From positions 1 through 64,000 of the forward strand of contig NZ_VFUZ01000010.1 in the NCBI RefSeq assembly GCF_006658505.1: a stretch of 64,000 nt of DNA, read 5' to 3'. The DNA comes from Mesorhizobium sp. B2-4-15. Lineage in GTDB: Bacteria; Pseudomonadota; Alphaproteobacteria; Rhizobiales; Rhizobiaceae. Numbering within the stretch: the first letter of the stretch is position 1; each line of letters starts with the position of its first letter. Positions 1 to 64,000 of the stretch are shown here, one piece after another. Under the pieces are notes generated by a model, which was given only the letters and a program-made list of their open reading frames with translations, searched no databases and was not told where the DNA came from. Both the position numbers and the translations under genes were made by a program.

Positions 1-60
1 ACCGACCAGAGCTTCGCAGCCATCATCCTTCTCGCAGCCGCCGTCATCAACTCGCGATGA
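1..60 (+). CDS. 3' end of a gene cut by the window edge, possibly an IS transposase
   Basis: Frame 1 is open from the first base to a TGA at 58-60 and encodes 19 residues with a hydrophobic, Ala/Ile/Leu-rich tail ending in VINSR. The style resembles the C-terminus of IS5-type transposases, where an Ala/Leu-rich helix follows the last catalytic residue, but too little is present to be sure. No catalytic motif lies inside the window. A dispersed palindromic repeat follows at once. Confidence 0.4.
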   Translation, partial: TDQSFAAIILLAAAVINSR

Positions 61-79
61 ATCTCAACAAGCCTTAGAG

Positions 80-176
80 CAATTCCAGGAAAAGTGTGAG
101 CGGTTTCCCGTCCGGAATTGCGTCAAAACAAAGAGATAGAGCATTCCGCCGTTTCCGTGAAACAGCGGAATGCTCT
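80..176. repeat. Dispersed palindromic repeat, CAATTCC family copy 1, with adjoining long hairpin
   Basis: Arms CAATTCC (80-86) and GGAATTG (114-120) flank a core with AGGAAAAGTG and GCGGTTT. A second palindrome follows: AGAGCATTCCGC (138-149) pairs with GCGGAATGCTCT (165-176), and GTTTC/GAAAC inside it extends the stem. Further copies of the first palindrome lie at 749-789, 47454-47492 and 48332-48373. Intergenic, downstream of the truncated gene. Confidence 0.8.
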
Positions 177-315
177 AGCCATGCGGCGCGGCAAGATCAA
201 GTTCACCTGGAGTCAGCAGGTCGGAACAGGCAAGCGGATGCCTGCGGCCCATCCCGTGAAATTAACCATGTTCATCAAGATCTGCCGCCGAAGGCCGTCC
301 GCCCCTTAACAAAGG

Positions 316-330
316 TTAAGAAAGGGTTAA
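316..330. promoter_or_regulatory. Possible CtrA site (TTAA-N7-TTAA)
   Basis: TTAA at 316-319 and TTAA at 327-330 are seven bases apart, matching the spacing of the alphaproteobacterial CtrA box. A third TTAA is at 306-309. The site lies about 65 bp before the exported protein at 393. The motif is short and AT-rich DNA is rare here, so this is suggestive only. Confidence 0.3.
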
Positions 331-392
331 TTTCCGATTCGGACGAAGTCCGGGCCGAGGCCCTAAGGTCACGCCGGTGAAAGGAGGACAAA

Positions 393-746
393 ATGCGTTC
401 GAATTCAGTGCTGGCTTGCCTCGCGGCGATTGCGGCCATGGCCGTCGGCTTCACTGCGCCGGCATGCGCCGGACAGCATCAGGACCGAGTCTACGCCGAT
501 TCCTTCGGCAATCTCGTCATCGACAGTGCCGCCGGCTACAAGCGCATCATCGTAGGCGAGGGCAAACTGGCCAAGCAGCTGTCGGCCTACACCAGCGCCG
601 GCCAGCCGAAGGTGATTTATCAGAACGAAGCCGACGAGATCACGGGCTACAGCGATTGCTACCGCCCGCCGGTGTTCGTGAAGGGCCGCAGCTACATGTA
701 CGGGCTGTCCGACGGCGAGATGCCGCAACTCAGCCCTTGCCGCTAG
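393..746 (+). CDS. Small exported protein of unknown function
   Basis: A 117-residue protein with a clear Sec signal peptide: a short basic N-terminus, a hydrophobic stretch to about residue 24, and a likely cleavage after APACAG. The mature part is about 90 residues, has two Cys (near residues 89 and 116, so a disulfide is possible), and matches no family I recognise. The start is set by a strong AAGGAGG Shine-Dalgarno sequence seven bases upstream. The gene stands alone, flanked by two copies of the CAATTCC repeat and facing the GGDEF genes tail to tail. A possible CtrA box lies upstream. Confidence 0.75.
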   Translation: MRSNSVLACLAAIAAMAVGFTAPACAGQHQDRVYADSFGNLVIDSAAGYKRIIVGEGKLAKQLSAYTSAGQPKVIYQNEADEITGYSDCYRPPVFVKGRSYMYGLSDGEMPQLSPCR

Positions 747-748
747 AC

Positions 749-789
749 CAATTCCAGGAAAAATGCGTAGCGATTTCCGTTAGGAATTG
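749..789. repeat. Dispersed palindromic repeat, CAATTCC family copy 2
   Basis: CAATTCC (749-755) and GGAATTG (783-789) flank an AGGAAAAATGCG core. The copy fills the 45-bp gap between two convergent genes and its right flank runs toward the end of the GGDEF gene at 792. It may act as a bidirectional hairpin terminator, though no U-tract is present. Confidence 0.75.
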
Positions 790-791
790 CG

Positions 792-2000
792 TCAAAATAG
801 AGAGTTGGAGCTGGCTTCGGCCTCGCCTGACAATCGGGCTTCGACGGGCGCGACGCGCACGCAATCACGCCCTGCATTCTTCGCCTGATAGAGCGCCTCG
901 TCCGCGCGCCGCATGAGATCGGCGACATCTTCGCTTGCATGAAGTTCGGCGACCCCGAAGCTCGCCGTGCAGCGACTGTCCGCCGGCAGCCCGTCGATGG
1001 GCAGCGCGCTGAACGCGCTGCGGGTGCCTTCGGCGAACAGCCGGGCGGCGGCAAGGTTGGTCCCCGGAAGGATGATGGCGAACTCCTCGCCGCCGATACG
1101 GCCCGCGACATGGTGGCCGGCGGCGGCCTCGCGCAGCAGGCCGGCGAAGGTCTCGATGACAAGGTCGCCCGAGGCATGGCCGAAACTGTCGTTGATGGCC
1201 TTGAAATGATCGAGATCGGCGATGACCAGGGCGACCGGCACGCCTTGCCGCGTGGCGCCAAGCACCGCCTGCTCCGCCCGGCGCGTGAAGGCGCCGCGAT
1301 TGAGCAGCCGCGAGAGCGTGTCGGTCTCCGACTTCGACGTCACTTCAGCCAGCACGTCGCGAACCAGGATCGCCAGCATCAGCAGCGCCAGCGCAAGGCC
1401 GAAGATGGTACCGAGCGATTGCGACACCAGTGCGTAGTTGCTTTGCAGATAGGCCTGCGGATCAGCACCCCAGCCGCCGAGCGCATGCGCGATGAACGGC
1501 TTGGAGGCAAACTGCATGCCGCTGAGCGCCAGCACGGCCATCAGGATGCGGTCGAGACCGGCCAGCCTCTGCCTTGAGGACCAGACGATGGCGAGCGCGA
1601 CGAATTGCATGACGGCGTAGGGGAGTTGATAGGCCATCATGCGAGCCAGCGACTGGCGCGGCAGGTCCTGCACACAATAGACGACGATGGTGGTGGCGAA
1701 GAGGAAGAACAGCATTGGCGACCATGGCGGCGCCACGCCATATTTGCGGGCCAGTCCGGCATTGAAGGCCATGGTGGCGCCAAGGAACACGGCAAAGGCT
1801 GTGACCACCGGAAACCGCGCATCGGCAAAGGCGGGGATGCTGAATTCGATGGCGAAATAGGCTATGCCCAGGAGATAGCCTGATGCCAGCCAGCGGGCCG
1901 GCACACGGCCGGCATCATGGAACGCGACCGCCATGAAGGCCGCCGCCAGCAGGCCGGCAGCCGACAAATTGATCAACAGGATGAAGTTGGCGCCGCTCAT
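792..2000 (-). CDS. Membrane diguanylate cyclase (GGDEF)
   Basis: A 402-residue protein. About six hydrophobic segments fill residues 5-220 and a GGDEF domain follows from about 235. The active-site loop is GGEEF at about residues 303-307, and the metal-binding DLDHFKAIND motif lies upstream, so it should make cyclic di-GMP from two GTP. No RxxD inhibitory site is visible five residues before GGEEF, so feedback inhibition through that site is unlikely. No EAL domain is present. It is followed upstream by a paralogue of the same design on the same strand (2079-3275), pointing to an old tandem duplication. The N-terminal sensor belongs to no named family I can assign. Confidence 0.9.
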   Translation of the reverse strand: MSGANFILLINLSAAGLLAAAFMAVAFHDAGRVPARWLASGYLLGIAYFAIEFSIPAFADARFPVVTAFAVFLGATMAFNAGLARKYGVAPPWSPMLFFLFATTIVVYCVQDLPRQSLARMMAYQLPYAVMQFVALAIVWSSRQRLAGLDRILMAVLALSGMQFASKPFIAHALGGWGADPQAYLQSNYALVSQSLGTIFGLALALLMLAILVRDVLAEVTSKSETDTLSRLLNRGAFTRRAEQAVLGATRQGVPVALVIADLDHFKAINDSFGHASGDLVIETFAGLLREAAAGHHVAGRIGGEEFAIILPGTNLAAARLFAEGTRSAFSALPIDGLPADSRCTASFGVAELHASEDVADLMRRADEALYQAKNAGRDCVRVAPVEARLSGEAEASSNSLF

Positions 2001-2078
2001 ATCTGTTTCGATCCCCCGGGGCGTCAGCTAACCATGGACGGGCGAAAAAGACGTTAACGTGAGCTGGGATACGCGGTG

Positions 2079-3275
2079 TCAGCCGGACCTGACCGACTCC
2101 GGCATGAACACCGTTTCCGGTCGTTCATAGGAGAGCCGCACGCTGTCACGGCCGGTCTTCTTGGCTTTGTAGAGCGCCTCGTCGGCGCGGCGCATCAACG
2201 GCCCCAAGGCCTCGTCACCGGTGCGGGCCGCGACGCCGAAGCTGGCGGTGACCTTGATGCCGGCGGGCAATCCGTCGATACGGCCGGCCGAGTAGAGCGT
2301 GCGTACGGCTTCCGCCAGCAATCGCGCCGCGGCAAGATCGCTCAAGGGCAAGAGCACCGCGAACTCCTCGCCACCGATACGCCCGGCGACGCCGCGCGCA
2401 CCGGCTGCCGACCGGAGCTTGTCGGCGAAGTCGGCGATTACCCGATCGCCCGCGGCATGCCCGTGCATATCGTTGAGCGCCTTGAAATGGTCGAGGTCGG
2501 CCAGCACCAGCGCCACCGGGAACTTCGCCGCCGCGCAACGGTCCAGCAGCAGGGCCGCGCGCTCCTCGAAACCGCGTCGGTTGAGCAGGCCCGACAGCGG
2601 ATCGGTGTGCGTCTCGGCCTTCAGCGCCTTCATCACGTCGAGTGCCGCGGCGGTGAACAGGCAAAGCGCGATCAGCAGCGACAACAGCGCATGCGACAGC
2701 AGCGCCGTCGTCCAGTAGGACGAATCATAGAACCCGTCATAGGTGGTGAACGGCCCGTGCGCGATGACGACGATAAGGGTGCGCACGAAGAAATTGAGGC
2801 CCGACAGCAGCGACAGCACGAACAGGATTTTCTCTGTCGGGCCGTTGTTGCGAACCGGCCGCAATTCGGCGCCGACCAGAAGACTGATGCCCCCGAGGGC
2901 GAAATTCATCGCCAGGATACGCCAGGTGAGGTCCGGCTCAACGAACAGGAACCAGCAGAACGATGCCAGGCCACCCCCTGCCAGCATGCCGATACCCAGA
3001 TAGGGCACCTTGCGGCCGTAGCGGGCGACGATGGCGCCCGACAGGCAACAGCCGGCGATGGTGAAGCAGATGTTGGACACCAGCTTGGTCAGCGCCATGC
3101 CAATGGGCAAGGTGAAATACTGGAACAGAAAGCCGGGTGCCGAAACACAGTAGCTGAACGCCAGCACGGCAAGATAAGGACGGTGGCGCTGATAGGTCCA
3201 TAGCACGAGGAAGGCCGCGCCGAGGGCCAGCGCGATCGTCGGATTGAGCAGCGCTATCAGCAGGCCGGTGTCCAA
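2079..3275 (-). CDS. Membrane diguanylate cyclase (GGDEF), paralogue of the neighbour
   Basis: A 398-residue protein with the same layout as the downstream gene: membrane segments over roughly residues 1-215, then a GGDEF domain with DLDHFKALND and GGEEF at about 301-305. It lacks an RxxD I-site. The best start is a TTG at 3275, since no ATG lies near the first hydrophobic segment; a GGGGAAG sequence lies about 11 bases before it. The two genes are 78 bp apart and may be co-transcribed or have separate promoters, since the gap holds TTAAC-type elements. Expected product is cyclic di-GMP, controlling motility and surface polysaccharide. Confidence 0.88.
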   Translation of the reverse strand: MDTGLLIALLNPTIALALGAAFLVLWTYQRHRPYLAVLAFSYCVSAPGFLFQYFTLPIGMALTKLVSNICFTIAGCCLSGAIVARYGRKVPYLGIGMLAGGGLASFCWFLFVEPDLTWRILAMNFALGGISLLVGAELRPVRNNGPTEKILFVLSLLSGLNFFVRTLIVVIAHGPFTTYDGFYDSSYWTTALLSHALLSLLIALCLFTAAALDVMKALKAETHTDPLSGLLNRRGFEERAALLLDRCAAAKFPVALVLADLDHFKALNDMHGHAAGDRVIADFADKLRSAAGARGVAGRIGGEEFAVLLPLSDLAAARLLAEAVRTLYSAGRIDGLPAGIKVTASFGVAARTGDEALGPLMRRADEALYKAKKTGRDSVRLSYERPETVFMPESVRSG

Positions 3276-3424
3276 AGGACGGTGACTTCCCCTTGCTTGA
3301 CGTCGGGGAAGAGCTTAGAGGGCAAGCGCAAACAAGCGGTTAAACTTGGGGTGTCGCCACGATGTGTTGGGGGGGAACCCGGCGCTCTCGGCGGCGTTCA
3401 TGCATTCACCATCAGGAGCAGATC

Positions 3425-3742
3425 ATGGCCGACACGATCACATTGACCGACCACGATGCAATCCGTTCATGGACTGCCGGGCGCGCCGGCTTTCCGGCAA
3501 TCGTCGACATATCGCCCGAGGCGGGAACGCAGCCGATGTTGAGGCTGGTCTTTGGCCAGCACGCCTATCAGGATCAAGACCAACCGGAACGGCCGGTCAA
3601 TGCCGGTGGCTATGAGCTCGTCGAGTGGGACGAGTGGTTCAAGATCTTTGAGGAGCAGCAACTGGCGCTTGTCGTCGCGGCCGACGAACCTGGGCACCGG
3701 GAGGAATTCCACGAACTCATCCGGCGCGACGGGAAGGCTTGA
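3425..3742 (+). CDS. Small acidic cytoplasmic protein of unknown function
   Basis: A 105-residue soluble protein, rich in acidic residues and Trp (EWDEWFKIFEE), with no signal peptide or membrane segment. I do not recognise a named family. ATG at 3425 is chosen over upstream in-frame codons because AGGAG lies six bases before it and the upstream translation is low in plausible sequence. The gene ends 36 bp from the end of leuC on the opposite strand, with a GC-rich palindrome between them. Confidence 0.7.
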   Translation: MADTITLTDHDAIRSWTAGRAGFPAIVDISPEAGTQPMLRLVFGQHAYQDQDQPERPVNAGGYELVEWDEWFKIFEEQQLALVVAADEPGHREEFHELIRRDGKA

Positions 3743-3774
3743 CCCGGGCCGCGCGGCCCGGGCTCCGCCCGGGC
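3743..3774. terminator. GC-rich palindrome between convergent genes
   Basis: Bases 3743-3762 form a perfect 20-bp palindrome built on CCCGGGCCGC, followed by another GCCCGGG repeat to 3774. It sits in the 36-bp gap between two convergent genes. It lacks a U-tract in either direction, so it is a hairpin that may stop or protect both transcripts rather than a canonical terminator. Confidence 0.4.
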
Positions 3775-3778
3775 TGGA

Positions 3779-5188
3779 TTATTTCCAGTCGCGGATGTCT
3801 ACGAAGTGGCCGGCGATCGCCGCCGCCGCCGCCATGGCCGGCGAGACCAGATGGGTGCGGCCCTTGAAGCCCTGCCGGCCCTCGAAATTGCGGTTCGAGG
3901 TCGAGGCGCAGCGCTCATGTGGCTTCAGTCGGTCGTCGTTCATGGCAAGACACATCGAGCAGCCCGGCTCGCGCCAGTCGAAACCGGCGGCGAGAAAGAT
4001 CTTGTCGAGACCCTCGGCTTCCGCCTGTTCCTTGACCAGACCGGAGCCCGGCACGATCATGGCGTTGACACGCGGATTGACTTTTCTGCCCTCGACCACC
4101 TTGGCGGCGGCGCGCAGGTCCTCGATACGGCCATTGGTGCAGGAGCCGATGAAGACGCGATCGAGTTCGATGTCGGTGATCCTGGTTCCCGGCGTCAGCC
4201 CCATATAGTCGAGCGCGCGGATCTTCGAGGTGCGCTTGTTCTCGTCGGTGATCTCCTCCGGATTTGGCACCACGCCCTGCACCGATACGACGTCTTCCGG
4301 CGAGGAGCCCCAGGAGACGATCGGCGGCAGTTTCGCAGCGTCGAGCACGATCACCTTGTCGAAATGCGCGCCTTCGTCGGACTGCAGCGTCTTCCAGTAT
4401 TCGAGCGCCGCGTCCCACGCCGCGCCCTTCGGCGCACGCGGCTTGTCCTTGACATAGGCGAAGGTCGTCTCGTCGGGGGCGATCAGGCCGGCGCGGGCAC
4501 CGCCCTCGATCGACATGTTGCAGATGGTCATGCGGCCTTCCATCGACAGCGAGCGGATCGCCTCGCCGGCATATTCGATGACATAGCCGGTGCCCCCGGC
4601 GGTGCCGATCTCGCCGATGATTGCAAGGATGATGTCCTTGGCGGTTACGCCTTCCGGCAACTGGCCGTCGACGCGCACCAGCATGTTCTTGGCCTTGCGC
4701 TGGATCAGCGTCTGCGTCGCCAGCACATGCTCGACCTCTGACGTGCCGATACCGTGCGCCAGCGCGCCGAAAGCGCCGTGCGTCGAGGTGTGGCTGTCGC
4801 CGCAGACGATGGTCATGCCGGGCAAGGTAAAACCCTGCTCCGGGCCGATAATGTGGACGATGCCCTGGCGGATATCGTTCTCGGAATAATATTCGACGCC
4901 GAAATCCTTGGCGTTCTTGGCCAACGCCTCGACCTGGATCCGGCTTTCCTCGTTCTTGATGCCGAACTTGCGCTCGGGCGAGGTCGAGACATTGTGGTCG
5001 ACCACGGCCAGCGTCTTTTCCGGATGCCGGACTTTCCTGCCGCTCATGCGCAGGCCCTCGAAGGCCTGCGGGCTGGTGACTTCGTGGACGAGGTGGCGGT
5101 CGATGTAGAGCAGGCAGGTGCCGTCGTCCTGGCGGTCGACGACATGGTCGTCGAAAATCTTGTCGTAGAGGGTGCGCGGTGCGCTCAT
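3779..5188 (-). CDS. leuC: 3-isopropylmalate dehydratase large subunit
   Basis: A 469-residue LeuC of normal length. With the small subunit LeuD it interconverts 2- and 3-isopropylmalate in leucine synthesis. The three Cys that hold the 4Fe-4S cluster are visible: one in GSCTNGR (about residue 350) and two in GCSMC (about 410 and 413). The substrate loop [13 protein letters not shown] is also present. leuD is not in the window, as is common in Rhizobiales where leuC and leuD are separated. It is a single-gene unit with its own promoter region, and the downstream neighbour converges on it. Confidence 0.97.
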
Positions 5189-5480
5189 GTGCGTAAATCC
5201 GTCGATATGAGAATGAGGAAAGGAGCAGATGCCGCAAGCCTGCGGCCGAGCGTCGGGGATCAGCGAAGTCGGCTGGTCAGGGCGCCGGACACGCGCGCGG
5301 AAAATCGCGACGGCAGGCGTTTTCTGTCCTGCAGCACGAAACCCTTATAGGCTGGATCGCCAAAAAGCTCTTCCATGGCGGGGTAAATAGCAATGTTTTG
5401 CCTTTTCGGCAATTGGTTGATCCGATGACTCAGGCAACCGCTCAGGTTTTGAATTATCCCTCAACCCATCCAGACGTTGG
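5189..5480. other. Intergenic region upstream of leuC
   Basis: About 290 bp between the leuC start and a dispersed repeat. It must hold the leuC promoter, but I see no convincing box, leader peptide or riboswitch. Open frames here look like chance readings. Confidence 0.5.
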
Positions 5481-5662
5481 CGCCGCCCCTCACCTGCCTG
5501 CCGGCATCCTCTTCCCGTATAGGGACGGGGAGAGGGGCGCTGTCGTCACCGATTTCGCCAATCGTCAGGGTTACAGGAGGGGCGCCGGCGTTGCGGCCAG
5601 CCCCTTCTCCCCGTCTCTATACGGGGAGAAATGCCCGGCAGGGCGATGAGGGGCAGCGCGAC
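5481..5662. repeat. Dispersed CTCCCCGTA family repeat, copy 1
   Basis: An element of about 180 bp with outer arms CGCCCCTCA and TGAGGGGC and inner arms TTCCCGTATAGGGACGGGGAG and CTCCCCGTCTCTATACGGGG-type stems. Its middle reads ATTTCGCCAATCGTCAGGGTT. Copies lie at 15241-15412 (inverted) and, translated, at 35308-35477 within ftsY; a related form is at 42431-42591. It fills the gap between leuC and the methyltransferase gene. Confidence 0.85.
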
Positions 5663-5679
5663 TCCGCGAATTTGAGACC

Positions 5680-6315
5680 CTACAGAACTTCGAACACAAA
5701 CGTCTTCACCAGCGCATCAGGCTCGGCGATGGCATAGCAGCGGAACCACGGGCTTTGCTCGACCAGGCGCCATTTCCTTGCCTGTGTGAGTTCGTCGAAC
5801 ACGGCTTGGAAACCGCCGCTTTCAAAAACCTGGTCGCGCACGGTGAAGATGGCGTGGCCGCCTTTCTCCGTGATGCGCACCAGCTCGTGCAGGCCCGACG
5901 CCGGCGCGTGGCTGATGGTGAAGACACCGGTCGAGAAAAAGGCGCGGAAATGGCCATCCGGCCACGGCAGAGGGCCGCCCAGCATCGCCTTTTTCAGCTC
6001 GCTATAGGCATTGCGGCTGCCGGCGATCTTGAGCATGTCGTCCGACAGGTCGAGCCCGGCAATATCGCCGTAACCCAGCGCCTTGAGCGACGGCCCCGAC
6101 AGGCCGGTGCCGCAGCCGGCGTCGAGCAGCGGCCCTTCGCCCGCCGGCACGTGGCGCGCCACCCAGGCGCTGATGAGGAAAGGGAGCAGATAACCGAGTG
6201 ATGCGGTCTCGCTGTCATAGGTCGCGGCCCATGCGGCATAGGCATGCGCCAGCGTTTCCGGCGTGTCGGCTCCATAGACGGAATCCAGCGCCGCATTGGC
6301 CTTGTCGACGATCAT
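5680..6315 (-). CDS. Class I SAM-dependent methyltransferase
   Basis: A 211-residue methyltransferase with the SAM-binding glycine loop LDAGCGTGLSG and later strand motifs GLDLSDDML and TGVFT. It resembles the WBSCR27-like small-molecule methyltransferases, with YAAWAATYD near the N-terminus; the substrate is unknown. The start is chosen at 6315 because GGGGAG lies upstream with 11-base spacing. A longer reading from ATG 6381 adds 22 residues, but its first 15 codons are exactly a dispersed repeat and it has no ribosome site. Monocistronic; the next gene upstream is an ABC permease 100 bp away. Confidence 0.85.
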   Translation of the reverse strand: MIVDKANAALDSVYGADTPETLAHAYAAWAATYDSETASLGYLLPFLISAWVARHVPAGEGPLLDAGCGTGLSGPSLKALGYGDIAGLDLSDDMLKIAGSRNAYSELKKAMLGGPLPWPDGHFRAFFSTGVFTISHAPASGLHELVRITEKGGHAIFTVRDQVFESGGFQAVFDELTQARKWRLVEQSPWFRCYAIAEPDALVKTFVFEVL

Positions 6316-6337
6316 CGGTCGTGAGTCTCCCCGCTCA

Positions 6338-6386
6338 TGCATGCCGCCCAGAAGTGCGTCGAGGTTTTGGGACAACGACATGCATA
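6338..6386. repeat. Dispersed GCATGTCG family repeat forming the possible N-terminus of the methyltransferase
   Basis: Read on the minus strand, the element runs from GCATGTCGTTGTCCCAAAAC through ACGCACTTCTGGGCGGCATGC. It matches the tandem copies at 55245-55338 and a partial copy at 30181-30216. Translated from ATG 6381 it reads MSLSQNLDALLGGMH, and the 55294 copy reads MSFSQNRNALLGDMQ in the same frame, so the similarity is that of a repeat and not of a protein family. Confidence 0.75.
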
Positions 6387-6416
6387 AGGCAAGATAACCC
6401 CGCCTTCGCTCAAAAA

Positions 6417-7229
6417 CTATTCCTCGTGCTGGCGGCGCAAGCGCCGCTCCAGCGCCCTGAGCGACAGCGACAGGCCGACGGTCAGGATGAGATAGATATA
6501 GGCAACGATCGAATAGGTCTCGAAGAAGCGGAAGGAGCCAGCGGCATAGACCTTGCCCATCTGGGTGATGTCGGCGACGCCGAGCACCGAGACCAGCGAG
6601 GAATCCTTGACCAGGGCGACGAAGTCGTTACCCAGCGGCGGCAGGATGGTGCGGATCGCCTGCGGAAAAACGATGAGCCGGAAGCGTTGCGAGCGGCTCA
6701 GGCCAAGCGCTTTGGCCGCTTCGATCTGGCCTTTCGCGACGGCCTGGATGCCGGCCCGGAAAACCTCCGAAATGAAGGCCGAATAGCCGATTGTCAGCGC
6801 CATGATGGCGCGCCACAAGAGCGAGACATCCCGCACCAGAAGCTCGCCGAGCAGACCGGCGCTCTGCAGCGGCGCGGTAAGCGTGTTCCAGGCCGCGACA
6901 AAGGCCGGCGCGCCGGCGAAGGCGATCCAGAACAGCAGCACCAGGATCGGCACGCCACGGATGATCTCGACATAGAAGCGGGCGATCTGCCGCAACCAGG
7001 GCGAACCCGACAGGCCCATCAGCGCAATGCCGAGGCCGATGATCGAGGCCAGCGCAAAGGCGACCACCGTGACGAAGACGGTAATGCCGATGCCCTTGGC
7101 GACGGTGGCGAAGACCTGGGCATAGAGATCGCTGGCGGCGATGAACAACGCCGCCGCCAGTGCGAGGACGGCGGCAACGGCGAGCCACCACGGGAATTCG
7201 GATTTGGAGGAAGACGGTCCGGCAGGCAT
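6417..7229 (-). CDS. Polar amino-acid ABC transporter permease (HisM/GlnP type)
   Basis: A 270-residue inner-membrane permease with about five to six hydrophobic segments. The EAA loop that docks the ATPase is clear: EAAKALGLSRSQRFRLIVFP, followed by QAIRTILPPLGNDFV. The last segment ends in an Arg-rich cytoplasmic tail. It lies 114 bp downstream of a family-3 substrate-binding protein on the same strand, so the two should form one importer. The ATP-binding subunit and a second permease are not adjacent, so the permease may work as a homodimer with an ATPase encoded elsewhere. The substrate cannot be told from sequence. Confidence 0.93.
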   Translation of the reverse strand: MPAGPSSSKSEFPWWLAVAAVLALAAALFIAASDLYAQVFATVAKGIGITVFVTVVAFALASIIGLGIALMGLSGSPWLRQIARFYVEIIRGVPILVLLFWIAFAGAPAFVAAWNTLTAPLQSAGLLGELLVRDVSLLWRAIMALTIGYSAFISEVFRAGIQAVAKGQIEAAKALGLSRSQRFRLIVFPQAIRTILPPLGNDFVALVKDSSLVSVLGVADITQMGKVYAAGSFRFFETYSIVAYIYLILTVGLSLSLRALERRLRRQHEE

Positions 7230-7343
7230 CAGGCAGCGCCAGCGGGATGGTTGCGAAGGTCGCGTTCCGGGGTGGGAAGAAACTCCGTCCGTCGGAAAGT
7301 CAGCACATGGTCCTCACGCAGTGGAGCGCTCGCCAAGACGAGC

Positions 7344-8141
7344 TCACTGCCCCATCTTGTAATCAAGGAACCACTTCTTGTTGAGGGTGTCGAAAGTGCC
7401 GTCCGCCTTGAGAGAGGCAATCGCCGCGTTGACCGGCTTCACCAGATCCGAGCCTTTCGGGAAGATGAAGCCGAAATCCTCGCTGCCGAGCGGACCGCCG
7501 ATCAGCTTCAGCTTGCCCTCCGAGGCATCGACATAGCCTTTGCCGGCGGTGCCGTCGGTGAGCACCACATCGACGTCGCCCGACTTCAATGCCTGCACGG
7601 TGGCTCCGAAGGTCTCGAACAGTTTGATGCGCGGGTTCTGCTCATTGCCGTCGAGCACGCTGTAGACGGCGGTGTAGAAAGGCGTCGTGCCCGGCTGCGC
7701 GCCGATCAGCCCGTCCTTGAAGGCGCCGAATGTCTTGGCGTCGGTGAAGCGGCTTTCGTCGCCGCGCACCAGCATGAACTGCTCCGAGCGCATATAGGGG
7801 TCGGAGAAATCGACCTTCTCCTTGCGGTCGTCCTTGATGGTGATGCCGGTCATGCCGATATTGTACTGGTTGTCGGAAACCGCCTGGATCATCGCGTCCC
7901 ACGAGGTGTTCTGGTACTCGACCTTGAAATTCAGCCGCTTGGCGATCTCGTTCATCGCGTCATATTCCCAGCCGATCTGCTTTCCCGTCTTGGCGTCGAT
8001 GAATTGCAGCGGCGGGTAGGCGTTTTCGGTCACCACCACCACCTTCTTGCCGCCAAGATCCGGCAGCCCCTGGGCAAAAGCGGCGACGGGCGCCAGGACG
8101 AGGGCAAGCAGCCCGGCCAGCAGCAGTTTCGACTTGGTCAT
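7344..8141 (-). CDS. Periplasmic amino-acid-binding protein of an ABC transporter
   Basis: A 265-residue family-3 solute-binding protein. A Sec signal peptide covers residues 1-24 (AFAQG cleavage region). The mature protein has the usual two-lobe motifs: YPPLQF and GWEYDAMNEIAKRL near the start, the NQYNIGMTGITI strand, and DVVLTDGTAGKGYV later. It delivers a polar amino acid or related ligand to the permease encoded just downstream. A hairpin with a U-rich tail stands between this gene and ohrR. Confidence 0.93.
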   Translation of the reverse strand: MTKSKLLLAGLLALVLAPVAAFAQGLPDLGGKKVVVVTENAYPPLQFIDAKTGKQIGWEYDAMNEIAKRLNFKVEYQNTSWDAMIQAVSDNQYNIGMTGITIKDDRKEKVDFSDPYMRSEQFMLVRGDESRFTDAKTFGAFKDGLIGAQPGTTPFYTAVYSVLDGNEQNPRIKLFETFGATVQALKSGDVDVVLTDGTAGKGYVDASEGKLKLIGGPLGSEDFGFIFPKGSDLVKPVNAAIASLKADGTFDTLNKKWFLDYKMGQ

Positions 8142-8153
8142 GACACACCCCCG

Positions 8154-8184
8154 GAAATTAAAAGCGCCCGGACGTCGGCCGGGC
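8154..8184 (-). terminator. Rho-independent terminator after ohr-ohrR
   Basis: On the minus strand, GCCCGG and CCGGGC (8166-8184) form a stem with a seven-base loop, followed by a run rich in T (8154-8163). It lies 140 bp past the ohrR stop and just before the binding-protein gene, so it should separate the two transcripts. Confidence 0.6.
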
Positions 8185-8324
8185 CTGCAGGAAATCCGGC
8201 GCCGACTTTAGCTTTCCGCAAGCGCCATGCAAGACGGTCCGCTGCGTCAGCTCACGCGAAAACGGATTTGGATGCCATCAACGCGGAAATTCGGGGACAG
8301 CCCGTACCCAGTGATGGCGTGAGT

Positions 8325-8861
8325 TTATCCCAGGTCGGGAACCGACGACTCCCTATCTACCAGCCGGTCATCGACCGTTGCCTTACGCAGGTCGGCGACA
8401 AGACGCGTGAGCGTCGCGTGCAGGGCGTCCACCTCGGCCGGTCCCAGAGGCACGCTGCAAGCAAGCGCCGAGGACACATCCTTGATGCGGGCGCGCAGGG
8501 CCTGGCCCTTGGCCGTCGGCTCGACCAGCACCCGGCGTTCGTCGGCGGCATCACGCCGGCGGGTAACGAGGCCACCTGCCTCCATCCGCTTGAGCAGCGG
8601 CGTCAGCGTCGCCGAATCAAGCCCAAGCGCTTCGCCAAGCTCGCCGATCGTGCTCGGCGCGCGCTCCCACAGCGCCAGCATCACCAGATATTGCGGATAG
8701 GTCAGGCCAAGCGGCTCGAGCAGCGGGCGGTATACCTTGGTCATCAACCCACTCGCCGAATAGAGCGCGAAGCAGAGCTGCTGGTCGAGACGCGGAACCG
8801 GGATCGCCCCGGCGGCTTTCGCCGGGACATCCTTGGCTCTCGTTTCGACCTTTGTCGTCAT
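8325..8861 (-). CDS. ohrR: Organic hydroperoxide-sensing MarR repressor
   Basis: A 178-residue MarR-family regulator. The peroxidatic Cys is at residue 30 in LDQQLCFALYSAS, the hallmark of OhrR; oxidation of this Cys releases the repressor from DNA. The winged-helix region follows (TIGELGEALGLDSATLTPLLKR, then RRDAADERRVLV). The ATG overlaps the ohr stop codon by four bases (ATGA), so translation is probably coupled. It should repress the ohr-ohrR transcript from the palindrome at 9295-9311. The protein has about 20 extra residues at each end relative to short homologues. Confidence 0.93.
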   Translation of the reverse strand: MTTKVETRAKDVPAKAAGAIPVPRLDQQLCFALYSASGLMTKVYRPLLEPLGLTYPQYLVMLALWERAPSTIGELGEALGLDSATLTPLLKRMEAGGLVTRRRDAADERRVLVEPTAKGQALRARIKDVSSALACSVPLGPAEVDALHATLTRLVADLRKATVDDRLVDRESSVPDLG

Positions 8862-9271
8862 GCCGCCTTTACCGAAAGCGCCACATCGACATTTCCCCTG
8901 ATGGCGTTCGAATAGGGGCAGATCTTGTGCGCCTCCGATACAAGCGCTTCCGCCGCCGCCTGATCAAGGCCTTTCGTTTCAGCCGCCAGCGCGACGCCGA
9001 GCTTGAAGCCCTCGCCATTGGGGAGCAGGCTGACGGTGGCGGTCATCGCTGCGTCCTGAAGCGGCAGCTTCTGTTTGCGCGCGACGAAGCGGATGGCACT
9101 TTCGAAGCAGGCGGCGTAGCCGATGGCGAAAAGCTGCTCGGGATTGGTGGCGCCGCCCGGCCCGCCGAGTTCCTTGGGCATGGCCAGATCGACTTTCAGT
9201 AGGCCGTCGCTGGTTTCGCCGTGGCCGGCGCGGCCGCCGGTGACGTGAGCCTGTGCCGTGTAGAGTGCCAT
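8858..9271 (-). CDS. ohr: Organic hydroperoxide reductase Ohr
   Basis: A 137-residue OsmC/Ohr thiol peroxidase that reduces organic and fatty-acid hydroperoxides. Both catalytic Cys are present: YAACFESA (Cys 55) and KICPYSNAIRGN (Cys 118), with the second motif diagnostic of Ohr over OsmC. The start is the ATG at 9271, with GGAG nine bases upstream; an upstream TTG would add five residues without a better site. First gene of an operon with ohrR. Confidence 0.96.
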   Translation of the reverse strand: MALYTAQAHVTGGRAGHGETSDGLLKVDLAMPKELGGPGGATNPEQLFAIGYAACFESAIRFVARKQKLPLQDAAMTATVSLLPNGEGFKLGVALAAETKGLDQAAAEALVSEAHKICPYSNAIRGNVDVALSVKAA

Positions 9272-9294
9272 ATCGTGTTTCTCCAAATTATATT

Positions 9295-9311
9295 GTACTA
9301 TTATTTAGTAC
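9295..9311. promoter_or_regulatory. Probable OhrR operator
   Basis: GTACTA (9295-9300) and TAGTAC (9306-9311) form a perfect inverted repeat with a five-base AT spacer, in the only AT-rich stretch near the ohr start (24 bp upstream of the ATG). OhrR operators are AT-rich palindromes overlapping the ohr promoter, so this is the natural candidate. Confidence 0.65.
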
Positions 9312-9381
9312 ACAAGATAATCTGCCGTCAACACCCGGGTCCAGCTTCCTTAGATGAAGGCGTTCACGGTCTGGTGAAACG

Positions 9382-9407
9382 AAAAAAGGCGGCCGAAGCC
9401 GCCTTTT
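9382..9407 (-). terminator. Rho-independent terminator of rplS
   Basis: GGCGGC (9388-9393) and GCCGCC (9398-9403) with a CGAA/TTCG tetraloop. On the minus strand the stem is followed by six T. It lies 22 bp past the rplS stop. A T4 on the plus side makes weak bidirectional action possible. Confidence 0.8.
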
Positions 9408-9428
9408 CAAAAACCGTTCGTCGAAAGC

Positions 9429-9968
9429 TTATTCGGCGGGGGTCGCTTCAGCGGCCTTGGCTGCCTCGGCGGCTGCCTTCTTCTCGGCGGCTTCCTTGGC
9501 GGCCGTTTCGGCGGCCAGCGCCTGGGCGGCGGCGACCTTCTCGGCCTCGATGCGGGCCTTCTCGGCGTTCAGCGCATCGCGCTCTTCGTCATTGAGCTTG
9601 CGGGCGCGCACGCCGGTGTTTTCCGAAATACGGGCCGACTTGCCGCGACGATCGCGCAGGTAATAGAGCTTGGCGCGACGCACCTTGCCGCGACGGACGA
9701 TCTCGACGCCTTCGACCATCGGCGAGTAGACCGGGAACACGCGCTCGACGCCTTCGCCATAGGAGATCTTGCGGACGGTGAAATTTTCCTGGAAGCCGGC
9801 GCCGGAGCGGGCGATGACGACGCCCTCATAGGCCTGGACGCGGGTGCGGGTGCCTTCGGTCACGCGGACCTGGACGCGCACGGTGTCGCCGGGCTGGAAT
9901 TCGGGAAGCTTGCGCTTGGCTTCGATCTTGGCGGCCTGTTCGGCCTCGAGCTGACGGATGAGATCCAT
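9429..9968 (-). CDS. rplS: 50S ribosomal protein L19
   Basis: A 179-residue L19. The core (about residues 1-120) holds the family motifs [28 protein letters not shown] and [18 protein letters not shown]19 sits at the 30S-50S interface. The core is followed by a tail of about 60 residues rich in Ala, Glu and Lys (repeats of the kind [11 protein letters not shown]), which is probably helical and is not part of the E. coli protein (115 residues). It is separated from trmD-rimM by a plus-strand transporter gene, and has its own promoter region and terminator. Confidence 0.97.
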
Positions 9969-10293
9969 CTCAATAATCCACTTCTTGTTCTTCCGACAGT
10001 CAGAGCGTCCAACACTTGCCTTGCAGTACCATCGACCGCTCGGCTATGCCCTTTGTCCCTGAGACATTTGCCTCCAAGACATCGGACAGGGGCGACTACA
10101 CCGCCATCGTTGACGGGTCCGGCGGGTTTTCCAGCCAGTACGGGCGGGCACATACAGCTATTTCGGCGCTTTGTCACGCCCGAACGCTGTATTTTTCGCC
10201 AGCATGGCACCATCGTAATCGCGCCGTGCCGGGTTGTATACGTTCGACAAGCTTTCTAAGCCAGCGGTAGCACAATTCCAAGCGGCCGCACCC
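9969..10293. other. Divergent intergenic region between rplS and the TauE gene
   Basis: About 325 bp that must hold the rplS promoter and probably that of the plus-strand transporter. No recognisable leader RNA, repeat or operator was seen. Short open frames are not convincing. Confidence 0.5.
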
Positions 10294-11046
10294 ATGTCTC
10301 TCTTCGACGCCATCCTTCTCTTCTTCGCGGGCTTCCTGTCAGGCGCCGCCAATGCGGTCGCCGGCGGCGGCACCTTCATCACCTTCGGCGCCATGACGTT
10401 GGTCGGCCTGCCGCCGATCGTCGCCAACGCAACTTCCTCGGTCACCCAATTTCCAGGCTACATCACCTCGACATTGGCCTATTGGGACGACATCAGGCAT
10501 TTCTGGCGCGGTGCCCTGCTGCTCAGCCTGATCTCGGCGGTCGGCGCGCTGGCGGGCGCGCTGATCCTGCTGGCGCTCGACAATCCGTCCTTTCGGATCC
10601 TGGTACCGTGGCTGCTTCTGGGCGCAACGGCGCTGTTCGCCGCCGGACCTTGGCTGAAGCCGGCGCCGAAACCCGGCCATGAAGCGTCGGTAGGCTCATT
10701 CGCCGGTTCGCTCGCGCAATTCGTCACCGCCATCTATGGCGGCTTCTTCGGCGCCGGCATGGGCGTGATGATGCTGGCGACGCTCGGCCTCACCCAGGCC
10801 GGCGACTACCACCGGCTGAACGCGCTGAAGAACATGCTGGCCATCGTCATCGCGGCTGTCGCCATCGTCGTCTTCGTCTCGGGCGGCGTCGTCGCCTGGC
10901 CGCAGGCGATCGTGATGATCCCGGGCGGCGCGCTCGGCGGCTATGCCGGCGTCTGGATCGCCAAGCGCGTGCCGCAGAATGTGGTGCGCGGCTTCGTCAT
11001 CGCCGTCGGCCTGTTTCTCGCCTTTTACTACTTCGGCAAGGGCTGA
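10294..11046 (+). CDS. TauE/SafE-family membrane transporter
   Basis: A 250-residue polytopic inner-membrane protein with about eight hydrophobic segments in two halves. The family signatures are the N-terminal [19 protein letters not shown] and the mid-protein [21 protein letters not shown] repeat. Members export sulfite or organosulfonates, or move other small anions; the substrate here is unknown. ATG 10294 starts at the first hydrophobic segment; a TTG at 10234 is in frame but adds an atypical stretch. Its last 19 bases overlap the end of trmD on the other strand. It sits between trmD and rplS, which are often adjacent. Confidence 0.88.
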
Positions 11047-11726
11047 AGGGCGAGCAGGTCGGGCCGCCTCTCCTTCGTCAGCCTCTCGGACTGTTCCCGC
11101 CGCCAAGCCGCGATCTTCTTGTGATTGCCCGAAATCAGCACTTCGGGAATCTCGCGGCCCTCGAATTCCTGCGGGCGCGTGTAGTGCGGATGTTCAAGCA
11201 GGCCGTTCTCGAAACTCTCTTCCTCGCCCGACACCGCGTTGCCCATGACGCCGGGCAACAGCCGCACCACCGCGTCGAGCAGCACCAGGGCTGCCGGCTC
11301 GCCGCCGGAGAGGATGAAATCGCCGATCGATATTTCTTCCAATGCCCGCGCCTCGATCAGCCGCTGGTCGACGCCTTCGAAACGGCCGCACAGGATAACG
11401 GCGCCGGGACCTGCGGCGAGTTCCCGCACACGCGCCTGGTTCAGCGGCTTGCCGCGCGGGCTCATCAGCAGGCGCGGACGCACATCGCCCTCCGGCGAGG
11501 CATGGTCGATCGCCTTCGCCAACACATCGGCGCGCATCACCATGCCGGCGCCGCCGCCGGCCGGCGTGTCGTCGACGGTGCGGTGCCTGTCGGTGGCGAA
11601 GTCGCGGATCTGGATCGCGTCCAGCGACCAGGTTCCGGCCTCCAGCGCCCGCCCGGCCAACGACAGGCCGAGCGCGCCCGGGAACATCTCGGGATAGAGC
11701 GTCAGGACCGAGGCGGCAAAACTCAC
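11028..11726 (-). CDS. trmD: tRNA (guanine-37-N1)-methyltransferase
   Basis: A 232-residue TrmD. It methylates G37 of tRNAs with a G at 36, preventing +1 frameshifts. The trefoil-knot SAM site is seen as [15 protein letters not shown] and [20 protein letters not shown]; the catalytic Asp is in [12 protein letters not shown], and the early LYPEMFPG motif is present. Starts with GTG overlapping the rimM stop (GTGA), so the two are translationally coupled. Converges on, and overlaps by 19 bp, the TauE gene. Confidence 0.96.
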
Positions 11727-12322
11727 CGGTTGCCCCCGGCATCGCGCGGTCCACGTGGCCTGCCCTTCGGATCGAAGCCTTCCTCGCGCGGCGCGGCGCC
11801 ATCCTCGTCCTCGACCAGTCCGGCCGCCACTGGGTCGACGCGGACAAAACCCTCGGCGATCGACACTTGCGGCACGGCTGCCTGCGTGAACGGGATCAGC
11901 ACGCCCTTGCGCCCGGCAAGCGTCACATCAAGGATGTCGCCGCCACCGAAATTGTGCACCGCGACCACCTTGCCGATGGCCGCACCCGTATCATCCCGGA
12001 TTTCCAGCCCGATCAGGTCGGCATGGTAGAATTCGTCCTCCTCGCCATCGTCGGGCAGCATCGAGCGGTCGACGAACAGTTCGGTGCCGGCCAGCGCCTC
12101 GGCGGCATTGCGGTCATTGACGCCCTTGAAACGGACCACGACGACGGTGTTGGCGGGCCTTATGTCTGTTATCTGAAAGGCACGGCCATCCCTGGCATAG
12201 AGCGGCCCATAGTCGGCCAGCGCCATCGGCTCGCCGGTGAAGGTTTTCACCCTGAGCTCGCCCTTGATGCCGTGGGCGGCTCCGATAACGGCCATCTGGA
12301 CGGGATTTTGCGGTTTGCTCAT
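11723..12322 (-). CDS. rimM: 16S rRNA processing protein RimM
   Basis: A 199-residue RimM, which assists maturation of the 30S head by binding S19. The N-terminal barrel carries [17 protein letters not shown] and the C-terminal PRC barrel [12 protein letters not shown] and [10 protein letters not shown] charged tail of about 30 residues follows. ATG 12322 is chosen: AAGG lies upstream and the family motif starts ten residues in. Longer frames reach 12415 but translate a dispersed repeat. rpsP, often upstream, is not adjacent here. Confidence 0.94.
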
Positions 12323-12341
12323 CGGCGCTTTTACCTTCGTC

Positions 12342-12410
12342 ATCCACGGGCGCAGCAGGCGCGCAGCGGCTGCGCAGACCCGAGGATCCATTCCGTTACG
12401 GTGACCAAAA
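12342..12410. repeat. Dispersed GGATCCATTCCGTGAC family repeat, partial copy
   Basis: Contains GCGCAGCGGCTGCGCAGACC then CGAGGATCCATTCCGTTACG, matching parts of the longer elements at 38606-38770 and 40590-40780. It lies just upstream of rimM; a false longer rimM start would translate it. Confidence 0.7.
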
Positions 12411-12549
12411 CACACGGCAATTCAGAAGAGGCTCACCGGTGTCGTTCCAGCCAATCTCCTAGCCCCGCCGGGCCAGCATTTCAATGACGGGCTCTTCACC
12501 GCTTCCTAACCCGACCGGCGGAAAATGGCGGCGAACCGGAACAGGCGCC

Positions 12550-13488
12550 ATGCAGGAATTTCTCATCCCGGCAAAACCCGATCTACAGGCGGCGCGCGAA
12601 AGCTGGCTGAAGATGCTGACGCGCGAGCGCCGGCTGTCGCCGGAAACCGTCGAGGCCTATGAGCGCGACACGCGCCAGTTCCTGCATTTCCTCACCGGTC
12701 ATCTCGGCGGGCCGCCAGGCATTTCGGACATCGCCGATCTGCGCCCGGCCGACCTGCGCGGTTTCCTCGCTGCCCGCCGCAACGCCGGCGCCGGCGCCCG
12801 CACCCTCGGCCGAGGTCTCGCCGGCATCCGCTCGCTTCTGCGTTTGCTCGAACGGAATGGCCTCGCCAACGCGGCGGGCGCCGCCGCGTTGCGCGCCCCG
12901 CGCCAGCCCAAATCCTTGCCAAAACCGCTGACGGCGAGCGACGCCAAACATGTCGTGTCGGTGGAAGGCCAACTGGCAGAGGAACCCTGGATCGCCGCCC
13001 GCAATGCTGCCGTGCTGACGCTGCTCTACGGCTCTGGCCTGCGCATTTCCGAAGCACTCGGCCTCGCCGGAGCCGATCTGGCTTCGGAGGCCGACACCGT
13101 GCTGCGCATCACCGGCAAGGGCGGCAAGACGCGGCTGGTGCCCGTGCTGCCGGTCGCGCTCAAGGCGATCGCCGAATACCGCCGGCTCTGTCCTTACCAT
13201 CTCGATCCGAAGGGCCTGCTGTTTCGCGGCGCGCGCGGCGGCCCGCTCAACCCGGCCATCGTCCAGCGCGAGATGGCGAAATTGCGCTCGGTGCTCAACC
13301 TGCCCGACACCGCGACGCCGCACGCGCTGCGCCATTCCTTCGCCACGCATCTGCTCGGCCGTGGCGGCGACCTGCGCACCATCCAGGAACTGCTCGGCCA
13401 CGCCAGCCTGTCGACGACGCAGATCTACACCGGCGTCGACACCGCAAGGCTGCTGGAAATCTACGAATCGGCTCATCCGAGAGCGTGA
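12550..13488 (+). CDS. xerC: Tyrosine recombinase XerC
   Basis: A 312-residue tyrosine recombinase, probably resolving chromosome dimers at dif with XerD. An N-terminal SAM-like core-binding domain (about 10-105) is followed by the catalytic domain. Active-site residues are all visible: Arg in GSGLRISEAL, Lys in KGGKTR, HxxR in HALRHSFATHLL, His in LLGHASLSTTQ, and Tyr in IYTGVD. The ATG at 12550 is preferred over an upstream ATG at 12484 that adds 22 unconserved residues. It is not next to integrase-associated genes, which argues for XerC and against a mobile integrase. Confidence 0.87.
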   Translation: MQEFLIPAKPDLQAARESWLKMLTRERRLSPETVEAYERDTRQFLHFLTGHLGGPPGISDIADLRPADLRGFLAARRNAGAGARTLGRGLAGIRSLLRLLERNGLANAAGAAALRAPRQPKSLPKPLTASDAKHVVSVEGQLAEEPWIAARNAAVLTLLYGSGLRISEALGLAGADLASEADTVLRITGKGGKTRLVPVLPVALKAIAEYRRLCPYHLDPKGLLFRGARGGPLNPAIVQREMAKLRSVLNLPDTATPHALRHSFATHLLGRGGDLRTIQELLGHASLSTTQIYTGVDTARLLEIYESAHPRA

Positions 13489-13571
13489 AGCTCTGAGGGC
13501 GGTAGCCGGTTAGGACAATTTCGTAACGCCAGTTAACCGTTTCGCCGTTTTTTGGTCTTAGGAAAAAGACC

Positions 13572-14639
13572 ATGAAACGCATCATTGTTATCGCCGACCG
13601 TGCAGCGTCCGTGTCGCTGAAGCTGCTTGTCGCGCTCAACGTCCTGTTTTTCCTGTCCTTCCTGGCTGTCCTTTTATTCGCGGCCGGCAGGGCGCATGCG
13701 GAAATGCCGACCTGCACCGGCGCCGACATGTTGTCGGCCCTGCAGAAGAACAGCCCAGCCACCTACAGCAAGATCGAGGCGGACGCCGCCGCCACGCTCA
13801 ATGGTAAGGGCCTGTTGTGGAAACTGGAGAAATCAGGCGAACAGCCGTCCTACCTATTTGGCACCATGCACATGACCGACCAACGTGTCACCACGCTGCC
13901 GCCGCAAGCGCAGAAGGCCTTCGATGCATCAGGCACCCTCATCATCGAAACCACTGATGTGCTCGATAAGCAGAAGATGATGACGGCGATGCTCAAGGAG
14001 CCTGATCTGATGATGTTCACGGACTCCACGACGCTGTCGTCATTGCTGTCGCCGGACGAAGCGGCGGCGATGAATGCGGCACTCGACGCGCGCGGCATTC
14101 CGCCGGCAACGGTCGCCAAGATGAAGCCCTGGATGTTGTCGGCCATGATGGCGCTTCCGGCTTGCGAACTCGCCCGCCAGTCCGGCGGAGCGCCGGTGCT
14201 CGACGTCAAGCTGGCGGAGAGCGCCAAGGCGGCCGGCAAGCCGGTGGAAGGGTTGGAAACGGCCGAGAGCCAGTTGCGCGCCATGGCCTCGCTACCGCTC
14301 GCCTTTCACATGAAGGGTCTGGTCGACACGCTGAAACTGGGCGACAAGGTCAACGATATCAACGAGACCATGATCGTGCTCTACCAGCGCGGCGACACCG
14401 GCATGTTCTGGCCGCTGTTCCGCGCCGCCATGCCGGAAGAGCAGAACGACGCCGCGGGCTATGCGGCCTTCGAGGAAACCATGATCACTAGCCGCAACAA
14501 GGTGATGGTCGACCACGCCGGACCGATCCTGGCCAAGGGCAATGCCTTCATGGCGGTCGGCGCCCTGCACCTTCCCGGTCCAGAGGGGCTGGTCGAAGAT
14601 TTCCGCAAAGCCGGTTATACTGTCACCGCCGTCAATTGA
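13572..14639 (+). CDS. TraB/GumN-family protein
   Basis: A 355-residue protein. An N-terminal hydrophobic segment (about 17-42) serves as a signal or membrane anchor; the rest should lie in the periplasm. The family hallmark GTMHMTD and the IETTD motif are present, as is a second conserved GALHLPGPEGL near the C-terminus. The two motifs are those of the TraB/GumN/Tiki fold, some members of which are metalloproteases, though the bacterial role is unknown. GGAAAAAG lies before the ATG. Monocistronic. Confidence 0.85.
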   Translation: MKRIIVIADRAASVSLKLLVALNVLFFLSFLAVLLFAAGRAHAEMPTCTGADMLSALQKNSPATYSKIEADAAATLNGKGLLWKLEKSGEQPSYLFGTMHMTDQRVTTLPPQAQKAFDASGTLIIETTDVLDKQKMMTAMLKEPDLMMFTDSTTLSSLLSPDEAAAMNAALDARGIPPATVAKMKPWMLSAMMALPACELARQSGGAPVLDVKLAESAKAAGKPVEGLETAESQLRAMASLPLAFHMKGLVDTLKLGDKVNDINETMIVLYQRGDTGMFWPLFRAAMPEEQNDAAGYAAFEETMITSRNKVMVDHAGPILAKGNAFMAVGALHLPGPEGLVEDFRKAGYTVTAVN

Positions 14640-14768
14640 GTCGGATGGCAGCGGAGGGAACCAAGCGCCGCGTTTCCGGCGTTTTCCTCCCCTAGCGTGA
14701 AACCCATTCAACGGTTGCGCGTTGATGGATGTTGATTGATCATTTTCATTTTCTCGGAGGACAGATTT

Positions 14769-15128
14769 ATGGCGAACGCACCAAATCCAAACGACCCGTA
14801 CAATTCGACCACCAATGCTCCACGGCCGAGCGGCGGCGGCAGCACTTGGCTGATTGCGCTGGTCGTGGTCATCCTGGCGGTTGTAGCGTATTACGTTTTC
14901 GGAAGAAGAGGTGAACATCCGGCACCCGCCGAGCCACCGGCCGCCAGCACACCGGCCCCGGCGCCCGCACCGGCTGAACCGATGAAGCCTGCTGAACCGG
15001 CCAAGCCAGCCGAACCTGCTCCCGCCCCGGCTCCAGCTCCAGCTCCAGCACCCGCTCCTGCGCCAGCACCCGCGCCAGCCCCGGCTCCGGCACCCGCGCC
15101 AGCCCCGGCGCCAGCACCCGCCCAGTAA
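14769..15128 (+). CDS. Small membrane-anchored Pro/Ala-rich protein
   Basis: A 119-residue protein with an Asn/Pro-rich cytoplasmic start, one transmembrane helix (about 26-44, TWLIALVVVILAVVAYYVF) and a C-terminal tail of about 70 residues made almost only of Pro and Ala with a few Glu and Lys (PAEPAKPAEPA then runs of APAP). The tail should be an extended periplasmic rod. GGAGGA lies before the ATG. A strong terminator follows. The tail DNA is a degenerate tandem repeat and probably changes length between strains. No named family. Confidence 0.75.
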   Translation: MANAPNPNDPYNSTTNAPRPSGGGSTWLIALVVVILAVVAYYVFGRRGEHPAPAEPPAASTPAPAPAPAEPMKPAEPAKPAEPAPAPAPAPAPAPAPAPAPAPAPAPAPAPAPAPAPAQ

Positions 15129-15149
15129 GCGGCTCAGTGCCAAATCCGA

Positions 15150-15181
15150 GACGGCCCGCTGAAAAGCGGGCCGTCTTGTTT
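15150..15181 (+). terminator. Rho-independent terminator
   Basis: GACGGCCCGCT (15150-15160) pairs perfectly with AGCGGGCCGTC (15165-15175) around a GAAA loop, followed by TTGTTTT. It is 21 bp past the stop of the Pro/Ala-rich protein. Confidence 0.85.
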
Positions 15182-15240
15182 TGGAGCATGCGGCAACCCG
15201 GACGGGAACTGCCTCTACGGGATACCGTCAATGGCAGTGC

Positions 15241-15412
15241 CGCCCCTCATTGCCCTGCCGGGCATTTCTCCCCGTAAACGGGGAGAAAGAGGCTGGTGCC
15301 AGCGCCGGCGCTTCTTCCTTGCAACGCTGACAATTGGCGAAACCGCCGACGACAGCGTCCTTCTCCCCGTTCACGGGAAGAAGATGGCGGCAGCCAGATG
15401 AGGGGCAGCGCG
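15241..15412. repeat. Dispersed CTCCCCGTA family repeat, copy 2
   Basis: Same element as 5481-5662, read in the other direction. Outer arms CGCCCCTCAT and ATGAGGGGC, inner arms TTCTCCCCGTAAACGGGGAG and CTCCCCGTTCACGGGAAG, and the middle ACAATTGGCGAAACCG. It fills most of the 350-bp gap between the Pro/Ala-rich gene and the 3' end of lpdA; nothing else is evident in the gap. Confidence 0.85.
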
Positions 15413-15480
15413 ACGCTGACAAACTCTTGCGAGCGCCACGGAGCAGGACGGGCGAAGCATGGCCCGGCGAACCGTTGCCC

Positions 15481-16887
15481 CTAGATATGGATCGGCTTGA
15501 AGAAGGTCGCCAGCGCCGCTTCCTTCACCGCTTCCGACATCGTCGGATGTGCGTGGCAGGTGCGGGCGAGGTCCTCCGACGAGCCGCCGAACTCCATCAG
15601 CACCGCCGCCTCATGGATCATTTCGCCGGCGCCGAAGCCGACGATATGCACGCCGAGCACGCGGTCGCTGGCCTTGTCGGCCAGGATCTTCACAAAACCG
15701 TCCGTGTGCAGCATGGCGCGTGCCCGGCCATTGGCGCTGAACGGAAACTTGCCCACCTTGTAGTCGATGCCGGCCTTCTTCAGCTCTTCCTCGGTCTTGC
15801 CGACCGAGGCGATTTCCGGGCTGGTATAGACGACGCTCGGAATGACGTCGTAGTTCACATGGCCGGCCTGGCCGGCAATGGTTTCGGCCACCGCCATGCC
15901 CTCGTCCTCGGCCTTGTGCGCCAGCATCGGTCCGGCGATGACGTCGCCGATGGCATAGATGCCAGGCATATTGGTCCTGAGATGACCGTCGGTCTTGACC
16001 CGGCCACGCTCGTCGACCTCTACTCCGGCCTCCTTGAGGCCGAGACTGTCGGCATAGGCGCGGCGGCCGGTGGCGATCAGCACGACGTCGGCCTCGATCG
16101 TCTCGGCCGCCCCACCCTTGACCGGCTCGAAGGTGACGCTGGCGCCCTTCTTGGCCTTGGCGACGCCGGTGACCTTGGCGCCGAGCTTGAACTCGAAACC
16201 CTGCTTGGAGAGCAGCCGCTGGAACTGCTTGGAGACCTCGCCGTCCATGCCGCCGAGGATCGTGTCCAGGAATTCGACGACCGTGACCTTGGCGCCAAGC
16301 CGTGCCCAGACCGAGCCGAGCTCGAGCCCGATGACGCCGCCGCCGACCACCAGGAGATGGCCGGGAACCTTTTCCAGCGACAGCGCGCCTGTCGACGACA
16401 CGATCACCTTTTCGTCGAAATCGACCTTGACGCCGGGAATGCCGGCGACGTCGGAGCCGGTGGCGATGACGATGTTCTTCGTCTCGATCTCCTCGACCTT
16501 GCCGTCCTCGCCGGTCACCGACACCTTGCCGGCCGAAATCACCTTGCCGGTGCCGCGAAAGGAGTCGATCTTGTTCTTCTTGAACAGGAAGGCGACGCCG
16601 TTGACGTTCGACGCCACGGTCGTGTCCTTGTGCGTCATCATCTTCTTCAGATTGAGCTTCGGTGCCGGTATCTCGACGCCCAGCGTATCGAAGGAATGGC
16701 CAGCCTCGGCGAACATCTCGGAGGCATGAAGCAGCGCCTTGGACGGGATGCAGCCGATATTGAGGCAGGTGCCGCCGAAGGTTGCGTTCTTCTCGACCAC
16801 CGCGACCTTCAGCCCGAGCTGTGCCGCCTTGATGGCGCAGACATAGCCGCCCGGTCCCGATCCGATAATAACGACGTCATAAGCCAT
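15481..16887 (-). CDS. lpdA: Dihydrolipoamide dehydrogenase (E3)
   Basis: A 468-residue flavoenzyme that reoxidises dihydrolipoyl groups with NAD+. FAD site [17 protein letters not shown] at the start; the redox disulfide in [12 protein letters not shown] (about 40-51); the NAD site [19 protein letters not shown]; and the C-terminal active-site HAHPTMSEA. As the last gene of the mdh-suc operon it is the E3 of 2-oxoglutarate dehydrogenase. It is 24 bp after an SDR gene. Confidence 0.96.
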
Positions 16888-16911
16888 CCATGTTTTCCTT
16901 TTGCTTGGCGC

Positions 16912-17661
16912 TCAGCGGCCGCCGCTTACGTTCAGGATCGCGCCCGTTATATAGGAAGCCGCATCCGACAGAAGGTAGAGAACCGCGCTTGCGACTTCAT
17001 CGGCCGTGCCCGCCCGCTTCATCGGCAGCATGTCCTGCATCCGCGCCACGCGATCGGGCTGGCCGCCGGAGGCATGGATTTCAGTGTCGGTGATGCCGGG
17101 GCTGACCGCATTGACGCGGATGCCCTCCAGCGCCACCTCGCGCGCCAGGCCGACGGTCATGGTGTCGATCGCGCCCTTGGAGGCGGCGTAGTCGACATAT
17201 TCGCCGGGCGAACCGAGCCTGGCGGCGGCGGACGAGATGTTGACGATCGCCCCGCCCTTGCCGCCGTGGCGTGTCGACATGCGCTTCACCGCCTCGCGGG
17301 CGCAGAGAAACGAACCGACGACGTTGATGCGCATCATGCGTTCGAGCCGTTCAGCGCTCATCTCGTCGATACGAGCCTTGACGTCGACGATGCCGGCATT
17401 GTTGACGAACGCGTCGAGCCCGCCGCAGGCGCGATCGACTGCGCCGAACATGGCCATGATATCGGCCTCGCTGCCGACATCGGCTTTGAGGGCAAACGCC
17501 TCGCCGCCGCCGGCTTCGATCTCGGCGACCAGCGCCTCGGCGGCAGCCTTGTTCGAGGCGTAGTTCACCGCGACGCGATAGCCGGCCTTCGACCCGAGCC
17601 GACAAATCGCCGCGCCAATGCCGCGGCTGCCTCCGGTGACCAGCAGAACCTTCCCGCTCAT
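16912..17661 (-). CDS. Short-chain dehydrogenase/reductase
   Basis: A 249-residue classical SDR. NAD(P) loop TGGSRGIGAAIC near the N-terminus, NNAG motif, the catalytic Ser in NISSAAARLG and YxxxK as YAASK; then the PG motif VSPGITDTEIHASG. It looks like FabG-type reductases acting on a small carbonyl; substrate unknown. ATG 17661 is chosen because it overlaps the upstream stop by four bases (ATGA) and has GAAGGG nine bases before; a second ATG is at 17670. It lies within the suc operon before lpdA, a position not required by the TCA cycle. Confidence 0.88.
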   Translation of the reverse strand: MSGKVLLVTGGSRGIGAAICRLGSKAGYRVAVNYASNKAAAEALVAEIEAGGGEAFALKADVGSEADIMAMFGAVDRACGGLDAFVNNAGIVDVKARIDEMSAERLERMMRINVVGSFLCAREAVKRMSTRHGGKGGAIVNISSAAARLGSPGEYVDYAASKGAIDTMTVGLAREVALEGIRVNAVSPGITDTEIHASGGQPDRVARMQDMLPMKRAGTADEVASAVLYLLSDAASYITGAILNVSGGR

Positions 17662-18188
17662 TCCTGGCATCCCTTCAGGGCAAATACATCCGACGGCACT
17701 TTCGAAAAGCCGCCGCCGCCAAAGGCGCGGGATTGCCGCAGCACCGGCCCGAGGTCAGCCAGGACCAGGGTTTTCGGCGCCTCGATGCCTTCGGCCGGCA
17801 AAAGCCCAATATTGCCCTTGTCGTCAGACGTGTAGATGACGCCATTCCACAGCGTGCAGGCGGCAAGCTCCTGGCCGGTGGCATCGCCCTCCGGGCATTT
17901 GTACATCAAGGAACCGTTCGGCCGAGGAACCCCTTGCGTCCACATGACGATGCCGTTCAGCACGACATTGTTGTCGAGGATCAACCGAAACGTGTTGGTG
18001 ACGGTCGCCGAGGTACCGGCCGGCGTGAAATCGATCTCGGCGCCGCTCGTCTCGGCACCGCCTTGGGCATCACCATAGATGGCAAGCTCGATCGGGCAGG
18101 TGGCGAAGGCTGTCGAGCCGGTGAACAGGATCGCTGGCACCCCAGCGGCACATTTGATCATGAGGGATGCCAGCGCGTTGCGTTGCAT
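17658..18188 (-). CDS. Exported protein of unknown function in the suc operon
   Basis: A 176-residue protein with an N-terminal signal peptide (cleavage near AFATC, about residue 29). The mature part has four Cys (about 31, 117, 131 and 174) that may form disulfides and a beta-rich look. I do not recognise the family. It starts nine bases after the DUF4241 gene and ends four bases into the SDR gene, so the three are a tight unit. Confidence 0.7.
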   Translation of the reverse strand: MQRNALASLMIKCAAGVPAILFTGSTAFATCPIELAIYGDAQGGAETSGAEIDFTPAGTSATVTNTFRLILDNNVVLNGIVMWTQGVPRPNGSLMYKCPEGDATGQELAACTLWNGVIYTSDDKGNIGLLPAEGIEAPKTLVLADLGPVLRQSRAFGGGGFSKVPSDVFALKGCQE

Positions 18189-18197
18189 TATAGCGGC

Positions 18198-18947
18198 CTA
18201 GTGGCTTTCGCGGCCGTCGGCGTTTTCCAGCACGCCGAAATCCGTCATCAAAAGCAACGGCTCGCCGGCCGCATTCAATCCCCAGAAAGACGGATAGATC
18301 CCGTCACCCCAACCACTCCAGAACATCGCAACGTTGATCGGGTTACCAGCAACGGGATAGTGCATGACGAACCGGTCCTGGTTGGGCGCGAACTCGGTTG
18401 CGAGCACGTCGTCATAGTAATTCTGGTCGGCCTCAAGTTTGTCTTGCTGATCCGACATCAACGCCATCGCCATCCTGTCCATGAACGAACCAAGGCCGGC
18501 ATCGACGGGATAGCCAAATACCTCGTCGCCCTTCAAGGTCGATGCATCCTGGCCGGGCAAGGTTGCCAGTTCCCAGCGAATTGGCTTGCCGGGCCGGAAA
18601 CACAGGACTGCCGCGGCAACACGGCCTTGTGCCTCAAGCAGCGAGACCGGGTAGCGCCCCGGTTTGATCTTGCGGCTCAATGCTGGCCAGTCGATTCCGG
18701 TAGTCAGCGGATCGCAGGCGATGATTTCGCCTGTCGGCAAATTCAACTCGCCGATCGCTGTGACGGTTATCTCTCGCTCCGCCATTTGCGCTTCGCTCAG
18801 GTCGAAGAGGCCGAGATTGCTGCTCGCTTGCGCCGGATTCCATTCGGCCGACGCGGTCGGCATGGTCATGGAAGTCCAGGGCTCACGCCGCAACATCCGC
18901 AGCACACGGCCTAGCCTGAACCCTAACTCCTCTACCCAGTTGCCCAT
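18198..18947 (-). CDS. DUF4241-like protein
   Basis: A 249-residue soluble protein. The pattern GELNLPTGEIIACDPLT, then PGRYPVSLLEAQGRVAAAVLC and PIRWELAT, followed by YPVDAGLGSFMD fits the DUF4241 family, whose function is unknown. No signal peptide is evident; a Met at position 28 is another possible start. It is 16 bp after sucB and nine before the next gene, so it is co-transcribed with the 2-oxoglutarate dehydrogenase genes. DUF4241 proteins appear in some toxin-immunity loci, but no toxin is apparent here. Confidence 0.65.
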   Translation of the reverse strand: MGNWVEELGFRLGRVLRMLRREPWTSMTMPTASAEWNPAQASSNLGLFDLSEAQMAEREITVTAIGELNLPTGEIIACDPLTTGIDWPALSRKIKPGRYPVSLLEAQGRVAAAVLCFRPGKPIRWELATLPGQDASTLKGDEVFGYPVDAGLGSFMDRMAMALMSDQQDKLEADQNYYDDVLATEFAPNQDRFVMHYPVAGNPINVAMFWSGWGDGIYPSFWGLNAAGEPLLLMTDFGVLENADGRESH

Positions 18948-18963
18948 TGCGGATCAGCTCCGA

Positions 18964-20250
<1,287 letters not shown>

Positions 20251-20275
20251 TGTGCCTGTCCGTTGTTCCTGAGGT

Positions 20276-23263
20276 CTATTCGCCAAGCGCGTCTTCGAGC
20301 AAGGCGGCGAGCTGGGCAAGGTGCTTCGACATCAATCCGGTCGCAGGCGACGCGGCCGCCGGTCGGCCGGTGTAGCGCACCCGCTGATGCTTGGCGTCGA
20401 TATGCGCCAGCACCCATTCCAGATACGGGTCGATGAACGACCAGGCGCCCATGTTCTTGGGCTCCTCCTGGCACCACACCATCTCGGCATTGCGGAAGCG
20501 CGACAATTCGGTGATCAGCGCCTTGGCCGGGAACGGATAGAGCTGTTCGACGCGCAGCAGGTAGATGTCATTGATGCCGCGCTTCTCGCGCTCCTCGTAG
20601 AGGTCGTAATAGACCTTGCCCGAACACAGCACGACGCGGCGGATCTTGCTGTCCTTGACCAGCTTGATCGCCTGGTTCGGCAACAGCTGGGCGTCATCCC
20701 ACAGCAGCCGGTGGAACGAGCTTTCGCCCGACATTTCCGGCAGCGTCGACACCGCCCGCTTGTGACGCAGCAGCGACTTCGGCGTCATCAGGATCAGCGG
20801 CTTGCGGAAGTCGCGCTTCAGTTGCCGGCGCAGGATGTGGAAATAGTTAGCCGGCGTCGTACAATTCGCCACCTGCATGTTGTCTTCGGCGCAAAGCTGC
20901 AGGAAGCGCTCCAGCCTGGCCGAGGAATGTTCCGGGCCCTGGCCTTCATAGCCATGCGGCAGCAGGCAGACGAGGCCCGACATTCTGAGCCACTTGCGCT
21001 CGCCCGACGAGATGAACTGGTCGAACACCACCTGAGCGCCGTTGGCGAAGTCGCCGAACTGCGCTTCCCACAGGGTCAGCGCCTTCGGTTCGGCCAGGCT
21101 GTAGCCATATTCAAAGCCCAGCACCGCCTCTTCCGACAGCATCGAATTGATGACTTCGTAGCCGGCTTGCGCCGCCGACAGATTGTTCAGCGGGATGTAG
21201 CGGGTCTCGTCACGCTGGTCGTAGAGCACGGAATGGCGCTGCGAGAAGGTGCCGCGTTCGGAATCCTGCCCCGACAGGCGGATCGGATTGCCGTCCAGCA
21301 GGATGGCGCCGAAAGCCAGCGCCTCGGCCGTCGACCAGTCGATGCCTTCGCCGGACTCGATCGCCTCGCGGCGATTCTCAAGGAAGCGGATGATCGTCTT
21401 GTGCGCCTCGAAGCCCTTCGGCACCTCGGCCAGCTTCTTGCCGATTTCCTTCAGCGTCTTGACCGGCACGGCGGTCTTGCCGCGCCTTTGCTCATCCTGA
21501 TTGTCGGCCGTGCGCAGGCCCGACCAGGCGCCGTCCAGCCAGTCGGCCTTGTTGGGCTTGTAGTGCTGGCCGACTTCCCATTCGGATTCCAGATGCGCGC
21601 GCCAGTCGGCCTTCATCTTGTCGAATTCGGCCTGGGCGATGTGGCCTTCGGCGATCAGGCGGTCGGCATAGATCTGCACCGTCGTCTTGTGGGTGCGAAT
21701 GTTGCGGTACATGATCGGCTGCGTGAAGGCCGGTTCGTCACCCTCATTGTGGCCGAAGCGGCGGTAGCAGAACATATCCACGACCACCGGCTTGTGGAAC
21801 TTCATGCGGAACTCGATCGCCACCTTGGTGGCATGGACCACGGCTTCCGGGTCGTCGCCATTGACGTGGAAGATCGGCGCCTCGATCATCTTGGCTACGT
21901 CTGACGGATAGGGCGACGAGCGCGAGAAGCGCGGATTGGTGGTGAAGCCGATCTGGTTGTTGATGATGAAATGCAGCGTGCCGGCGACGCGGTGGCCGCG
22001 CAGGCCGGACAGGCCGAGGATTTCGGCGATCACGCCCTGGCCGGCGAAGGCGGCGTCGCCGTGCAGGAGCAGAGGCAGCACCTTGGCCCGCTCCTCCAGC
22101 GGCACGATCTCCTCGCGGCCGCGGCCGAACAGATAATCCTGCTTGGCGCGCGCCTTGCCCATCACCACCGGGTCGACGATTTCCAGGTGGGACGGGTTGG
22201 CGGTCAAGGACAGATGCACCTTGTTGCCGTCGAACTCGCGATCCGACGAGGCGCCGAGATGGTACTTGACGTCGCCCGAGCCCTCGACCTCGTCGGGGGC
22301 GGCCGAACCGCCCTTGAACTCGTGGAAGATGGCGCGATGGGGCTTCGCCATCACCTGGGAGAGCACGTTGAGGCGGCCACGATGGGCCATGCCGAGCACG
22401 ATTTCCTTCAGGCCGAGCTGGCCGCCGCGCTTGACGATCTGCTCCAGCGCCGGGATCAGCGATTCACCACCGTCGAGGCCGAAGCGCTTGGTGCCCTTGT
22501 ACTTGACGTCGATGAACTGCTCGAAGCCTTCCGCCTCGACCAGCTTCGACAGAATCGCCTTCTTGCCGGCGGCGGTGAACGAGATTTCCTTGTCGGCGCC
22601 CTCGATGCGCGCCTGGATCCAGGCCTTCTCCTCGGGATCGGAAATGTGCATGAACTCGACGCCCAGCGTCGAGCAATAGGTGCGGGTCAATATCTCCAGC
22701 ATCTGCCGGATGGTGCCGAATTCGAGCCCGAGCACATTGTCGAGGAAGATCGGCCGGTCGTAATCGGCTGCGGTGAAGCCGTAATTCTCCGGCGACAGCT
22801 CGTTATAATCCTCGAGCGGCTTGGCGATGCCGAGCGGGTCGAGATTGGCGTGCAGATGGCCGCGCATGCGGAAGGCGCGGATCATCATGATGGCGCGCAC
22901 CGAATCGCGCGTCGCCTGGTGCACGTCGGCGTCGGACAGCACGACGCCGTTGGTGACCGCCTTGTCCTTGACCTTCTTTTCCAGGTGCTTTTCGACGATG
23001 CCCCAATTGCCGTCGAGCGCCGACACCAGTTCGCCATTGGCCTGCAGCGGCCAGGAGGGCTTGGCCCAGGACGCACCCTTGGCGTTCTTGCGCACATCGC
23101 CGGCATCGTCCTTCAGCCCGGCGAAGAACTCCTGCCACTCGGGATTGACCGAGGCGGGATCGTCCTCATACGCCGCGTAGAGCGCGTCGATGTAGTCGGC
23201 GTTACCGCCATAGAGGAAAGAGGTGAGCGAAAACTGATCGTTGGCCTGATCTTGTCGTGCCAT
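20276..23263 (-). CDS. sucA: 2-oxoglutarate dehydrogenase E1
   Basis: A 995-residue thiamine-diphosphate decarboxylase of the 2-oxoglutarate dehydrogenase complex. N-terminal [20 protein letters not shown] fits the E2-binding segment. Later motifs include [21 protein letters not shown] and the ThDP signature, then [20 protein letters not shown] near residue 760. Start at ATG 23263 rather than the upstream in-frame codon at 23299. The gap to sucD holds a repeat array of about 100 bp, so sucA may have some independent control. Confidence 0.97.
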
Positions 23264-23302
23264 GTGATTGTCGAAGCCTTGGCTTCGTCTCCTTTTCAAG
23301 GG

Positions 23303-23401
23303 GAATAGTGAGTAGTCGGTAGTGAGTAGAAAAATGGAAATTTCCGACTCAGCGACTACTCATACGTTCTTCCCTTTTCACTACTCACTATTGACTACTC
23401 A
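23303..23401. repeat. AGTAGTGAGTAGT inverted array between sucD and sucA
   Basis: Left part holds AGTGAGTAGTCGGTAGTGAGTAG; right part holds ACTACTCACTATTGACTACTC, its near complement, so the transcript can fold into a long imperfect hairpin. Units of about seven bases are repeated with variation. It lies wholly within the suc operon, between the sucD stop and the sucA start, and resembles in style the array after acnA. Confidence 0.7.
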
Positions 23402-24304
23402 CTAACCCTTGATCGCCTCGACCAGTGTCGTGCCAAGCCGTGCCGGCGATGGCGAAACTTTTATGCCGGCCGATTCCATCGCCGCGATCTTGTCTTCCGC
23501 GCCGCCCTTGCCGCCGGAGATGACCGCGCCCGCATGGCCCATGGTGCGGCCGGCCGGCGCCGTGCGCCCGGCGATGAAGCCGGCCATCGGCTTGCTGCGG
23601 CCACGCTTGGCTTCGTCCTTGAGGAACTGCGCGGCGTCTTCCTCCGCCGAACCGCCGATCTCGCCGATCATGATGATCGACTTGGTCTCGTCGTCGGCGA
23701 GGAACATCTCGAGCACGTCGATGAACTCGGTGCCCTTGACGGGGTCGCCGCCGATGCCGACGGCTGTCGTCTGGCCGAGACCGACATTGGTGGTCTGGAA
23801 CACCGCCTCATAGGTAAGCGTTCCCGAGCGCGATACAACGCCGACCGAACCCTTGCGGAAGATGTTTCCGGGCATGATGCCGATCTTGCATTCGTCGGGG
23901 GTGAGCACGCCCGGACAGTTCGGACCGATCAGTCGCGAGGTCGAGCGGTCGAGCCGCGCCTTGACCCTGACCATGTCCATGACGGGAATGCCTTCGGTGA
24001 TGCAGACGATCAGCGGGATCTCTGCCTCGATAGCTTCAATGATGGCTTCGGCAGCACCCGCCGGCGGCACATAAACGACGGACGCATTGGCGCCGGTCTT
24101 TTCCTTGCCTTCGGCGACACTGGCGAAGATCGGCAAGGTCTCGCCCTTGGCGCCGGTCCAGGTCTCGCCGCCCTTCTTCGGGTGGATGCCGCCGACCATT
24201 TTGGTGCCGTGATAGGCCAGCGCCTGTTCGGTGTGGAACGTGCCGGTCTTGCCGGTCAGGCCTTGCACCAGCACCTTGGTGTTCTTGTCGACGAGAATGG
24301 ACAT
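23402..24304 (-). CDS. sucD: Succinyl-CoA synthetase alpha subunit
   Basis: A 300-residue SucD. CoA-binding [15 protein letters not shown] at the start, [20 protein letters not shown] in the middle, and the phosphorylated active His in [10 protein letters not shown] (about residue 250). With SucC it makes ATP or GTP from succinyl-CoA. It is 12 bp after the DUF1579 gene, not directly after sucC as is usual. Confidence 0.97.
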
Positions 24305-24316
24305 CGGAGCCCTTTT

Positions 24317-24814
24317 CTAAAAACCGTTGATCGAGGAAGGCGAGACGCGCCGGTAGATGCCGCTCACCATGTCTTGCCAGGCATCGCTGCCAGCGGGTTT
24401 GAAGTGCAGTCGCATGCGGTAGGTGTCGGCATCGTCGAAGATATAAGCCACGCGCGCCGAGCCACGCGGTGACGACCGATCCAGAGTGAGTTCGTCGCCG
24501 TTCCAGGCACCGGACGCAGGCAAGGCCGGCACGAACCCCGTCGAGTCGAACTGGTGCATGGTCACGACGCTGTTTTGCTGGTCGAATCCGAACACGGTGT
24601 GCGCGCCGAAGGACACCGTGCCGTCGCGGCGCTGGCGATAGCGCTGCAGCACGAACAGGCCGCCGAACTGCGCCTCCGCCAGCACATCCGCGGTCGCCGT
24701 GCCGGCGTCGGTCCATTGCGTGCCCGCCACCTCTTCCTCGCCGCGCCACGCGCCGATCAGCGCCTGCAGGCGCTGATGACCGGACGAGAGCGAAGAGAAG
24801 GATGCGGCGTTCAT
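24317..24814 (-). CDS. DUF1579-like protein
   Basis: A 165-residue soluble protein. Its opening LQALIGAWRGEEEV, followed by a barrel-like series of strands (FGGLFVLQRYRQRRDG, HTVFGFDQQNSVVTMHQFD), fits the DUF1579/lipocalin-like group of small beta-barrels of unknown function. No signal peptide. It lies two bases after a cupin gene and 12 before sucD, so it is surely in the suc transcript. Confidence 0.75.
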   Translation of the reverse strand: MNAASFSSLSSGHQRLQALIGAWRGEEEVAGTQWTDAGTATADVLAEAQFGGLFVLQRYRQRRDGTVSFGAHTVFGFDQQNSVVTMHQFDSTGFVPALPASGAWNGDELTLDRSSPRGSARVAYIFDDADTYRMRLHFKPAGSDAWQDMVSGIYRRVSPSSINGF

Positions 24815-24816
24815 GG

Positions 24817-25188
24817 TCAGAGCCGCTTCAGGTCAGAGACGGTGAGGTCGCTCTTGGCATTGCCGGTGTTGAGCGTCGTCGCCGGCTCGAACATCAACAC
24901 CACCGGCTCCGCCGTGAGCGATCGCGGCCTATGCTCGACGCCGCGCGGCACGACGATGAAATCGCCCTCGCCAAGCTCGACGGGACCGTCACGGAAATCA
25001 ATGGCAATGCGCCCGCGCAGCACGAGAAAGGCCTCGTCCTCATGGTCATGCGCGTGCCAATCGAAAACCTCACCGAACTTGGCGACCTTCGCCTGGCTGT
25101 CGTTCACGTCGCCGGCAATATGCGGATCGAAGACCTTGCTGATCTTCCGGTCCGCCGCCTCGACCAGGTTTATCTTGCGCGGGGGCAT
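24817..25188 (-). CDS. Cupin-domain protein
   Basis: A 123-residue single-domain cupin. Metal-site motif 1 is [16 protein letters not shown] and motif 2 is [14 protein letters not shown], so a divalent metal can bind (two His plus Glu in motif 1, His in motif 2). The role is unknown; cupins range from isomerases to dioxygenases and sensors. Only four bases separate it from sucC and two from the next gene, so it is a fixed part of the operon. Confidence 0.85.
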
Positions 25189-25192
25189 CCGC

Positions 25193-26386
<1,194 letters not shown>

Positions 26387-26418
26387 GGGGAACTGTCTCC
26401 AGATCGTTTTGGCGGGGT

Positions 26419-27528
<1,110 letters not shown>

Positions 27529-27618
27529 TTATTTTGAAGCGAGCATTTTCAATCGGTTAGACCAGTTGGGACTTACGTAAACGTCAAAGTTCACAAGCCG
27601 TTTGAGGGAATTTACACA

Positions 27619-28040
27619 ATGACGATCGAGATCAGAAGGCTCTTTCCCAGCGATGACGCCCTTGTGATACGGATGGCCGGCGAGGTGTTCGATGAGCCGG
27701 TGGGGCCCGATCGCCTTGCCAGCTATCTCGCGCAATCGGGCTATTTCATGATCATGGCCGTGGCCGAGGGCGCTGTCGTCGGCCGATGCGCGGCGGTCAT
27801 CCATCCGACAAGCCGGCCGAACTCTACATCGGCGAGGTCGGCGTCTCGCCAGCTTTCCAGCGCCAGGGCATCGCCCGAAAAATGCTTGACGCCGTGTTCG
27901 CGATCGGCAGGGAAAATGGCTGCGAGGAGGCTTGGGTCGGCACCGAGCCGGACAATCTTCCGGCGCGGGCGCTTCATGAATCGCGGAAGGAACGGCGTGG
28001 CGAGGCGGAGAGTTTTGTGATGTACGTGTATCAGCTGTAG
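27619..28040 (+). pseudogene. Frameshifted GNAT acetyltransferase (AAC(6')-like)
   Basis: The N-terminal half (MTIEIRRLFPSDDAL through VAEGAVVGRCAAVIHP) is open from ATG 27619. The C-terminal half, with the acetyl-CoA signature GVSPAFQRQGIARKMLDAVF and the ending SFVMYVYQL, lies in another plus frame and is open to 28040. Joining them near 27795-27810 restores a full GNAT protein of about 140 residues resembling aminoglycoside 6'-N-acetyltransferase types. One missing base explains it. It may be a true pseudogene or a sequence error. A GAGGGA site precedes the ATG. It points away from the mdh promoter. Confidence 0.8.
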
Positions 28041-28100
28041 TTCTGATGCTGGCGGGATAGAGGGGGGTGGGACGGAACGCGACAGACCGGCTTTTGATGT

Positions 28101-29303
28101 CTACGCCTGCGCCCGCCCCGCTTCCGCCGGTATCGTCCGCGCCTTCCGCCGCTCCGCCCAATCCTCCAGCCAGTCGCGGCTTTGCATCTCGATAAGCCGT
28201 GACGCCGTGCGTTCGAACTCGAACACCTCGACACCGCGTTTGGCCACGTAAAGCTCTTGCGGCGGCGCCTCGGCGCTCACCACCAGCCGGACATGGTGGT
28301 CGTAGAGCGTGTCGATCAAGAGGATGAAGCGCTTGGCTTCATTGCGCTTGCCTTCGCCCAGCACCGGCACATGATCGATGAAGACGGTCGAGAAACGCCC
28401 GGCGATGGCCAGGAAATCGCGCGCGCCGAGCGGCTTTTCGCAGAGGTCGGCGAAGGAAAACCGCGCCGCGTCGCCGGCTGCGGCCGGCACCGCCACTTGC
28501 CGTCCCTTCAGCGTGAGCGATGTCGCCGCTGTCGGCGCGCCGCGCGTCATCGTCCGCCAGGCCTCGTCGAGCGCCCGGTCGGCCGCGGCATTGGCCGGCG
28601 TGACATAGACCGGCGTGCGGGCAAGCTTTTCCAGTCGATAGTCCTTGTCGCTGTCGAGCGACAGCACCTGCGCGTGTCGTTCCAGAATGCCGATGAAGGG
28701 CAGGAAGAGCTGGCGGTTGAGCCCGTCGCTGTAGAGGTCTTCCGGCGCCACGTTCGAGGTGGCGACCAGCACCACGCCATTGGTGAACAGCGCCGAAAAC
28801 AGCCTGGACAGGATCATCGCGTCGGCAATGTCGGTGACCGAGAACTCGTCGAAGCACAGCACCCAGGCCTGCTCGGCGAGCGCCTTGGCCACGGGCGGGA
28901 TCGGATCGTCTTCCCTGACGTCGCCGTTCTTGCGCGCCTGCCGGTGCTTCTGGATGCGGTCCTGCACCTCGGCCATGAAGTCGTTGAAATGGACGCGGCG
29001 CTTGCGCCTGACCGGCACCAGCTCGAAGAACATGTCCATCAGCATGGTCTTGCCGCGGCCGACACCGCCATGGATGTAGAGGCCCTTGACGGCCGCATGC
29101 GTGTCGCGCTTGCGGGCAAACAGCCAGCCCAGCGCACTGGATTTTTGCGCCAGCCGCTTGGCCGAGATCTCGTCGATCAATCGGTCGAGCGCGGCGGCGA
29201 TTCTCTCTTGCGCAGCATCGCGCCCGATCACGCCGGTTTCCACCAGATGGTCGTAGCGCTGCCTGACGGTCACATGGGTCTGGAGGCCGTCGCGCAGATG
29301 CAT
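28101..29303 (-). CDS. zapE: AFG1-like ATPase, cell division protein ZapE
   Basis: A 400-residue ATPase. Walker A is GGVGRGKTML (about residue 79), followed by the family motif RRVHFNDFMAEVQDRI; Walker B is LCFDEFSVTD; sensor-like VATSN and FIDHVPVL follow. ZapE modulates the Z-ring in E. coli and its mitochondrial homologue AFG1/LACE1 assists protein turnover. It ends near the frameshifted acetyltransferase and is the neighbour of mdh as in other Rhizobiales. Confidence 0.94.
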   Translation of the reverse strand: MHLRDGLQTHVTVRQRYDHLVETGVIGRDAAQERIAAALDRLIDEISAKRLAQKSSALGWLFARKRDTHAAVKGLYIHGGVGRGKTMLMDMFFELVPVRRKRRVHFNDFMAEVQDRIQKHRQARKNGDVREDDPIPPVAKALAEQAWVLCFDEFSVTDIADAMILSRLFSALFTNGVVLVATSNVAPEDLYSDGLNRQLFLPFIGILERHAQVLSLDSDKDYRLEKLARTPVYVTPANAAADRALDEAWRTMTRGAPTAATSLTLKGRQVAVPAAAGDAARFSFADLCEKPLGARDFLAIAGRFSTVFIDHVPVLGEGKRNEAKRFILLIDTLYDHHVRLVVSAEAPPQELYVAKRGVEVFEFERTASRLIEMQSRDWLEDWAERRKARTIPAEAGRAQA

Positions 29304-29360
29304 CGGTCACGTCGTTTGTTCAGAGCAGGATGCTCCGGGGAGGACTAGGTGTGTTGAGAT

Positions 29361-29475
29361 TCAGGTCAGGCCGAGCCGAGAATGTCGGCTTTCGAGAACC
29401 GGAGCGGAGCGTACTTTTGGGTACGTGAGCACCGGAAGCGCAGAAAGCCGCCGTTCGCAGGCCGGCATCACCTGA
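29361..29475. repeat. Structured intergenic repeat (GGAGCGTACTTTTGGGTACGTGAGCACC core)
   Basis: Nested arms: TCAGGT (29361-29366) with ACCTGA (29470-29475), and CGGCTTTC (29386-29393) with GAAAGCCG (29443-29450), around a core with GTACTTTTGGGTAC and the split stem CCGG...CCGG. From memory, elements with this core occur in many proteobacteria, with unknown function. It fills the gap between omp19 and zapE. Confidence 0.65.
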
Positions 29476-29490
29476 ATATCGGCACACTAG

Positions 29491-30030
29491 CTACCTTGTA
29501 AGCGAAATCGGCTGGCCATTGGAAGTCTGGCCGTCGAATTTCGAGCCGCCCGAGGAATAGAGCCGCGCCAGCGAGCCGCCATTCTCGTCATAAAGCGTCA
29601 GCTGCTTGCCGGTGACGTTCCACGACTTGATGCCGTCGATCGGCGCCGGGCAGTGCAGCGGCCCGGCGCGGAAGCCGGCGCCGAACTTGGTCTGCGGCGT
29701 CGCGATCTTGCAGCTCTGGCCGGAAACGCTGGCGTTCCACACGCCCGCGACGCTTGCCGCGCTAAGGTCCGCGGCACCGGCGGGCGCGGAGCCGTCCGGC
29801 GGCAGCGAAGCCACCTGCGTATTCTGCGGCGCGGTCGGGAATTGCGACGGATCGGTGGTGCCGGGCGAAGCCGGCGGCGGCAGTTGGTTGGAGGTCACCT
29901 GGCCGGAAGGCGCCGGCTGCAGCGGCGCTGGCTGCTGTTCGTCCATCGACGAGAATCGCGAGGTCGTGCAGCCGCTTGCAAAAAGGGCAGCCAGGGATAC
30001 GGCCGCCAGGCCGCTTTTCGAAAAATTCAT
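29491..30030 (-). CDS. omp19: Outer-membrane lipoprotein Omp19, protease-inhibitor family
   Basis: A 179-residue lipoprotein. Lipobox FASGC places the lipidated Cys at residue 21; a Pro/Gln-rich linker follows, then an Inh/AprI-like barrel from about residue 95. The domain reads GVWNASVSGQSCKIATPQTK, AGPLHCPAPI and LTLYDENGG, which is very close to Brucella Omp19 as I recall it, including its ending. Brucella Omp19 inhibits host and other proteases. Start at ATG 30030 with GGAGG upstream; a longer frame exists without a signal peptide. Two Cys in the domain (near 129 and 145) can form the family disulfide. Confidence 0.9.
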   Translation of the reverse strand: MNFSKSGLAAVSLAALFASGCTTSRFSSMDEQQPAPLQPAPSGQVTSNQLPPPASPGTTDPSQFPTAPQNTQVASLPPDGSAPAGAADLSAASVAGVWNASVSGQSCKIATPQTKFGAGFRAGPLHCPAPIDGIKSWNVTGKQLTLYDENGGSLARLYSSGGSKFDGQTSNGQPISLTR

Positions 30031-30363
30031 TACCACCTCCGTCGGATCCGGCTGGGGGGAACGCCGTCCGCGCAATCTCACCTCCACCAAAATGGAGAAG
30101 GTGGCGAAATTTCAACCCGATATGGTTAAAATAGGGTTTGCAGCAAGATTTGTTGCAGATTTATCACATAATGCGTGTCGCCAAAAATGCGCAGCGGTTT
30201 TGGGACAACGGCATGCGTCAAATGATCCCGAGCGACGTATGGCCAGTTGGCAGGCCCGAAGTAGCCAAGGTGCCGCCCTGACCGATGGCATTCGGCCGGC
30301 AAACGCTTGCGCCAGGCGAGGCAGGGCCTATGTCAGGGAAACGAATCCTGCCGGAGCAAAGAC
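30031..30363. other. Divergent intergenic region with a partial repeat
   Basis: About 330 bp between the omp19 start and an MBL-fold gene on the plus strand. Bases 30181-30216 (AAAAATGCGCAGCGGTTTTG through GGCATGC) are a partial copy of the GCATGTCG repeat. AT-rich sequence at 30120-30170 could hold the omp19 promoter. No other gene seen. Confidence 0.55.
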
Positions 30364-31368
30364 TTGATCGCGAGAAAGAGAGCCGCCAATCGCTACTACA
30401 GCGGCCCGACCAGCGACCATTTCGACGGCACCTTGTTCTTCAATCCCGATGGCAAGCCGCCTGGCCGCTTTGCCGATCTCCTGAAATGGAAGCTGAATGG
30501 CCGGCGCTCGAAATGGCCGGCGGCGCAGCCGAGCCCGTTTCAGCCGGCAAGGCCGGCTGCACGGGTGGAAGGCTCCGATCTGAAGGTTACCATGGTCGGC
30601 CATTCCACATTGCTGATCCAAACGGCTGGCCTGAACATCCTCACCGATCCGGTCTGGTCGCAGCGCTCGTCGCCGTTTTCCTTCGCCGGTCCCAAACGCG
30701 TCGGTCCGCCAGGCATCGCTTTCGCCGACCTGCCGCCGATCGACCTCGTGCTGGTCAGCCACAACCACTACGACCATCTCGACCTCGCCACGCTGAAGCG
30801 GCTGAAGGAAAAGCACGACCCGCTGGTGATGACACCGCTCGGCAACGACACCATCATCAACGCCGCCGTGCCGGGCATGCGGCTGACGGCGCATGACTGG
30901 GGCGACAGGGTCGCCGTTGGAGATGGCATCGCCATCCACGTCGAACCCGCGCATCACTGGTCGGCGCGCGGCGCCCGGGACCGACGTATGGCGCTGTGGG
31001 CCGGCTTCGTCATCGAGACACCGGGCGGAAAGATCTACTTCGCCGGCGACACCGGCTTCCATGAAGGCATTAACTACCGGCTGATCGCCGGGAAGCATGG
31101 CGGCTTCCGCTTCGCCATCCTGCCGATCGGCGCCTATGAGCCGCGCTGGTTCATGGCGCCGCAGCACCAGAACCCTGAGGAGGCGGTGCAAGGCATGCTT
31201 TTGTGCAACGCCGCCTTGGCCGCGGGTTGTCACTGGGGCACTTTCCAGCTCACCGACGAGCCATTCGACGAGCCGGTTCGCAAGCTGGCCGAGGCGCTGG
31301 ACGATCAAGGCATCGCGCCGGAGCGCTTTCGCGCCTTGCGGCCCGGCGAGGTCTGGGACGTGCCTTGA
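30364..31368 (+). CDS. MBL-fold metallohydrolase (UlaG/NAPE-PLD-like)
   Basis: A 334-residue metallo-beta-lactamase-fold enzyme. The metal signature HNHYDHLD is in SHNHYDHLDLATLKRL; further ligands are in VEPAHHWSARG and YFAGDTGFHEG. The length and the GHSTLLIQ and WSQRSSPFSFAGPKR motifs put it with NAPE-PLD/UlaG-like hydrolases, which cleave phosphodiester or lactone bonds; substrate unknown. No ATG fits; TTG 30364 with CGGAG nine bases before is the best start. The N-terminus is basic, without a clear signal peptide. Confidence 0.86.
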   Translation: MIARKRAANRYYSGPTSDHFDGTLFFNPDGKPPGRFADLLKWKLNGRRSKWPAAQPSPFQPARPAARVEGSDLKVTMVGHSTLLIQTAGLNILTDPVWSQRSSPFSFAGPKRVGPPGIAFADLPPIDLVLVSHNHYDHLDLATLKRLKEKHDPLVMTPLGNDTIINAAVPGMRLTAHDWGDRVAVGDGIAIHVEPAHHWSARGARDRRMALWAGFVIETPGGKIYFAGDTGFHEGINYRLIAGKHGGFRFAILPIGAYEPRWFMAPQHQNPEEAVQGMLLCNAALAAGCHWGTFQLTDEPFDEPVRKLAEALDDQGIAPERFRALRPGEVWDVP

Positions 31369-31445
31369 GGCGCATCGGCGATTGCCATTTACGCCGTGGC
31401 TGTTTTGCCCCACCATGCCGGCTCAAAGGAACGGAGACGCGTCTC

Positions 31446-32012
31446 GTGAAAACAATCCTGGCAGCCCTGCTCGCCACCGCCATCTGCACGCCGGCGGCCT
31501 TCGCTAGCGAAATCAGCGACCGGGCCGCCGAGGCCGAGAAGTTGCTCCAGTCGGGGGATGGCCCCGGCGCGATGGAAAAATTCAACAGCGCCGAGGAAGC
31601 CTTCTGGAAGGCGATGCCGCTTGGCGTGCTGAACCTCAAGCAGGTGGACAGCGCCACCGGCTTCGGCATCTACGGCGAACGAGCCAATCACATCTACAAG
31701 CCCGGCGAGAAGATCGTCCTGTACATGGAACCCGTCGGCTATGGTTATGGCTCGGACGGGCTCGGCAACAGCTCCATTGCGCTTTCGGTTGACATCACCG
31801 TCGTCTCCGCCGCGGGACAAACGCTGGGCACGATGGAGAAGGTTGGCCGTGTGCAAGTCGCCTCGCGCTCGCACAACCGCGAGCTGTTCTTCAAGCTGGA
31901 CCTCTCGCTCGATGGCCTGCCGCCCGGCAAATATCGCTGCGACTTCCTCATGCATGACGAGAATTCGGCCAAGACGGCGCCGTTCAGCACCGACATCGAG
32001 ATCGCCGGCTAA
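31446..32012 (+). CDS. Exported protein of unknown function
   Basis: A 188-residue protein with a signal peptide (residues 1-20, cut after AAFA). The mature part starts with a helix (EISDRAAEAEKLLQSGDGPG) and continues with a beta-rich domain (KIVLYMEPVGYGYGSDG, ELFFKLDLSLDGLPPGKYRCDF) that resembles an immunoglobulin-like fold. No named family. The start is GTG 31446 with CGGAG ten bases upstream; it is 77 bp after the MBL gene. Confidence 0.72.
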   Translation: MKTILAALLATAICTPAAFASEISDRAAEAEKLLQSGDGPGAMEKFNSAEEAFWKAMPLGVLNLKQVDSATGFGIYGERANHIYKPGEKIVLYMEPVGYGYGSDGLGNSSIALSVDITVVSAAGQTLGTMEKVGRVQVASRSHNRELFFKLDLSLDGLPPGKYRCDFLMHDENSAKTAPFSTDIEIAG

Positions 32013-32087
32013 TTTCGTAGCCTGGAACCCAAATGCCATGGGGACGTTTTCAAACGGTTTCAAAAATCCGACGTCTGAGGCATCCCC

Positions 32088-32249
32088 ATGATTAAATGGA
32101 TCATCATTCTTCTCATCATCGCCGCCGCGGCGAGCCTGCTCGGTATGCCGGCGCTCGCGGGAGCCGCGGCCACCGGCGCGCGCGTCCTCATCGGCATCGT
32201 TCTGATCATCTTCTTGTTGGTGGTGCTTGGCATCTTCGCGGTGACGTGA
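32088..32249 (+). CDS. DUF1328 small membrane protein
   Basis: A 53-residue, two-helix inner-membrane protein: MIKWIIILLIIAAAASLLG, a Gly/Ala turn, then GIVLIIFLLVVLGIFAV. This is the DUF1328/YtjA pattern, common in alphaproteobacteria and of unknown function, often linked to stress expression. It has its own short intergenic space after the exported protein. Confidence 0.85.
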   Translation: MIKWIIILLIIAAAASLLGMPALAGAAATGARVLIGIVLIIFLLVVLGIFAVT

Positions 32250-32328
32250 GGCCGACGCCTCGGCGCGGCTGAACACGCCGGCAGACTGGTAATTCCCGCC
32301 CGTTTCCGCCATATAGCGCCAAACGGAT

Positions 32329-33231
32329 ATGGAACGACCGCAAGAAATGGCAGGCATTGCCCCCTTCGCCAAGATGAACGGCATCGGCAACGAGATCATC
32401 GTCGCCGATATGCGCAGCCGTGCCGACCGGGTGACGGCGGCGGCGGCGATCGCGCTCAACGCCGATCCCGCGACCCGCTTCGACCAGATCATGGCGATCC
32501 ATGACGCGAAGACGCCGGGCACTGCCTACTATGTCGACATCCTGAATTCCGACGGCTCGGGCGCGCAGGCCTGCGGCAATGGCATGCGTTGCGTCGTTCA
32601 GGCGCTTGCCGCCGAGACCGGCCGGAAGACGTTCACCTTCGAGACCCGCGCCGGCATTCTCACTGCAGAAGAGCATGCCGACGGCTTGATCTCGGTCGAT
32701 ATGGGCATGCCGCGTTTCAGCTGGCAGGAAATTCCGCTGGCCGAAGAATTCCGCGACACCCGCATGATCGAATTGCAGATCGGGCCGATCGACGCGCCTG
32801 TGCTGCATTCGCCCTCCGCCGTCTCGATGGGCAACCCGCACGCCATCTTCTGGGTCGACCGCGACGTCTGGTCCTATGAACTCGAGCGCTTCGGCCCGCT
32901 GCTCGAAAACCACCCGATCTTCCCCGAGCGCGCCAACATCACCATCGCGCAGGTGACGTCGCCCGAAACCATGATCATCCGCACCTGGGAGCGCGGCGCC
33001 GGCCTGACCAAGGCCTGCGGCTCGGCGGCTTGCGCCGCCGTGGTGGCGGCGGCCCGCACCAGGCGGACCGGGCGCAGCGTCAACCTGCTGACCCCCGGCG
33101 GCGGCACGCTGCATGTCGAATGGCGCGACGACGACCACGTCATCCTGACCGGTGCGGCCGAATGGGAGTTTTCCGGCAGCTTCGATCCGTCCAACGGCAC
33201 CTGGGCCCGCGACACCGAAAGCGCGGCCTGA
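32329..33231 (+). CDS. dapF: Diaminopimelate epimerase
   Basis: A 300-residue DapF that converts LL- to meso-diaminopimelate for lysine and peptidoglycan. Both catalytic Cys are in the family motifs: [13 protein letters not shown] and [21 protein letters not shown] opens the domain. ATG 32347 (six residues later) is also plausible. The stop overlaps the mtaB start by one base (TGATG). First gene of a conserved dapF-mtaB-ftsY-yciB group. Confidence 0.96.
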
Positions 33232-34574
33232 TGTCGGCTCTGTCCAAGAGCCCTGTCTTCGAGGGCCCCCTCTCCGAGGCTCCCCGTTCCAATGGCATTG
33301 GCGTGGTGACCTTCGGCTGCCGGCTGAACACCTACGAATCCGAGGTGATGCGGCGCGAGGCCGAAAGCGCCGGCCTTGGCACGCTGGCCGGCGGCGCCGT
33401 GATCTTCAACACCTGCGCCGTCACCGGCGAGGCGGTCCGCCAGGCCAAGCAGGCGATCCGCAAGGCCCACCGCGACAACCCTAGCGCGCGCATCATCGTC
33501 ACCGGATGTGCCGCGCAGACCGCGCCACAGGATTTCACGGCAATGGACGAGGTCGATCTCGTTCTCGGCAACGAGGAGAAGCTGAAGGCGAACTCCTACC
33601 GTGCGCTGCCGGATTTCGGCGTCAACGATACCGAGAAGGCGCGCGTCAACGACATTTTTTCGGTGCGCGAGACCGCCGGTCATATGGTCGACGCCATCGA
33701 GGGCCGGACCCGCGCCTTCGTCCAGGTGCAGAATGGCTGCGACCATCGCTGCACCTTCTGCATCATTCCCTATGGCCGCGGCAATTCGCGCTCGGTGCCG
33801 ATGGGCGCGGTGGTCGAGCAGGTCAAGCGGCTTGCCGGCAACGGCTATGCCGAGGTCGTGCTGACCGGTGTCGACATGACGTCTTTCGGCGCCGACCTGC
33901 CGGGCGCGCCGAAACTCGGCAAACTGGTGAAAACCATCCTCAAGCAGGTGCCCGACGTGAAACGCCTGCGGCTGTCCTCGATCGATTCGATCGAGGCCGA
34001 CGGCGAATTGCTCGATGCCATCGCGACCGAACCACGGCTGATGCCGCATCTGCACCTCTCGTTGCAGTCGGGCGACGACATGATCCTGAAGCGCATGAAG
34101 CGCCGCCATCTGCGCGACCAGTCGATCCGCTTCTGCGAGGATGTGCGCAAGCTGCGCAAGGACATCGTCTTCGGCGCCGACATCATCGCCGGCTTCCCGA
34201 CCGAGACCGACGACATGTTCGAGAACTCGATGAAGATCGTCGCGGAGTGCGGCCTGACCCACCTCCACGTCTTCCCGTTTTCCCCGCGCGAAGGCACGCC
34301 CGCCGCGCGCATGCCGCAAGTGCGCCGCGAAGTGGTCAAGCAGCGCGCCGCAAGGCTGCGCGCCGCCGGCGAGGCGGCCTATCGGCGCCATCTGGCCTCG
34401 CTTGCCGGAACACGCCAGTCGATCCTGATCGAACGCGATGGTCTTGGCCGCACCGAAGGGTTCACGCTTGCCGCGCTGGGCACGGGCGCGCCGGGCGAAA
34501 TCGTCGAGGCCGACATATCGGGCCATGATGGTATCCGGCTGGTCGCGACACCCCTTGCGGCCCGCGCCGCCTGA
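33231..34574 (+). CDS. mtaB: tRNA t6A37 methylthiotransferase
   Basis: A 447-residue radical-SAM methylthiotransferase of the MiaB/MtaB group. Three Cys of the N-terminal UPF0004 domain are in FGCRLNTYESE, FNTCAVTGEAV and VTGCAAQ; the radical-SAM cluster motif is GCDHRCTFCIIPYGRG (about residues 168-183). A TRAM-like tail closes the protein. The FGCRLNTYE form and the neighbours support MtaB, which makes ms2t6A at position 37 of tRNAs reading ANN codons. Coupled to dapF by a one-base overlap. Confidence 0.93.
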   Translation: MSALSKSPVFEGPLSEAPRSNGIGVVTFGCRLNTYESEVMRREAESAGLGTLAGGAVIFNTCAVTGEAVRQAKQAIRKAHRDNPSARIIVTGCAAQTAPQDFTAMDEVDLVLGNEEKLKANSYRALPDFGVNDTEKARVNDIFSVRETAGHMVDAIEGRTRAFVQVQNGCDHRCTFCIIPYGRGNSRSVPMGAVVEQVKRLAGNGYAEVVLTGVDMTSFGADLPGAPKLGKLVKTILKQVPDVKRLRLSSIDSIEADGELLDAIATEPRLMPHLHLSLQSGDDMILKRMKRRHLRDQSIRFCEDVRKLRKDIVFGADIIAGFPTETDDMFENSMKIVAECGLTHLHVFPFSPREGTPAARMPQVRREVVKQRAARLRAAGEAAYRRHLASLAGTRQSILIERDGLGRTEGFTLAALGTGAPGEIVEADISGHDGIRLVATPLAARAA

Positions 34575-34585
34575 GAACGCAAAGC

Positions 34586-36655
34586 ATGGCTGGTTTTTTC
34601 AAGAAGATATTTTCGTTCGGCAAGAAAGAGGTTGTCGAGGAGCGGATCGACGAGACCGCCCCGCTGCCGCCGATCAAATGGGAAGCATTGGACGCGCTAA
34701 AGCCGGCGGCCGAGCAGGCCGTGCCGGAATTCTTGAAGCGCGAGGAGGCGCAGCCAACAGCAGAGACCGCGGCGGCAAGCTCGGGCGAGCTCGCTCCCCA
34801 CCCTCCCCTCGATGGGGAGGGTCGACGCGAAGCGGCGGGGTGGGGTGATAGCGCCGGCGTTGGCGCCGATCACCCCCACCCCCGAGCCGCGCTCGGGACC
34901 TCCCCCATCAAGGGGGAGGTAAAGGACGCGTCCCCGCTGGCGCCTGTCGAGGAGCCGGCACCCGAGCCCATTCCGACTATCCCACCGGCGCCGGAGCCGA
35001 CGGTTCCGTCCGAGCCCGAAATCCAGCCTGAGCCTGCTCCGGCCGAAGAACCGCAGCCGGTCGAACCCGCCCCGAAGCCACCGGCGCCCGAAATACCCGC
35101 CGAAGAGCCAGCGCCGCCAGAAACCCCCGACGTGCCGGTGGTGCCGGAACGCCTCCCGGAACCTGCGCCAGGGGAAATTCCGGCACCTGAACGGCCAGGG
35201 ATCGCGCCGGAACCCGAGGAACTGCCAGAGCCAGCGCCCGCCGAAGTGCCGGCACCGGTCGAGACGCCGTCGGCGATCCCGTCAGCAAGGCTTCCCCCGG
35301 AAGTCAGCGCCGCCCCTCATCCGCCTGCCGGCACCTTCTCCCCGTATAGGAACGGGGAGAAGGGCGCTGATCGCGACGCCGGAACCCCTGTTGCTGATAC
35401 CGAAGAAGAAGCCTCGACGCTGACGCCCCCCTCTCCCCGTACTTTACGGGGAGAGGGTAAGGGTGAGGGGCGGCGCCAACCTGCGGAAAGTTCCGCACCA
35501 ACCGCCGAAGCTTCGCCGACGATTGCCGCCCCACCAGCGGAAATCGCGCCTCCCCTTCGCCAACCATCCCCGGTCGAAGCACAGCCTGTCCTTGCCGAGA
35601 TCGCGCCTGAACCACAGCCGGTCCCGCCACCAGCCCTACAACCGGCATCGGAACCGAAACCCGCCCAGGGCAAGGTAACTGTCTCCAAAAAGGTCGAGCA
35701 GAAGGCCGAGCCGGTGAAAGCGCCGGAGCCGGCGCCGCGACGTTCCTGGTTCCAGCGCATGCGGGACGGGCTTGCCCGCTCGTCGCGCGAACTTACCGGC
35801 AACATCGCCGGCGTCTTCACTCGGCGCAAGCTTGACGAGGACACGCTGCAGGATCTGGAGGATGTGCTGATCCGCGCCGACCTCGGCATGGAGACGGCGC
35901 TGCGCGTCACCGATGCGCTGGCTTCCAGCCGTTATGGCAAGGATGTCTCCGACACCGAAGTGCGCGCCATCATGGCGGCCGAGGTCGAGAAGATGCTGAC
36001 ACCCGTCGCCTTGCCGCTGGAGCTCGATCTCTCGCACAAGCCGCATGTCGTCCTGGTGGTCGGCGTCAACGGCACCGGCAAGACCACCACCATCGGCAAG
36101 CTGGCGGCGAAACTGACCGATGGCGGCCTGTCGGTGATGCTGGCCGCCGGCGACACGTTCCGCGCCGCGGCCATCGAACAGCTGAAGATCTGGGGCGAGC
36201 GGACGAAATCGCCGGTCATCGCCTCGAAGCTTGGCGCCGACGCCGCCGGCCTCGCCTATGACGCCTTCGAGAAGGCCAAGGAGGCGGGTTCAGACGTGCT
36301 GATCATCGACACCGCCGGCCGCCTGCAGAACAAAACCGAACTGATGGCCGAGCTGGAAAAGATCGTGCGCGTGCTCGGCAAGCTCGATCCCGAAGCACCG
36401 CACACCGTGCTGCAGACGGTCGACGCCACCACCGGCCAGAACGCGCTCAACCAGGTCGAGATCTTCCGCAATGTCGCCGGCGTCAACGGCCTGGTGATGA
36501 CCAAGCTGGACGGCACGGCGCGCGGCGGTATTCTGGTGGCGATCGCGGCAAAGCACAAATTGCCGGTCTATTTCATCGGCGTCGGCGAACAGGTCGACGA
36601 CCTCGAACCTTTCTCGGCAAGCGAATTCGCCAGGGCGATCGCTGGAGTGGCCTGA
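34586..36655 (+). CDS. ftsY: Signal recognition particle receptor FtsY with repeat-expanded acidic domain
   Basis: A 689-residue FtsY, long for the family (E. coli 497). Residues 1-385 form a low-complexity Pro/Glu/Ala A domain; the four-helix N domain starts near 388 (WFQRMRDGLARSSRELTG) and the GTPase follows: G1 GVNGTGKTTT at about 493, DTFRAAAIEQ, DTAGR at about 575, TKLDGTARGG at about 639. It docks SRP-ribosome complexes at the membrane. Two dispersed repeats are translated in frame in the A domain: residues about 70-112 (34795-34921) and about 241-298 (35308-35477), reading PHPPLDGEGRREAAG and PHPPAGTFSPYRNGEKG. The N and G domains are intact, so the protein is probably functional. Confidence 0.96.
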   Translation: MAGFFKKIFSFGKKEVVEERIDETAPLPPIKWEALDALKPAAEQAVPEFLKREEAQPTAETAAASSGELAPHPPLDGEGRREAAGWGDSAGVGADHPHPRAALGTSPIKGEVKDASPLAPVEEPAPEPIPTIPPAPEPTVPSEPEIQPEPAPAEEPQPVEPAPKPPAPEIPAEEPAPPETPDVPVVPERLPEPAPGEIPAPERPGIAPEPEELPEPAPAEVPAPVETPSAIPSARLPPEVSAAPHPPAGTFSPYRNGEKGADRDAGTPVADTEEEASTLTPPSPRTLRGEGKGEGRRQPAESSAPTAEASPTIAAPPAEIAPPLRQPSPVEAQPVLAEIAPEPQPVPPPALQPASEPKPAQGKVTVSKKVEQKAEPVKAPEPAPRRSWFQRMRDGLARSSRELTGNIAGVFTRRKLDEDTLQDLEDVLIRADLGMETALRVTDALASSRYGKDVSDTEVRAIMAAEVEKMLTPVALPLELDLSHKPHVVLVVGVNGTGKTTTIGKLAAKLTDGGLSVMLAAGDTFRAAAIEQLKIWGERTKSPVIASKLGADAAGLAYDAFEKAKEAGSDVLIIDTAGRLQNKTELMAELEKIVRVLGKLDPEAPHTVLQTVDATTGQNALNQVEIFRNVAGVNGLVMTKLDGTARGGILVAIAAKHKLPVYFIGVGEQVDDLEPFSASEFARAIAGVA
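34795..34921. repeat. Inverted-pair dispersed repeat inside ftsY (CTCCCC-ATCGAGGGG type)
   Basis: Two halves face each other: CCCCACCCTCCCCTCGATGG with GGCGGGGTGGGGTGA, then TCACCCCCACCCCCGAGCC with ACCTCCCCCATCAAGGGGG. A GCGCCGGCGTTGGCGCC palindrome is at the centre. It is open in the ftsY frame and adds about 42 codons. Confidence 0.75.
35308..35477. repeat. Dispersed CTCCCCGTA family repeat, copy 3, inside ftsY
   Basis: Same element as 5481-5662 and 15241-15412: CGCCCCTCATCCGCCTGCCG, TTCTCCCCGTATAGGAACGG at the left, CTCCCCGTACTTTACGGGG and GAGGGGCGGCGCC at the right. Length 170 bp and in frame with ftsY, adding about 57 codons. Confidence 0.85.
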
Positions 36656-36709
36656 CAAGCATATCCCAGGAAGCCGCTGGCTTTTTGGAGCGCGTAAGAA
36701 AGAGACCCC

Positions 36710-37384
36710 ATGAACCCACCTATCCTCGAGCGCGATCCCTCCGATCCGCAGAAAGAGAAGAAGGAAGGCATCAATCCCGTGCTCAAGCTGGTGCTTGAAC
36801 TCGGGCCGCTGATGGTCTTCTTCTTCGCCAATGCGCGTGGCGAATGGCTGACGCAGAAATTTCCGGTGCTGGCCGAATTCGGCGGGCCGATCTTTGTCGC
36901 CACCGGCCTGTTCATGGCGGCAACCGTCATCGCCCTTGCCGTCTCGTGGCTGCTCACCCACACCTTGCCGATCATGCCGATGGTGTCGGGCGTCGTCGTC
37001 CTCATCTTCGGCGCGCTGACGCTCTATCTGCAGGATGATATCTTCATCAAGATGAAACCGACCATCGCCAACACGCTGTTCGGCGGCGTGCTGCTCGGAG
37101 GCCTGTTCTTCGGCAAGTCGCTGCTCGGCTATGTCTTCGATTCGGCGTTCCGGTTCGATGCGGAAGGCTGGCGCAAGCTCACCTTCCGCTGGGGCCTGTT
37201 CTTCCTGTTTCTGGCCCTCGTCAATGAGGTGGTGTGGCGGAATTTCTCCACCGATGCCTGGGTTACCTTCAAGGTCTGGGGCATCATGCCGATCACGCTC
37301 CTGTTCACCTTCAGCCAGATGCCGCTGATCCTGCGCCATTCGTTGGACGACAAGACCGGCGGGGAAGAGAAGGCTGGCAAATAA
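36710..37384 (+). CDS. yciB: Septation protein A / inner-membrane protein YciB
   Basis: A 224-residue membrane protein of the YciB/IspZ family with about five to six hydrophobic segments. Family motifs: [15 protein letters not shown] near the start, [16 protein letters not shown], then [16 protein letters not shown] and [14 protein letters not shown]. It affects cell-envelope synthesis and septation in several bacteria. Fifty-four bases after ftsY and in the same run of genes. The N-terminus has an extra charged stretch (QKEKKEG). Confidence 0.93.
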
Positions 37385-37409
37385 GGCCTGCGAATAAGGG
37401 GGGAGAGCC

Positions 37410-38030
37410 ATGGAATTCGTCACCACGCGCGAGGAGCTGAGGACGATCTACAAGACGCCTCGCCCGACCGACGGTTCGATCCGCAAGGAATTGAAGGCAC
37501 TCGACGGCCACTGTCGTTCCTTCATCGGCAAGAGCCCCTTCGTGCTGATCGGCTCTTCCGACGGCGAAGGCAACGCCGACGTGACCCCGAAAGGCGACAA
37601 GCCCGGCTTTGCCGCCATTCTCGACGACCGCACCATCGCCATTCCCGACCGGCCCGGCAACAACCGGCTGGATACGCTGGAGAACATCCTGCGCAATCCC
37701 TCGATCGGGCTGCTCTTCCTCATTCCCGGCATGAACGAGACGCTGCGCGTCAACGGCGATGCCCGTATCACTGTCGACGCAACCTTGCGCGAGCGCCTTG
37801 CCGTCGACGGCAAGGAGCCGCAAAGCGTCATCGTGGTGTCAGTCAAGGCCACCTACATGCATTGCGCCAAGGCCTTCATGCGCTCCGATTTGTGGAAGCC
37901 GGAGAGCTGGTACGACCGCACGACATTGCCAACGCTCGGCCAGATCCTGCGCGACCAGCTGGCACTGGCCGACTCCGCCGAGGCGACCGACCGCTGGCTG
38001 GACGACGATTACCGGCAGACCATGTGGTAG
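37410..38030 (+). CDS. Pyridoxamine-5'-phosphate-oxidase-like flavoprotein (MSMEG_1061 type)
   Basis: A 206-residue split-barrel FMN protein of the PNPOx superfamily. Family-like motifs: FVLIGSSDGEGNADVTPKGD, IAIPDRPGNNRLDTLENIL, and FLIPGMNETLRVNGDA. The tail HCAKAFMRSDLWKPESW matches the MSMEG_1061 group. Substrate unknown; such proteins reduce F420- or FMN-dependent substrates, or bind heme. GGGAGAG lies before the ATG. It may be co-transcribed with the FMN reductase that follows, which could supply reduced flavin. Confidence 0.85.
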   Translation: MEFVTTREELRTIYKTPRPTDGSIRKELKALDGHCRSFIGKSPFVLIGSSDGEGNADVTPKGDKPGFAAILDDRTIAIPDRPGNNRLDTLENILRNPSIGLLFLIPGMNETLRVNGDARITVDATLRERLAVDGKEPQSVIVVSVKATYMHCAKAFMRSDLWKPESWYDRTTLPTLGQILRDQLALADSAEATDRWLDDDYRQTMW

Positions 38031-38071
38031 GCTCGTACGGACACGATTCGTCCGAACCGGCCTTCTTCACC

Positions 38072-38620
38072 GTGCTCAACATCATCGCCATCTCCGGCAG
38101 CCTGCGCGCCGCCTCGACCAATTCGGCCCTACTGGCGGCCTTGGCCGCCAACGCGCCTGCGGACTGCCGCGTCCAGCTTTATGACGGCCTCGGCCGGCTC
38201 CCGATCTTCAATCCCGACGAGGAAGGCGAGCGCACGCCTTCCGAAGCGGCACGCCTGATCGAGATGATCACCCGCGCGGACGGCGTCATCGTCTCCTGCC
38301 CGGAATATGCGCATGGCATGCCCGGCGGCATGAAGAACGCGCTCGACTGGCTGGTGTCGGGCGAGGCCGCCGTGGGCAAGCCGGCGATGCTGGTGCACGC
38401 CTCGCCGCGCTCGCTCTATGCGCGGGCGGCGCTGGCCGAGATCATGCGCACCATGTCGTTCGCGCTGTTTGGCGGCGGGCTGGAGATTGCCTTGCTCGGC
38501 AAGAAGCCGGCCGAGATAGAGATGATCCTCGATGAGGAGGCGAACCGGCAGGCGATGCGCGAGGCCGTGCGGGCTTTCGCCGGCTCTATCCGCGGGCAAA
38601 ACGTAACGTCGTCATACTAG
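38072..38620 (+). CDS. NADPH-dependent FMN reductase
   Basis: A 182-residue flavodoxin-like reductase. The phosphate loop is SGSLRAASTN and the second flavin motif is CPEYAHGMPGGMKNALDWL. It reduces FMN or quinones with NADPH. GTG 38072 gives the usual family start (MLNIIAISGSLR); an earlier GTG at 38024, overlapping the upstream stop, is possible. The last five codons (VTSSY) and the stop are made by the start of a dispersed repeat that follows, so the original C-terminus may have differed. Confidence 0.85.
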   Translation: MLNIIAISGSLRAASTNSALLAALAANAPADCRVQLYDGLGRLPIFNPDEEGERTPSEAARLIEMITRADGVIVSCPEYAHGMPGGMKNALDWLVSGEAAVGKPAMLVHASPRSLYARAALAEIMRTMSFALFGGGLEIALLGKKPAEIEMILDEEANRQAMREAVRAFAGSIRGQNVTSSY

Positions 38621-38770
38621 GGCGGAGCAAGGAGCGCAGCGACGCGCGCAGACCATGGGATCCATGCCGTGACGCCAATGCGTTGCAACGGTTACGGAAT
38701 TCCGCGCCGCTGCACTCCATGTCGAACGTCACGGAATGGATCCTCGGGTCAAGCCCGAGGATGACGAACG
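38606..38770. repeat. Dispersed GGATCCATTCCGTGAC family repeat, full copy
   Basis: Begins GTCGTCATACTAGGGCGGAG, carries GCGCAGACCATGGGATCCAT and CCGTGAC, and ends with CACGGAATGGATCCTCGGGT and AAGCCCGAGGATGACGA, so each end has an inverted partner. It overlaps the end of the FMN reductase gene and fills the space before the tautomerase gene. Related copies: 12342-12410, 40590-40780. Confidence 0.8.
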
Positions 38771-38825
38771 GAAGGGCGCTCCTGACGTTACCGAAGGAGG
38801 GCCCCACACTCGAACGTAACCCGCT

Positions 38826-39032
38826 CTACCCCTTCCGCAGCGTCTCGACATCGGTCTTGCCGACATACCAGTCGCGGGCGTTGACCTCCTCGAAGACCAC
38901 CCAGACATCGTCATTGCCGAGGCCGGTGGCGTCCATGATGGCGGCCGTGACCTTCCTGGCGATGTCAGCCTTCTTGCCGGCCGGATCGGCGGCGATCACT
39001 TCCTTGACGATGCGAATGTTGACGAATGGCAT
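38826..39032 (-). CDS. 4-oxalocrotonate tautomerase family protein
   Basis: A 68-residue tautomerase monomer. After removal of Met, Pro-1 is the catalytic base (MPFVNIRIVKEV). The family pattern GKKADIARKVTAAIMDATG and VWVVFEEV follows. It probably isomerises enol-keto acids; the exact substrate is unknown. GGGGAGG lies before the start. Divergence from the SMP-30 gene is not seen: both are on the minus strand, 162 bp apart. Confidence 0.88.
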   Translation of the reverse strand: MPFVNIRIVKEVIAADPAGKKADIARKVTAAIMDATGLGNDDVWVVFEEVNARDWYVGKTDVETLRKG

Positions 39033-39194
39033 GTCGTCCTCCCCTTGGATTCTGCCGGTTGCCGCCCGGCAACTGTTTCGAAACTCGCTCCGGCAAACCG
39101 CATGGCGGTGGTTCCGGTACCCGTGGCGCGGCGGGCGCGGCAGACAGGCGCAGAAACGCCAGCAGAGGCCGCCAGAGAAAAGTTTCCAGTAGCC

Positions 39195-40115
39195 TCAATA
39201 GGTCTTGGCCCCGTTGACCATCAGCCGCACCGAATAGAGCGAGGTGGTGCCGGCGATGTAGAGGCAGTTCAGCTTGGCGCCGCCGAACACGCAATTGGCG
39301 GTCACTTCGGGCACCTTGACCTTGCCGATCAGCGTCCCGTCCGGATCGTAGCAATGGATGCCGTCGGCCGCACTGGTCCAGATGCGTCCGTCCGCGTCGA
39401 GCCGGAAGCCGTCAAACAGGCCAGCGGTGCAGTCGGCGAAGACCTTGCCGCCCGAAACCTTCTTGCCATGCTTGCCGACGTTGAACACGCGCATATGCGC
39501 CGGATTCTCGGCGCTATGCGTGCGGCCGGTGTCGACGACATAGAGCAGGCTCTCGTCGAGCGAGAAGGCGAGCCCATTCGGCCTGACCATGTCGGTGATG
39601 ACGGCCTCGATCTCGCCTGTCTCGGGATCGACGCGGTAGACATGGCAGGCGCCGATCTCGCTCTCGGCCTTGTCGCCCTCATAGTCGGTGTCGATGCCAT
39701 AGCTCGGATCGGTGAACCAGATCGAACCATCGGATTTCACCACCACGTCATTGGGCGAGTTCAGCCGCTTGCCCTTCCATTTGGCGGCAATCGTGGTGAC
39801 CGAGCCGTCATGCTCGGTGCGGCTGACGCGGCGGCCCGAATGCTCGCAGGTGACCAGCCGGCCCTGCCGGTCGACGCTGTTGCCGTTGGAATTGCCCGAG
39901 GGCTGGCGGAAGACGCTGACGCTGCCATCGGTCTCGTCGTAGCGCAGCATGCGGTTGTTCGGGATGTCCGACCAGACGACGTAGCGGCCGGCGGCGAACC
40001 AGGCCGGCCCTTCCGCCCAGCGGCATCCGGTGAACAGCTTCTCCACCTGCGCGCTGCCATTGAACAGGCGCGCGAAGCGCGGATCGAGAACTTCGTAATA
40101 ATCTGCGGCCGCCAT
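39195..40115 (-). CDS. SMP-30/gluconolactonase-family lactonase
   Basis: A 306-residue six-bladed beta-propeller. EGPAWFAAGRYVVWSDIPNN gives the first metal ligand (Glu), NSPNDVV the central Asn, and FSLDESLLYVVDTG the late Asp. It should hydrolyse a sugar or other lactone with a divalent metal. No signal peptide when started at ATG 40115, which has GGGAGG eight bases before; a longer frame reaches 40202 without homology. The tautomerase gene lies downstream on the same strand, fitting a small catabolic unit. Confidence 0.9.
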   Translation of the reverse strand: MAAADYYEVLDPRFARLFNGSAQVEKLFTGCRWAEGPAWFAAGRYVVWSDIPNNRMLRYDETDGSVSVFRQPSGNSNGNSVDRQGRLVTCEHSGRRVSRTEHDGSVTTIAAKWKGKRLNSPNDVVVKSDGSIWFTDPSYGIDTDYEGDKAESEIGACHVYRVDPETGEIEAVITDMVRPNGLAFSLDESLLYVVDTGRTHSAENPAHMRVFNVGKHGKKVSGGKVFADCTAGLFDGFRLDADGRIWTSAADGIHCYDPDGTLIGKVKVPEVTANCVFGGAKLNCLYIAGTTSLYSVRLMVNGAKTY

Positions 40116-40289
40116 GCATTTCCTCCCGGCATCACGTGACGCCGGGATCAAGCCAGCCCGCGATCGATCTGGCAAGCCGTGGATTTCGCATTTGTAAGAC
40201 AAAACGGATTGGGCCAGCCTTTCGCGCTGGCGGGGTCCGACGTGCGGAGGACGCTTTAGGACGCCATTAACCGGCTATGCGCTGCGCGC

Positions 40290-40329
40290 AATGGTGCATT
40301 GCAACATCTTCTTTTTGCAATGCACCATT
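40290..40329. promoter_or_regulatory. Perfect 15-bp inverted repeat before the DUF1127 gene
   Basis: AATGGTGCATTGCAA (40290-40304) and TTGCAATGCACCATT (40315-40329) pair without mismatch around a 10-base loop (CATCTTCTTT). It is 74 bp before the DUF1127 start, so it may be an operator, a 5'-UTR hairpin, or the terminator of something upstream; a T-run lies in the loop and not after the stem. Confidence 0.7.
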
Positions 40330-40403
40330 CCTATGTCATGCTCCGTACCGATCAAGGGAGGAAGAACCGGCCGCGACAAATGCGGCATAGAAGGAACCTT
40401 GCC

Positions 40404-40571
40404 ATGATCTTCAACGATCTCATGACCCGCGCTCGCACCAGCATCGCCAAGCGCAAGCAGTACAACCGCCTCGTCGCCGAAATCGACAGCTTCTCCAGCC
40501 GCGATCTGGCCGACATGCGCGCCGACCGCTCGGAAATGCTCTACCAGATCCACAAGCAGATCTACGGCTAG
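40404..40571 (+). CDS. DUF1127 small protein
   Basis: A 55-residue basic protein: an N-terminal helix (MIFNDLMTRARTSIAKRKQ) and the DUF1127 core, here YNRLVAEIDSFSSRDLADM, with the conserved Leu-Asp-Met pattern. DUF1127 proteins are abundant in alphaproteobacteria; a Rhodobacter member binds RNA and affects sRNA maturation, and Agrobacterium members affect phosphate and carbon metabolism. AAGGA lies before ATG 40404. The hairpin at 40290-40329 lies in its upstream region. Confidence 0.88.
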   Translation: MIFNDLMTRARTSIAKRKQYNRLVAEIDSFSSRDLADMRADRSEMLYQIHKQIYG

Positions 40572-40589
40572 TATTCGGTCGGCCAATCA

Positions 40590-40780
40590 CGTTCGTCATC
40601 CTTGGGCGTAGCGACGCGTAGCGGAGCGAAGACCCAAGGATCCGTGCCGTGATTTTCGAGAGTTACTGCGGTGCAGGACTTGTGCGCGTTTCGAACCGCA
40701 CTTCTAACGAATGTCACGGAATGGATTCCAGGGTCTGCGCCGCGTCGCTTCGCTCCTTGCTTCGCCCTGGAATGACGACC
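40590..40780. repeat. Dispersed GGATCC/GGAATGACGA family repeat
   Basis: Begins CGTTCGTCATCCTTGGGCG, holds AAGACCCAAGGATCCGTGCC and GTGATT, and ends TGTCACGGAATGGATTCCAG with CCCTGGAATGACGACC. Its two ends are inverted copies. It fills the gap between the DUF1127 gene and ccmG. Confidence 0.75.
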
Positions 40781-40792
40781 GAAGGGGCCGCG

Positions 40793-41371
40793 TTAACCCG
40801 GCGCCGCCAGTGCCTTTTTGATCTGCGGCAGCAGGAGATCCCTCGCCGACTCCGCCGTCAGCGGGCCGACATGCTTGTAGGCTATTCTGCCGTCCTTGCC
40901 GATGACGAAGGTTTCCGGCACGCCATAGACACCCCAGTCGATCGCCGTGCGGCCGGCTTCGTCGACACCGATGGCCTGGAACGGATTGCCGAGGTCGCCG
41001 AGGAAGCGGCGGGCGTTTTCCGGCCGGTCCTTGTAGTTCAGCGCCGCCATGGCGAAGCGCTTGTCCTGCGCCAGCGCCAGCAGCACCGGATGCTCTTCCC
41101 GGCACGGCGCGCACCATGAGGCAAACACGTTGACCAGCGTGACCTTGCCGGCGAAGGCCTTCGAATCGAGCCCCGGCAGGTTTGACCCTTCCAGCGCCGG
41201 CAGGCTGGTTTGCGGCGCCGGCAACCCGATGAGCGCCGAGGGCACTTCCGAAATATCGCGTCCCGACAGCAGCTGCGACAGGAACAGTCCCGCCAGGCCG
41301 AGGAAGACCAGCAGCGGCAGAAACACGAACAGGCCCCGACGGGGGGGCGGTGTTTCGCTTTCACTGCTCAT
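40793..41371 (-). CDS. ccmG: Cytochrome c biogenesis thiol reductase CcmG (DsbE)
   Basis: A 192-residue, membrane-anchored periplasmic thioredoxin. One N-terminal helix (about 14-32), then a TlpA-like domain with the redox motif WCAPC in FASWCAPCREEHPVL, cis-Pro region YGVPETFVI and the family GVDE acidic patch. It keeps apocytochrome CxxCH Cys reduced. Its ATG overlaps the ccmD stop (ATGA). Confidence 0.95.
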   Translation of the reverse strand: MSSESETPPPRRGLFVFLPLLVFLGLAGLFLSQLLSGRDISEVPSALIGLPAPQTSLPALEGSNLPGLDSKAFAGKVTLVNVFASWCAPCREEHPVLLALAQDKRFAMAALNYKDRPENARRFLGDLGNPFQAIGVDEAGRTAIDWGVYGVPETFVIGKDGRIAYKHVGPLTAESARDLLLPQIKKALAAPG

Positions 41372-41541
41372 GACTTCGGTGTCCCGGCCTTGTCGGAACG
41401 GCGTCGCACGCCGGCCGCTTCGAGTTCGGCAAGCTCGCGTCTGCGCGCCCGCTGGTCGAGCAGGATCCAGCCGATCAGCCCGGCCAGGACCACGGCGGTG
41501 ATGCCATAGGCAGCGGTGACATAGAGGGCATGCGCGCTCAT
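41368..41541 (-). CDS. ccmD: Heme exporter protein CcmD
   Basis: A 57-residue small membrane protein: a short periplasmic start (MSAHALYVTAAYG), one helix (ITAVVLAGLIGWILL), and a basic tail (DQRARRRELAELEAAG). This is the CcmD pattern; it helps release holo-CcmE from CcmABC. It overlaps ccmG by four bases. Upstream, an open frame of 20 codons (from ATG at 41601) ends in a TGA overlapping the ccmD ATG. This is where the end of ccmC would normally be coupled, but ccmC is absent. Confidence 0.85.
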   Translation of the reverse strand: MSAHALYVTAAYGITAVVLAGLIGWILLDQRARRRELAELEAAGVRRRSDKAGTPKS

Positions 41542-41685
41542 GCCGGCCGCTCCATCGACGTCCTTTTTTCCGGCCGGACCGTTTCACCTCGCTCGATCAT
41601 GCTTTTCCCTTAACGGCCTGCCCGTGGCTTCGCAATCGGCTGCCGCGCCGCGGTCCCAAACCTGCATGGTCGCCGCCCCGACGCA

Positions 41686-41699
41686 TTGATGTCGCGCAA
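41686..41699. promoter_or_regulatory. FNR/FixK-like anaerobox before ccmD
   Basis: TTGATGTCGCGCAA has the TTGAT half-site, a four-base gap and a CGCAA half (consensus TTGAT-N4-ATCAA; looser rhizobial forms keep TTG-N8-CAA). It is 145 bp before ccmD, in the ccmB-ccmD gap. If active it would give ccmDG an oxygen-controlled promoter. Confidence 0.4.
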
Positions 41700-41718
41700 A
41701 CCCCCTGGCCGACGTCAC

Positions 41719-42384
41719 TCAATCCGTACCATGGCGCAAGGCCAGTGCCGCCGAGACCGGCCCCAGCACGGCAAGAAACAGCGTCAGCGCGGCAAGAATG
41801 AGGAAGGGTTGCAGGAACGGGTCGGGATTGGCCGTCGCGCCGTAGCTCGCCGAAACGCCGAAGATCAGCACCGGGATGGTCAGCGGCAGCACCAGCACCG
41901 AGATCAGCAGCCCGCCGCGCGGCAGCGCCACCGCCACGGCCGCCCCCGCGGCGCCGATAAAGGTGATCGCCGGCGTGCCGACCAGCAAAGTGAGCGCCGT
42001 GGCGCCGATTGCCAGCGGCTCCATGTTCATGAACAGGCCGAGCAAGGGGGCTGCGACCACCAGCGGCAGCACGCTTCCGGCCCAGTGCGCCAGGCATTTC
42101 ACCAACACCGTCAGAGCCAGCATGTGCCGGTCGTTGCCGAGAACCAGCAGGTCGAGCGAACCGTCCTCACGGTCGGCCTGGAACAGTCGGTCGAGCCCCA
42201 GCAGGCAGGACAGCAGCGCCCCGATCCAAAGGATCGCCGGGCCGATGCGGGAAAGCAGCTTCAGGTCCGGCCCGACACCGAACGGAATGGTGGCGATGAC
42301 GGCAAGGAAGAAGATGACGCCGGTCAGCGCGCCGCCGCCGGCGCGGATCGAGAGGCGGATGTCGCGCAGGAAGAGGGCTAGCAT
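41719..42384 (-). CDS. ccmB: Heme exporter membrane protein CcmB
   Basis: A 221-residue inner-membrane protein with six hydrophobic segments and the CcmB pattern: an early LFLRDIRLSIRAGGG, then FFLAVIATIPFGVGPD, LDRLFQADREDGSLD and GGLLISVLVLPLTIPVLIFG. It works with CcmA and CcmC. It is separated from ccmA by a dispersed repeat and from ccmD by 177 bp in which no ccmC is found. Confidence 0.94.
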   Translation of the reverse strand: MLALFLRDIRLSIRAGGGALTGVIFFLAVIATIPFGVGPDLKLLSRIGPAILWIGALLSCLLGLDRLFQADREDGSLDLLVLGNDRHMLALTVLVKCLAHWAGSVLPLVVAAPLLGLFMNMEPLAIGATALTLLVGTPAITFIGAAGAAVAVALPRGGLLISVLVLPLTIPVLIFGVSASYGATANPDPFLQPFLILAALTLFLAVLGPVSAALALRHGTD

Positions 42385-42430
42385 GAGCGGAGCGCCCGTG
42401 CGGATCTACCATCCCAACGATGGCGTTCTG

Positions 42431-42591
42431 TCACACCCCCCTCTGTCCTTCCGGACATCTCCCCCGCAAGGGGGGAGATTGGCAGCTTCGATGGGAGTAT
42501 TCTTTCTGCAGCGTTAGCGATTGGCGAAAGCAGAGATGACAGCCGATCTCCCCCCTTGCGGGGGAGATGCCCGGCAGGGCAGAGGGGGGCG
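42431..42591. repeat. Dispersed repeat between ccmA and ccmB
   Basis: Outer arms CACCCCCCTCTG and CAGAGGGGGGCG; inner arms ATCTCCCCCGCAAGGGGGGAG and ATCTCCCCCCTTGCGGGGGAG; middle GTTAGCGATTGGCGAAAGC. The TTGGCGAA middle and the GCCCGGCAGGG tail relate it to the CTCCCCGTA family. It lies within an operon that is usually tightly packed. Confidence 0.8.
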
Positions 42592-42607
42592 CCGTAGAGC
42601 CCGGACA

Positions 42608-43216
42608 TCAGCCGGCCTCCCCCATCCGCAGCGCCTTTGCCCCCTCGATACCCAACGGCAGATGCGTCGCCGCCACAACAATCCCTCCGTCCCCCAGATG
42701 CCTCCGCATCAGCCCCGCGAACCGCGCTTCCGAAGCCTTGTCCAGCCCCGCCGTCGGCTCGTCCAGCAGCCACAACGGCCGATGGCTGACCAGCAGTTTC
42801 GCGATCGCCGCGCGGCGCCGCTGCCCCGTCGAGAGATAGCCGAACGGCAGATGGCCGATGCCACCCAGCCCGACCGTTTCCAGCGCCTCTTCGACGCCGA
42901 CATCTCCGCTGCCATCGAACTCCCGCCAGAAGCGCAAATTCTCGGCCACGCTGAGCGCGGTCTTCATCGCGTTCTGATGACCGAGATAATGGCAGGCCGA
43001 AGCGATGGATGGAAACGCCTCACCACCGCCCTCGAGCAACAGACCGCCCTCGGCCTTCGGCAGCAGCCCGGCGATGATCCGGAGCAGGGTTGATTTGCCG
43101 GCGCCGTTCGGCCCCGTGACGACCAGCGCCTGGCCCTGGTCGAGCGCGAAGCCAATGCCGGAAAAAACCGATTCGCCGCCGCGTTCGCCGCCCAGATTTT
43201 CGGCGATAAGCCGCAT
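42608..43216 (-). CDS. ccmA: Heme exporter ATP-binding protein CcmA
   Basis: A 202-residue ABC ATPase. Walker A GPNGAGKSTLLR (about 38-45), signature LSTGQRRRAAIAKL, Walker B LWLLDEPTAGLD and the H-loop AATH. It drives release of holo-CcmE. ATG 43216 gives the usual length; the frame extends upstream without homology. It is the first gene of the ccm cluster and is divergent from acnA, with a possible Irr box between them. Confidence 0.93.
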   Translation of the reverse strand: MRLIAENLGGERGGESVFSGIGFALDQGQALVVTGPNGAGKSTLLRIIAGLLPKAEGGLLLEGGGEAFPSIASACHYLGHQNAMKTALSVAENLRFWREFDGSGDVGVEEALETVGLGGIGHLPFGYLSTGQRRRAAIAKLLVSHRPLWLLDEPTAGLDKASEARFAGLMRRHLGDGGIVVAATHLPLGIEGAKALRMGEAG

Positions 43217-43283
43217 CCCTCGCCTGCCCTGAAAACAATGTTTCGCGACCGCTGCCGCGTCGCACAAATTTGCTCCGCAACTG

Positions 43284-43300
43284 TCTAGAACTATTCCAGA
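43284..43300. promoter_or_regulatory. Possible Irr box (ICE) between ccmA and acnA
   Basis: TCTAGAACTATTCCAGA is a 17-bp imperfect palindrome that matches the rhizobial ICE consensus TTTAGAA-N3-TTCTAAA at 11 of 14 fixed positions. It is 68 bp before the ccmA start and about 200 bp before acnA. Irr represses iron-using genes under iron limitation and acnA is a known type of Irr target. Confidence 0.45.
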
Positions 43301-43501
43301 AAATTCTCTATATGCGGTGCATCCGTGCCAGCGGTCGGCGCGGGAACAGAATTTGCGCCGAACCAGCGCACGCGCCGCCTTGAACGGCTCGGGTTGCTTG
43401 GGAACGGACAGCGGAAATGGCCGTACCCGCACCTTTGCGCGTGATTGCATGCCATCGGCGTCCGTTCCCTTTCAGGCTGAACAGACAAGGACGGATCGCA
43501 C

Positions 43502-46192
<2,691 letters not shown>

Positions 46193-46198
46193 GGCAGC

Positions 46199-46326
46199 AA
46201 GGGAATAGGGCAGTAAGGGAATAGGGCAGTAAGGGAGTAGGGAAGACAGTACCTACTGCCCTACTGCCCTACTGCCCTACTGCCCTACTGCCCTACTGCC
46301 CTACTGCCCTACTGCCCTACTGCCCT
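46199..46326. repeat. CTACTGCC tandem array with inverted partner after acnA
   Basis: On the right, nine exact head-to-tail copies of the octamer CTACTGCC (46253-46324). On the left, the 16-base unit AAGGGAATAGGGCAGT occurs twice and a half (46199-46242), which is nearly the complement. The acnA transcript would end in a long hairpin. Starts seven bases after the acnA stop. Confidence 0.9.
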
Positions 46327-46607
46327 GCAATAAAAGCCAGACTGCTCAAAGCATTAGCGGGCTCGGCCCAAGTTCCGGCCTGATTCGCCCGCAATAGAGA
46401 TCGACGCGGGCAAGAGAGTTTGGCACGTGGTGGTGATGCCACCCCCGAATCGAACCGCGTCGTGAAATGCAGTGCCGCTCCTATTGCGGCCTTATCTGCG
46501 GCTGCGATGCAAAAAATTTCACCGCAACGTGACTTCCCGTTGACTTGCGCTTCTGCCACATATTTCCGCAAATCAGAACAAAGCCGGCACCACCGGCGGG
46601 AATTGGA

Positions 46608-47393
46608 ATGGTCATGGCCTGGCGAAGATCACTGTGGCTGGCAGCCTTTGCGCTGGCCTTCTCGGCGTTTGCCGGTGCCGGCCATGCCGGCGAACCCGAG
46701 AGGGTCCAGGCCGAAAAATCCCAACCCGACAGGCCTCTCGGCGTGGTCGAACTTTTCACCAGCCAGGGCTGCAGTTCCTGTCCGCCAGCCGACGCCTTCT
46801 TCGCCGAACTTGCCAACAAGGAAGACATTGTCGCGCTCGCCTATCACGTCGACTATTGGGACTATCTCGGCTGGAAGGACACGCTGAGCCGCAAGGAAAA
46901 CACCGAGCGGCAGAATGACTATATGCGCGCCTTCGGCAGCCGGTCCGTTTATACGCCGCAGGCGGTCATCAACGGCCGCATCCATGTCAACGGCGCCAAC
47001 CGCGGCGAGGTCAATGGCGCGCTCGCCCGCATGGCCAGGGGTGGCGAAGGCATTCGGGTCCCTGTCAAGGTCAGTCGGAGCGGCGACCGTGTGATCATCG
47101 ACGCCGGCGACGCCGGCGCCGGCCCCAGCGATGCCCATATCGTCATCGTCTATTTCGAGCCGCCGCAGACGATCAAGATCGCCCAGGGCGAGAACACCGG
47201 CCGCAAGATGACCTATTGGAACGCGGTCACCGACATCCAGACGGCCGGCATGTGGCACGGCAAGGCGCAACGCTATGAATTGCCGCTGAGCGAGATTTCC
47301 AAGAGGGGCGGTTGCGCCGTGCTGCTGCAGTCCGTCGGCAAGGACGGCATGCCGGGGCCTATCCTGGGTGCCGCTTTCATTCACAGGCCCTGA
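46608..47393 (+). CDS. DUF1223 exported thioredoxin-like protein
   Basis: A 261-residue protein with an N-terminal signal peptide (cut near GHAGE, about residue 27). The mature start VVELFTSQGCSSCPPADAFFAEL carries a CxxC in a thioredoxin-like fold; YHVDYWDYLGWKDTL and VYTPQAVINGR complete the DUF1223 signature. Function unknown; a periplasmic redox role is likely from the CxxC. ATG 46608 is used; ATG 46614 two codons later is equally possible. The 46327-46607 gap before it shows nothing else. Confidence 0.85.
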   Translation: MVMAWRRSLWLAAFALAFSAFAGAGHAGEPERVQAEKSQPDRPLGVVELFTSQGCSSCPPADAFFAELANKEDIVALAYHVDYWDYLGWKDTLSRKENTERQNDYMRAFGSRSVYTPQAVINGRIHVNGANRGEVNGALARMARGGEGIRVPVKVSRSGDRVIIDAGDAGAGPSDAHIVIVYFEPPQTIKIAQGENTGRKMTYWNAVTDIQTAGMWHGKAQRYELPLSEISKRGGCAVLLQSVGKDGMPGPILGAAFIHRP

Positions 47394-47453
47394 CGGCCTT
47401 AGCGAACGGTTCATCGGTTCACGAAGACGCTGAACCTGTCGCCGTCTTCAACG

Positions 47454-47492
47454 CAATTCCGGGCGCAAACCGTTTCACACTTCCTGGAATTG
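47454..47492. repeat. Dispersed palindromic repeat, CAATTCC family copy 3 (inverted)
   Basis: CAATTCC (47454-47460) and GGAATTG (47486-47492) around CGCAAACCGTTTCACACTTC, i.e. the complement of the core in copy 1. Confidence 0.75.
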
Positions 47493-47563
47493 CTTTGCCG
47501 ATTGCAACAGGAGTCTGAGCTGTTCGGGAGAGACCGGAACCGGCACGCCAAACCACGGGCATG

Positions 47564-47597
47564 AAAAAACCGACGTCAGCTTGCTTCTGACGCCGGT
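47564..47597 (-). terminator. Orphan rho-independent terminator on the minus strand
   Basis: ACCG(A)CGTCAG (47569-47579) pairs with CTGACG(C)CGGT (47587-47597) with one mismatch and a seven-base loop; on the minus strand the stem is followed by U6. No minus-strand gene ends here: the nearest upstream minus-strand gene is at 48392 with a plus-strand gene between. A small RNA starting in 47600-47930 is possible. On the plus strand it may also end the DUF1223 transcript. Confidence 0.55.
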
Positions 47598-47938
47598 TAT
47601 TCAGGTATTTTGGGATCGTCGCACCCGATTTCTCCAAGAAAAACCGAGGTTGGTTCGATCCGACGCAGACCCGTGGGCGGGGGGCTTGGGGTTTACGAGC
47701 CGGTGCCGGACCGAACCGTCTCAGGCAACGCCGGTAAATTCGTCGGACATTGGGGCATGAGCGCGGATAAAAAAAGGCAGAAATGTGGCGAAGCATCACC
47801 AATTCCAACAGAACGCATTACAAAAGTGACTGGACGTGTCCGAAAAAGGCGCATCGCCGCTCTCCTCGCCGGCTCTTGCAATTGTAACGCGAAGGGGCCA
47901 ACTTTGGTTGGCAAAGATTCATTTTGAAGGATCGAGGC
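47598..47938. other. Intergenic region before DUF2794, no clear gene
   Basis: About 340 bp with lower GC than its surroundings near 47760-47930. A plus frame at 47610-47927 is open but its translation is basic, low in hydrophobic residues and without a ribosome site. It may hold the DUF2794 promoter and a minus-strand small RNA. Confidence 0.45.
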
Positions 47939-48325
47939 ATGACTGATGACAGCGGCGGGTCGGGGGATGGTGACGCATCCGCAATATTGATCCCGCTGCA
48001 CGAGGCGCGACGTGACCGCCTCGACCAGCCGGTGCGCTTCGACCGGCGGGAACTGGATCAGATCCTCAGGCTCTACGGGCGCATGGTCGCCGCCAATGAA
48101 TGGCGCGACTACGCCATTGATCATCTCACCGACCGAGCCGTGTTTTCCGTCTTCCGCCGCGCCAGCGAAGTGCCGCTGTTCCAGATCGTCAAGGATCCGA
48201 AGCTGGCCCGCAAGCAGGGTGCCTTCGCCGTCATCGCGGCGGGAGGGCGCATCCTCAAGCGCGGGCAGGAGCTTGGCCGCGTGCTCGGCGTCTTCGATGG
48301 CAAGCTGAAGCTGGTGCAGGCCTAG
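47939..48325 (+). CDS. DUF2794 protein
   Basis: A 128-residue soluble protein. After a disordered Gly/Ser/Asp start, the DUF2794 signature runs RFDRRELDQILRLYGRMVAA, YAIDHLTDRAVFSVFRRASE, LFQIVKDPKLARKQGAF and GRVLGVFDGKL. The family is nearly confined to alphaproteobacteria and has no known function. ATG 47939 is chosen with GAAGGA nine bases before; an earlier TTG is weaker. Confidence 0.88.
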   Translation: MTDDSGGSGDGDASAILIPLHEARRDRLDQPVRFDRRELDQILRLYGRMVAANEWRDYAIDHLTDRAVFSVFRRASEVPLFQIVKDPKLARKQGAFAVIAAGGRILKRGQELGRVLGVFDGKLKLVQA

Positions 48326-48331
48326 CTAGAG

Positions 48332-48373
48332 CAATTCCAGGAAAAGTGCGCAGCGGTTTTCCGTCCGGAATTG
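48332..48373. repeat. Dispersed palindromic repeat, CAATTCC family copy 4
   Basis: CAATTCC (48332-48338) and GGAATTG (48367-48373) with AGGAAAAGTGCGCAGCGG between. Lies in the 66-bp gap between convergent genes, as does copy 2. Confidence 0.8.
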
Positions 48374-48391
48374 CGTAAAGAAATCAATGCC

Positions 48392-48961
48392 TTATTTCTG
48401 CTGCTGAAATCTACGCTCCGGTAGGGAAGCCGGATCAGGCGGCAGTGACGCTCCACCATTCAGTGGCAACTGCATGAACACCGTGTCCAGCCAACGCCCG
48501 TGCTTGTACCCGGAGCCTTCGAGGCGGCCTGAATGGCGGAAGCCGAGCTTTTCGTGCAGCCTGACCGAGGCGCTGTCGGCATGGCCGTCGCCGATCACCG
48601 CGACGATCTGGCGGAAGCCGACCGCCTCGACCGTCGCGATCAGGCTTTGCATCAGCTTGAGACCGACCCCCTGGCCCTTGGCGTCGGGCGCGATATAGAC
48701 CGAATCCTCGACGATGAAACGATAGGCCGGGCGCGGCCGGAAGGGACCGGCATAGGCATAGCCGAGCACGATGCCAGCCTTTTCCGCCACCAGATAGGGG
48801 AAGCCGCCTGCCGCGAGCGTTTCGAATCGCGCACCCATCTCGGCGCGGCCGGGCGGCTCCAACTCGTAACTCGCCGTGCCGTTGGTTACTGCGTCGGCAT
48901 AGATTTCGGTGACGGCGTCGAGGTCGGCCGCGGTCGCCGGCCGAATCATGGTAATGCTCAT
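48392..48961 (-). CDS. GNAT acetyltransferase, phosphinothricin-acetyltransferase-like
   Basis: A 189-residue GNAT enzyme. IRPATAADLDAVTEIYADAV is the N-terminal strand-helix; the acetyl-CoA loop is KGQGVGLKLM; and the end has LHEKLGFRHSGRLEGSGYKHGRW, typical of the PAT/MnaT group that acetylates phosphinothricin or methionine sulfone. It is followed by a short Pro/Ser-rich tail. Substrate is inferred. Confidence 0.87.
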   Translation of the reverse strand: MSITMIRPATAADLDAVTEIYADAVTNGTASYELEPPGRAEMGARFETLAAGGFPYLVAEKAGIVLGYAYAGPFRPRPAYRFIVEDSVYIAPDAKGQGVGLKLMQSLIATVEAVGFRQIVAVIGDGHADSASVRLHEKLGFRHSGRLEGSGYKHGRWLDTVFMQLPLNGGASLPPDPASLPERRFQQQK

Positions 48962-49009
48962 TTTTTATGCAAGCCTTTCATCTGCCTTCAATAACAGCAA
49001 AGACCGGCA

Positions 49010-49037
49010 CAAAAGGAAAGGGCGGCCGTTGGGCCGC
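49010..49037 (-). terminator. Probable terminator of the BAX-inhibitor gene
   Basis: GCGGCC (49022-49027) and GGCCGC (49032-49037) with a four-base loop; on the minus strand CTTTCCTTTTG follows. It is 43 bp past the stop at 49080. The U-run is broken by two C, so strength is moderate. Confidence 0.5.
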
Positions 49038-49079
49038 GCTTCCGGAAGTCGATGGTCCAGTGGGACCGCGGACGAAGCC

Positions 49080-49853
49080 TTAGCGGCGGTCGCCCATGAA
49101 CTGCAGCAGGAACATGAACAGGTTGATGAAGTCGAGGTAGAGCCTCAACGCGCCCATGATCGCCTTACGGCCGGCGACGTCGGAAGCGTCACCCTCGAAA
49201 TACATCTCCTTGATGTTCTGCGTGTCATAGGCGGTGAGGCCGGCGAAGACCAGGACGCCGATCGCCGAGACGGCGAAGGACAGCGCCGACGACTGCAGGA
49301 AGATATTGATCACCGACGCGATGATGATGCCGAACACGCCCATGATCAGGAACGAGCCCATCGCCGTCAGGTCGCGCTTGGTCGTGTAGCCGTACAACGA
49401 CAGCGCGCCGAAGGCGGCGGCGGTGGCGAAGAAGGTCTGCGAGATGCTTGCCGTGGTGTAGACCAGGAAGATCGAAGATAGCGACAGGCCTACCAGGCCG
49501 GCATAGACCCAGAATGTGGTCTGCGCCGCCGAAACACTCATCGACTGGACGCGGAACGACAGGAAGAACACGGCGGCGAGCGGCGCCAGTATCACCACCC
49601 AGCGCAGCGGCGAACCGAAGATCGCGTAGCCGAACGAGGTCAGCATCTCGCCGCTCGGCAGCGTGGCGACAGCCGAGGCCGGATCGGTCGTGGTCGCCAG
49701 CATGATCGTGCCGACGGCGGCAAGGCCGGTGATGAGGAGGCCAAGCCCCATCAAATTGTAGACCTTGATCATGTAGGCGCGCAGGCCCTGGTCGATATCG
49801 ACGGCGGCGCCGGGCACGGCGCGCGTCTGATAATTGCGAATGGGATCAGCCAT
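49080..49853 (-). CDS. BAX inhibitor-1/YccA-family membrane protein (YbhL-like)
   Basis: A 257-residue polytopic protein with seven hydrophobic segments. Family motifs: AYMIKVYNLMGLGLLITGLAA, the mid segment VFLVYTTASISQTFFATAA, and the end VFAGLTAYDTQNIKEMYFEG followed by LYLDFINLFMFLLQ. Bacterial members are pH-linked calcium-leak channels or regulators of membrane proteases. A predicted ybhL leader RNA lies upstream. Single gene. Confidence 0.94.
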   Translation of the reverse strand: MADPIRNYQTRAVPGAAVDIDQGLRAYMIKVYNLMGLGLLITGLAAVGTIMLATTTDPASAVATLPSGEMLTSFGYAIFGSPLRWVVILAPLAAVFFLSFRVQSMSVSAAQTTFWVYAGLVGLSLSSIFLVYTTASISQTFFATAAAFGALSLYGYTTKRDLTAMGSFLIMGVFGIIIASVINIFLQSSALSFAVSAIGVLVFAGLTAYDTQNIKEMYFEGDASDVAGRKAIMGALRLYLDFINLFMFLLQFMGDRR

Positions 49854-49879
49854 TGTAGTCCTCTATTGCTTCTGCCCCG

Positions 49880-49960
49880 TCCGGTGCGGGTCCTGCCGGA
49901 TATACATCCGCCGAACCCAGGCGCCGCTGGCGGGGCTCCAGCATGCCTGTGGCGAAATAT
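49880..49960 (-). ncRNA. ybhL leader RNA motif
   Basis: On the minus strand upstream of the BAX-inhibitor gene, CAGGC (49949-49945) pairs with GCCTG (49922-49918) and encloses GCTGG/CCAGC with an AGCCCCG loop; a second arm runs from GGTTC to GGACC (to 49889) with GGAT/ATCC inside. A conserved structured element in front of ybhL genes of Rhizobiales was described by comparative genomics as the ybhL motif; this fits in place, size and layout. Ligand unknown. Confidence 0.6.
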
Positions 49961-50096
49961 GATGGTTATTCGCGTCGAGAACAAGACCGTAACGGCGTGT
50001 AACGGTTCGTGAAAGCACGAAATCCAGCTCCATCAGTGCCTTCAGGCGGCATTCTTACCAAGATTTAACCCGAGACAGGGCGCGCCGACCGGCGAA

Positions 50097-52646
50097 TCAG
50101 AGATTGCGCAGCACGGGTGCCGCCTTGTGGCCGAGCACCCGCCAGGTGCCGGCGAGGCCGATGCCGACGGTGATGACAAGCGAAAACAGGATGGTCGCCA
50201 CCGCCACCTCGGGCATGAAATGCGATGGCAATGTCATGATGTGGGCGACGATGTACCAGGCCGCGATCCCGCCGGCCGCCAGCGCGAACATCGCCGTGGC
50301 CAATCCGATCAGCATGTACTCCAGGGAGAATGCCGTGATCAGCGTTCTCCTGGTGGCGCCCAGCGTCTTCAGCACCACCGCATCGTGGATACGCGCCCGG
50401 TTGCCGGCGGCGAGCGCGCCGGCCAGCACCAGCACCGAAGCGATCAGCGCCACGCCGGCCGCCGCCCGGATCGCGGTGCCGAGCTGGCCGACCAGCCGGT
50501 TGACGACATCGAGCGCGTCCTTGACGCGCACCGTGATCACCGCCGGGAAAGCGCGGGTGACGGCATTGAGGATGCGGGCATCGTCGGCCGTGGTGGCGCT
50601 CTTTTCGGTCAGCGTCGCCATCCAGCCATGCGGCGCGCCGGCGAAGGTGTTGGGCGAGAACACCATGACGAAATTTATGCCCATCGTCTCCCATTCGACC
50701 TGGCGGAAATTGGCGATCCTGGCTGTGACGTTGCGGCCGAGCACATTGACGGTGACGGTATCGCCGAGCTTCAGCCCGATCTCCTTGCCCTCCCGCGCCG
50801 AAAACGAGACCAGCGGCTCGCCGGTATACTCGTCCGGCCACCAATTGCCCTCGGTCAGCGTCGCGTTTACCGGTTGCCTGGCGTCATAGGTCAGGCCGCG
50901 ATCGCCTTTGAGCACCCACGCGCCTTCGGCCGGGACCTTGACCTTGTCGACATCGACGCCGTTGAGCGCCATCACCCGCCCGCGCAGCATCGGCACCTTG
51001 ACCAGCGTCCCCTGTGGCGCCTCCTTGCCGATCAGCGTGGAGAACGCGTCGACATCGCTGCCCTGGATATCGACGAAGAAAAAGTTCGGCGCCCGCTCCG
51101 GCAGGCTGCCGGAGATCTGCCGCCGCAGATTGCCGTCGATCAGCGCCAGCGTCACCAGCAGCGTCAGCCCAAGCCCCAGCGACAGCACCACCGACGGCGT
51201 CAAGGCGCCTGGCCGGTGGATATTGCCGACGGCGAGCCTGAGCGCCACGAAGCGCACGCGCGGGCTCTTCCTTGCCACCCATTGCACCAGCCCGCCGACC
51301 AGGCGCAGCACCAGGAAGGCGAAGATAGTGGCGCCGACGAAGATCGAGGCGATGCGCTGGTCGCCGGAGAACAGGATGGCGAGCGCCGCCAGCAGCAGCG
51401 CGATGCCGATCGCCGACGCGACATAGATCGGGCGCGGAAAGCCGCGGCCTTCCAGGCCCATCTCCCGGAACAGCGCGGTTGCCGGCACGTCGCGGGCGCG
51501 CCCGAGCGGCAAAAGCGCGAAGGCCAGCGTCACCAGCAGCCCGAACAGCGCCGCCATGGCGAGCGCGCCGGGGTAGAAGCCGCCTTGCGCCGGCACCGGA
51601 ATGACGGACTGCAGCGCGGCACTTGCCACGAACGGCATCAGCGCTCCGAGCACCAGGCCAAGGACAATGCCGAGCAGGGCGATTATGAGAATCTGCACGA
51701 GATAGACGGCAAAGACGAAGCCGCCGGAAGCGCCCAGGCTCTTGAAGGTCGCGATGACGCCGCGCTTGCCGTCGAGATAGGCGCGCACCGCATTGGCGAC
51801 GCCGACGCCGCCGACCACCAGAGCCGTCAGCCCGACCAGCGTCAGGAATTGCGAGAAGCGCTCGATGTTGGACGACAGCGCGGGTGCCGCATTGCTACGC
51901 GTGCGGATCGACCAGCCGGCCTCGGGGAAATCCTTGGCGGCCTGGTCCTGGATGGCCTTGAGCCGCGCCTCGTCGGCATCGGCGGGCAGCCGGATCTTGT
52001 AGGCATTTTCGACCAGGCTGCCCGGCTGGACCAGCCCGGTGGCCGCCAGGCCTTCGGTCGAGATCATCAGCCTTGGCGCGAAGCCGAAACCGTCGGACAC
52101 GGCGTCCGGCTCGGTCACCAGCCTGGCGCGCAGTTCGAAGGTGGCGGTGCCAAGCTTCAGCCGGTCACCAGGCTTGAGATGCAGCCGTTCGAACAGCAGA
52201 TCGGGTGCGGCCGCGCCAAAGACGCCGAATTCCTCGCCGAAAAGTTCCTGCTTCGTCAGCTTCGGTTCAGTTTCCAGCGCGCCATAGAGCGGATAGGCAT
52301 CGTCGACCGCCTTGGCCTCGACCAGCGCTTGGTCGGTTCCGTCGGCCAGCCGCGCCATCGAGCGCATGCTTGCGGTGCGCGAAACAGCGCCCAGCCCGTC
52401 GAGGAAACCGCGCTCCGCCGGGCTGGCGTCGCGCTGGTTGATCTGGAAACGGAGATCCCCACCAAGCAGCGTCTGGCCCTGATTGGCAACGCCGGCGGTG
52501 ATCGAGCGGGCCACCGAATTGACGCCGCCGATCGCCGCGACGCCGAGTGCGATGCAGGCGAGGAAGATCAGGAAGCCGGACAGGCCGCCGCGCATCTCGC
52601 GCAGCGAGAAGCGGACGGCAAGCTTCAACATCCGCGCCAACGGCAT
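50097..52646 (-). CDS. FtsX-like ABC transporter permease (YbbP type)
   Basis: An 849-residue permease. Two FtsX/MacB-like halves: an N-terminal helix (20-42), a periplasmic domain (about 45-250), three helices (about 260-390), two or more linking helices near 400-460, a second periplasmic domain, and three helices at the end. SLREMRGGLSGFLIFLACIALGVAA and GVANAVRAYLDGKRGVIATFKSLGA are family motifs. In E. coli the ybbA-ybbP pair sits beside tesA as here. The role is probably lipid or lipoprotein-linked transport. Coupled by one base to the ATPase gene. Confidence 0.92.
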   Translation of the reverse strand: MPLARMLKLAVRFSLREMRGGLSGFLIFLACIALGVAAIGGVNSVARSITAGVANQGQTLLGGDLRFQINQRDASPAERGFLDGLGAVSRTASMRSMARLADGTDQALVEAKAVDDAYPLYGALETEPKLTKQELFGEEFGVFGAAAPDLLFERLHLKPGDRLKLGTATFELRARLVTEPDAVSDGFGFAPRLMISTEGLAATGLVQPGSLVENAYKIRLPADADEARLKAIQDQAAKDFPEAGWSIRTRSNAAPALSSNIERFSQFLTLVGLTALVVGGVGVANAVRAYLDGKRGVIATFKSLGASGGFVFAVYLVQILIIALLGIVLGLVLGALMPFVASAALQSVIPVPAQGGFYPGALAMAALFGLLVTLAFALLPLGRARDVPATALFREMGLEGRGFPRPIYVASAIGIALLLAALAILFSGDQRIASIFVGATIFAFLVLRLVGGLVQWVARKSPRVRFVALRLAVGNIHRPGALTPSVVLSLGLGLTLLVTLALIDGNLRRQISGSLPERAPNFFFVDIQGSDVDAFSTLIGKEAPQGTLVKVPMLRGRVMALNGVDVDKVKVPAEGAWVLKGDRGLTYDARQPVNATLTEGNWWPDEYTGEPLVSFSAREGKEIGLKLGDTVTVNVLGRNVTARIANFRQVEWETMGINFVMVFSPNTFAGAPHGWMATLTEKSATTADDARILNAVTRAFPAVITVRVKDALDVVNRLVGQLGTAIRAAAGVALIASVLVLAGALAAGNRARIHDAVVLKTLGATRRTLITAFSLEYMLIGLATAMFALAAGGIAAWYIVAHIMTLPSHFMPEVAVATILFSLVITVGIGLAGTWRVLGHKAAPVLRNL

Positions 52647-53341
52647 CAGGCGGTGACCTTCAACGGCTCCGACGCCTCGATCCGGCCGGAGCGCATCGAA
52701 ACCTGGCGCGAGCAGCGCGCCGCCAGCGCCGGATCATGGGTGACCAGCACCAGCGTCATGCCACGTTCGGCCGCCTTGGCGAACAGAAGGTCGGCGACCT
52801 GCCGCCCCGTCGCCTGGTCGAGATTGCCGGTCGGCTCGTCGGCGATGAGAATGCGTGGGGAAGGCGCCAGCGCCCGGGCGATCGCCACGCGCTGCTGTTC
52901 GCCGCCCGACAATTCGCCGGGGTAATGGGTGACGCGGTCGCTCAGGCCCACCGCCGCCAGTTCCCGTTCCGCCACCGAAAACGGATCGGCATGGCCGGCC
53001 AGCTCCAAGGGCACCGCGACATTTTCCAGCGCCGTCATGTTGGGGATGAGATGAAAGGACTGGAACACGATGCCAATGTTTCGGCCACGAAACGAAGCGA
53101 CCTGATCCTCGCTCCTGCCGTTGAGCAGCTCGCCAGCGATTCGTACCGTGCCCGAATCGACCCTTTCCAGTCCTGCCAGCACCATCAGGAGAGTCGACTT
53201 GCCGGAGCCCGAAGGGCCAACGATGCCGGTTGCCTCGCCATGCGCCACCTCGAGGCTGACGCCTTTCAGTACATGGACCGACGAAGCGCCTTCGCCGAGC
53301 GTCAGCGATACGTCTTTCAGCGCGATGACCGCTTCTGTCAA
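52646..53341 (-). CDS. ABC transporter ATP-binding protein (YbbA type)
   Basis: A 231-residue MacB/LolD-type ATPase. Walker A GPSGSGKSTLL, Q-loop IVFQSFHLIPNMTALENV, signature LSGGEQQRVAIARAL, Walker B RILIADEPTGNLD and H-loop VLVTHD. It powers the large permease encoded just downstream. Starts at TTG 53341; no ATG is nearby. The divergent tesA starts 88 bp away, so the two share a promoter region. Confidence 0.94.
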   Translation of the reverse strand: MTEAVIALKDVSLTLGEGASSVHVLKGVSLEVAHGEATGIVGPSGSGKSTLLMVLAGLERVDSGTVRIAGELLNGRSEDQVASFRGRNIGIVFQSFHLIPNMTALENVAVPLELAGHADPFSVAERELAAVGLSDRVTHYPGELSGGEQQRVAIARALAPSPRILIADEPTGNLDQATGRQVADLLFAKAAERGMTLVLVTHDPALAARCSRQVSMRSGRIEASEPLKVTA

Positions 53342-53429
53342 AATGAAAGCGTCCTATATGGAGGATGAAGGCGTTGCTTACCGGAAGCCGCCGCCCGAAA
53401 GAATCTCTTGGTCATATGGGGCCTGACGC

Positions 53430-54074
53430 ATGTCTTTCAAACGCCGATTTGCCGCAGGCCTGATCCTTTTCCTTGCCATTTGCGGCGCCATTTCGTCGGC
53501 GCGGGCCGGGCCATTCAAGATCGTCGGCTTCGGTGACAGCCTGATGGCGGGTTTCGGCCTCGGGCCCGGCGATGGATTTACCGACAAGCTGCAGGCAGCG
53601 CTGCGCGCCAAGGGCCATGACGTCTCCGTCAGCGATGCCGGTGTCTCGGGCGATACGTCGAGCGGCGGCTTGGCGCGGCTCGACTGGTCGGTGCCAGACG
53701 GCACGCAACTGGTCATCCTCGAACTCGGCGCCAACGACATGCTGCGCGGCATCTCGCCCGACATCACAAGGAAGAACCTGGACGAGATGCTGGGCAAGCT
53801 GAAACAGCGCAAGATTGCCGTGCTGCTCGCCGGCATGCGCGCCGCGCCCAATCTCGGCGCGGATTACCAAAGCGCCTTCGACGCCGTCTTTCCGGATCTG
53901 GCCAAGAAATACGACGTCGCTCTCTACCCGTTCTTCCTCGACGGTGTCGCCGGCCAGCCCGCTTTGCAGCTCGAGGACGGCCTGCATCCGAACGCAAAGG
54001 GGGTCGACCTGATGGTCGAGCGCATCCTGCCGACGGTCGAGAAGCTCATCACGGCGGCGCCGGGAGGCTCGTGA
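53430..54074 (+). CDS. tesA: Periplasmic GDSL esterase (TesA, thioesterase I-like)
   Basis: A 214-residue SGNH hydrolase with a signal peptide (cut after SSARA, about residue 26). Block I FGDSLMAGFG has the catalytic Ser, block III is LGANDML, and the Asp-His pair is in DGLHPNAKG. It cleaves acyl esters and acyl-CoA. It is divergent from the ybbA-ybbP-like genes, the same association as in E. coli. Confidence 0.93.
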   Translation: MSFKRRFAAGLILFLAICGAISSARAGPFKIVGFGDSLMAGFGLGPGDGFTDKLQAALRAKGHDVSVSDAGVSGDTSSGGLARLDWSVPDGTQLVILELGANDMLRGISPDITRKNLDEMLGKLKQRKIAVLLAGMRAAPNLGADYQSAFDAVFPDLAKKYDVALYPFFLDGVAGQPALQLEDGLHPNAKGVDLMVERILPTVEKLITAAPGGS

Positions 54075-54202
54075 AACCGGAGAAAACTTCCTTCCCTAAG
54101 GGAAATATTTAGCAAAGCCTGTGACCAATATACCTCTTGCTCCGTTTGACTATCGATGATTCGCTATGGGTGACAGTTCGATTCGAGGAAGGGAGGCTCT
54201 TC

Positions 54203-54799
54203 ATGCCGCGTCTTTTCACCGCCCTCGAAATTCCGCGTGACGCTGCCCTTTCGCTGTCCCTGCTGCGGGGCGGCCTGCCCGGGGCCCGCTGGATCGATGT
54301 CGAAAACTACCATTTGACGCTGCGCTTCATCGGCGATGTCGAGGGCCATGTCGCCGACGAGATCGCCAATGCGCTCGACCGGGTCCATCGCCCCTCCTTC
54401 TCGCTGACCTTGTCCGGCGTCGGTGCTTTCGGCCAGAAGAAGCCGCATGCCGTGTGGGCCGGCGCCGTCCCCTCGCCGGACCTCAACGCGCTCCAGGGCG
54501 AGATCGAGCGCATCTGCCAGCGGCTCGGCATTCCCGCCGACCCGCGCAAGTTCATGCCGCATGTGACGTTGGCGCGCCTGCGCAATTCAAGCCCGCTGGA
54601 TGTCGCCCAGTATCTCTCGGCGCGCGGCAATTTCTCGACCATGCCGTTCCGCATCAGCCGCTTCGTCCTGATGTCGTCGCGCGATTCGGTCGGGGGCGGC
54701 CCCTATATCGTCGAGGAGGCCTGGCCGTTGTCGGGCGGCGATGCCCGCGCCGTCAGCCGCATCGCCAATGCCTCCGATGCCTCGCGGATCATGCGGTAG
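54203..54799 (+). CDS. thpR: RNA 2',3'-cyclic phosphodiesterase (2'-5' RNA ligase family)
   Basis: A 198-residue 2H phosphoesterase. Both HxT motifs are present: YHLTLRFIGD near residue 36 and PHVTLARL near residue 121; FTALEIP opens the fold and WPL is near the end. It hydrolyses 2',3'-cyclic RNA ends. ATG 54203 has GGGAGG eight bases before. The last 97 bases overlap the 3' end of the phosphatase gene on the other strand. Confidence 0.92.
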   Translation: MPRLFTALEIPRDAALSLSLLRGGLPGARWIDVENYHLTLRFIGDVEGHVADEIANALDRVHRPSFSLTLSGVGAFGQKKPHAVWAGAVPSPDLNALQGEIERICQRLGIPADPRKFMPHVTLARLRNSSPLDVAQYLSARGNFSTMPFRISRFVLMSSRDSVGGGPYIVEEAWPLSGGDARAVSRIANASDASRIMR

Positions 54800-55221
54800 A
54801 CCTCGGCAAAGGCCTCCTGCCCTTCATAGTAAGGATCCGGCACGTCGCGCGCGTCGCCTTGTGCAAACTCGAGGAACAGGTGCACCCGGTCGCGCATGGC
54901 GGCGGGCGCCAGTGCCCTGAGGTCGGCGACATTCGAACGGTCCATGCCGAGGATCAGGTCGAAGCGGTGAAAATCCTGCGGCGTGATCTTGCGCGCGCGC
55001 TGCCCGGAAATGTCTCTGCCGTGATGCGCCGCGATCGCCATCGCGCGCGGATCGGGCGCCGAGCCGACCTCCCAGCCGCTGGTCGCCGCCGAATCGAGCA
55101 GCATGTCCCGCGCCAGTCCGCGCTCCGTCCATACGGCCTGAAAGACGCCCTCGGCCAACGGTGAGCGGCAGATATTGCCGAGGCAGACGAAGAGAATGGA
55201 TTTTATGGGCTTTGCGCTCAT
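54703..55221 (-). CDS. Low-molecular-weight protein-tyrosine phosphatase
   Basis: A 172-residue LMW-PTP. The P-loop CLGNICRS near residue 13 holds the catalytic Cys and Arg; the general acid is in VPDPYYEG near residue 128. It may act on polysaccharide-linked tyrosine kinases or low-molecular arsenate/phosphoester substrates. The C-terminus is extended by about 15 residues beyond the fold into the overlap with thpR. Confidence 0.92.
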   Translation of the reverse strand: MSAKPIKSILFVCLGNICRSPLAEGVFQAVWTERGLARDMLLDSAATSGWEVGSAPDPRAMAIAAHHGRDISGQRARKITPQDFHRFDLILGMDRSNVADLRALAPAAMRDRVHLFLEFAQGDARDVPDPYYEGQEAFAEVYRMIREASEALAMRLTARASPPDNGQASSTI

Positions 55222-55244
55222 CGATCCCAGGCTGTTCTATCCGG

Positions 55245-55338
55245 TCGTTTTCCCAAGACCGCAACGCACTTTTGGGCGACATGCCTGCTTTGCGCATGTC
55301 GTTTTCCCAAAACCGCAACGCACTTTTGGGCGACATGC
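55245..55338. repeat. Dispersed GCATGTCG family repeat, tandem pair
   Basis: Two copies of CGTTTTCCCAARACCGCAACG with CACTTTTGGGCGACATGC: 55245-55284 and 55294-55338. They lie just upstream of phhB. A third copy overlaps the methyltransferase start at 6338-6386, and a partial copy is at 30181-30216. Confidence 0.85.
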
Positions 55339-55381
55339 AGTATGGTGGGGGTCATCTTTGCAAATAGCATGGGAACCGAAC

Positions 55382-55678
55382 ATGACGAGAGAAAAACTGT
55401 CCAAGGATGCCATCACCGAAGCCCTGGCCGGGCTCGCCGGCTGGGCGCTGGCCTCTGACGGCGCCTCGATCAAGCGCAGCTTCGTCTTCGGCAATTTCTC
55501 CGAAGCCTTCGCCTTCATGACCCGCGTCGCGCTGGCCGCCGAGAAGATGGACCATCATCCGGACTGGTCGAATGTCTACAAGACGGTCGACGTGACCTTG
55601 AACACCCATGATGCCGGCGGCGTGACCGCGCTGGACGTCGAGCTGGCGAAGAAGATGAACCGCTTCGCCGGCGGCTGA
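55382..55678 (+). CDS. phhB: Pterin-4a-carbinolamine dehydratase
   Basis: A 98-residue PCD/DCoH protein. The active-site signature is KMDHHPDWSNVYKTVDV with the His pair and Asp-Trp, and LNTHDAGGVTALD holds the third His. It recycles 4a-hydroxytetrahydropterin; no phenylalanine hydroxylase is nearby, so it may serve molybdopterin or other pterin enzymes. The family FSEAFAFMTRVALAAE helix precedes the motif. Confidence 0.93.
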   Translation: MTREKLSKDAITEALAGLAGWALASDGASIKRSFVFGNFSEAFAFMTRVALAAEKMDHHPDWSNVYKTVDVTLNTHDAGGVTALDVELAKKMNRFAGG

Positions 55679-55814
55679 ACAGCTTCGCTTCCTGTCCGCA
55701 ATCCCGGCGAGACAGCCAAATTGGCGCCGGCATCTTGCAGGGGGGTTGGGCTTTCACCACATCTTCCCGCGCGGACATGCGCCAGGAAGCGCATCGGCCC
55801 GCAAGGAGATGTTG

Positions 55815-56177
55815 ATGGCGCAAGAATCCGGTTTTGATTTCTTCGGCTTTGGCGGCAAGCTCGGCGGCGAAGGCGAAGTGCGCGAGAAGTTCTGGCGCAC
55901 GGCCAAGAAGGCCGCGCGGCAGATCCCGTTCATGGAGGACGTTGTCGCGGCCTATTACTGCGCCATGGACAAGAACACGCCGCTGCGCGCCAAGGGCATA
56001 TTGGTGGCGGCGCTCGGCTATTTCGTCCTGCCGGTGGACCTGATCCCGGACTTCATCTTCGGGCTCGGCTTCACCGACGACATCGCGGTGCTGACCGCCG
56101 CGATCACCGCCGTCAGCGCCCATATCACGCCGGCGCATCGCCAGGCCGCCAAGGATGCCATCGCCGATAGGAGCTGA
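55815..56177 (+). CDS. YkvA-family (DUF1232) membrane protein
   Basis: A 120-residue protein. The DUF1232 core is DKNTPLRAKGILVAALGYFV with LPVDLIPDFIFGLGFTDD, where the LPxDLIPD motif is the hallmark, followed by a helix. A Phe/Gly-rich start precedes it. Function unknown. AAGGAG six bases before ATG 55815 supports this start over the ATG at 55809. Confidence 0.88.
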   Translation: MAQESGFDFFGFGGKLGGEGEVREKFWRTAKKAARQIPFMEDVVAAYYCAMDKNTPLRAKGILVAALGYFVLPVDLIPDFIFGLGFTDDIAVLTAAITAVSAHITPAHRQAAKDAIADRS

Positions 56178-56222
56178 GCCGGCGCGGTGTAAGGCGTGGA
56201 CGAGGCTCTGCTCCGCGGCCGG

Positions 56223-56837
56223 TCAAACCCACCGCCGCACCCGCGCCTTGTAGGCACGATACGCATCGCCGAATTTCCGCTCTAGATAGCGCTCTTCCCG
56301 CGCGATGACGCCGGTATTGATCACCCACAGCAGCGGGACGACCAGCCCGATGACCCAAAAACTTCCCGCCGCGACGCCCAGGCCCAAATAGACGAGGGTC
56401 GCTCCCAGATAAAATGGATTCCTGGTCCGCCGGTAGATACCGTCGACGACCAGCGCCGTCGTCGGCAGTGTCGGCGGAATATTGGTGCCAGCGGCGCGAA
56501 AGCGCCCCGCCGCCATGAAGATGATGACGAAGCCGCACGCCGCGAGCACGGCCCCGCCCAGATAGCGGGTGGACACCGGCACGGCCAGGACCGGCAGGGG
56601 AATGACCGCCTCGAGGACCGCTGCCGCCGCCAGGAAGCCGAGAAAGATCAAAGGTGGCAGCGCGATGACCCCCGCCACGTCGGGCGCGCCCGATCCGCCT
56701 GCAGCCTCCCGATCACCCGATCGCGGCGCCGCCGCGGCGCCACCGGCCACCGCCCGAATGGCAACACGAATGCCGAACACGACCAACAGGACAACAGTGC
56801 CACCCACCAGGATCAGGACCGTCCCGGATATGGCCAT
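56223..56837 (-). CDS. Isoprenylcysteine carboxyl methyltransferase-like membrane protein
   Basis: A 204-residue membrane protein with about five hydrophobic segments. The PEMT/ICMT signature is at the end: VVDGIYRRTRNPFYLGATLVY and EERYLERKFGDAYRAYKARVRRW. The family methylates isoprenylated or lipid acceptors, but the bacterial substrates are usually unknown. A Gly/Ala/Pro-rich loop of about 25 residues follows the first helix. Confidence 0.88.
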   Translation of the reverse strand: MAISGTVLILVGGTVVLLVVFGIRVAIRAVAGGAAAAPRSGDREAAGGSGAPDVAGVIALPPLIFLGFLAAAAVLEAVIPLPVLAVPVSTRYLGGAVLAACGFVIIFMAAGRFRAAGTNIPPTLPTTALVVDGIYRRTRNPFYLGATLVYLGLGVAAGSFWVIGLVVPLLWVINTGVIAREERYLERKFGDAYRAYKARVRRWV

Positions 56838-57202
56838 GACTGAAATCTCCCATACGCCACCAATGAGGGCGCCCAGGCCGAGCGCCTCGGAGCGCCTCGG
56901 AAACGAAAGCGGGCATCTTAGCGGCTGGAGGGATATTCGTCACGTGTCCCGGAAGTCAGGGTGGCTGCGGACCTGGCTTGAAAAGTCAAACTCTTGCCGC
57001 TTTCGTGGCCTCCAAGTCGCCAAAGGGACGCCGTGCCGGCCGCTGACAAGGCGGCGGCGCGGAGATGGCGGCGGTTTCCTGGGGGTGTGGGTCCTTTTCT
57101 CAAAGGAAATTCACCGTTTGGTAACCCAGATTAAATCAAAATGAAGCGACGGCAGGACGCAAGGCGGCCCGCCTCCGCACCATTTGGAATACGGGAAAGA
57201 CG
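56838..57202. other. Divergent intergenic region before the IalB gene
   Basis: About 365 bp between divergent genes. GAGCGCCTCGG is duplicated head to tail at 56880-56901. AT-rich sequence at 57100-57140 may hold the IalB promoter. No gene or known repeat recognised. Confidence 0.5.
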
Positions 57203-57706
57203 ATGCGCGGATTGATAGCTATAGTTTCGAGCCTGGTCGTGGTGGCCTTCGCAGCGCCGGCACTGGCGCAGCAAGCGACCAAGATCGGCCAGCACAATGC
57301 CTGGGGCACCTACAGCTACCAGGCATCGGGCGGCAAGGTCTGCTACGTGCTCACCGTGCCGACCGATAAGCAGCCGCCGACGCTCGACCACGGCGACATG
57401 TTCTTCTTCGTCAGTCAGCGGCCAGGCCAGCAGGTGTCCTACGAACCGCAGTTCATTGCCGGCTACAATTTCCAGGAAGGCTCCAAGGCTACCGTCACCA
57501 TCGACAAGAAGTCCTTCTCGATGTTCACGCGCGGCAAGTCGGCCTGGGTCGAGAACGCGGCCGAGGAACCGGTGCTGATCGCCGCCATGAAGACCGGCAC
57601 CGACATGAAGGTGACGGCGAAGTCCGGCCGCGGCAACCCCACCTCCTATGTCTTCTCGCTGAAGGGTATTTCGGCGGCGCTGTCGTCGATCGCCAAGTGC
57701 AAGTAA
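57203..57706 (+). CDS. Invasion-associated locus B (IalB) family protein
   Basis: A 167-residue protein with a signal peptide (cut after PALAQ). The domain fits IalB: AWGTYSYQASGGKVCYVLT, FFFVSQRPGQ, VTIDKKSFSMFTRGKSAWVE and VKAKSGRG-like KVTAKSGRGNPTSYVFSLKG. IalB proteins are periplasmic, found in Bartonella and most Rhizobiales, and linked to host entry or envelope stress; the function is unproven in symbionts. Two Cys (near 49 and 166). A terminator follows at 57731. Confidence 0.9.
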   Translation: MRGLIAIVSSLVVVAFAAPALAQQATKIGQHNAWGTYSYQASGGKVCYVLTVPTDKQPPTLDHGDMFFFVSQRPGQQVSYEPQFIAGYNFQEGSKATVTIDKKSFSMFTRGKSAWVENAAEEPVLIAAMKTGTDMKVTAKSGRGNPTSYVFSLKGISAALSSIAKCK

Positions 57707-57730
57707 GCACAAGCCGCATTTGAAACCGAA

Positions 57731-57755
57731 GGCCGGGCCGCAAGCTCGGCCTTTT
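57731..57755 (+). terminator. Rho-independent terminator after the IalB gene
   Basis: GGCCG(GGCC)G and GCTCGGCC (57731-57751) form a stem around a CAA loop, followed by TTTT. It stands 24 bp past the IalB stop and 18 bp before the end of the convergent ClC gene, so it may serve both. Confidence 0.75.
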
Positions 57756-57772
57756 GCTTCTGTGTATGTCTC

Positions 57773-59125
57773 TCAGCCTTCGGAAGCTGGCGCGGCTTCC
57801 GCCCGCCGCCGCCGGATCGCCTCGGCAATGAACACCCGCGACAGCGCGTGATAGAGCGGCTCGTGCGAGATCATGCGCGCCGTGCCGTAACCCAGCATCG
57901 AGGCCAGCATCAGCGCGATGACATTGTCGTGATTGCCGGTCATCTCCAGGATGATGACGAAGGCCGTCATCGGCGCCTGCACGACGCCGGCGAAATAGCC
58001 TGCCATGCCGAGCAGCGCCGCCGCGCCCGTGCTGGCGCCGAACAACAGGCCAAGCGAACTGCCAATGCCGGCGCCGACCGCCAGCGAAGGCGCGAAGATG
58101 CCGCCGGGAATGCCCGAAACCATCGACAGCAGCCCGGCCAGGAACTTTTCGGCAAAGAAGAGCCATGGCAGCGACGTGCCCTCGACAGCGCCGCGCGCCT
58201 GAGCGTAGCCGGTGCCGAAGGTGAGCCCGCCCGACGCAATGCCGATTGCCGCCACGGCAAGTCCGCAGGCGGCGGCCACCAGCAGCGCGCGCCGCAAGGG
58301 CTGCTGCGTGTGCCAGCGCCGGATCCGCCGCGTCGTCTTCAGGGCCAGCAAGGAAAACAGCGCGCCAAAACCGCCGCCAATGACGCCGCAGCCAAGCACC
58401 AGCGGCCAGTCGGCGGCGAACGAGATCGTGTCCTTTGACACACCGAAATAGGTGTAGTTGCCAAGCAGGCCGAGCGAGGCGATGCCGGCCAGGATCACCG
58501 CCGTCAGCACCAGCCCGTTGGTGCGCGATTCATAAGTTCGGCCCATCTCCTCGATGGCGAAGACGATGCCGGCCAGCGGCGTGTTGAAGGCGGCGGCGAT
58601 GCCGGCGGCCGAGCCGGCCAGGATCAGGCCTCGCGCCTGCGCCATGCCGCCCCAACGCGCCGCCTGCAGCATCAGCGAGGCGCCGACCTGTACGGTCGGG
58701 CCCTCGCGGCCGATCGAAGCGCCACAGAACAGGCCGACGATGGTGAGTGCGATCTTGCCCGCTGCCAGTCGAAGAGACAGGAGATGCCCTCGATCCTCCT
58801 CGTCGCGCAAATGGCGCGCGGCGATCGCTTGCGGAATGCCGCTGCCTTGCGAGCCGGGGAAGAAAGCGTAGGCGAGCCACGCGCTCAGCACGAAGCCCAG
58901 TGGGGTGACCACGAGCGGCAGGTAGAAACGCCAGCCACCATCGGTGCCGGTCATGACATGGAAAAGTTCCTGCGCCCTGTCGGCCAGCACCGCGAACAGC
59001 ACGCTGATGACGCCGATCGACACCGCGCCGGCCCAGAACACCAGGCGCGGCTGCCACACGCGCCGCGACCCTAACATCGCCCGCGACCGCCGCAGCATGG
59101 GATATTTTCGCGATGTGCCGGCCAT
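57773..59125 (-). CDS. ClC-family chloride channel/antiporter
   Basis: A 450-residue ClC protein with the usual 16-18 membrane helices. Filter motifs: GSGIPQAI (helix D), GREGPTVQ (helix F, with the gating Glu), and GGIFAPSLAVG (helix N). The gating Glu suggests a proton-coupled antiporter or gated channel; the second (proton) Glu is not obvious. No CBS domains, as expected for a bacterial protein of this length. ATG 59125 has GAGGA five bases before. Confidence 0.94.
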   Translation of the reverse strand: MAGTSRKYPMLRRSRAMLGSRRVWQPRLVFWAGAVSIGVISVLFAVLADRAQELFHVMTGTDGGWRFYLPLVVTPLGFVLSAWLAYAFFPGSQGSGIPQAIAARHLRDEEDRGHLLSLRLAAGKIALTIVGLFCGASIGREGPTVQVGASLMLQAARWGGMAQARGLILAGSAAGIAAAFNTPLAGIVFAIEEMGRTYESRTNGLVLTAVILAGIASLGLLGNYTYFGVSKDTISFAADWPLVLGCGVIGGGFGALFSLLALKTTRRIRRWHTQQPLRRALLVAAACGLAVAAIGIASGGLTFGTGYAQARGAVEGTSLPWLFFAEKFLAGLLSMVSGIPGGIFAPSLAVGAGIGSSLGLLFGASTGAAALLGMAGYFAGVVQAPMTAFVIILEMTGNHDNVIALMLASMLGYGTARMISHEPLYHALSRVFIAEAIRRRRAEAAPASEG

Positions 59126-59407
59126 GTCTGTCCTCGGGAAGGGTGGTTCCGACCTAACACAGCCACGACGTGCGCGGCCAGCCCTGCATAGGGAGCGATT
59201 CTTCCTTCTCTCCCCGTGAGCAAGGGCCTCGCGAAGCGTCGTCGGTGACGGACCGCACAAGCGCTGATCCAACCGTGGTCATTGCGACCGGCACTGCAAC
59301 TGCGGCAAGCGCCCGCTTCGGGACGATCCATCAAAAAATCTTTTGTCGCGATCCGTTTCCATCCCGCGGATCGTCCTTGCTGCGTCCGAAACAGAAGGAG
59401 ACATGCC
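59126..59407. other. Divergent intergenic region between the ClC gene and the monooxygenase
   Basis: About 280 bp. It must hold the promoters of the ClC gene and of the monooxygenase-EthD pair. No repeat or operator was recognised. A candidate target of the ECF sigma factor downstream, but no matching -35/-10 could be picked out. Confidence 0.4.
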
Positions 59408-59713
59408 ATGTCCGACAAATCCGTTATTCTGGTCAATCTGCTGAAGGTCAAACCCGGCAAGCAGGATGCGCTGATCGCGCTCCTGAAACAGAACATCGAC
59501 ACGGTGATCCGCACTCTCCCCGGCTGGAAGGCGACCCGGCGGATCGCGGCGGCGGACGGTGCCGGCGTCGTCATCTACTCCGAATGGGAGACACCCGCGG
59601 CCATAGAGGCGATGCGCGGCGACCCGCGCATGAAAGCCTATTTTCCGAAGATCATCGAGCTGGCGAGCCTGGACTCGATCGTGGGATCGACGATGTTGAG
59701 CGAGACCCGGTGA
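59408..59713 (+). CDS. Antibiotic-biosynthesis-monooxygenase (ABM) domain protein
   Basis: A 101-residue ABM-fold protein. KSVILVNLLKVKPGKQDALIA is the first strand and helix; LPGWKATRRIAAADGAGVVIY and SEWETPAAIEAM follow; FPKIIELASLDS closes. ABM proteins act on quinones, heme or aromatic polyketides, or serve as small dimers without known substrate. AAGGAG precedes ATG 59408. Fifty-four bases before an EthD-like gene. Confidence 0.85.
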   Translation: MSDKSVILVNLLKVKPGKQDALIALLKQNIDTVIRTLPGWKATRRIAAADGAGVVIYSEWETPAAIEAMRGDPRMKAYFPKIIELASLDSIVGSTMLSETR

Positions 59714-59767
59714 CGACCGGACGTGCGAGCAAGCAACCATCACGAAATCAGCGAAAGGAGAACCGCA

Positions 59768-60082
59768 ATGGCCAAGATGGTCGTCGTCTACAGGAAGCCG
59801 GCTCACGTCGATGCGTTCGAAAAGCATTATTTCGGAACGCACATACCTCTTGCCAAGAAAATTCCAGGCCTCAGGAAATATGAGATCAGCAGCGGACCTG
59901 TCACGGTGATAGCCGGACCCCCCGATGTTCACCTGATCGCGACGGTGTATTTTGACGATCTTGACGCGATGAAAAAAGGCTTCGCAAGCCCGGAGGGGCA
60001 AGCGGCCGGGGCGGATCGGCGGCTTTATGCGCCTGATGAATCAGGCGTTCAAATGTTCGTTTTCGACACCAGGGAAGTTTGA
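59768..60082 (+). CDS. EthD-family protein
   Basis: A 104-residue dimeric alpha/beta-barrel (ferredoxin-like) protein. MVVVYRKPAHVDAFEKHYFG, HIPLAKKIPGLRKYEI and ATVYFDDLDAMKKGFASPEG are the EthD pattern. EthD is needed for ethyl tert-butyl ether breakdown in Rhodococcus, but most members have unknown roles. GAAAGGAG lies upstream of ATG 59768. It forms a unit with the ABM gene and is followed by an ECF sigma gene 183 bp on. Confidence 0.88.
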   Translation: MAKMVVVYRKPAHVDAFEKHYFGTHIPLAKKIPGLRKYEISSGPVTVIAGPPDVHLIATVYFDDLDAMKKGFASPEGQAAGADRRLYAPDESGVQMFVFDTREV

Positions 60083-60265
60083 CCCGTCTCCTGTCCGCTA
60101 CATCGCGACGGTTGACGGCGCCATCGGCGGCAAGACAATTGCCCAAATTGGAAAGCAGCCACTCGCCATTCCTGTCACAACCGGCGGCCATGTCGAAAAT
60201 TCTCATCGACATCGGCGTCCAGTCGGTAGCGGAACAAAGCGCGAAAGTACCGTGGGTCTCGATCG

Positions 60266-61123
60266 ATGAATACGGAAGAATTCGAGGATCGGCTGAAAGC
60301 TCTGCGGCCACGCCTTCATCGCTACTGCGCGCGCATGACGGGGTCGGCGATCGCTAGCGAGGATGTCCTTCAGGATGCGCTCGTCAAGGCCCTGCACGCG
60401 CGAGCCCAAGGCGCCGAGGTGGATAATCTCGAGGGCTGGCTGTTTCGCATCGCCCACAATGCGAGCCTGGATTTCCTGCGCGGCAGGTCCCGCAACACCA
60501 TCGTTCCGCTTACCGAAGACGTCGAGGCCGCGCCCATGCCCGAGGCGGATATCGTCGCGATCAGCTTTCAGACCTTCCTGCGGCTGCCTGAACTTCAGCG
60601 CTGCGCGGTGATCCTAAAGGATGTGCTGGGGCATTCGGTCGAGGAGATCGCAAGCATTGCCGGGTGCTCTGCAGCAGCCGCCAAATCGGCGCTTCAGCGC
60701 GGCCGCGTCGCGCTGCGCCAACTTTCCCAGGTGCCCGAGGATACCAGGTTGCCGCTGATGTCGGATAGGGACCGGCGCAAGATCGCCGCCTTCGTCGATC
60801 TGTTTCGCGGTGGCGATTTCGATGCCATCCGCGCCATGCTCGCCGACGATGTGAAGCTCGAACTTGTGAGCCGGCTGCACCTGGAAGGGCGCGACAGGAT
60901 TGTTCCCTATTTCACGCGCTATGCGGAAGTGACGAAATGGCGGTTCGCCCTTGGCGCGGTCGAAGGACAACCGGCCATGCTCGTCTTCGACAGCACCGGC
61001 CCGATGGACAGGCCCGCGCATTTTGTCCTGGTCGACTGGTCGGAAAACAGGATCATCGGGATCCGGGATTTCCTGTTCGCTCCCTATGTGCTGGAGGCCA
61101 CGGATTGGGTTCAGCTCGGCTAA
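60266..61123 (+). CDS. ECF sigma factor with SnoaL-like C-terminal domain
   Basis: A 285-residue extracytoplasmic-function sigma factor. Sigma region 2 is at about 5-70 (ASEDVLQDALVKAL, WLFRIAHNASLDFLRGR); region 4 at about 110-155 (LPELQRCAVILKDVLGHSVE, EIASIAGCSAAAAKSALQRG). The remaining about 115 residues look like a SnoaL/NTF2-fold domain (FVDLFRGGDFDAIRAMLADD, then VLVDWSENRIIGIRDF). ECF groups with such an extension (ECF41, ECF56-like) often lack an anti-sigma factor and are controlled by this domain. No anti-sigma gene follows. It may control the ABM-EthD pair. Confidence 0.88.
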   Translation: MNTEEFEDRLKALRPRLHRYCARMTGSAIASEDVLQDALVKALHARAQGAEVDNLEGWLFRIAHNASLDFLRGRSRNTIVPLTEDVEAAPMPEADIVAISFQTFLRLPELQRCAVILKDVLGHSVEEIASIAGCSAAAAKSALQRGRVALRQLSQVPEDTRLPLMSDRDRRKIAAFVDLFRGGDFDAIRAMLADDVKLELVSRLHLEGRDRIVPYFTRYAEVTKWRFALGAVEGQPAMLVFDSTGPMDRPAHFVLVDWSENRIIGIRDFLFAPYVLEATDWVQLG

Positions 61124-61276
61124 GAGGCCATGATCACATGGCACAGACACCGGTCAAGCCTGTGAGGTGAGGTCGCTGCCGGGCGTCTGAGCGGTCGTAG
61201 CGTGCTTGCTCGAGCCAAAGCCACGAGAAGCTGGCGCCGGACCCCGCCGGCTCTCGCCGGCGGGGCGGTGGCACGA

Positions 61277-61576
61277 CTACATGGCCATCTTCTCACATTC
61301 GGCCTGTGCCTTCTTGGTCGACGTATCGACCATGTAGGCTTTGCCTTTGGCGTCGGTCATCATCATCATGCAATGCTTGATAGGCTTCGCCATCTTCATC
61401 ATTTCGCCGCTCATCTTTGCGTCCGGCGTCATGGTGCCCATGTGGCCGTCCGGCATGATCGCCGTCACTTGTCCGGCCTTCATCATCGTCATCGTGCCCA
61501 TAGCGTCTTCGGCAAAAGCCTGCGAGGCGGACAGGCCGACAAGGCTGCCAATAAAAACAAGCTTGATCGAGTGCAT
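61277..61576 (-). CDS. Met-rich exported protein
   Basis: A 99-residue protein with a signal peptide (cut after QAFAE, about residue 22). The mature part of about 77 residues has 18 Met, including KMSGEMMKMAK and HCMMMMTD, plus His and two Cys. Met-rich periplasmic proteins often bind Cu(I) or Ag(I), but I recognise no named family. ATG 61576 has GGGAG about nine bases before. Flanked by divergent or convergent unrelated genes. Confidence 0.78.
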   Translation of the reverse strand: MHSIKLVFIGSLVGLSASQAFAEDAMGTMTMMKAGQVTAIMPDGHMGTMTPDAKMSGEMMKMAKPIKHCMMMMTDAKGKAYMVDTSTKKAQAECEKMAM

Positions 61577-61831
61577 TCCACGAACTCCCATTTTTCCGGA
61601 GCACAGTTGCCCCTTTCAGCCTTCGCGGCCACGGGACTTGCTGTTACCTCAACACGAACATGTGACCGGAGCGCTGGCGGCGACGGCGGAGTAGAAGACC
61701 TTGGCGGTTCCGCATGACGAGCCGGTCGCTTCGCCCGCGCATGACTCCGCGCTCAACCTGTGCTATGCGCCGCGCTTGATGTCCGGCACGATGGATGAAA
61801 TCGGCCGCAAACCGCTTATATCAGTGCAACC

Positions 61832-63067
61832 ATGACCCTTTCGCTTAACCTCACCGCCGACGGTGCCCGTGACGCGTTGCGCGCCCGCGCCATGTCCTCC
61901 GAAAAGCCGTCGCTGATCGGCCTGACGCGCGCCGAGCTGGCGGAGGCTCTCGTTGCGTCCGGTGCGGTGCCGGAACGCCAGGCAAGAATGCGCGCCCAGC
62001 AGCTCTGGCACTGGATGTATGTGCGCGGCGTTTCCGACTTCGCCGGCATGTTCAACATCTCCAAGGATTTGCGCGCCGAACTGGACAGGCACTTCACCAT
62101 CGCCCGGCCAGAGATCGTCGAGGAACAGATTTCTTCCGACGGCACGCGAAAGTGGCTGTTCCGCTTCCCGCCGCGCGGCGCCGGCCGGCCGGTCGAGATC
62201 GAGACCGTCTACATTCCCGAGGAAGGCCGCGGCACGCTTTGCATCTCCTCGCAGGTCGGCTGCACGCTCACCTGCTCATTCTGCCATACCGGCACGCAGA
62301 AGCTGGTGCGCAACCTGACGGCGGAAGAAATCCTCGCCCAGTTGCTCACCGCGCGCGACCGGCTCGGTGATTTTCCCGACCGCGACACGCCCGATGGCGC
62401 CATCGTGCCGGCCGAGGGCCGCAAGGTATCCAACGTCGTCATGATGGGCATGGGCGAGCCGCTCTATAATTTCGAGGCGGTGAAGAAGGCGCTGCTGATC
62501 GCCTCCGACGGCGACGGCCTGTCGCTGTCCAAGCGCCGCATCACGCTGTCGACCTCCGGCGTCGTGCCGGAAATCTTCCGCACCGGCGAGGAAATCGGCG
62601 TCATGCTGGCGATCTCGCTGCACGCCACCAATGACGATCTGCGCGACCTCCTGGTGCCGATCAACAAGAAATATCCGCTCAAGGAACTGATCGCCGCCTG
62701 CCGCGCCTACCCCGGCCTGTCGAACGCCAAGCGCATCACCTTCGAATATGTGATGTTGAAGGACGTCAACGATTCGCTCGAGGATGCCAAGGCGTTGGTC
62801 AAGCTGCTCAAGGGCATCCCGGCCAAGATCAACCTGATCCCGTTCAACCCGTGGCCGGGCACCAACTACCAGTGCTCGGACTGGGAAACGATCGAGAAGT
62901 TCGCCGACTACATCAACAATGCCGGCTATGCCTCGCCGATCCGCACGCCGCGCGGCCGCGACATCCTGGCCGCCTGCGGCCAGCTGAAGTCGGAATCCGA
63001 GCGCATGCGCAAGGTCGACCGGCTGGCGCTGGAAGCCATGATGATCGCGGGGCACGGCGAGGCGTGA
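61832..63067 (+). CDS. rlmN: 23S rRNA (adenine-2503-C2)-methyltransferase
   Basis: A 411-residue radical-SAM methylase that makes m2A2503 in 23S rRNA and m2A37 in tRNA. The cluster motif is [13 protein letters not shown] (about 150); [11 protein letters not shown] is next; the methyl-carrying Cys is in AACGQL near residue 385. [14 protein letters not shown] is the N-terminal family motif. The stop overlaps the following gene by four bases (GTGA). Confidence 0.96.
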
Positions 63068-63513
63068 GCCGTCTCGTCGCCGGGCTCAAGCGCATCGCCA
63101 TGATAGCGGTCGGTTATGTCGCCGCCGTGCTGACCTCGATTCTGGTGCCCGTGCTGCTGATCGCGCTTCTGGCAGGGATCGAGGATGACAACTGGTCCAT
63201 GGTCTTCGCGTTCGACTGGCTGGGTTCCTTCCCGCTTGCCGTGTTGACCGTGGCGGTCTGCGCGCTGCTGATCGTTGGGCCCGCGATCTTCCTCGCCGAG
63301 CGGCTCTGCCTGCGAGGATGGTTCTACTTCGCGGTCACGGGTGCGATCACGTCCATCGCGTTTGGCGTTTTTATCCCGGGCTCGGCCGGTGGATTTGTCT
63401 TCAATCCGGGCTTTCTCGGATTCCTGGCCACGGCCGGCACCGCCGCCGGTTCGGTCTATTGGCTTGTGGCTGGACGCAAGTCCGGTCACCTCATGCCGCG
63501 GAGTCCGCGATGA
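63064..63513 (+). CDS. Membrane protein of unknown function
   Basis: A 149-residue protein with four hydrophobic segments (about 10-38, 55-78, 85-105, 110-135). It starts at GTG overlapping the rlmN stop. No family recognised. It is paralogous in layout ([16 protein letters not shown] vs RLVAYIVRFAIILFGY) to the next gene, so the pair is probably a tandem duplication. Confidence 0.75.
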
Positions 63514-63971
63514 ACCGTCTCGTCGCCTACATCGTCCGCTTTGCCATCATCCTGTTCGGCTACGCCGTCGCCTCGCTGGCGGCGAGCGCGTTCCTCAACA
63601 TCCTGTTCCTGGCGTCGCACGGCTATACGCCGGACCACACGCACCCGACAGCGACGGCTTCGCTGTATTTCTCAATTCCCTTCGTCGCCCTGTTCGTCGC
63701 CTATTTTGCCTTCATGCCGGCGGCGATCGTCATCCTGGTTGCCGAAATCCTCGGCCGGCGCGACTGGCTGTTCTATGCACTGTCGGGCGCGGTGGTCGCG
63801 GCCGTCTTCCTCGGCCTTGTCGATCAGGCCGGCGACACCACCTTCGCGGTCACCGGCACCAACCCGATCATGGCGGTGATCGGCGGCGGCATGGTCGGCG
63901 GCATCTTCTATTGGCTCAGCGCCGGGCGCTGGGCCGGAAGCTGGTGGCTGGGGGACGAAGCCAGGCCATGA
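63510..63971 (+). CDS. Membrane protein, paralogue of the preceding gene
   Basis: A 153-residue protein with four hydrophobic segments. [20 protein letters not shown] matches the start of its neighbour, and both end with a Gly-rich segment followed by YWLxAGR ([16 protein letters not shown]). ATG overlaps the upstream stop by four bases (ATGA), so rlmN and both membrane genes form one unit. Function unknown. Confidence 0.75.
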   Translation: MNRLVAYIVRFAIILFGYAVASLAASAFLNILFLASHGYTPDHTHPTATASLYFSIPFVALFVAYFAFMPAAIVILVAEILGRRDWLFYALSGAVVAAVFLGLVDQAGDTTFAVTGTNPIMAVIGGGMVGGIFYWLSAGRWAGSWWLGDEARP

Positions 63972-64000
63972 TCCCGCCGAAGGATCGCGCCAGCGAAAAG

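Follow-up and report, generated by a model that had tools for sequence, protein, structure and literature searches.

A methyltransferase gene near the beginning of the window, the 64,000-nucleotide stretch of Mesorhizobium DNA analyzed here, has its longest reading frame open within a short repeated sequence, and the question this raises is whether the repeat has supplied the protein with a new N-terminus or whether translation begins downstream of it. The ATG in the left arm of the hairpin formed by the repeat (6381-6379) begins a reading frame, MSLSQNLDALLGGMH..., continuous with the methyltransferase; residues 1-22 of this long reading are MSLSQNLDALLGGMHERGDSRP, and the Methyltransf_11 domain occupies its residues 86-179 (47.2 bits versus a cut-off of 21.2 in Pfam). 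An earlier note, made from the letters of the window, had offered two possibilities: that the repeat had become a new start for the gene, or that the correct start was ATG 6315 with GGGGAG upstream. Our analysis indicates that 6337-6385 is almost certainly a dispersed, non-coding intergenic hairpin of the RIME/REP-like kind that adds no protein, with translation starting at ATG 6315 (Table 1).

Table 1. Positions of the methyltransferase locus and of the hairpin copies in the window.
Feature	Position	Strand	Evidence
Class I SAM-dependent methyltransferase, real reading MIVDKANAALDSVYG..., 211 aa	5680..6315	-	Pfam Methyltransf_11 E 3.6e-12; start kept in 57/57 orthologues
Spurious in-frame extension, 22 codons, repeat ATG to codon before real start	6316..6381	-	In frame here only; 28/57 orthologues with upstream stop
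Shine-Dalgarno (SD)-like GGGGAG, 11 nt before ATG 6315, outside hairpin	6327..6332	-	Sequence; purine-rich SD-like stretch in same region of orthologues
Hairpin repeat, GCATGTCG stem class, 49 nt	6337..6385	-	Covariance model 64.7 bits, E 9e-15
ABC permease upstream, hairpin in permease-methyltransferase gap	6417..7229	-	Pfam BPD_transp_1 E 2.6e-25
Hairpin copy, intergenic, decayed stem	30171..30218	-	Covariance model 56.0 bits, E 1.8e-12
First of two tandem hairpin copies	55239..55286	+	Covariance model 45.6 bits, E 9e-10
Second tandem hairpin copy, MSFSQNRNALLGDMQ reading	55292..55340	+	Covariance model 67.7 bits, E 1.6e-15

A dispersed palindromic repeat in the window and the genome

That a dispersed repeat lies at the front of the methyltransferase gene is borne out by the half-site GCATGTCGTTNTCCCAAAAC, which matches the window three times, at 6364-6383 (-), 30197-30216 (-), and 55294-55313 (+), where shuffled sequences give an expectation of 0.00. 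Aligned copies define the element as an imperfect palindrome of 48-49 bp. The earlier note had placed a copy at 30181-30216, which proves to be part of the full hairpin at 30171-30218, and another at 55245-55338, where the repeat is indeed present, yet as two tandem copies and not one. It was also correct that two copies are read in the same frame, giving MSLSQNLDALLGGMH from 6381 and MSFSQNRNALLGDMQ from 55296. According to the ORF listing, the frame from 55296 is part of no gene and ends 23 codons after its ATG, closing at 55367; a pterin-4a-carbinolamine dehydratase (Pfam Pterin_4a) starts at about 55382, downstream of the second tandem copy. In RNA folding, the copy at 6337-6385 reaches -18.1 kcal/mol (z -2.5) and the one at 55292 has a z of -3.5, and the copies at 30171 and 55239 are decayed.

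The genome searched, whose ChvI is 100% identical to that in Mesorhizobium records, comprises 6.09 Mb in 61 contigs. It contains 38 half-sites at 1 mismatch or fewer, versus 0 for a reversed control, and about 90 hairpins by covariance model when both-strand matches of one palindrome are counted once. Hairpin matches were obtained with covariance model R2, the alternative R1 having been set aside for its long unaligned flanks. Ten aligned copies have an additional hairpin upstream, separated by a T-rich linker, which makes a composite of about 102 bp with two hairpins, AAAGCGCGTCG..CGACGCGCTTT and ATGCATGTCG..CGACATGCAT; the window copy at 6337 corresponds to the second one only. Many copies in this genome are such single hairpins, and others are two-hairpin composites. 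Beyond this genome, among 101 genomes from the family 43 have matches to the R2 model, versus 4 among 141 taken from elsewhere in the class. No family in Rfam matches the repeat.

The start of translation and the permease-methyltransferase gap

The start of the methyltransferase was compared in orthologues from 57 genomes belonging to the genus, one of them that of the window. A start codon is present at the position of ATG 6315-6313 in every orthologue (ATG in 53, GTG in 4), with a purine-rich SD-like sequence within the 25 nt upstream in almost every case. The spacing between this sequence and the start, 11 nt here, is shorter in many orthologues, at about 5 nt. Inspection of the sequence next to ATG 6381 revealed no SD-like motif. 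The second possibility raised by the earlier note, a start at ATG 6315 preceded by GGGGAG, is therefore strongly supported by a start codon at this position in every orthologue and by the SD-like sequence upstream. Counting from the orthologue table, 28 of the 57 have an in-frame stop no more than 22 codons upstream of the start, which rules out the extension in those genomes.

The hairpin itself occupies the gap between permease and methyltransferase in only 6 of the 57 (L031-L034, L038, and L098). The gap measures 101-110 nt in these six carriers and 54-58 nt in most genomes. Between the repeat ATG and the real start the window has 66 nt and the other five have 65, 65, 65, 68, and 67 nt, so that the two are in frame in the window only. 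This scatter in spacing is what would be expected if an intergenic element were placed by chance, and it is incompatible with a conserved N-terminus made by the repeat. The proposal that the repeat makes the methyltransferase N-terminus is consequently not supported, since most orthologues are without the repeat and the five other carriers all have its ATG in another frame. Conservation of the repeat-made segment across orthologues, which the earlier note had named as evidence against its suspicion of an artefact, was not seen.

On a tree of the 57 orthologues the six hairpin carriers fall in two parts, a pattern compatible with one old insertion followed by losses or with two insertions, and on comparing filled with empty sites a clean target-site duplication was not readable. 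Remnants of the hairpin right arm, or a different hairpin, are found in the gap of a few further genomes (L053, L108, L097, L099, and L113). In the last three of these the gap holds a hairpin of the GCAATTCC class, and in L113 there is also an apparent leftover right arm of a GCATGTCG hairpin.

An intergenic hairpin of this kind would give rise to the long reading in a simple way. The SD-like GGGGAG, which lies close to the hairpin without being part of it, would set the translation start at ATG 6315. With an ATG in both of its arms (GCATGTCG whichever strand is read), the palindrome offers a start codon in either direction at any copy. A one-base difference in length, arising by chance, would have brought the window copy into frame with the methyltransferase, and the longest-ORF reading therefore adds 22 residues. 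In its favor, the extension has no stop in this genome and passes a simple coding score applied to the longest ORF; translation from a secondary start could in principle produce it in this single species. At the level of the mRNA, the hairpin may protect the 3' side of the permease transcript or, alternatively, may limit ribosome access to the methyltransferase start.

A conserved regulatory role in the permease-methyltransferase operon, whether as an attenuator or as a translational control hairpin, would suit an element that sits in the 5' gap only 4 nt from the SD-like motif, folds well (z -2.5), and is retained in four related species with its outer stem largely kept. However, about 50 of the 57 orthologues are without the hairpin, most of them with ordinary short gaps, and the same element occurs in many unrelated contexts, so that its presence at the methyltransferase looks incidental and we consider a conserved role of this type unlikely. 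Short dispersed bulged hairpins, tandem copies, and gain and loss between species are also what a currently mobile, RAYT-driven REP would present, and REP, BIME, and Br-REP1-2 sequences resemble the repeat in being short palindromes that form hairpins, occur in tens to hundreds of copies, and often lie in 3' UTRs (PMC5082802, PMC3733652). The difference lies in the transposase: Pfam searches for Y1_Tnp (PF01797) gave 0 matches in the window's genome and in 12 congeners and detected the family in control genomes, so by that test the element is not a RAYT-driven REP, and this origin, which would call for a divergent Y1 transposase that Pfam does not recognize, is very improbable. Capture of the repeat as a new start, giving this strain's methyltransferase a species-specific N-terminal extension of 22 residues, finds a continuous open frame in this genome and a precedent in the Rickettsia palindromic elements (RPEs), palindromic repeats able to appear as protein sequence that are reported in frame inside ORFs (PMC3733652), but it is scarcely credible given a downstream start with SD-like sequence that is universal among orthologues, five other carriers out of frame (the three closest among them), and a repeat ATG that no SD-like motif adjoins. 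In contrast to RPEs, the element here is intergenic and its reading is not conserved, and assignment to an RPE-like element kept in frame across orthologues is not supported by the five other carriers, all five of them out of frame.

Longest reading frames at other copies

The intergenic hairpin has a consequence for other genes, as copies upstream of them yield similar false N-termini, MSxSQNxxALLGxM in one direction and MSPKSxxRFWxND in the other. In the genome, longest ORFs were called in the neighborhood of 64 copies from two hairpin classes, and 13 copies fell inside ORFs, with 12 of these, in ten ORFs, lying within the first 56 codons. The thirteenth, inside clpB (L001 1077-1124), was rejected, since conserved coding sequence matches there by chance. 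The ORFs extended by the repeat are unrelated to one another, including SHMT, DHDPS, pterin-4a-carbinolamine dehydratase, PEMT, subtilase, Mfd-like, and TadE-like genes, and the Pfam domain of each begins downstream of the repeat. In seven annotated plasmid contexts that were inspected (L091-L095, L239, and L240), the CDS meets the repeat by its 3' end and never by its start. The earlier expectation that similar peptides in databases would be annotation artefacts is upheld at the level of ORFs, where unrelated genes are extended; in the inspected plasmid records it is the 3' ends of coding sequences that touch the repeat. Beyond correcting one start codon, the analysis exposes a systematic annotation trap.

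Possible kinship with RIMEs and a tentative mosaic superfamily

Among known repeat families the RIMEs are the best match in kind, and the element is set beside them by kind and locus, not by sequence; the likeness is that of a dispersed palindromic intergenic element of Rhizobiaceae. RIME1 is reportedly made of two large palindromes, to be compared with the mixture of single hairpins and two-hairpin composites of about 102 bp seen here. Literature searches on RIME1 or on a Mesorhizobium intergenic repeat returned nothing. The name stands for Rhizobium-specific intergenic mosaic elements, which the title of Osteras, Stanley and Finan 1995 (J Bacteriol 177:5485; cited in PMC2573895, PMC2245857, and PMC4550343) puts within an essential two-component system. 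According to PMC2573895, rhizobial genomes carry dozens of intergenic sequences of this sort, with no function assigned to them. Hairpins that match our model, or stem variants of it, occur directly behind the chvI stop codon, between chvI and exoS, in Mesorhizobium, Rhizobium, Neorhizobium, and Aureimonas (loci L157, L158, L160, L165, L194, L202, L209, and L191, near 4700-4840, with differing stems). Judging from a later ExoS/ChvI paper that cites the 1995 study, we take chvI-exoS to be the two-component system of that title. It would then apparently be the locus where RIMEs were first named.

The wider repeat family, with its constant loop, exchangeable stems, and bias toward stop codons, is a more fruitful subject than the methyltransferase. 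Hairpins with different stems have in common the loop AAAACCG-N-CACTTTT and a 5' bulge. Stem classes GCATGTCG and GCAATTCC are both present in the window's genome, and Rhizobium and Aureimonas have GCATGATG and GCATCGGA in their chvI-exoS gaps. Of 71 distinct loop matches, 42 are flanked by an outer stem of 8 bp without mismatch; the cross-pairing control for this count is a weak one, many copies belonging to the same class. In 15 of 64 copies the hairpin ends on its 3' side between -8 and +6 nt of an opposite-strand stop codon, versus 0.8% of random positions; these include coding sequence, so that relative to intergenic positions the enrichment is less than this ratio suggests. It is possible, and we propose it only tentatively, that these rhizobial repeats form one mosaic superfamily in which loop and 5' bulge are constant and the two stem arms exchange as a pair (GCATGTCG, GCAATTCC, GCATGATG, GCATCGGA), placed preferentially flush against stop codons; this would imply a loop-recognising factor and either a role at 3' ends or a target preference.

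Hairpin 3' edges also abut stop codons in the seven plasmid gene contexts described above. The second hairpin class of this genome, that of the GCAATTCC stem (GCAATTCCGGACGGAAAACCG...CACTTTTCCTGGAATTGC), occurs in the window at about 48333-48376 (-) and at loci L123-L152. Hairpins of this class have the loop and linker of the repeat at 6337 with a different stem, and the window copy stands almost directly after a stop codon at 48325. Elsewhere in the window, at 49870-49949 (-), is a ybhL leader (Rfam RF00520, 55.2 bits).

Follow-up and report, generated by a model that had tools for sequence, protein, structure and literature searches.

Palindromic, MITE-like sequences probably read in frame within the A domain of FtsY in Mesorhizobium

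Palindromic elements lying in frame within many conserved genes are known chiefly from Rickettsia and Wolbachia, which are intracellular bacteria with small genomes. RIME, CIR, and Bru-RS are intergenic palindromes of Rhizobiales or Caulobacter. The CIR elements of Caulobacter and Brucella were reported as non-intragenic, with stop codons in all six frames (PMC2229807). Reviews (PMC10969869, PMC2229807) describe the palindromic elements of Rickettsia (RPE; Ogata et al. 2000, 2002) as several families that occur both between genes and in frame within conserved genes, and translation and activity were demonstrated for one host protein, guanylate kinase (PMC2229807, PMC10969869). ERIC/RU-1, Correia, and the QMITE of Coxiella are small non-autonomous inverted-repeat elements with open frames, sometimes fused to genes (PMC10969869, PMC2229807). 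Our literature search, outside of which most subscription journals lie, returned neither an account of the elements described below in Mesorhizobium nor one of DUF559 genes with palindromic arms.

We analyzed a 64-kb stretch of the genome of Mesorhizobium sp. B2-4-15 (hereafter the window), which contains the gene ftsY with two unusual segments, S1 and S2, in the region encoding the A domain (Table 1). The FtsY of E. coli has 497 amino acids, and the excess of the protein encoded here is thus 192 codons, in agreement with the first-pass annotation of the window, which gave about 190. Around 100 of these codons belong to S1 and S2, the remainder being Pro/Glu-rich A domain. Residues 403-685 match the SRP54_N and SRP54 GTPase domains of Pfam, and the N and G domains (NG) are intact, as had been proposed. 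Each of the two segments is a palindrome that stays open when read in the frame of ftsY, again as first described, and their codons would be translated as part of FtsY.

Table 1. Location of ftsY, its inserts, and related elements. Plain positions refer to the window; the others give genome, contig, and position, with locus labels in parentheses.
Feature	Location	Strand	Remarks
ftsY coding sequence, SRP receptor, 689 aa	34586..36655	+	NCBIfam TIGR00064, E 6e-95; Pfam SRP54, SRP54_N
A domain, 384 codons, Pro/Glu-rich	34586..35737	+	carries S1 and S2
FtsY N and G domains	35738..36652	+	intact, strong conservation, N/S ratio 0.076
S1 element, 126 bp = 42 codons, at site I	34796..34921	+	palindromic; PHPPLDGEGRREAAGWGDSAGVGADHPHPRAALGTSPIKGEV
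S2 element, 170 bp	35308..35477	+	translated as AAPHPPAGTFSPYRNGEKG...TLTPPSPRTLRGEGKGEGRRQ; blastn to 5481-5662, 15241-15412
Element A, S2 family	5481..5662	not assigned	intergenic copy
Element B, S2 family	15241..15412	not assigned	intergenic copy
Element C, separate third family	42431..42591	not assigned	intergenic
glyS (GlyRS beta), in-frame element	G000:C12:170527-170670 (L235, L327)		relatives L328-L356
pcrA/uvrD loop, T element	G000:C5:81990-82094 (L229)		
pcrA/uvrD, same loop, S1-like element	G120:C1:2780949-2781066 (L210)		
Pyruvate dehydrogenase E2 (pdhC) linkers	G000:C1:296994-297252 (L226)		two in-frame T elements
T elements in cobN (two places), xdhC, uvrB, hyuA	G000:C16:49758-49895 (L015); C45:179446-179638 (L014); C3:28008-28145 (L224); C5:139548-139679 (L223)		
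DUF559 loci bracketed by arms	G000:C12:168640-169175 (L439); C10:5440-5985 (L441); C44:8545 region (L437); L442-L469		

The two segments had been treated as one type of element, with copies at A and B and a relative at C. Searches by blastn within the window gave a different picture. S2 matches element A (73% over 193 bp, E 3e-21) and element B (83% over 63 bp) far above chance, whereas S1 has no second copy in the 64 kb and matches none of the three elements; element C is a third family, sharing arms of around 50 bp at 90% identity with an in-frame element of glyS. The proposed matches therefore hold for S2 and fail for S1, and these results rule out a single family comprising both. The three elements do lie between coding frames, as had been stated. 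A repeat search of the whole genome, which had been recommended, identified 79 matching pieces for S2, 19 matches for S1, mostly partial (half-length), and, for a further family that we call T, 15 matches in one genome. In copy number and in size (about 100-170 bp), S2, T, and S1 thus resemble the multi-copy palindromic repeats of the RPE type. Because S1, T, and C have arm modules in common, the families are mosaics. The small elements consist of arms of around 50 bp in inverted order with no gene within, a hallmark of MITEs. The peptides of S1, S2, and T matched no NCBIfam or Pfam family, even at an E-value of 1, and hence we do not assign the elements to an RPE family. Along ftsY, S1 and S2 included, no Rfam model scored above its threshold; the only matches were sub-threshold chance ones to microRNAs. 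No target-site duplication was visible in the comparisons of filled and empty sites of glyS or ftsY.

To describe the distribution of the inserts across the genus, we located FtsY in 145 of 147 Mesorhizobium genomes and read the DNA encoding the A domain in 144. In genes with an identifiable start, the A domain varies in length between 159 and 384 residues. Of the 144 genes, 57 carry S1, with 85 copies in total (84 besides the one studied here), and 87 lack it. Copies occupy around three places: site I near the FtsY N terminus, site IIa within S2 and following 'SPYRDGEKEEAP', and site IIb following 'AEIAPEPEAxPTP', closer to the NG domain. The alignment of relatives that had been suggested includes a near relative (L102) that has S2 and an empty S1 site with both flanks conserved. 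S2 is found at the same position in much of Mesorhizobium, and its insertion is therefore old. In intact ftsY genes, every copy of S1 has the same orientation and is read in the same frame; apparent shifts of frame among the tabulated copies mostly reflect a single-base effect of normalizing the copy ends. Although most copies are open in four of the six frames of the S1 consensus, ftsY always uses one, which fits copying within ftsY better than repeated independent landing. When S1 was searched for in the 147 genomes (E 1e-22), 55 had matches, and all full-length copies with at least 85% identity were in ftsY. The remaining matches were weaker ftsY copies, a locus at 81-83% in eight genomes, which lies inside the helicase gene pcrA/uvrD where we read it (G120), and single weaker copies, for example one at 84% in G124. 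The near confinement of ftsY-type S1 to ftsY suggests that it is resident in this gene.

The frame of the A domain is broken in six ftsY genes (L054, L066, L076, L096, L126, L132), some of them in single-contig genomes, and in four of the six the break falls within S1. These breaks may be sequencing errors, slippage, or the mark of an NG-only FtsY, and perhaps S1 is not always harmless. Programmed frameshifting was considered and set aside: the four breaks within S1 are small indels, and we judged the breaks to be sequencing errors or slippage. Separately, the A domain of L192 (G031) has a stretch of N inside a Glu-Pro repeat, where the frame cannot be judged.

Several genes carry junctions that are the products expected from unequal exchange between repeats. 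L121 and L097 each contain one S1, flanked on the left as at site I and on the right as at site II, and have an A domain of 159 residues. In an alignment with L170, where both copies of S1 are present, L121 lacks the approximately 585 bp between them, in frame; the junctions of L097 are the same, as judged from the flanks. L180 contains three copies of S1 and two nearly identical versions of the unit between them; its middle copy is flanked on the left as at site II and on the right as at site I. Remnants, for example 'PNPPLDGEVK' (L063), resemble internal deletions between arms. Parsimony on the NG tree requires a minimum of 23 changes for site I, compared with a mean of 34 after shuffling, and of 36 for site II, the same as the shuffled mean (36), so that site II has no detectable phylogenetic order; these counts should be read with caution, as the tree is a gene tree made from ftsY itself and may be affected by recombination.

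We then asked what selection acts on the inserts, using 33 full-length copies of S1 and the NG regions of the same genomes. The entropy of S1 at the three codon positions is nearly flat (0.27/0.24/0.29), i.e., there is no codon rhythm. The ratio of nonsynonymous to synonymous changes relative to expectation (N/S) is 0.63 in S1, against 0.076 in NG, and 0.86 in the left half of S2. Synonymous divergence from the consensus is 0.085 in S1 and 0.198 in NG. Hence, S1 is not constrained as a protein, nor are its individual copies as diverged as the silent sites of ftsY, and the peptides of S1 and S2 would be under little selection. The identity of S1 between species is around 0.89, almost independently of NG divergence (Mantel tests, r 0.08 and p 0.1 for site I, r 0.27 for site II), and identity between sites (0.887) nearly equals that within sites. 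This star-like pattern could alternatively result from constraint on DNA or RNA. The S1 arms are nearly invariant between species, the consensus folds at -92 kcal/mol, and one position of the stem shows perfect compensation from G-C to A-T (22 vs 11 copies). We nevertheless rejected RNA structure as the selected feature of S1, since overall covariation is only slightly above that of shuffles. The first-pass annotation had named, as evidence against its reading, the joint presence of both segments in all relatives, codon conservation of the protein type, and a lack of intergenic copies elsewhere; this is not what we found.

Elements in frame are not restricted to ftsY, and the parallel with Rickettsia initially drawn from this gene extends to others of the same genome. 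Elements of the T family ('SPLEGEMSAKPTEGV...PVEPTPPGGFAATLPSRGR') lie in frame in hyuA, uvrB, xdhC, pdhC (twice), pcrA/uvrD, glyS, and cobN, hosts that we confirmed through the Pfam domains of their proteins, and S2 lies in frame within a fused xanthine dehydrogenase (XDH) gene. Counting ftsY, nine or more conserved genes of this genome have such inserts. Among the hosts other than ftsY, we looked for empty orthologues of glyS and pcrA. For glyS, 27 species were read: 12 are filled ('VASSISPLEGEM...DISPSRGEITALA'), 14 are empty, with 'VGADPALA' as their short form, and the remaining species retains a remnant. As with RPE, there are thus in-frame inserts in unrelated conserved genes, with empty orthologues observed for glyS. 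When aligned with the solved structures of GlyRS beta and UvrD, the inserts fall between conserved blocks, and in UvrD a gap of four residues (238-241 of 3lfu) corresponds to around 58 residues. Structured enzymes such as GlyS and PcrA/UvrD thus also carry elements, in loops, and the A domain is not unique as a host. The pcrA loop has T-type elements in seven species, a variant in four, and S1-type elements in others. Unrelated inserts of 45-84 residues occupy this loop in further species. A helicase-like protein without a Pfam match also has an S1-like element in frame, close to its C terminus (G000:C1:136987-137127, L003). In other genera of the family, the A domain of FtsY carries further such peptides, among them 'SPSPLRGGSIGEADRGGV...TPSGPSDHLPLKGGEE' in one to several copies (L299, L307, L309, L313) and 'PPSPRERGEGEDEGQR...SGPSDHLLPAGGEKEA' (L321, L322). 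With unrelated palindromic families in the FtsY of several genera, the A domain has repeatedly served as host.

The arms of the small elements also occur around genes of the DUF559 family. We examined 33 DUF559 loci from this genome and 14 relatives, some of which may be orthologous to one another, and found inverted repeats bracketing the gene in at least 15, compared with 2 of 300 for control windows drawn from different loci; L441 is a sixteenth arm-bracketed locus. These arms match S1 (L439, L463), T (L441), S2 (L453, L462, L464, L465), or C (L469, L452). Arms of S1 and T type are oriented as in the small elements (G000:C12:168736, C10:5527), whereas those of S2 and C type are reversed. 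The DUF559 locus on C12 contains a stop codon. That arms of small elements bracket these genes makes DUF559 a candidate mobilizer in trans, and DUF559 endonucleases may thus mobilize the small elements. In this respect the loci recall pairs of autonomous and non-autonomous elements, with S1- and T-type arms flanking DUF559 in the orientation of the small elements; they differ from such pairs in the reversed arms of the other two types and in the enzyme, as DUF559 is, to our knowledge, not an established transposase.

The likeness to RPE is considerable: palindromes of 100-170 bp, in several families, both intergenic and in frame within conserved genes. The sequence comparisons support the reading that the Mesorhizobium elements behave like RPE, and extend the interpretation first made for ftsY. 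Compared with RPE, the sequences and mosaic arms differ, the hosts are free-living with large genomes, the families repeatedly occupy one domain (FtsY A), the S1 family is almost confined to one gene, within which it recombines, and the arms additionally bracket DUF559 genes. The elements share with ERIC/RU-1, Correia, and QMITE the non-autonomous inverted-repeat structure and the open frames; they differ from these in that no target-site duplication was seen, and in that S1 recurs genus-wide at few places of ftsY. To RIME, CIR, and Bru-RS they are likened as palindromic repeats by description only.

We consider it probable that two families of short palindromic, MITE-like elements left S1 and S2 as remnants, which are read in FtsY, and that ftsY-type S1 is a resident of the gene that recombines within it. 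This reading draws on the in-frame state of the inserts, their presence and absence, the recombinant junctions, the missing codon rhythm, and the related inserts elsewhere, all visible in the sequences, which catch neither the insertion step nor an excision. Two short families would have inserted into the A domain and persisted since their sequence is open in the needed frame and the domain tolerates changes of length; we infer both this tolerance and the original mechanism of insertion. S2 would have entered early in Mesorhizobium and been partially deleted since. S1 would derive from a dispersed mosaic family whose ftsY type turned resident, moving from place to place in ftsY, and probably from one species to another, through homologous recombination that adds or removes A-domain segments in frame. 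If instead the A domain were hit again and again from a dispersed genomic pool, one would understand the many intergenic copies of S2, the different families with several copies each in the FtsY of other genera, and the pcrA loop with its T-type elements in some species and S1-type in others. However, ftsY-type S1 has almost no dispersed pool in 147 genomes and keeps its orientation and frame at all sites, so that repeated landing is unlikely for S1, and we regard repeated fresh insertion as an unlikely account. The idea of the A domain as a landing site thus stands for the entire domain and several families, and not in its simple form for S1.

The near-invariant arms, the fold, and the compensated stem position of S1 could also be taken to mean that the inserts are functional, with a peptide tuning the contact of FtsY with membrane or translocon, or mRNA hairpins pausing translation for targeting. 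Such a role sits poorly with the absence of S1 from most ftsY regions, the almost complete lack of codon-level constraint, the covariation barely over shuffles, and the deletion of A-domain segments by recombination, and we find it quite improbable. We give almost no credence to a chance resemblance or an assembly artefact, in which GC-rich Pro/Glu coding would mimic palindromic repeats; the A domain is of low complexity and its frame is broken in six genomes, but DNA matches in the window reach E 3e-21, and the 85 homologous copies of S1 come from independent assemblies, single-contig genomes among them. Beyond the preferred reading of S1 and S2 as remnants of two families, a broader picture is offered tentatively, as one we lean somewhat against: mosaic palindromes across the genomes of Mesorhizobium and related genera, moved by arm-bracketed DUF559 endonucleases, may habitually come to rest, in frame, within the loops and linkers of conserved proteins, with the FtsY A domain as a recurrent site for several families, where the elements would keep remodelling an essential protein in frame.

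The inserts account for part of the variation in length of the FtsY A domain. A phenomenon best known from Rickettsia would thus also shape the proteins of free-living soil bacteria. The presence of elements in at least nine conserved genes (ftsY, glyS, pcrA, pyruvate dehydrogenase E2, and others) of a rhizobium with a large genome indicates that genome decay is not the source of this process. DUF559 provides a named candidate enzyme family for the movement of the elements, and around 147 species, many of them culturable, are available for testing their gain, loss, and tolerance.

Follow-up and report, generated by a model that had tools for sequence, protein, structure and literature searches.

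Synthetic bicistronic design leaders place a short first cistron in front of the gene of interest and couple the two. The ccm locus described here resembles them in that a short first cistron appears coupled to the next gene, but it arose in nature, out of a gene that moved elsewhere. Compared with the standard alphaproteobacterial ccmABCDG operon, the order of ccmA, ccmB, ccmD and ccmG is kept, whereas a shell stands where ccmC was. Coupling by termination and reinitiation at overlapping gene pairs has been demonstrated experimentally elsewhere (PMC6728339), and the present locus shares with the ATGA overlaps reported there the stop/start overlap and a Shine-Dalgarno (SD)-like site towards the 3' end of the upstream frame; unlike the pairs described in that report, the upstream frame is no gene, only what is left of a moved one, 7-25 codons in length. 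In rhizobia, 171 leaderless starts were mapped in Sinorhizobium meliloti (PMC3616915), and trpL is a leaderless leader ORF that acts as an attenuator with a functional peptide (PMC10117765). These systems and our locus have in common an AUG at or near the transcript start behind a sigma-70-like promoter, which is a prediction for our locus, and a short leader ORF; in contrast to the account given of trpL (PMC10117765), the peptide of the ccmC shell seems unconstrained and coupling is its likely role.

The searched open-licence literature yielded no paper on ccmC relocation or its leader. Relocation itself belongs to ordinary genome evolution, and a coupled leader ORF is of a known kind; the interest lies in the retained in-phase shell, and what is new is that the leader was made from a departed gene. 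Our analyses favor, with a probability of about 0.7, the reading that a copy of ccmC, promoter included, was placed beside ndvA, while the original was gutted and retained to serve ccmDG as promoter and translationally coupled leader.

Gene order in the window and the second site of ccmC

The window, a 64,000-nt stretch of DNA from Mesorhizobium sp. B2-4-15 that was analyzed as a whole, carries on its minus strand ccmA, ccmB, a 177-bp gap, ccmD and ccmG, in that order. All gene names are NCBIfam matches above cut-off: ccmA (42608..43216, the piece tested; TIGR01189, 221 bits versus a cut-off of 131.6), ccmB (41719..42384, 221 aa; TIGR01190, 258 bits), ccmD (41368..41541, 57 aa; TIGR03141, 66 bits) and ccmG, matched as DsbE family (40793..41371; TIGR00385, 177 bits). 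The initial annotation had stated that ccmC is missing here, and both the coordinates and the identity of the neighbors agree: ccmB ends at 41719, ccmD starts at 41541, and the 177 bp in between contain no ccmC. It had also described a 20-codon frame terminating like the end of a ccmC, and this was confirmed as well, since the TGA of the mini-ORF (41538..41600, minus strand, 20 codons) overlaps the ATG of ccmD as ATGA, the junction with which ccmC usually ends on ccmD in relatives that retain it in place. What the annotation did not contain is that the first codon of this frame stands where ccmC once started, preceded by the promoter-like element of ccmC itself. This element, a consensus match and not a mapped promoter, reads TTGCG-N17-TTAA at 41608..41635 of the minus strand (TTGCGA 41635-41630, TTAAGG 41613-41608), and the ATG follows 35 nt from TTG. 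Inside the mini-ORF, GGAG at 41550..41553 (minus strand) is a candidate SD of ccmD. In addition, an inverted repeat rich in G+C (cccccttgcgggggagat) lies in the ccmA-ccmB spacer (window 42385-42604), which is much shorter in some relatives.

A profile search of the window genome, a 6.09 Mb draft in 61 contigs, detected two cytochrome c assembly family proteins, one on contig C12 and one on contig C34. The former, with 664 open codons, is ccmF judging by its size and by neighbors that look by eye like ccmI and ccmE. The latter is an intact CcmC of 250 aa without a stop (C34:182864-183613), identified by NCBIfam TIGR01191 at 270 bits versus a cut-off of 186, and its translation carries the tryptophan-rich WGTWWVWDARLTS, which we take to be the WWD-type motif. 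It begins 139 nt downstream (3') of a gene that matches ChvA/NdvA (TIGR01192, 838 bits), the exporter of glucan, and an aldolase/racemase-like gene faces it. The initial annotation had held ccmC to be elsewhere, lost, or lost in assembly; the full-genome search places it elsewhere, and the gene is relocated, neither lost nor an assembly error.

Upstream regions of ccmC at the old and new sites

Alignment of the ccmC-less gaps revealed a single conserved element, TTGCG, 17 nt and [CT]TA[AT]G, with an ATG about 8 nt later. In its strict form (TTGCN, 17 nt, [CT]TA[AT], ATG 34-36 nt from TTG), the element with its ATG was present in 53 of 61 gaps, versus a mean of 0.01 in dinucleotide shuffles. 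In relatives retaining ccmC the element lies directly before this gene, and the ATG is the ccmC start. Element plus ATG was found in 41/45 loci with ccmC then ccmD, 36/39 moved ccmC and 56/61 ccmC-less gaps (shells), counts in which loci of different genomes may overlap in species and which leave out two ccmC loci fitting neither the in-place nor the moved class. The TTG-to-ATG offsets were 35-38 in place, 35-36 at moved copies and 34-37 in shells. Five of the 61 gaps (L055, L058, L071, L091 and L098) gave no element with ATG or only a spurious call, although L071, negative by the search pattern, has a similar in-frame ATG when read by eye. Furthermore, a TGCGRC motif occurs 15-21 nt before TTG in 42/56 shells, 28/36 moved and 9/41 in-place loci, where shuffles gave means of 0.49, 0.23 and 0.18, respectively; the window's own gap lacks it. 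In four loci (L067, L074, L094 and L099), about 145 bp flanked by inverted ends are inserted right after ccmB, ahead of the shell promoter; the insert looks like a small mobile repeat.

Because the element, its spacing and TGCGRC are shared, the old and new upstream regions look descended from one ancestral ccmC upstream region, and such common ancestry at both sites points to copying instead of cutting. In the ancestor of Mesorhizobium and allied genera, ccmC plus its own upstream region would have been copied to a position 3' of ndvA/chvA, and the original coding sequence would then have been deleted internally. The old site would have retained the promoter of ccmC, an ATG where the gene started and the ATGA junction with ccmD.

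The explanation that survives best beside copying, though still unlikely, is a cut-and-paste event, in which ccmC took its promoter along and ccmDG, left behind, acquired both a promoter and a leader ORF afresh. Sigma-70-like promoters of Rhizobiales generally have this shape, TTG plus TA, and such a pattern could arise anew. The mini-ORF likewise shows no clear CcmC-like residues: a tblastn search with the window genome's CcmC returned no protein remnant in 60 gap loci, the mini-ORF has no clear leftover similarity to CcmC, and the MSK or MSQ with which it starts in L101, L102, G163 and G167, as do many CcmC N-termini, is too short to count. However, the spacing, the ATG offset and the TGCGRC distance are common to shell, moved and in-place copies, and an ATG at an identical offset is not expected of a new promoter.

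With regard to the transcript, an SD-like 4-mer precedes ccmC in only 1/41 in-place and 7/36 moved loci, and this near-absence of SD sites, together with the ATG spacing, suggests that the ccmC mRNA is leaderless. For the shell message a leaderless start may be doubtful, as the 4-mer stands before the shell ATG in 37/56 loci.

Frame and peptide of the mini-ORF

The four-base overlap alone is weak evidence, because it is automatic whenever ccmD begins ATGA; the real evidence is the upstream ATG staying in the overlap frame. At every shell locus having the element, the upstream ATG is in phase with the ATGA or GTGA overlap on ccmD, and all 58 candidate ATGs in 57 loci, chosen regardless of frame, are in the phase that ends on this overlap. 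The mini-ORF spans 7-25 codons in 56 loci, mostly 15-21; L098, in which the element lies inside an inserted gene, was left out of the length and phase counts and kept in the 57-locus stop count. Stops were found in the mini-ORF frame at 0/57 loci, versus 51/57 and 16/57 in the other two frames. On a tree from ccmB, ccmD and ccmG, the mini-ORF underwent at least 20 length changes and no phase change, while the upstream spacer, used as control, had 31 length changes, 19 of which altered its length modulo 3. These counts indicate that selection keeps the phase of the mini-ORF. A decaying pseudogene was rejected, as the mini-ORF shows neither the random frameshifts nor the stops of one.

It would be decidedly improbable, more so than cut-and-paste, that the mini-ORF is a passive decaying remnant with an accidental frame, ccmD relying on its own SD. 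Such a site does appear available, GGAG, GAGG or AGGA being present at -14..-5 of ccmD in 42/61 loci, versus 9% of random gap 10-mers, and some lineages have lost the mini-ORF. Against this, the chance of 0 frame changes in 20 length changes is about 3e-10 at 1/3 per indel, or 6e-9 at the spacer rate of 12/31. The losses count against the necessity of the mini-ORF: several other genera with ccmC beside ndvA are without it (G098, G103, G068, G127 and G139), and L055, L058 and L091 (and L071 by pattern) lack the element with ATG. In L148 (G098) and L160 (G103), where ccmC is beside ndvA, a promoter-like element is kept before ccmD, and the mini-ORF has given way to a short leader that carries an SD-like site. 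Five loci from at least three genera (L055, L058, L098, L144 of G145 and L149 of G127) have an orphan immunity gene of the Imm50 type where ccmC used to be; the L098 copy matched PF15594 with an E-value of 4.9e-18, and the others are alike by eye.

The mini-ORF could also encode a micropeptide with a function of its own or a leader peptide that attenuates, in keeping with its conserved frame and its length band of mostly 15-21 codons. We consider this very unlikely and rejected it, since the codon positions differed about equally often (18 loci of 20 codons, 1263/1204/1114; 13 loci of 15 codons, 444/450/424), leaving the amino acids unconstrained, and since lengths spread over the whole 7-25 codon range. 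Taken by the sequence comparisons, the frame of the mini-ORF appears to matter and the peptide does not.

The overlap of the mini-ORF with ccmD and the internal SD-like site amount to what we infer to be the anatomy of termination-reinitiation coupling. Under the copy-and-gutting reading, the shell would today most likely be a built-in bicistronic leader: RNA polymerase would start at, or a few bases from, the mini-ORF AUG; ribosomes would translate 7-25 codons that are unimportant in themselves and terminate at UGA; and re-initiation would take place at the overlapping ccmD AUG, aided by the SD that the mini-ORF itself contains. With putative promoters of one kind in front of both moved ccmC and ccmDG, CcmC and CcmD would stay co-expressed and the synthesis of the partners balanced. 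According to the heme work reported in PMC11868835, CcmB in excess expels heme and binding to CcmACD confines CcmB, so in that case imbalance among partners can matter. We lean, with less assurance than for the reading as a whole, towards regarding the hollowed ccmC as a bicistronic design made by nature, in which selection over many species would have preserved the promoter, the start codon and the stop/start overlap.

If so, copying a gene with its promoter and hollowing out the original in frame would be a route by which a gene can exit a tightly coupled operon without silencing the downstream genes. In addition, dozens of natural mini-ORFs, variable in length and sequence with the phase fixed, offer material in which leaderless initiation and termination-reinitiation can be tested in Alphaproteobacteria. 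They are also a warning that where operon genes are separated by a short frame lacking annotation, this frame may be what a moved gene left behind as a functional shell.

Distribution of the arrangement and gene trees

Among 61 genomes of the genus, ccmB was found in 61 and ccmC in 60; the genome without a ccmC match (G042) is a 570-contig draft with a ccmB-ccmD gap of the usual kind. The two genes are apart in all 60 genomes having both, on different contigs in 44 and at least 2.5 Mb from each other in 16, and the separation is seen also in many single-contig genomes. The gap was likewise compared with relatives, as the initial annotation had proposed: around relatives of the window's CcmB, 60 of 80 named loci have ccmB then ccmD without a ccmC match, 15 have ccmC in place, including Phyllobacterium, Ochrobactrum and Mesorhizobium microcysteis, and in 5 the stretch covered shows none of C, D and G, contig ends cutting 2 of these 5. 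The named loci closest to the window are from Mesorhizobium. In a sample of 121 family genomes, in which ccmB and ccmC were each found in 120, ccmC adjoins ndvA in at least 12 genomes of 11 genus codes, this being the number among the ccmC neighborhoods read. Of 10 relatives with ccmC in or near its place by ccmB, 8 have a close ndvA (69-76% identity), and no match to the window ccmC or to its aldolase-like neighbor was detected within 1.5 kb of it. The rearrangement of ccmC is old.

Whether it happened once or several times was addressed with gene trees. In the tree of ccmB plus ccmC, a single clade with support unites all 10 moved rows; its other rows, of 17 in total, are six with ccmC in place and one that is block-moved, and these are interspersed with the moved ones. 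Free trees implied 3-5 label changes; by the AU test, a single clade was not rejected for ccmB plus ccmC (p 0.45; 0.31 without G068), ccmC alone (p 0.77, the held tree being better) or ccmB alone (p 0.38), all of them proteins too short to resolve the trees. The joint trees were made without rows G014 and G103, in both of which ccmC adjoins ndvA, and G142, a long branch, was dropped from later trees. The shared landing site at ndvA argues for a single relocation; a single origin of the moved ccmC is not rejected by these sequences, but the free trees do not recover it.

Replacement by a foreign ccmC that was transferred to the site beside ndvA is, if anything, slightly less probable than a micropeptide. 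The poor resolution of trees from short proteins leaves some room for it, but in the tree, whose rows are all from the family, moved CcmC is placed amid the CcmC rows native to it, holding the moved rows as one clade gave a higher likelihood, and moved and in-place ccmC have the upstream motif in common. As for an assembly error or a real deletion without replacement, for which the 61-contig draft state of the window genome might speak, the intact C34 copy and the same order genus-wide, seen in single-contig genomes as well as at 60 named loci, refute true loss and assembly artefact alike and therefore make this reading negligible.

A different arrangement, in which ccmC, ccmD and ccmG are together but away from ccmAB, was observed in L150/L135 (G093), L152 (G120) and L153/L162 (G146), and block-moved likewise in L156/L164 (G142), L157/L165 (G082), L158/L166 (G161) and L159/L167 (G144). 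In view of these block-moved genera, a break before the ccmC promoter probably occurred more than once.
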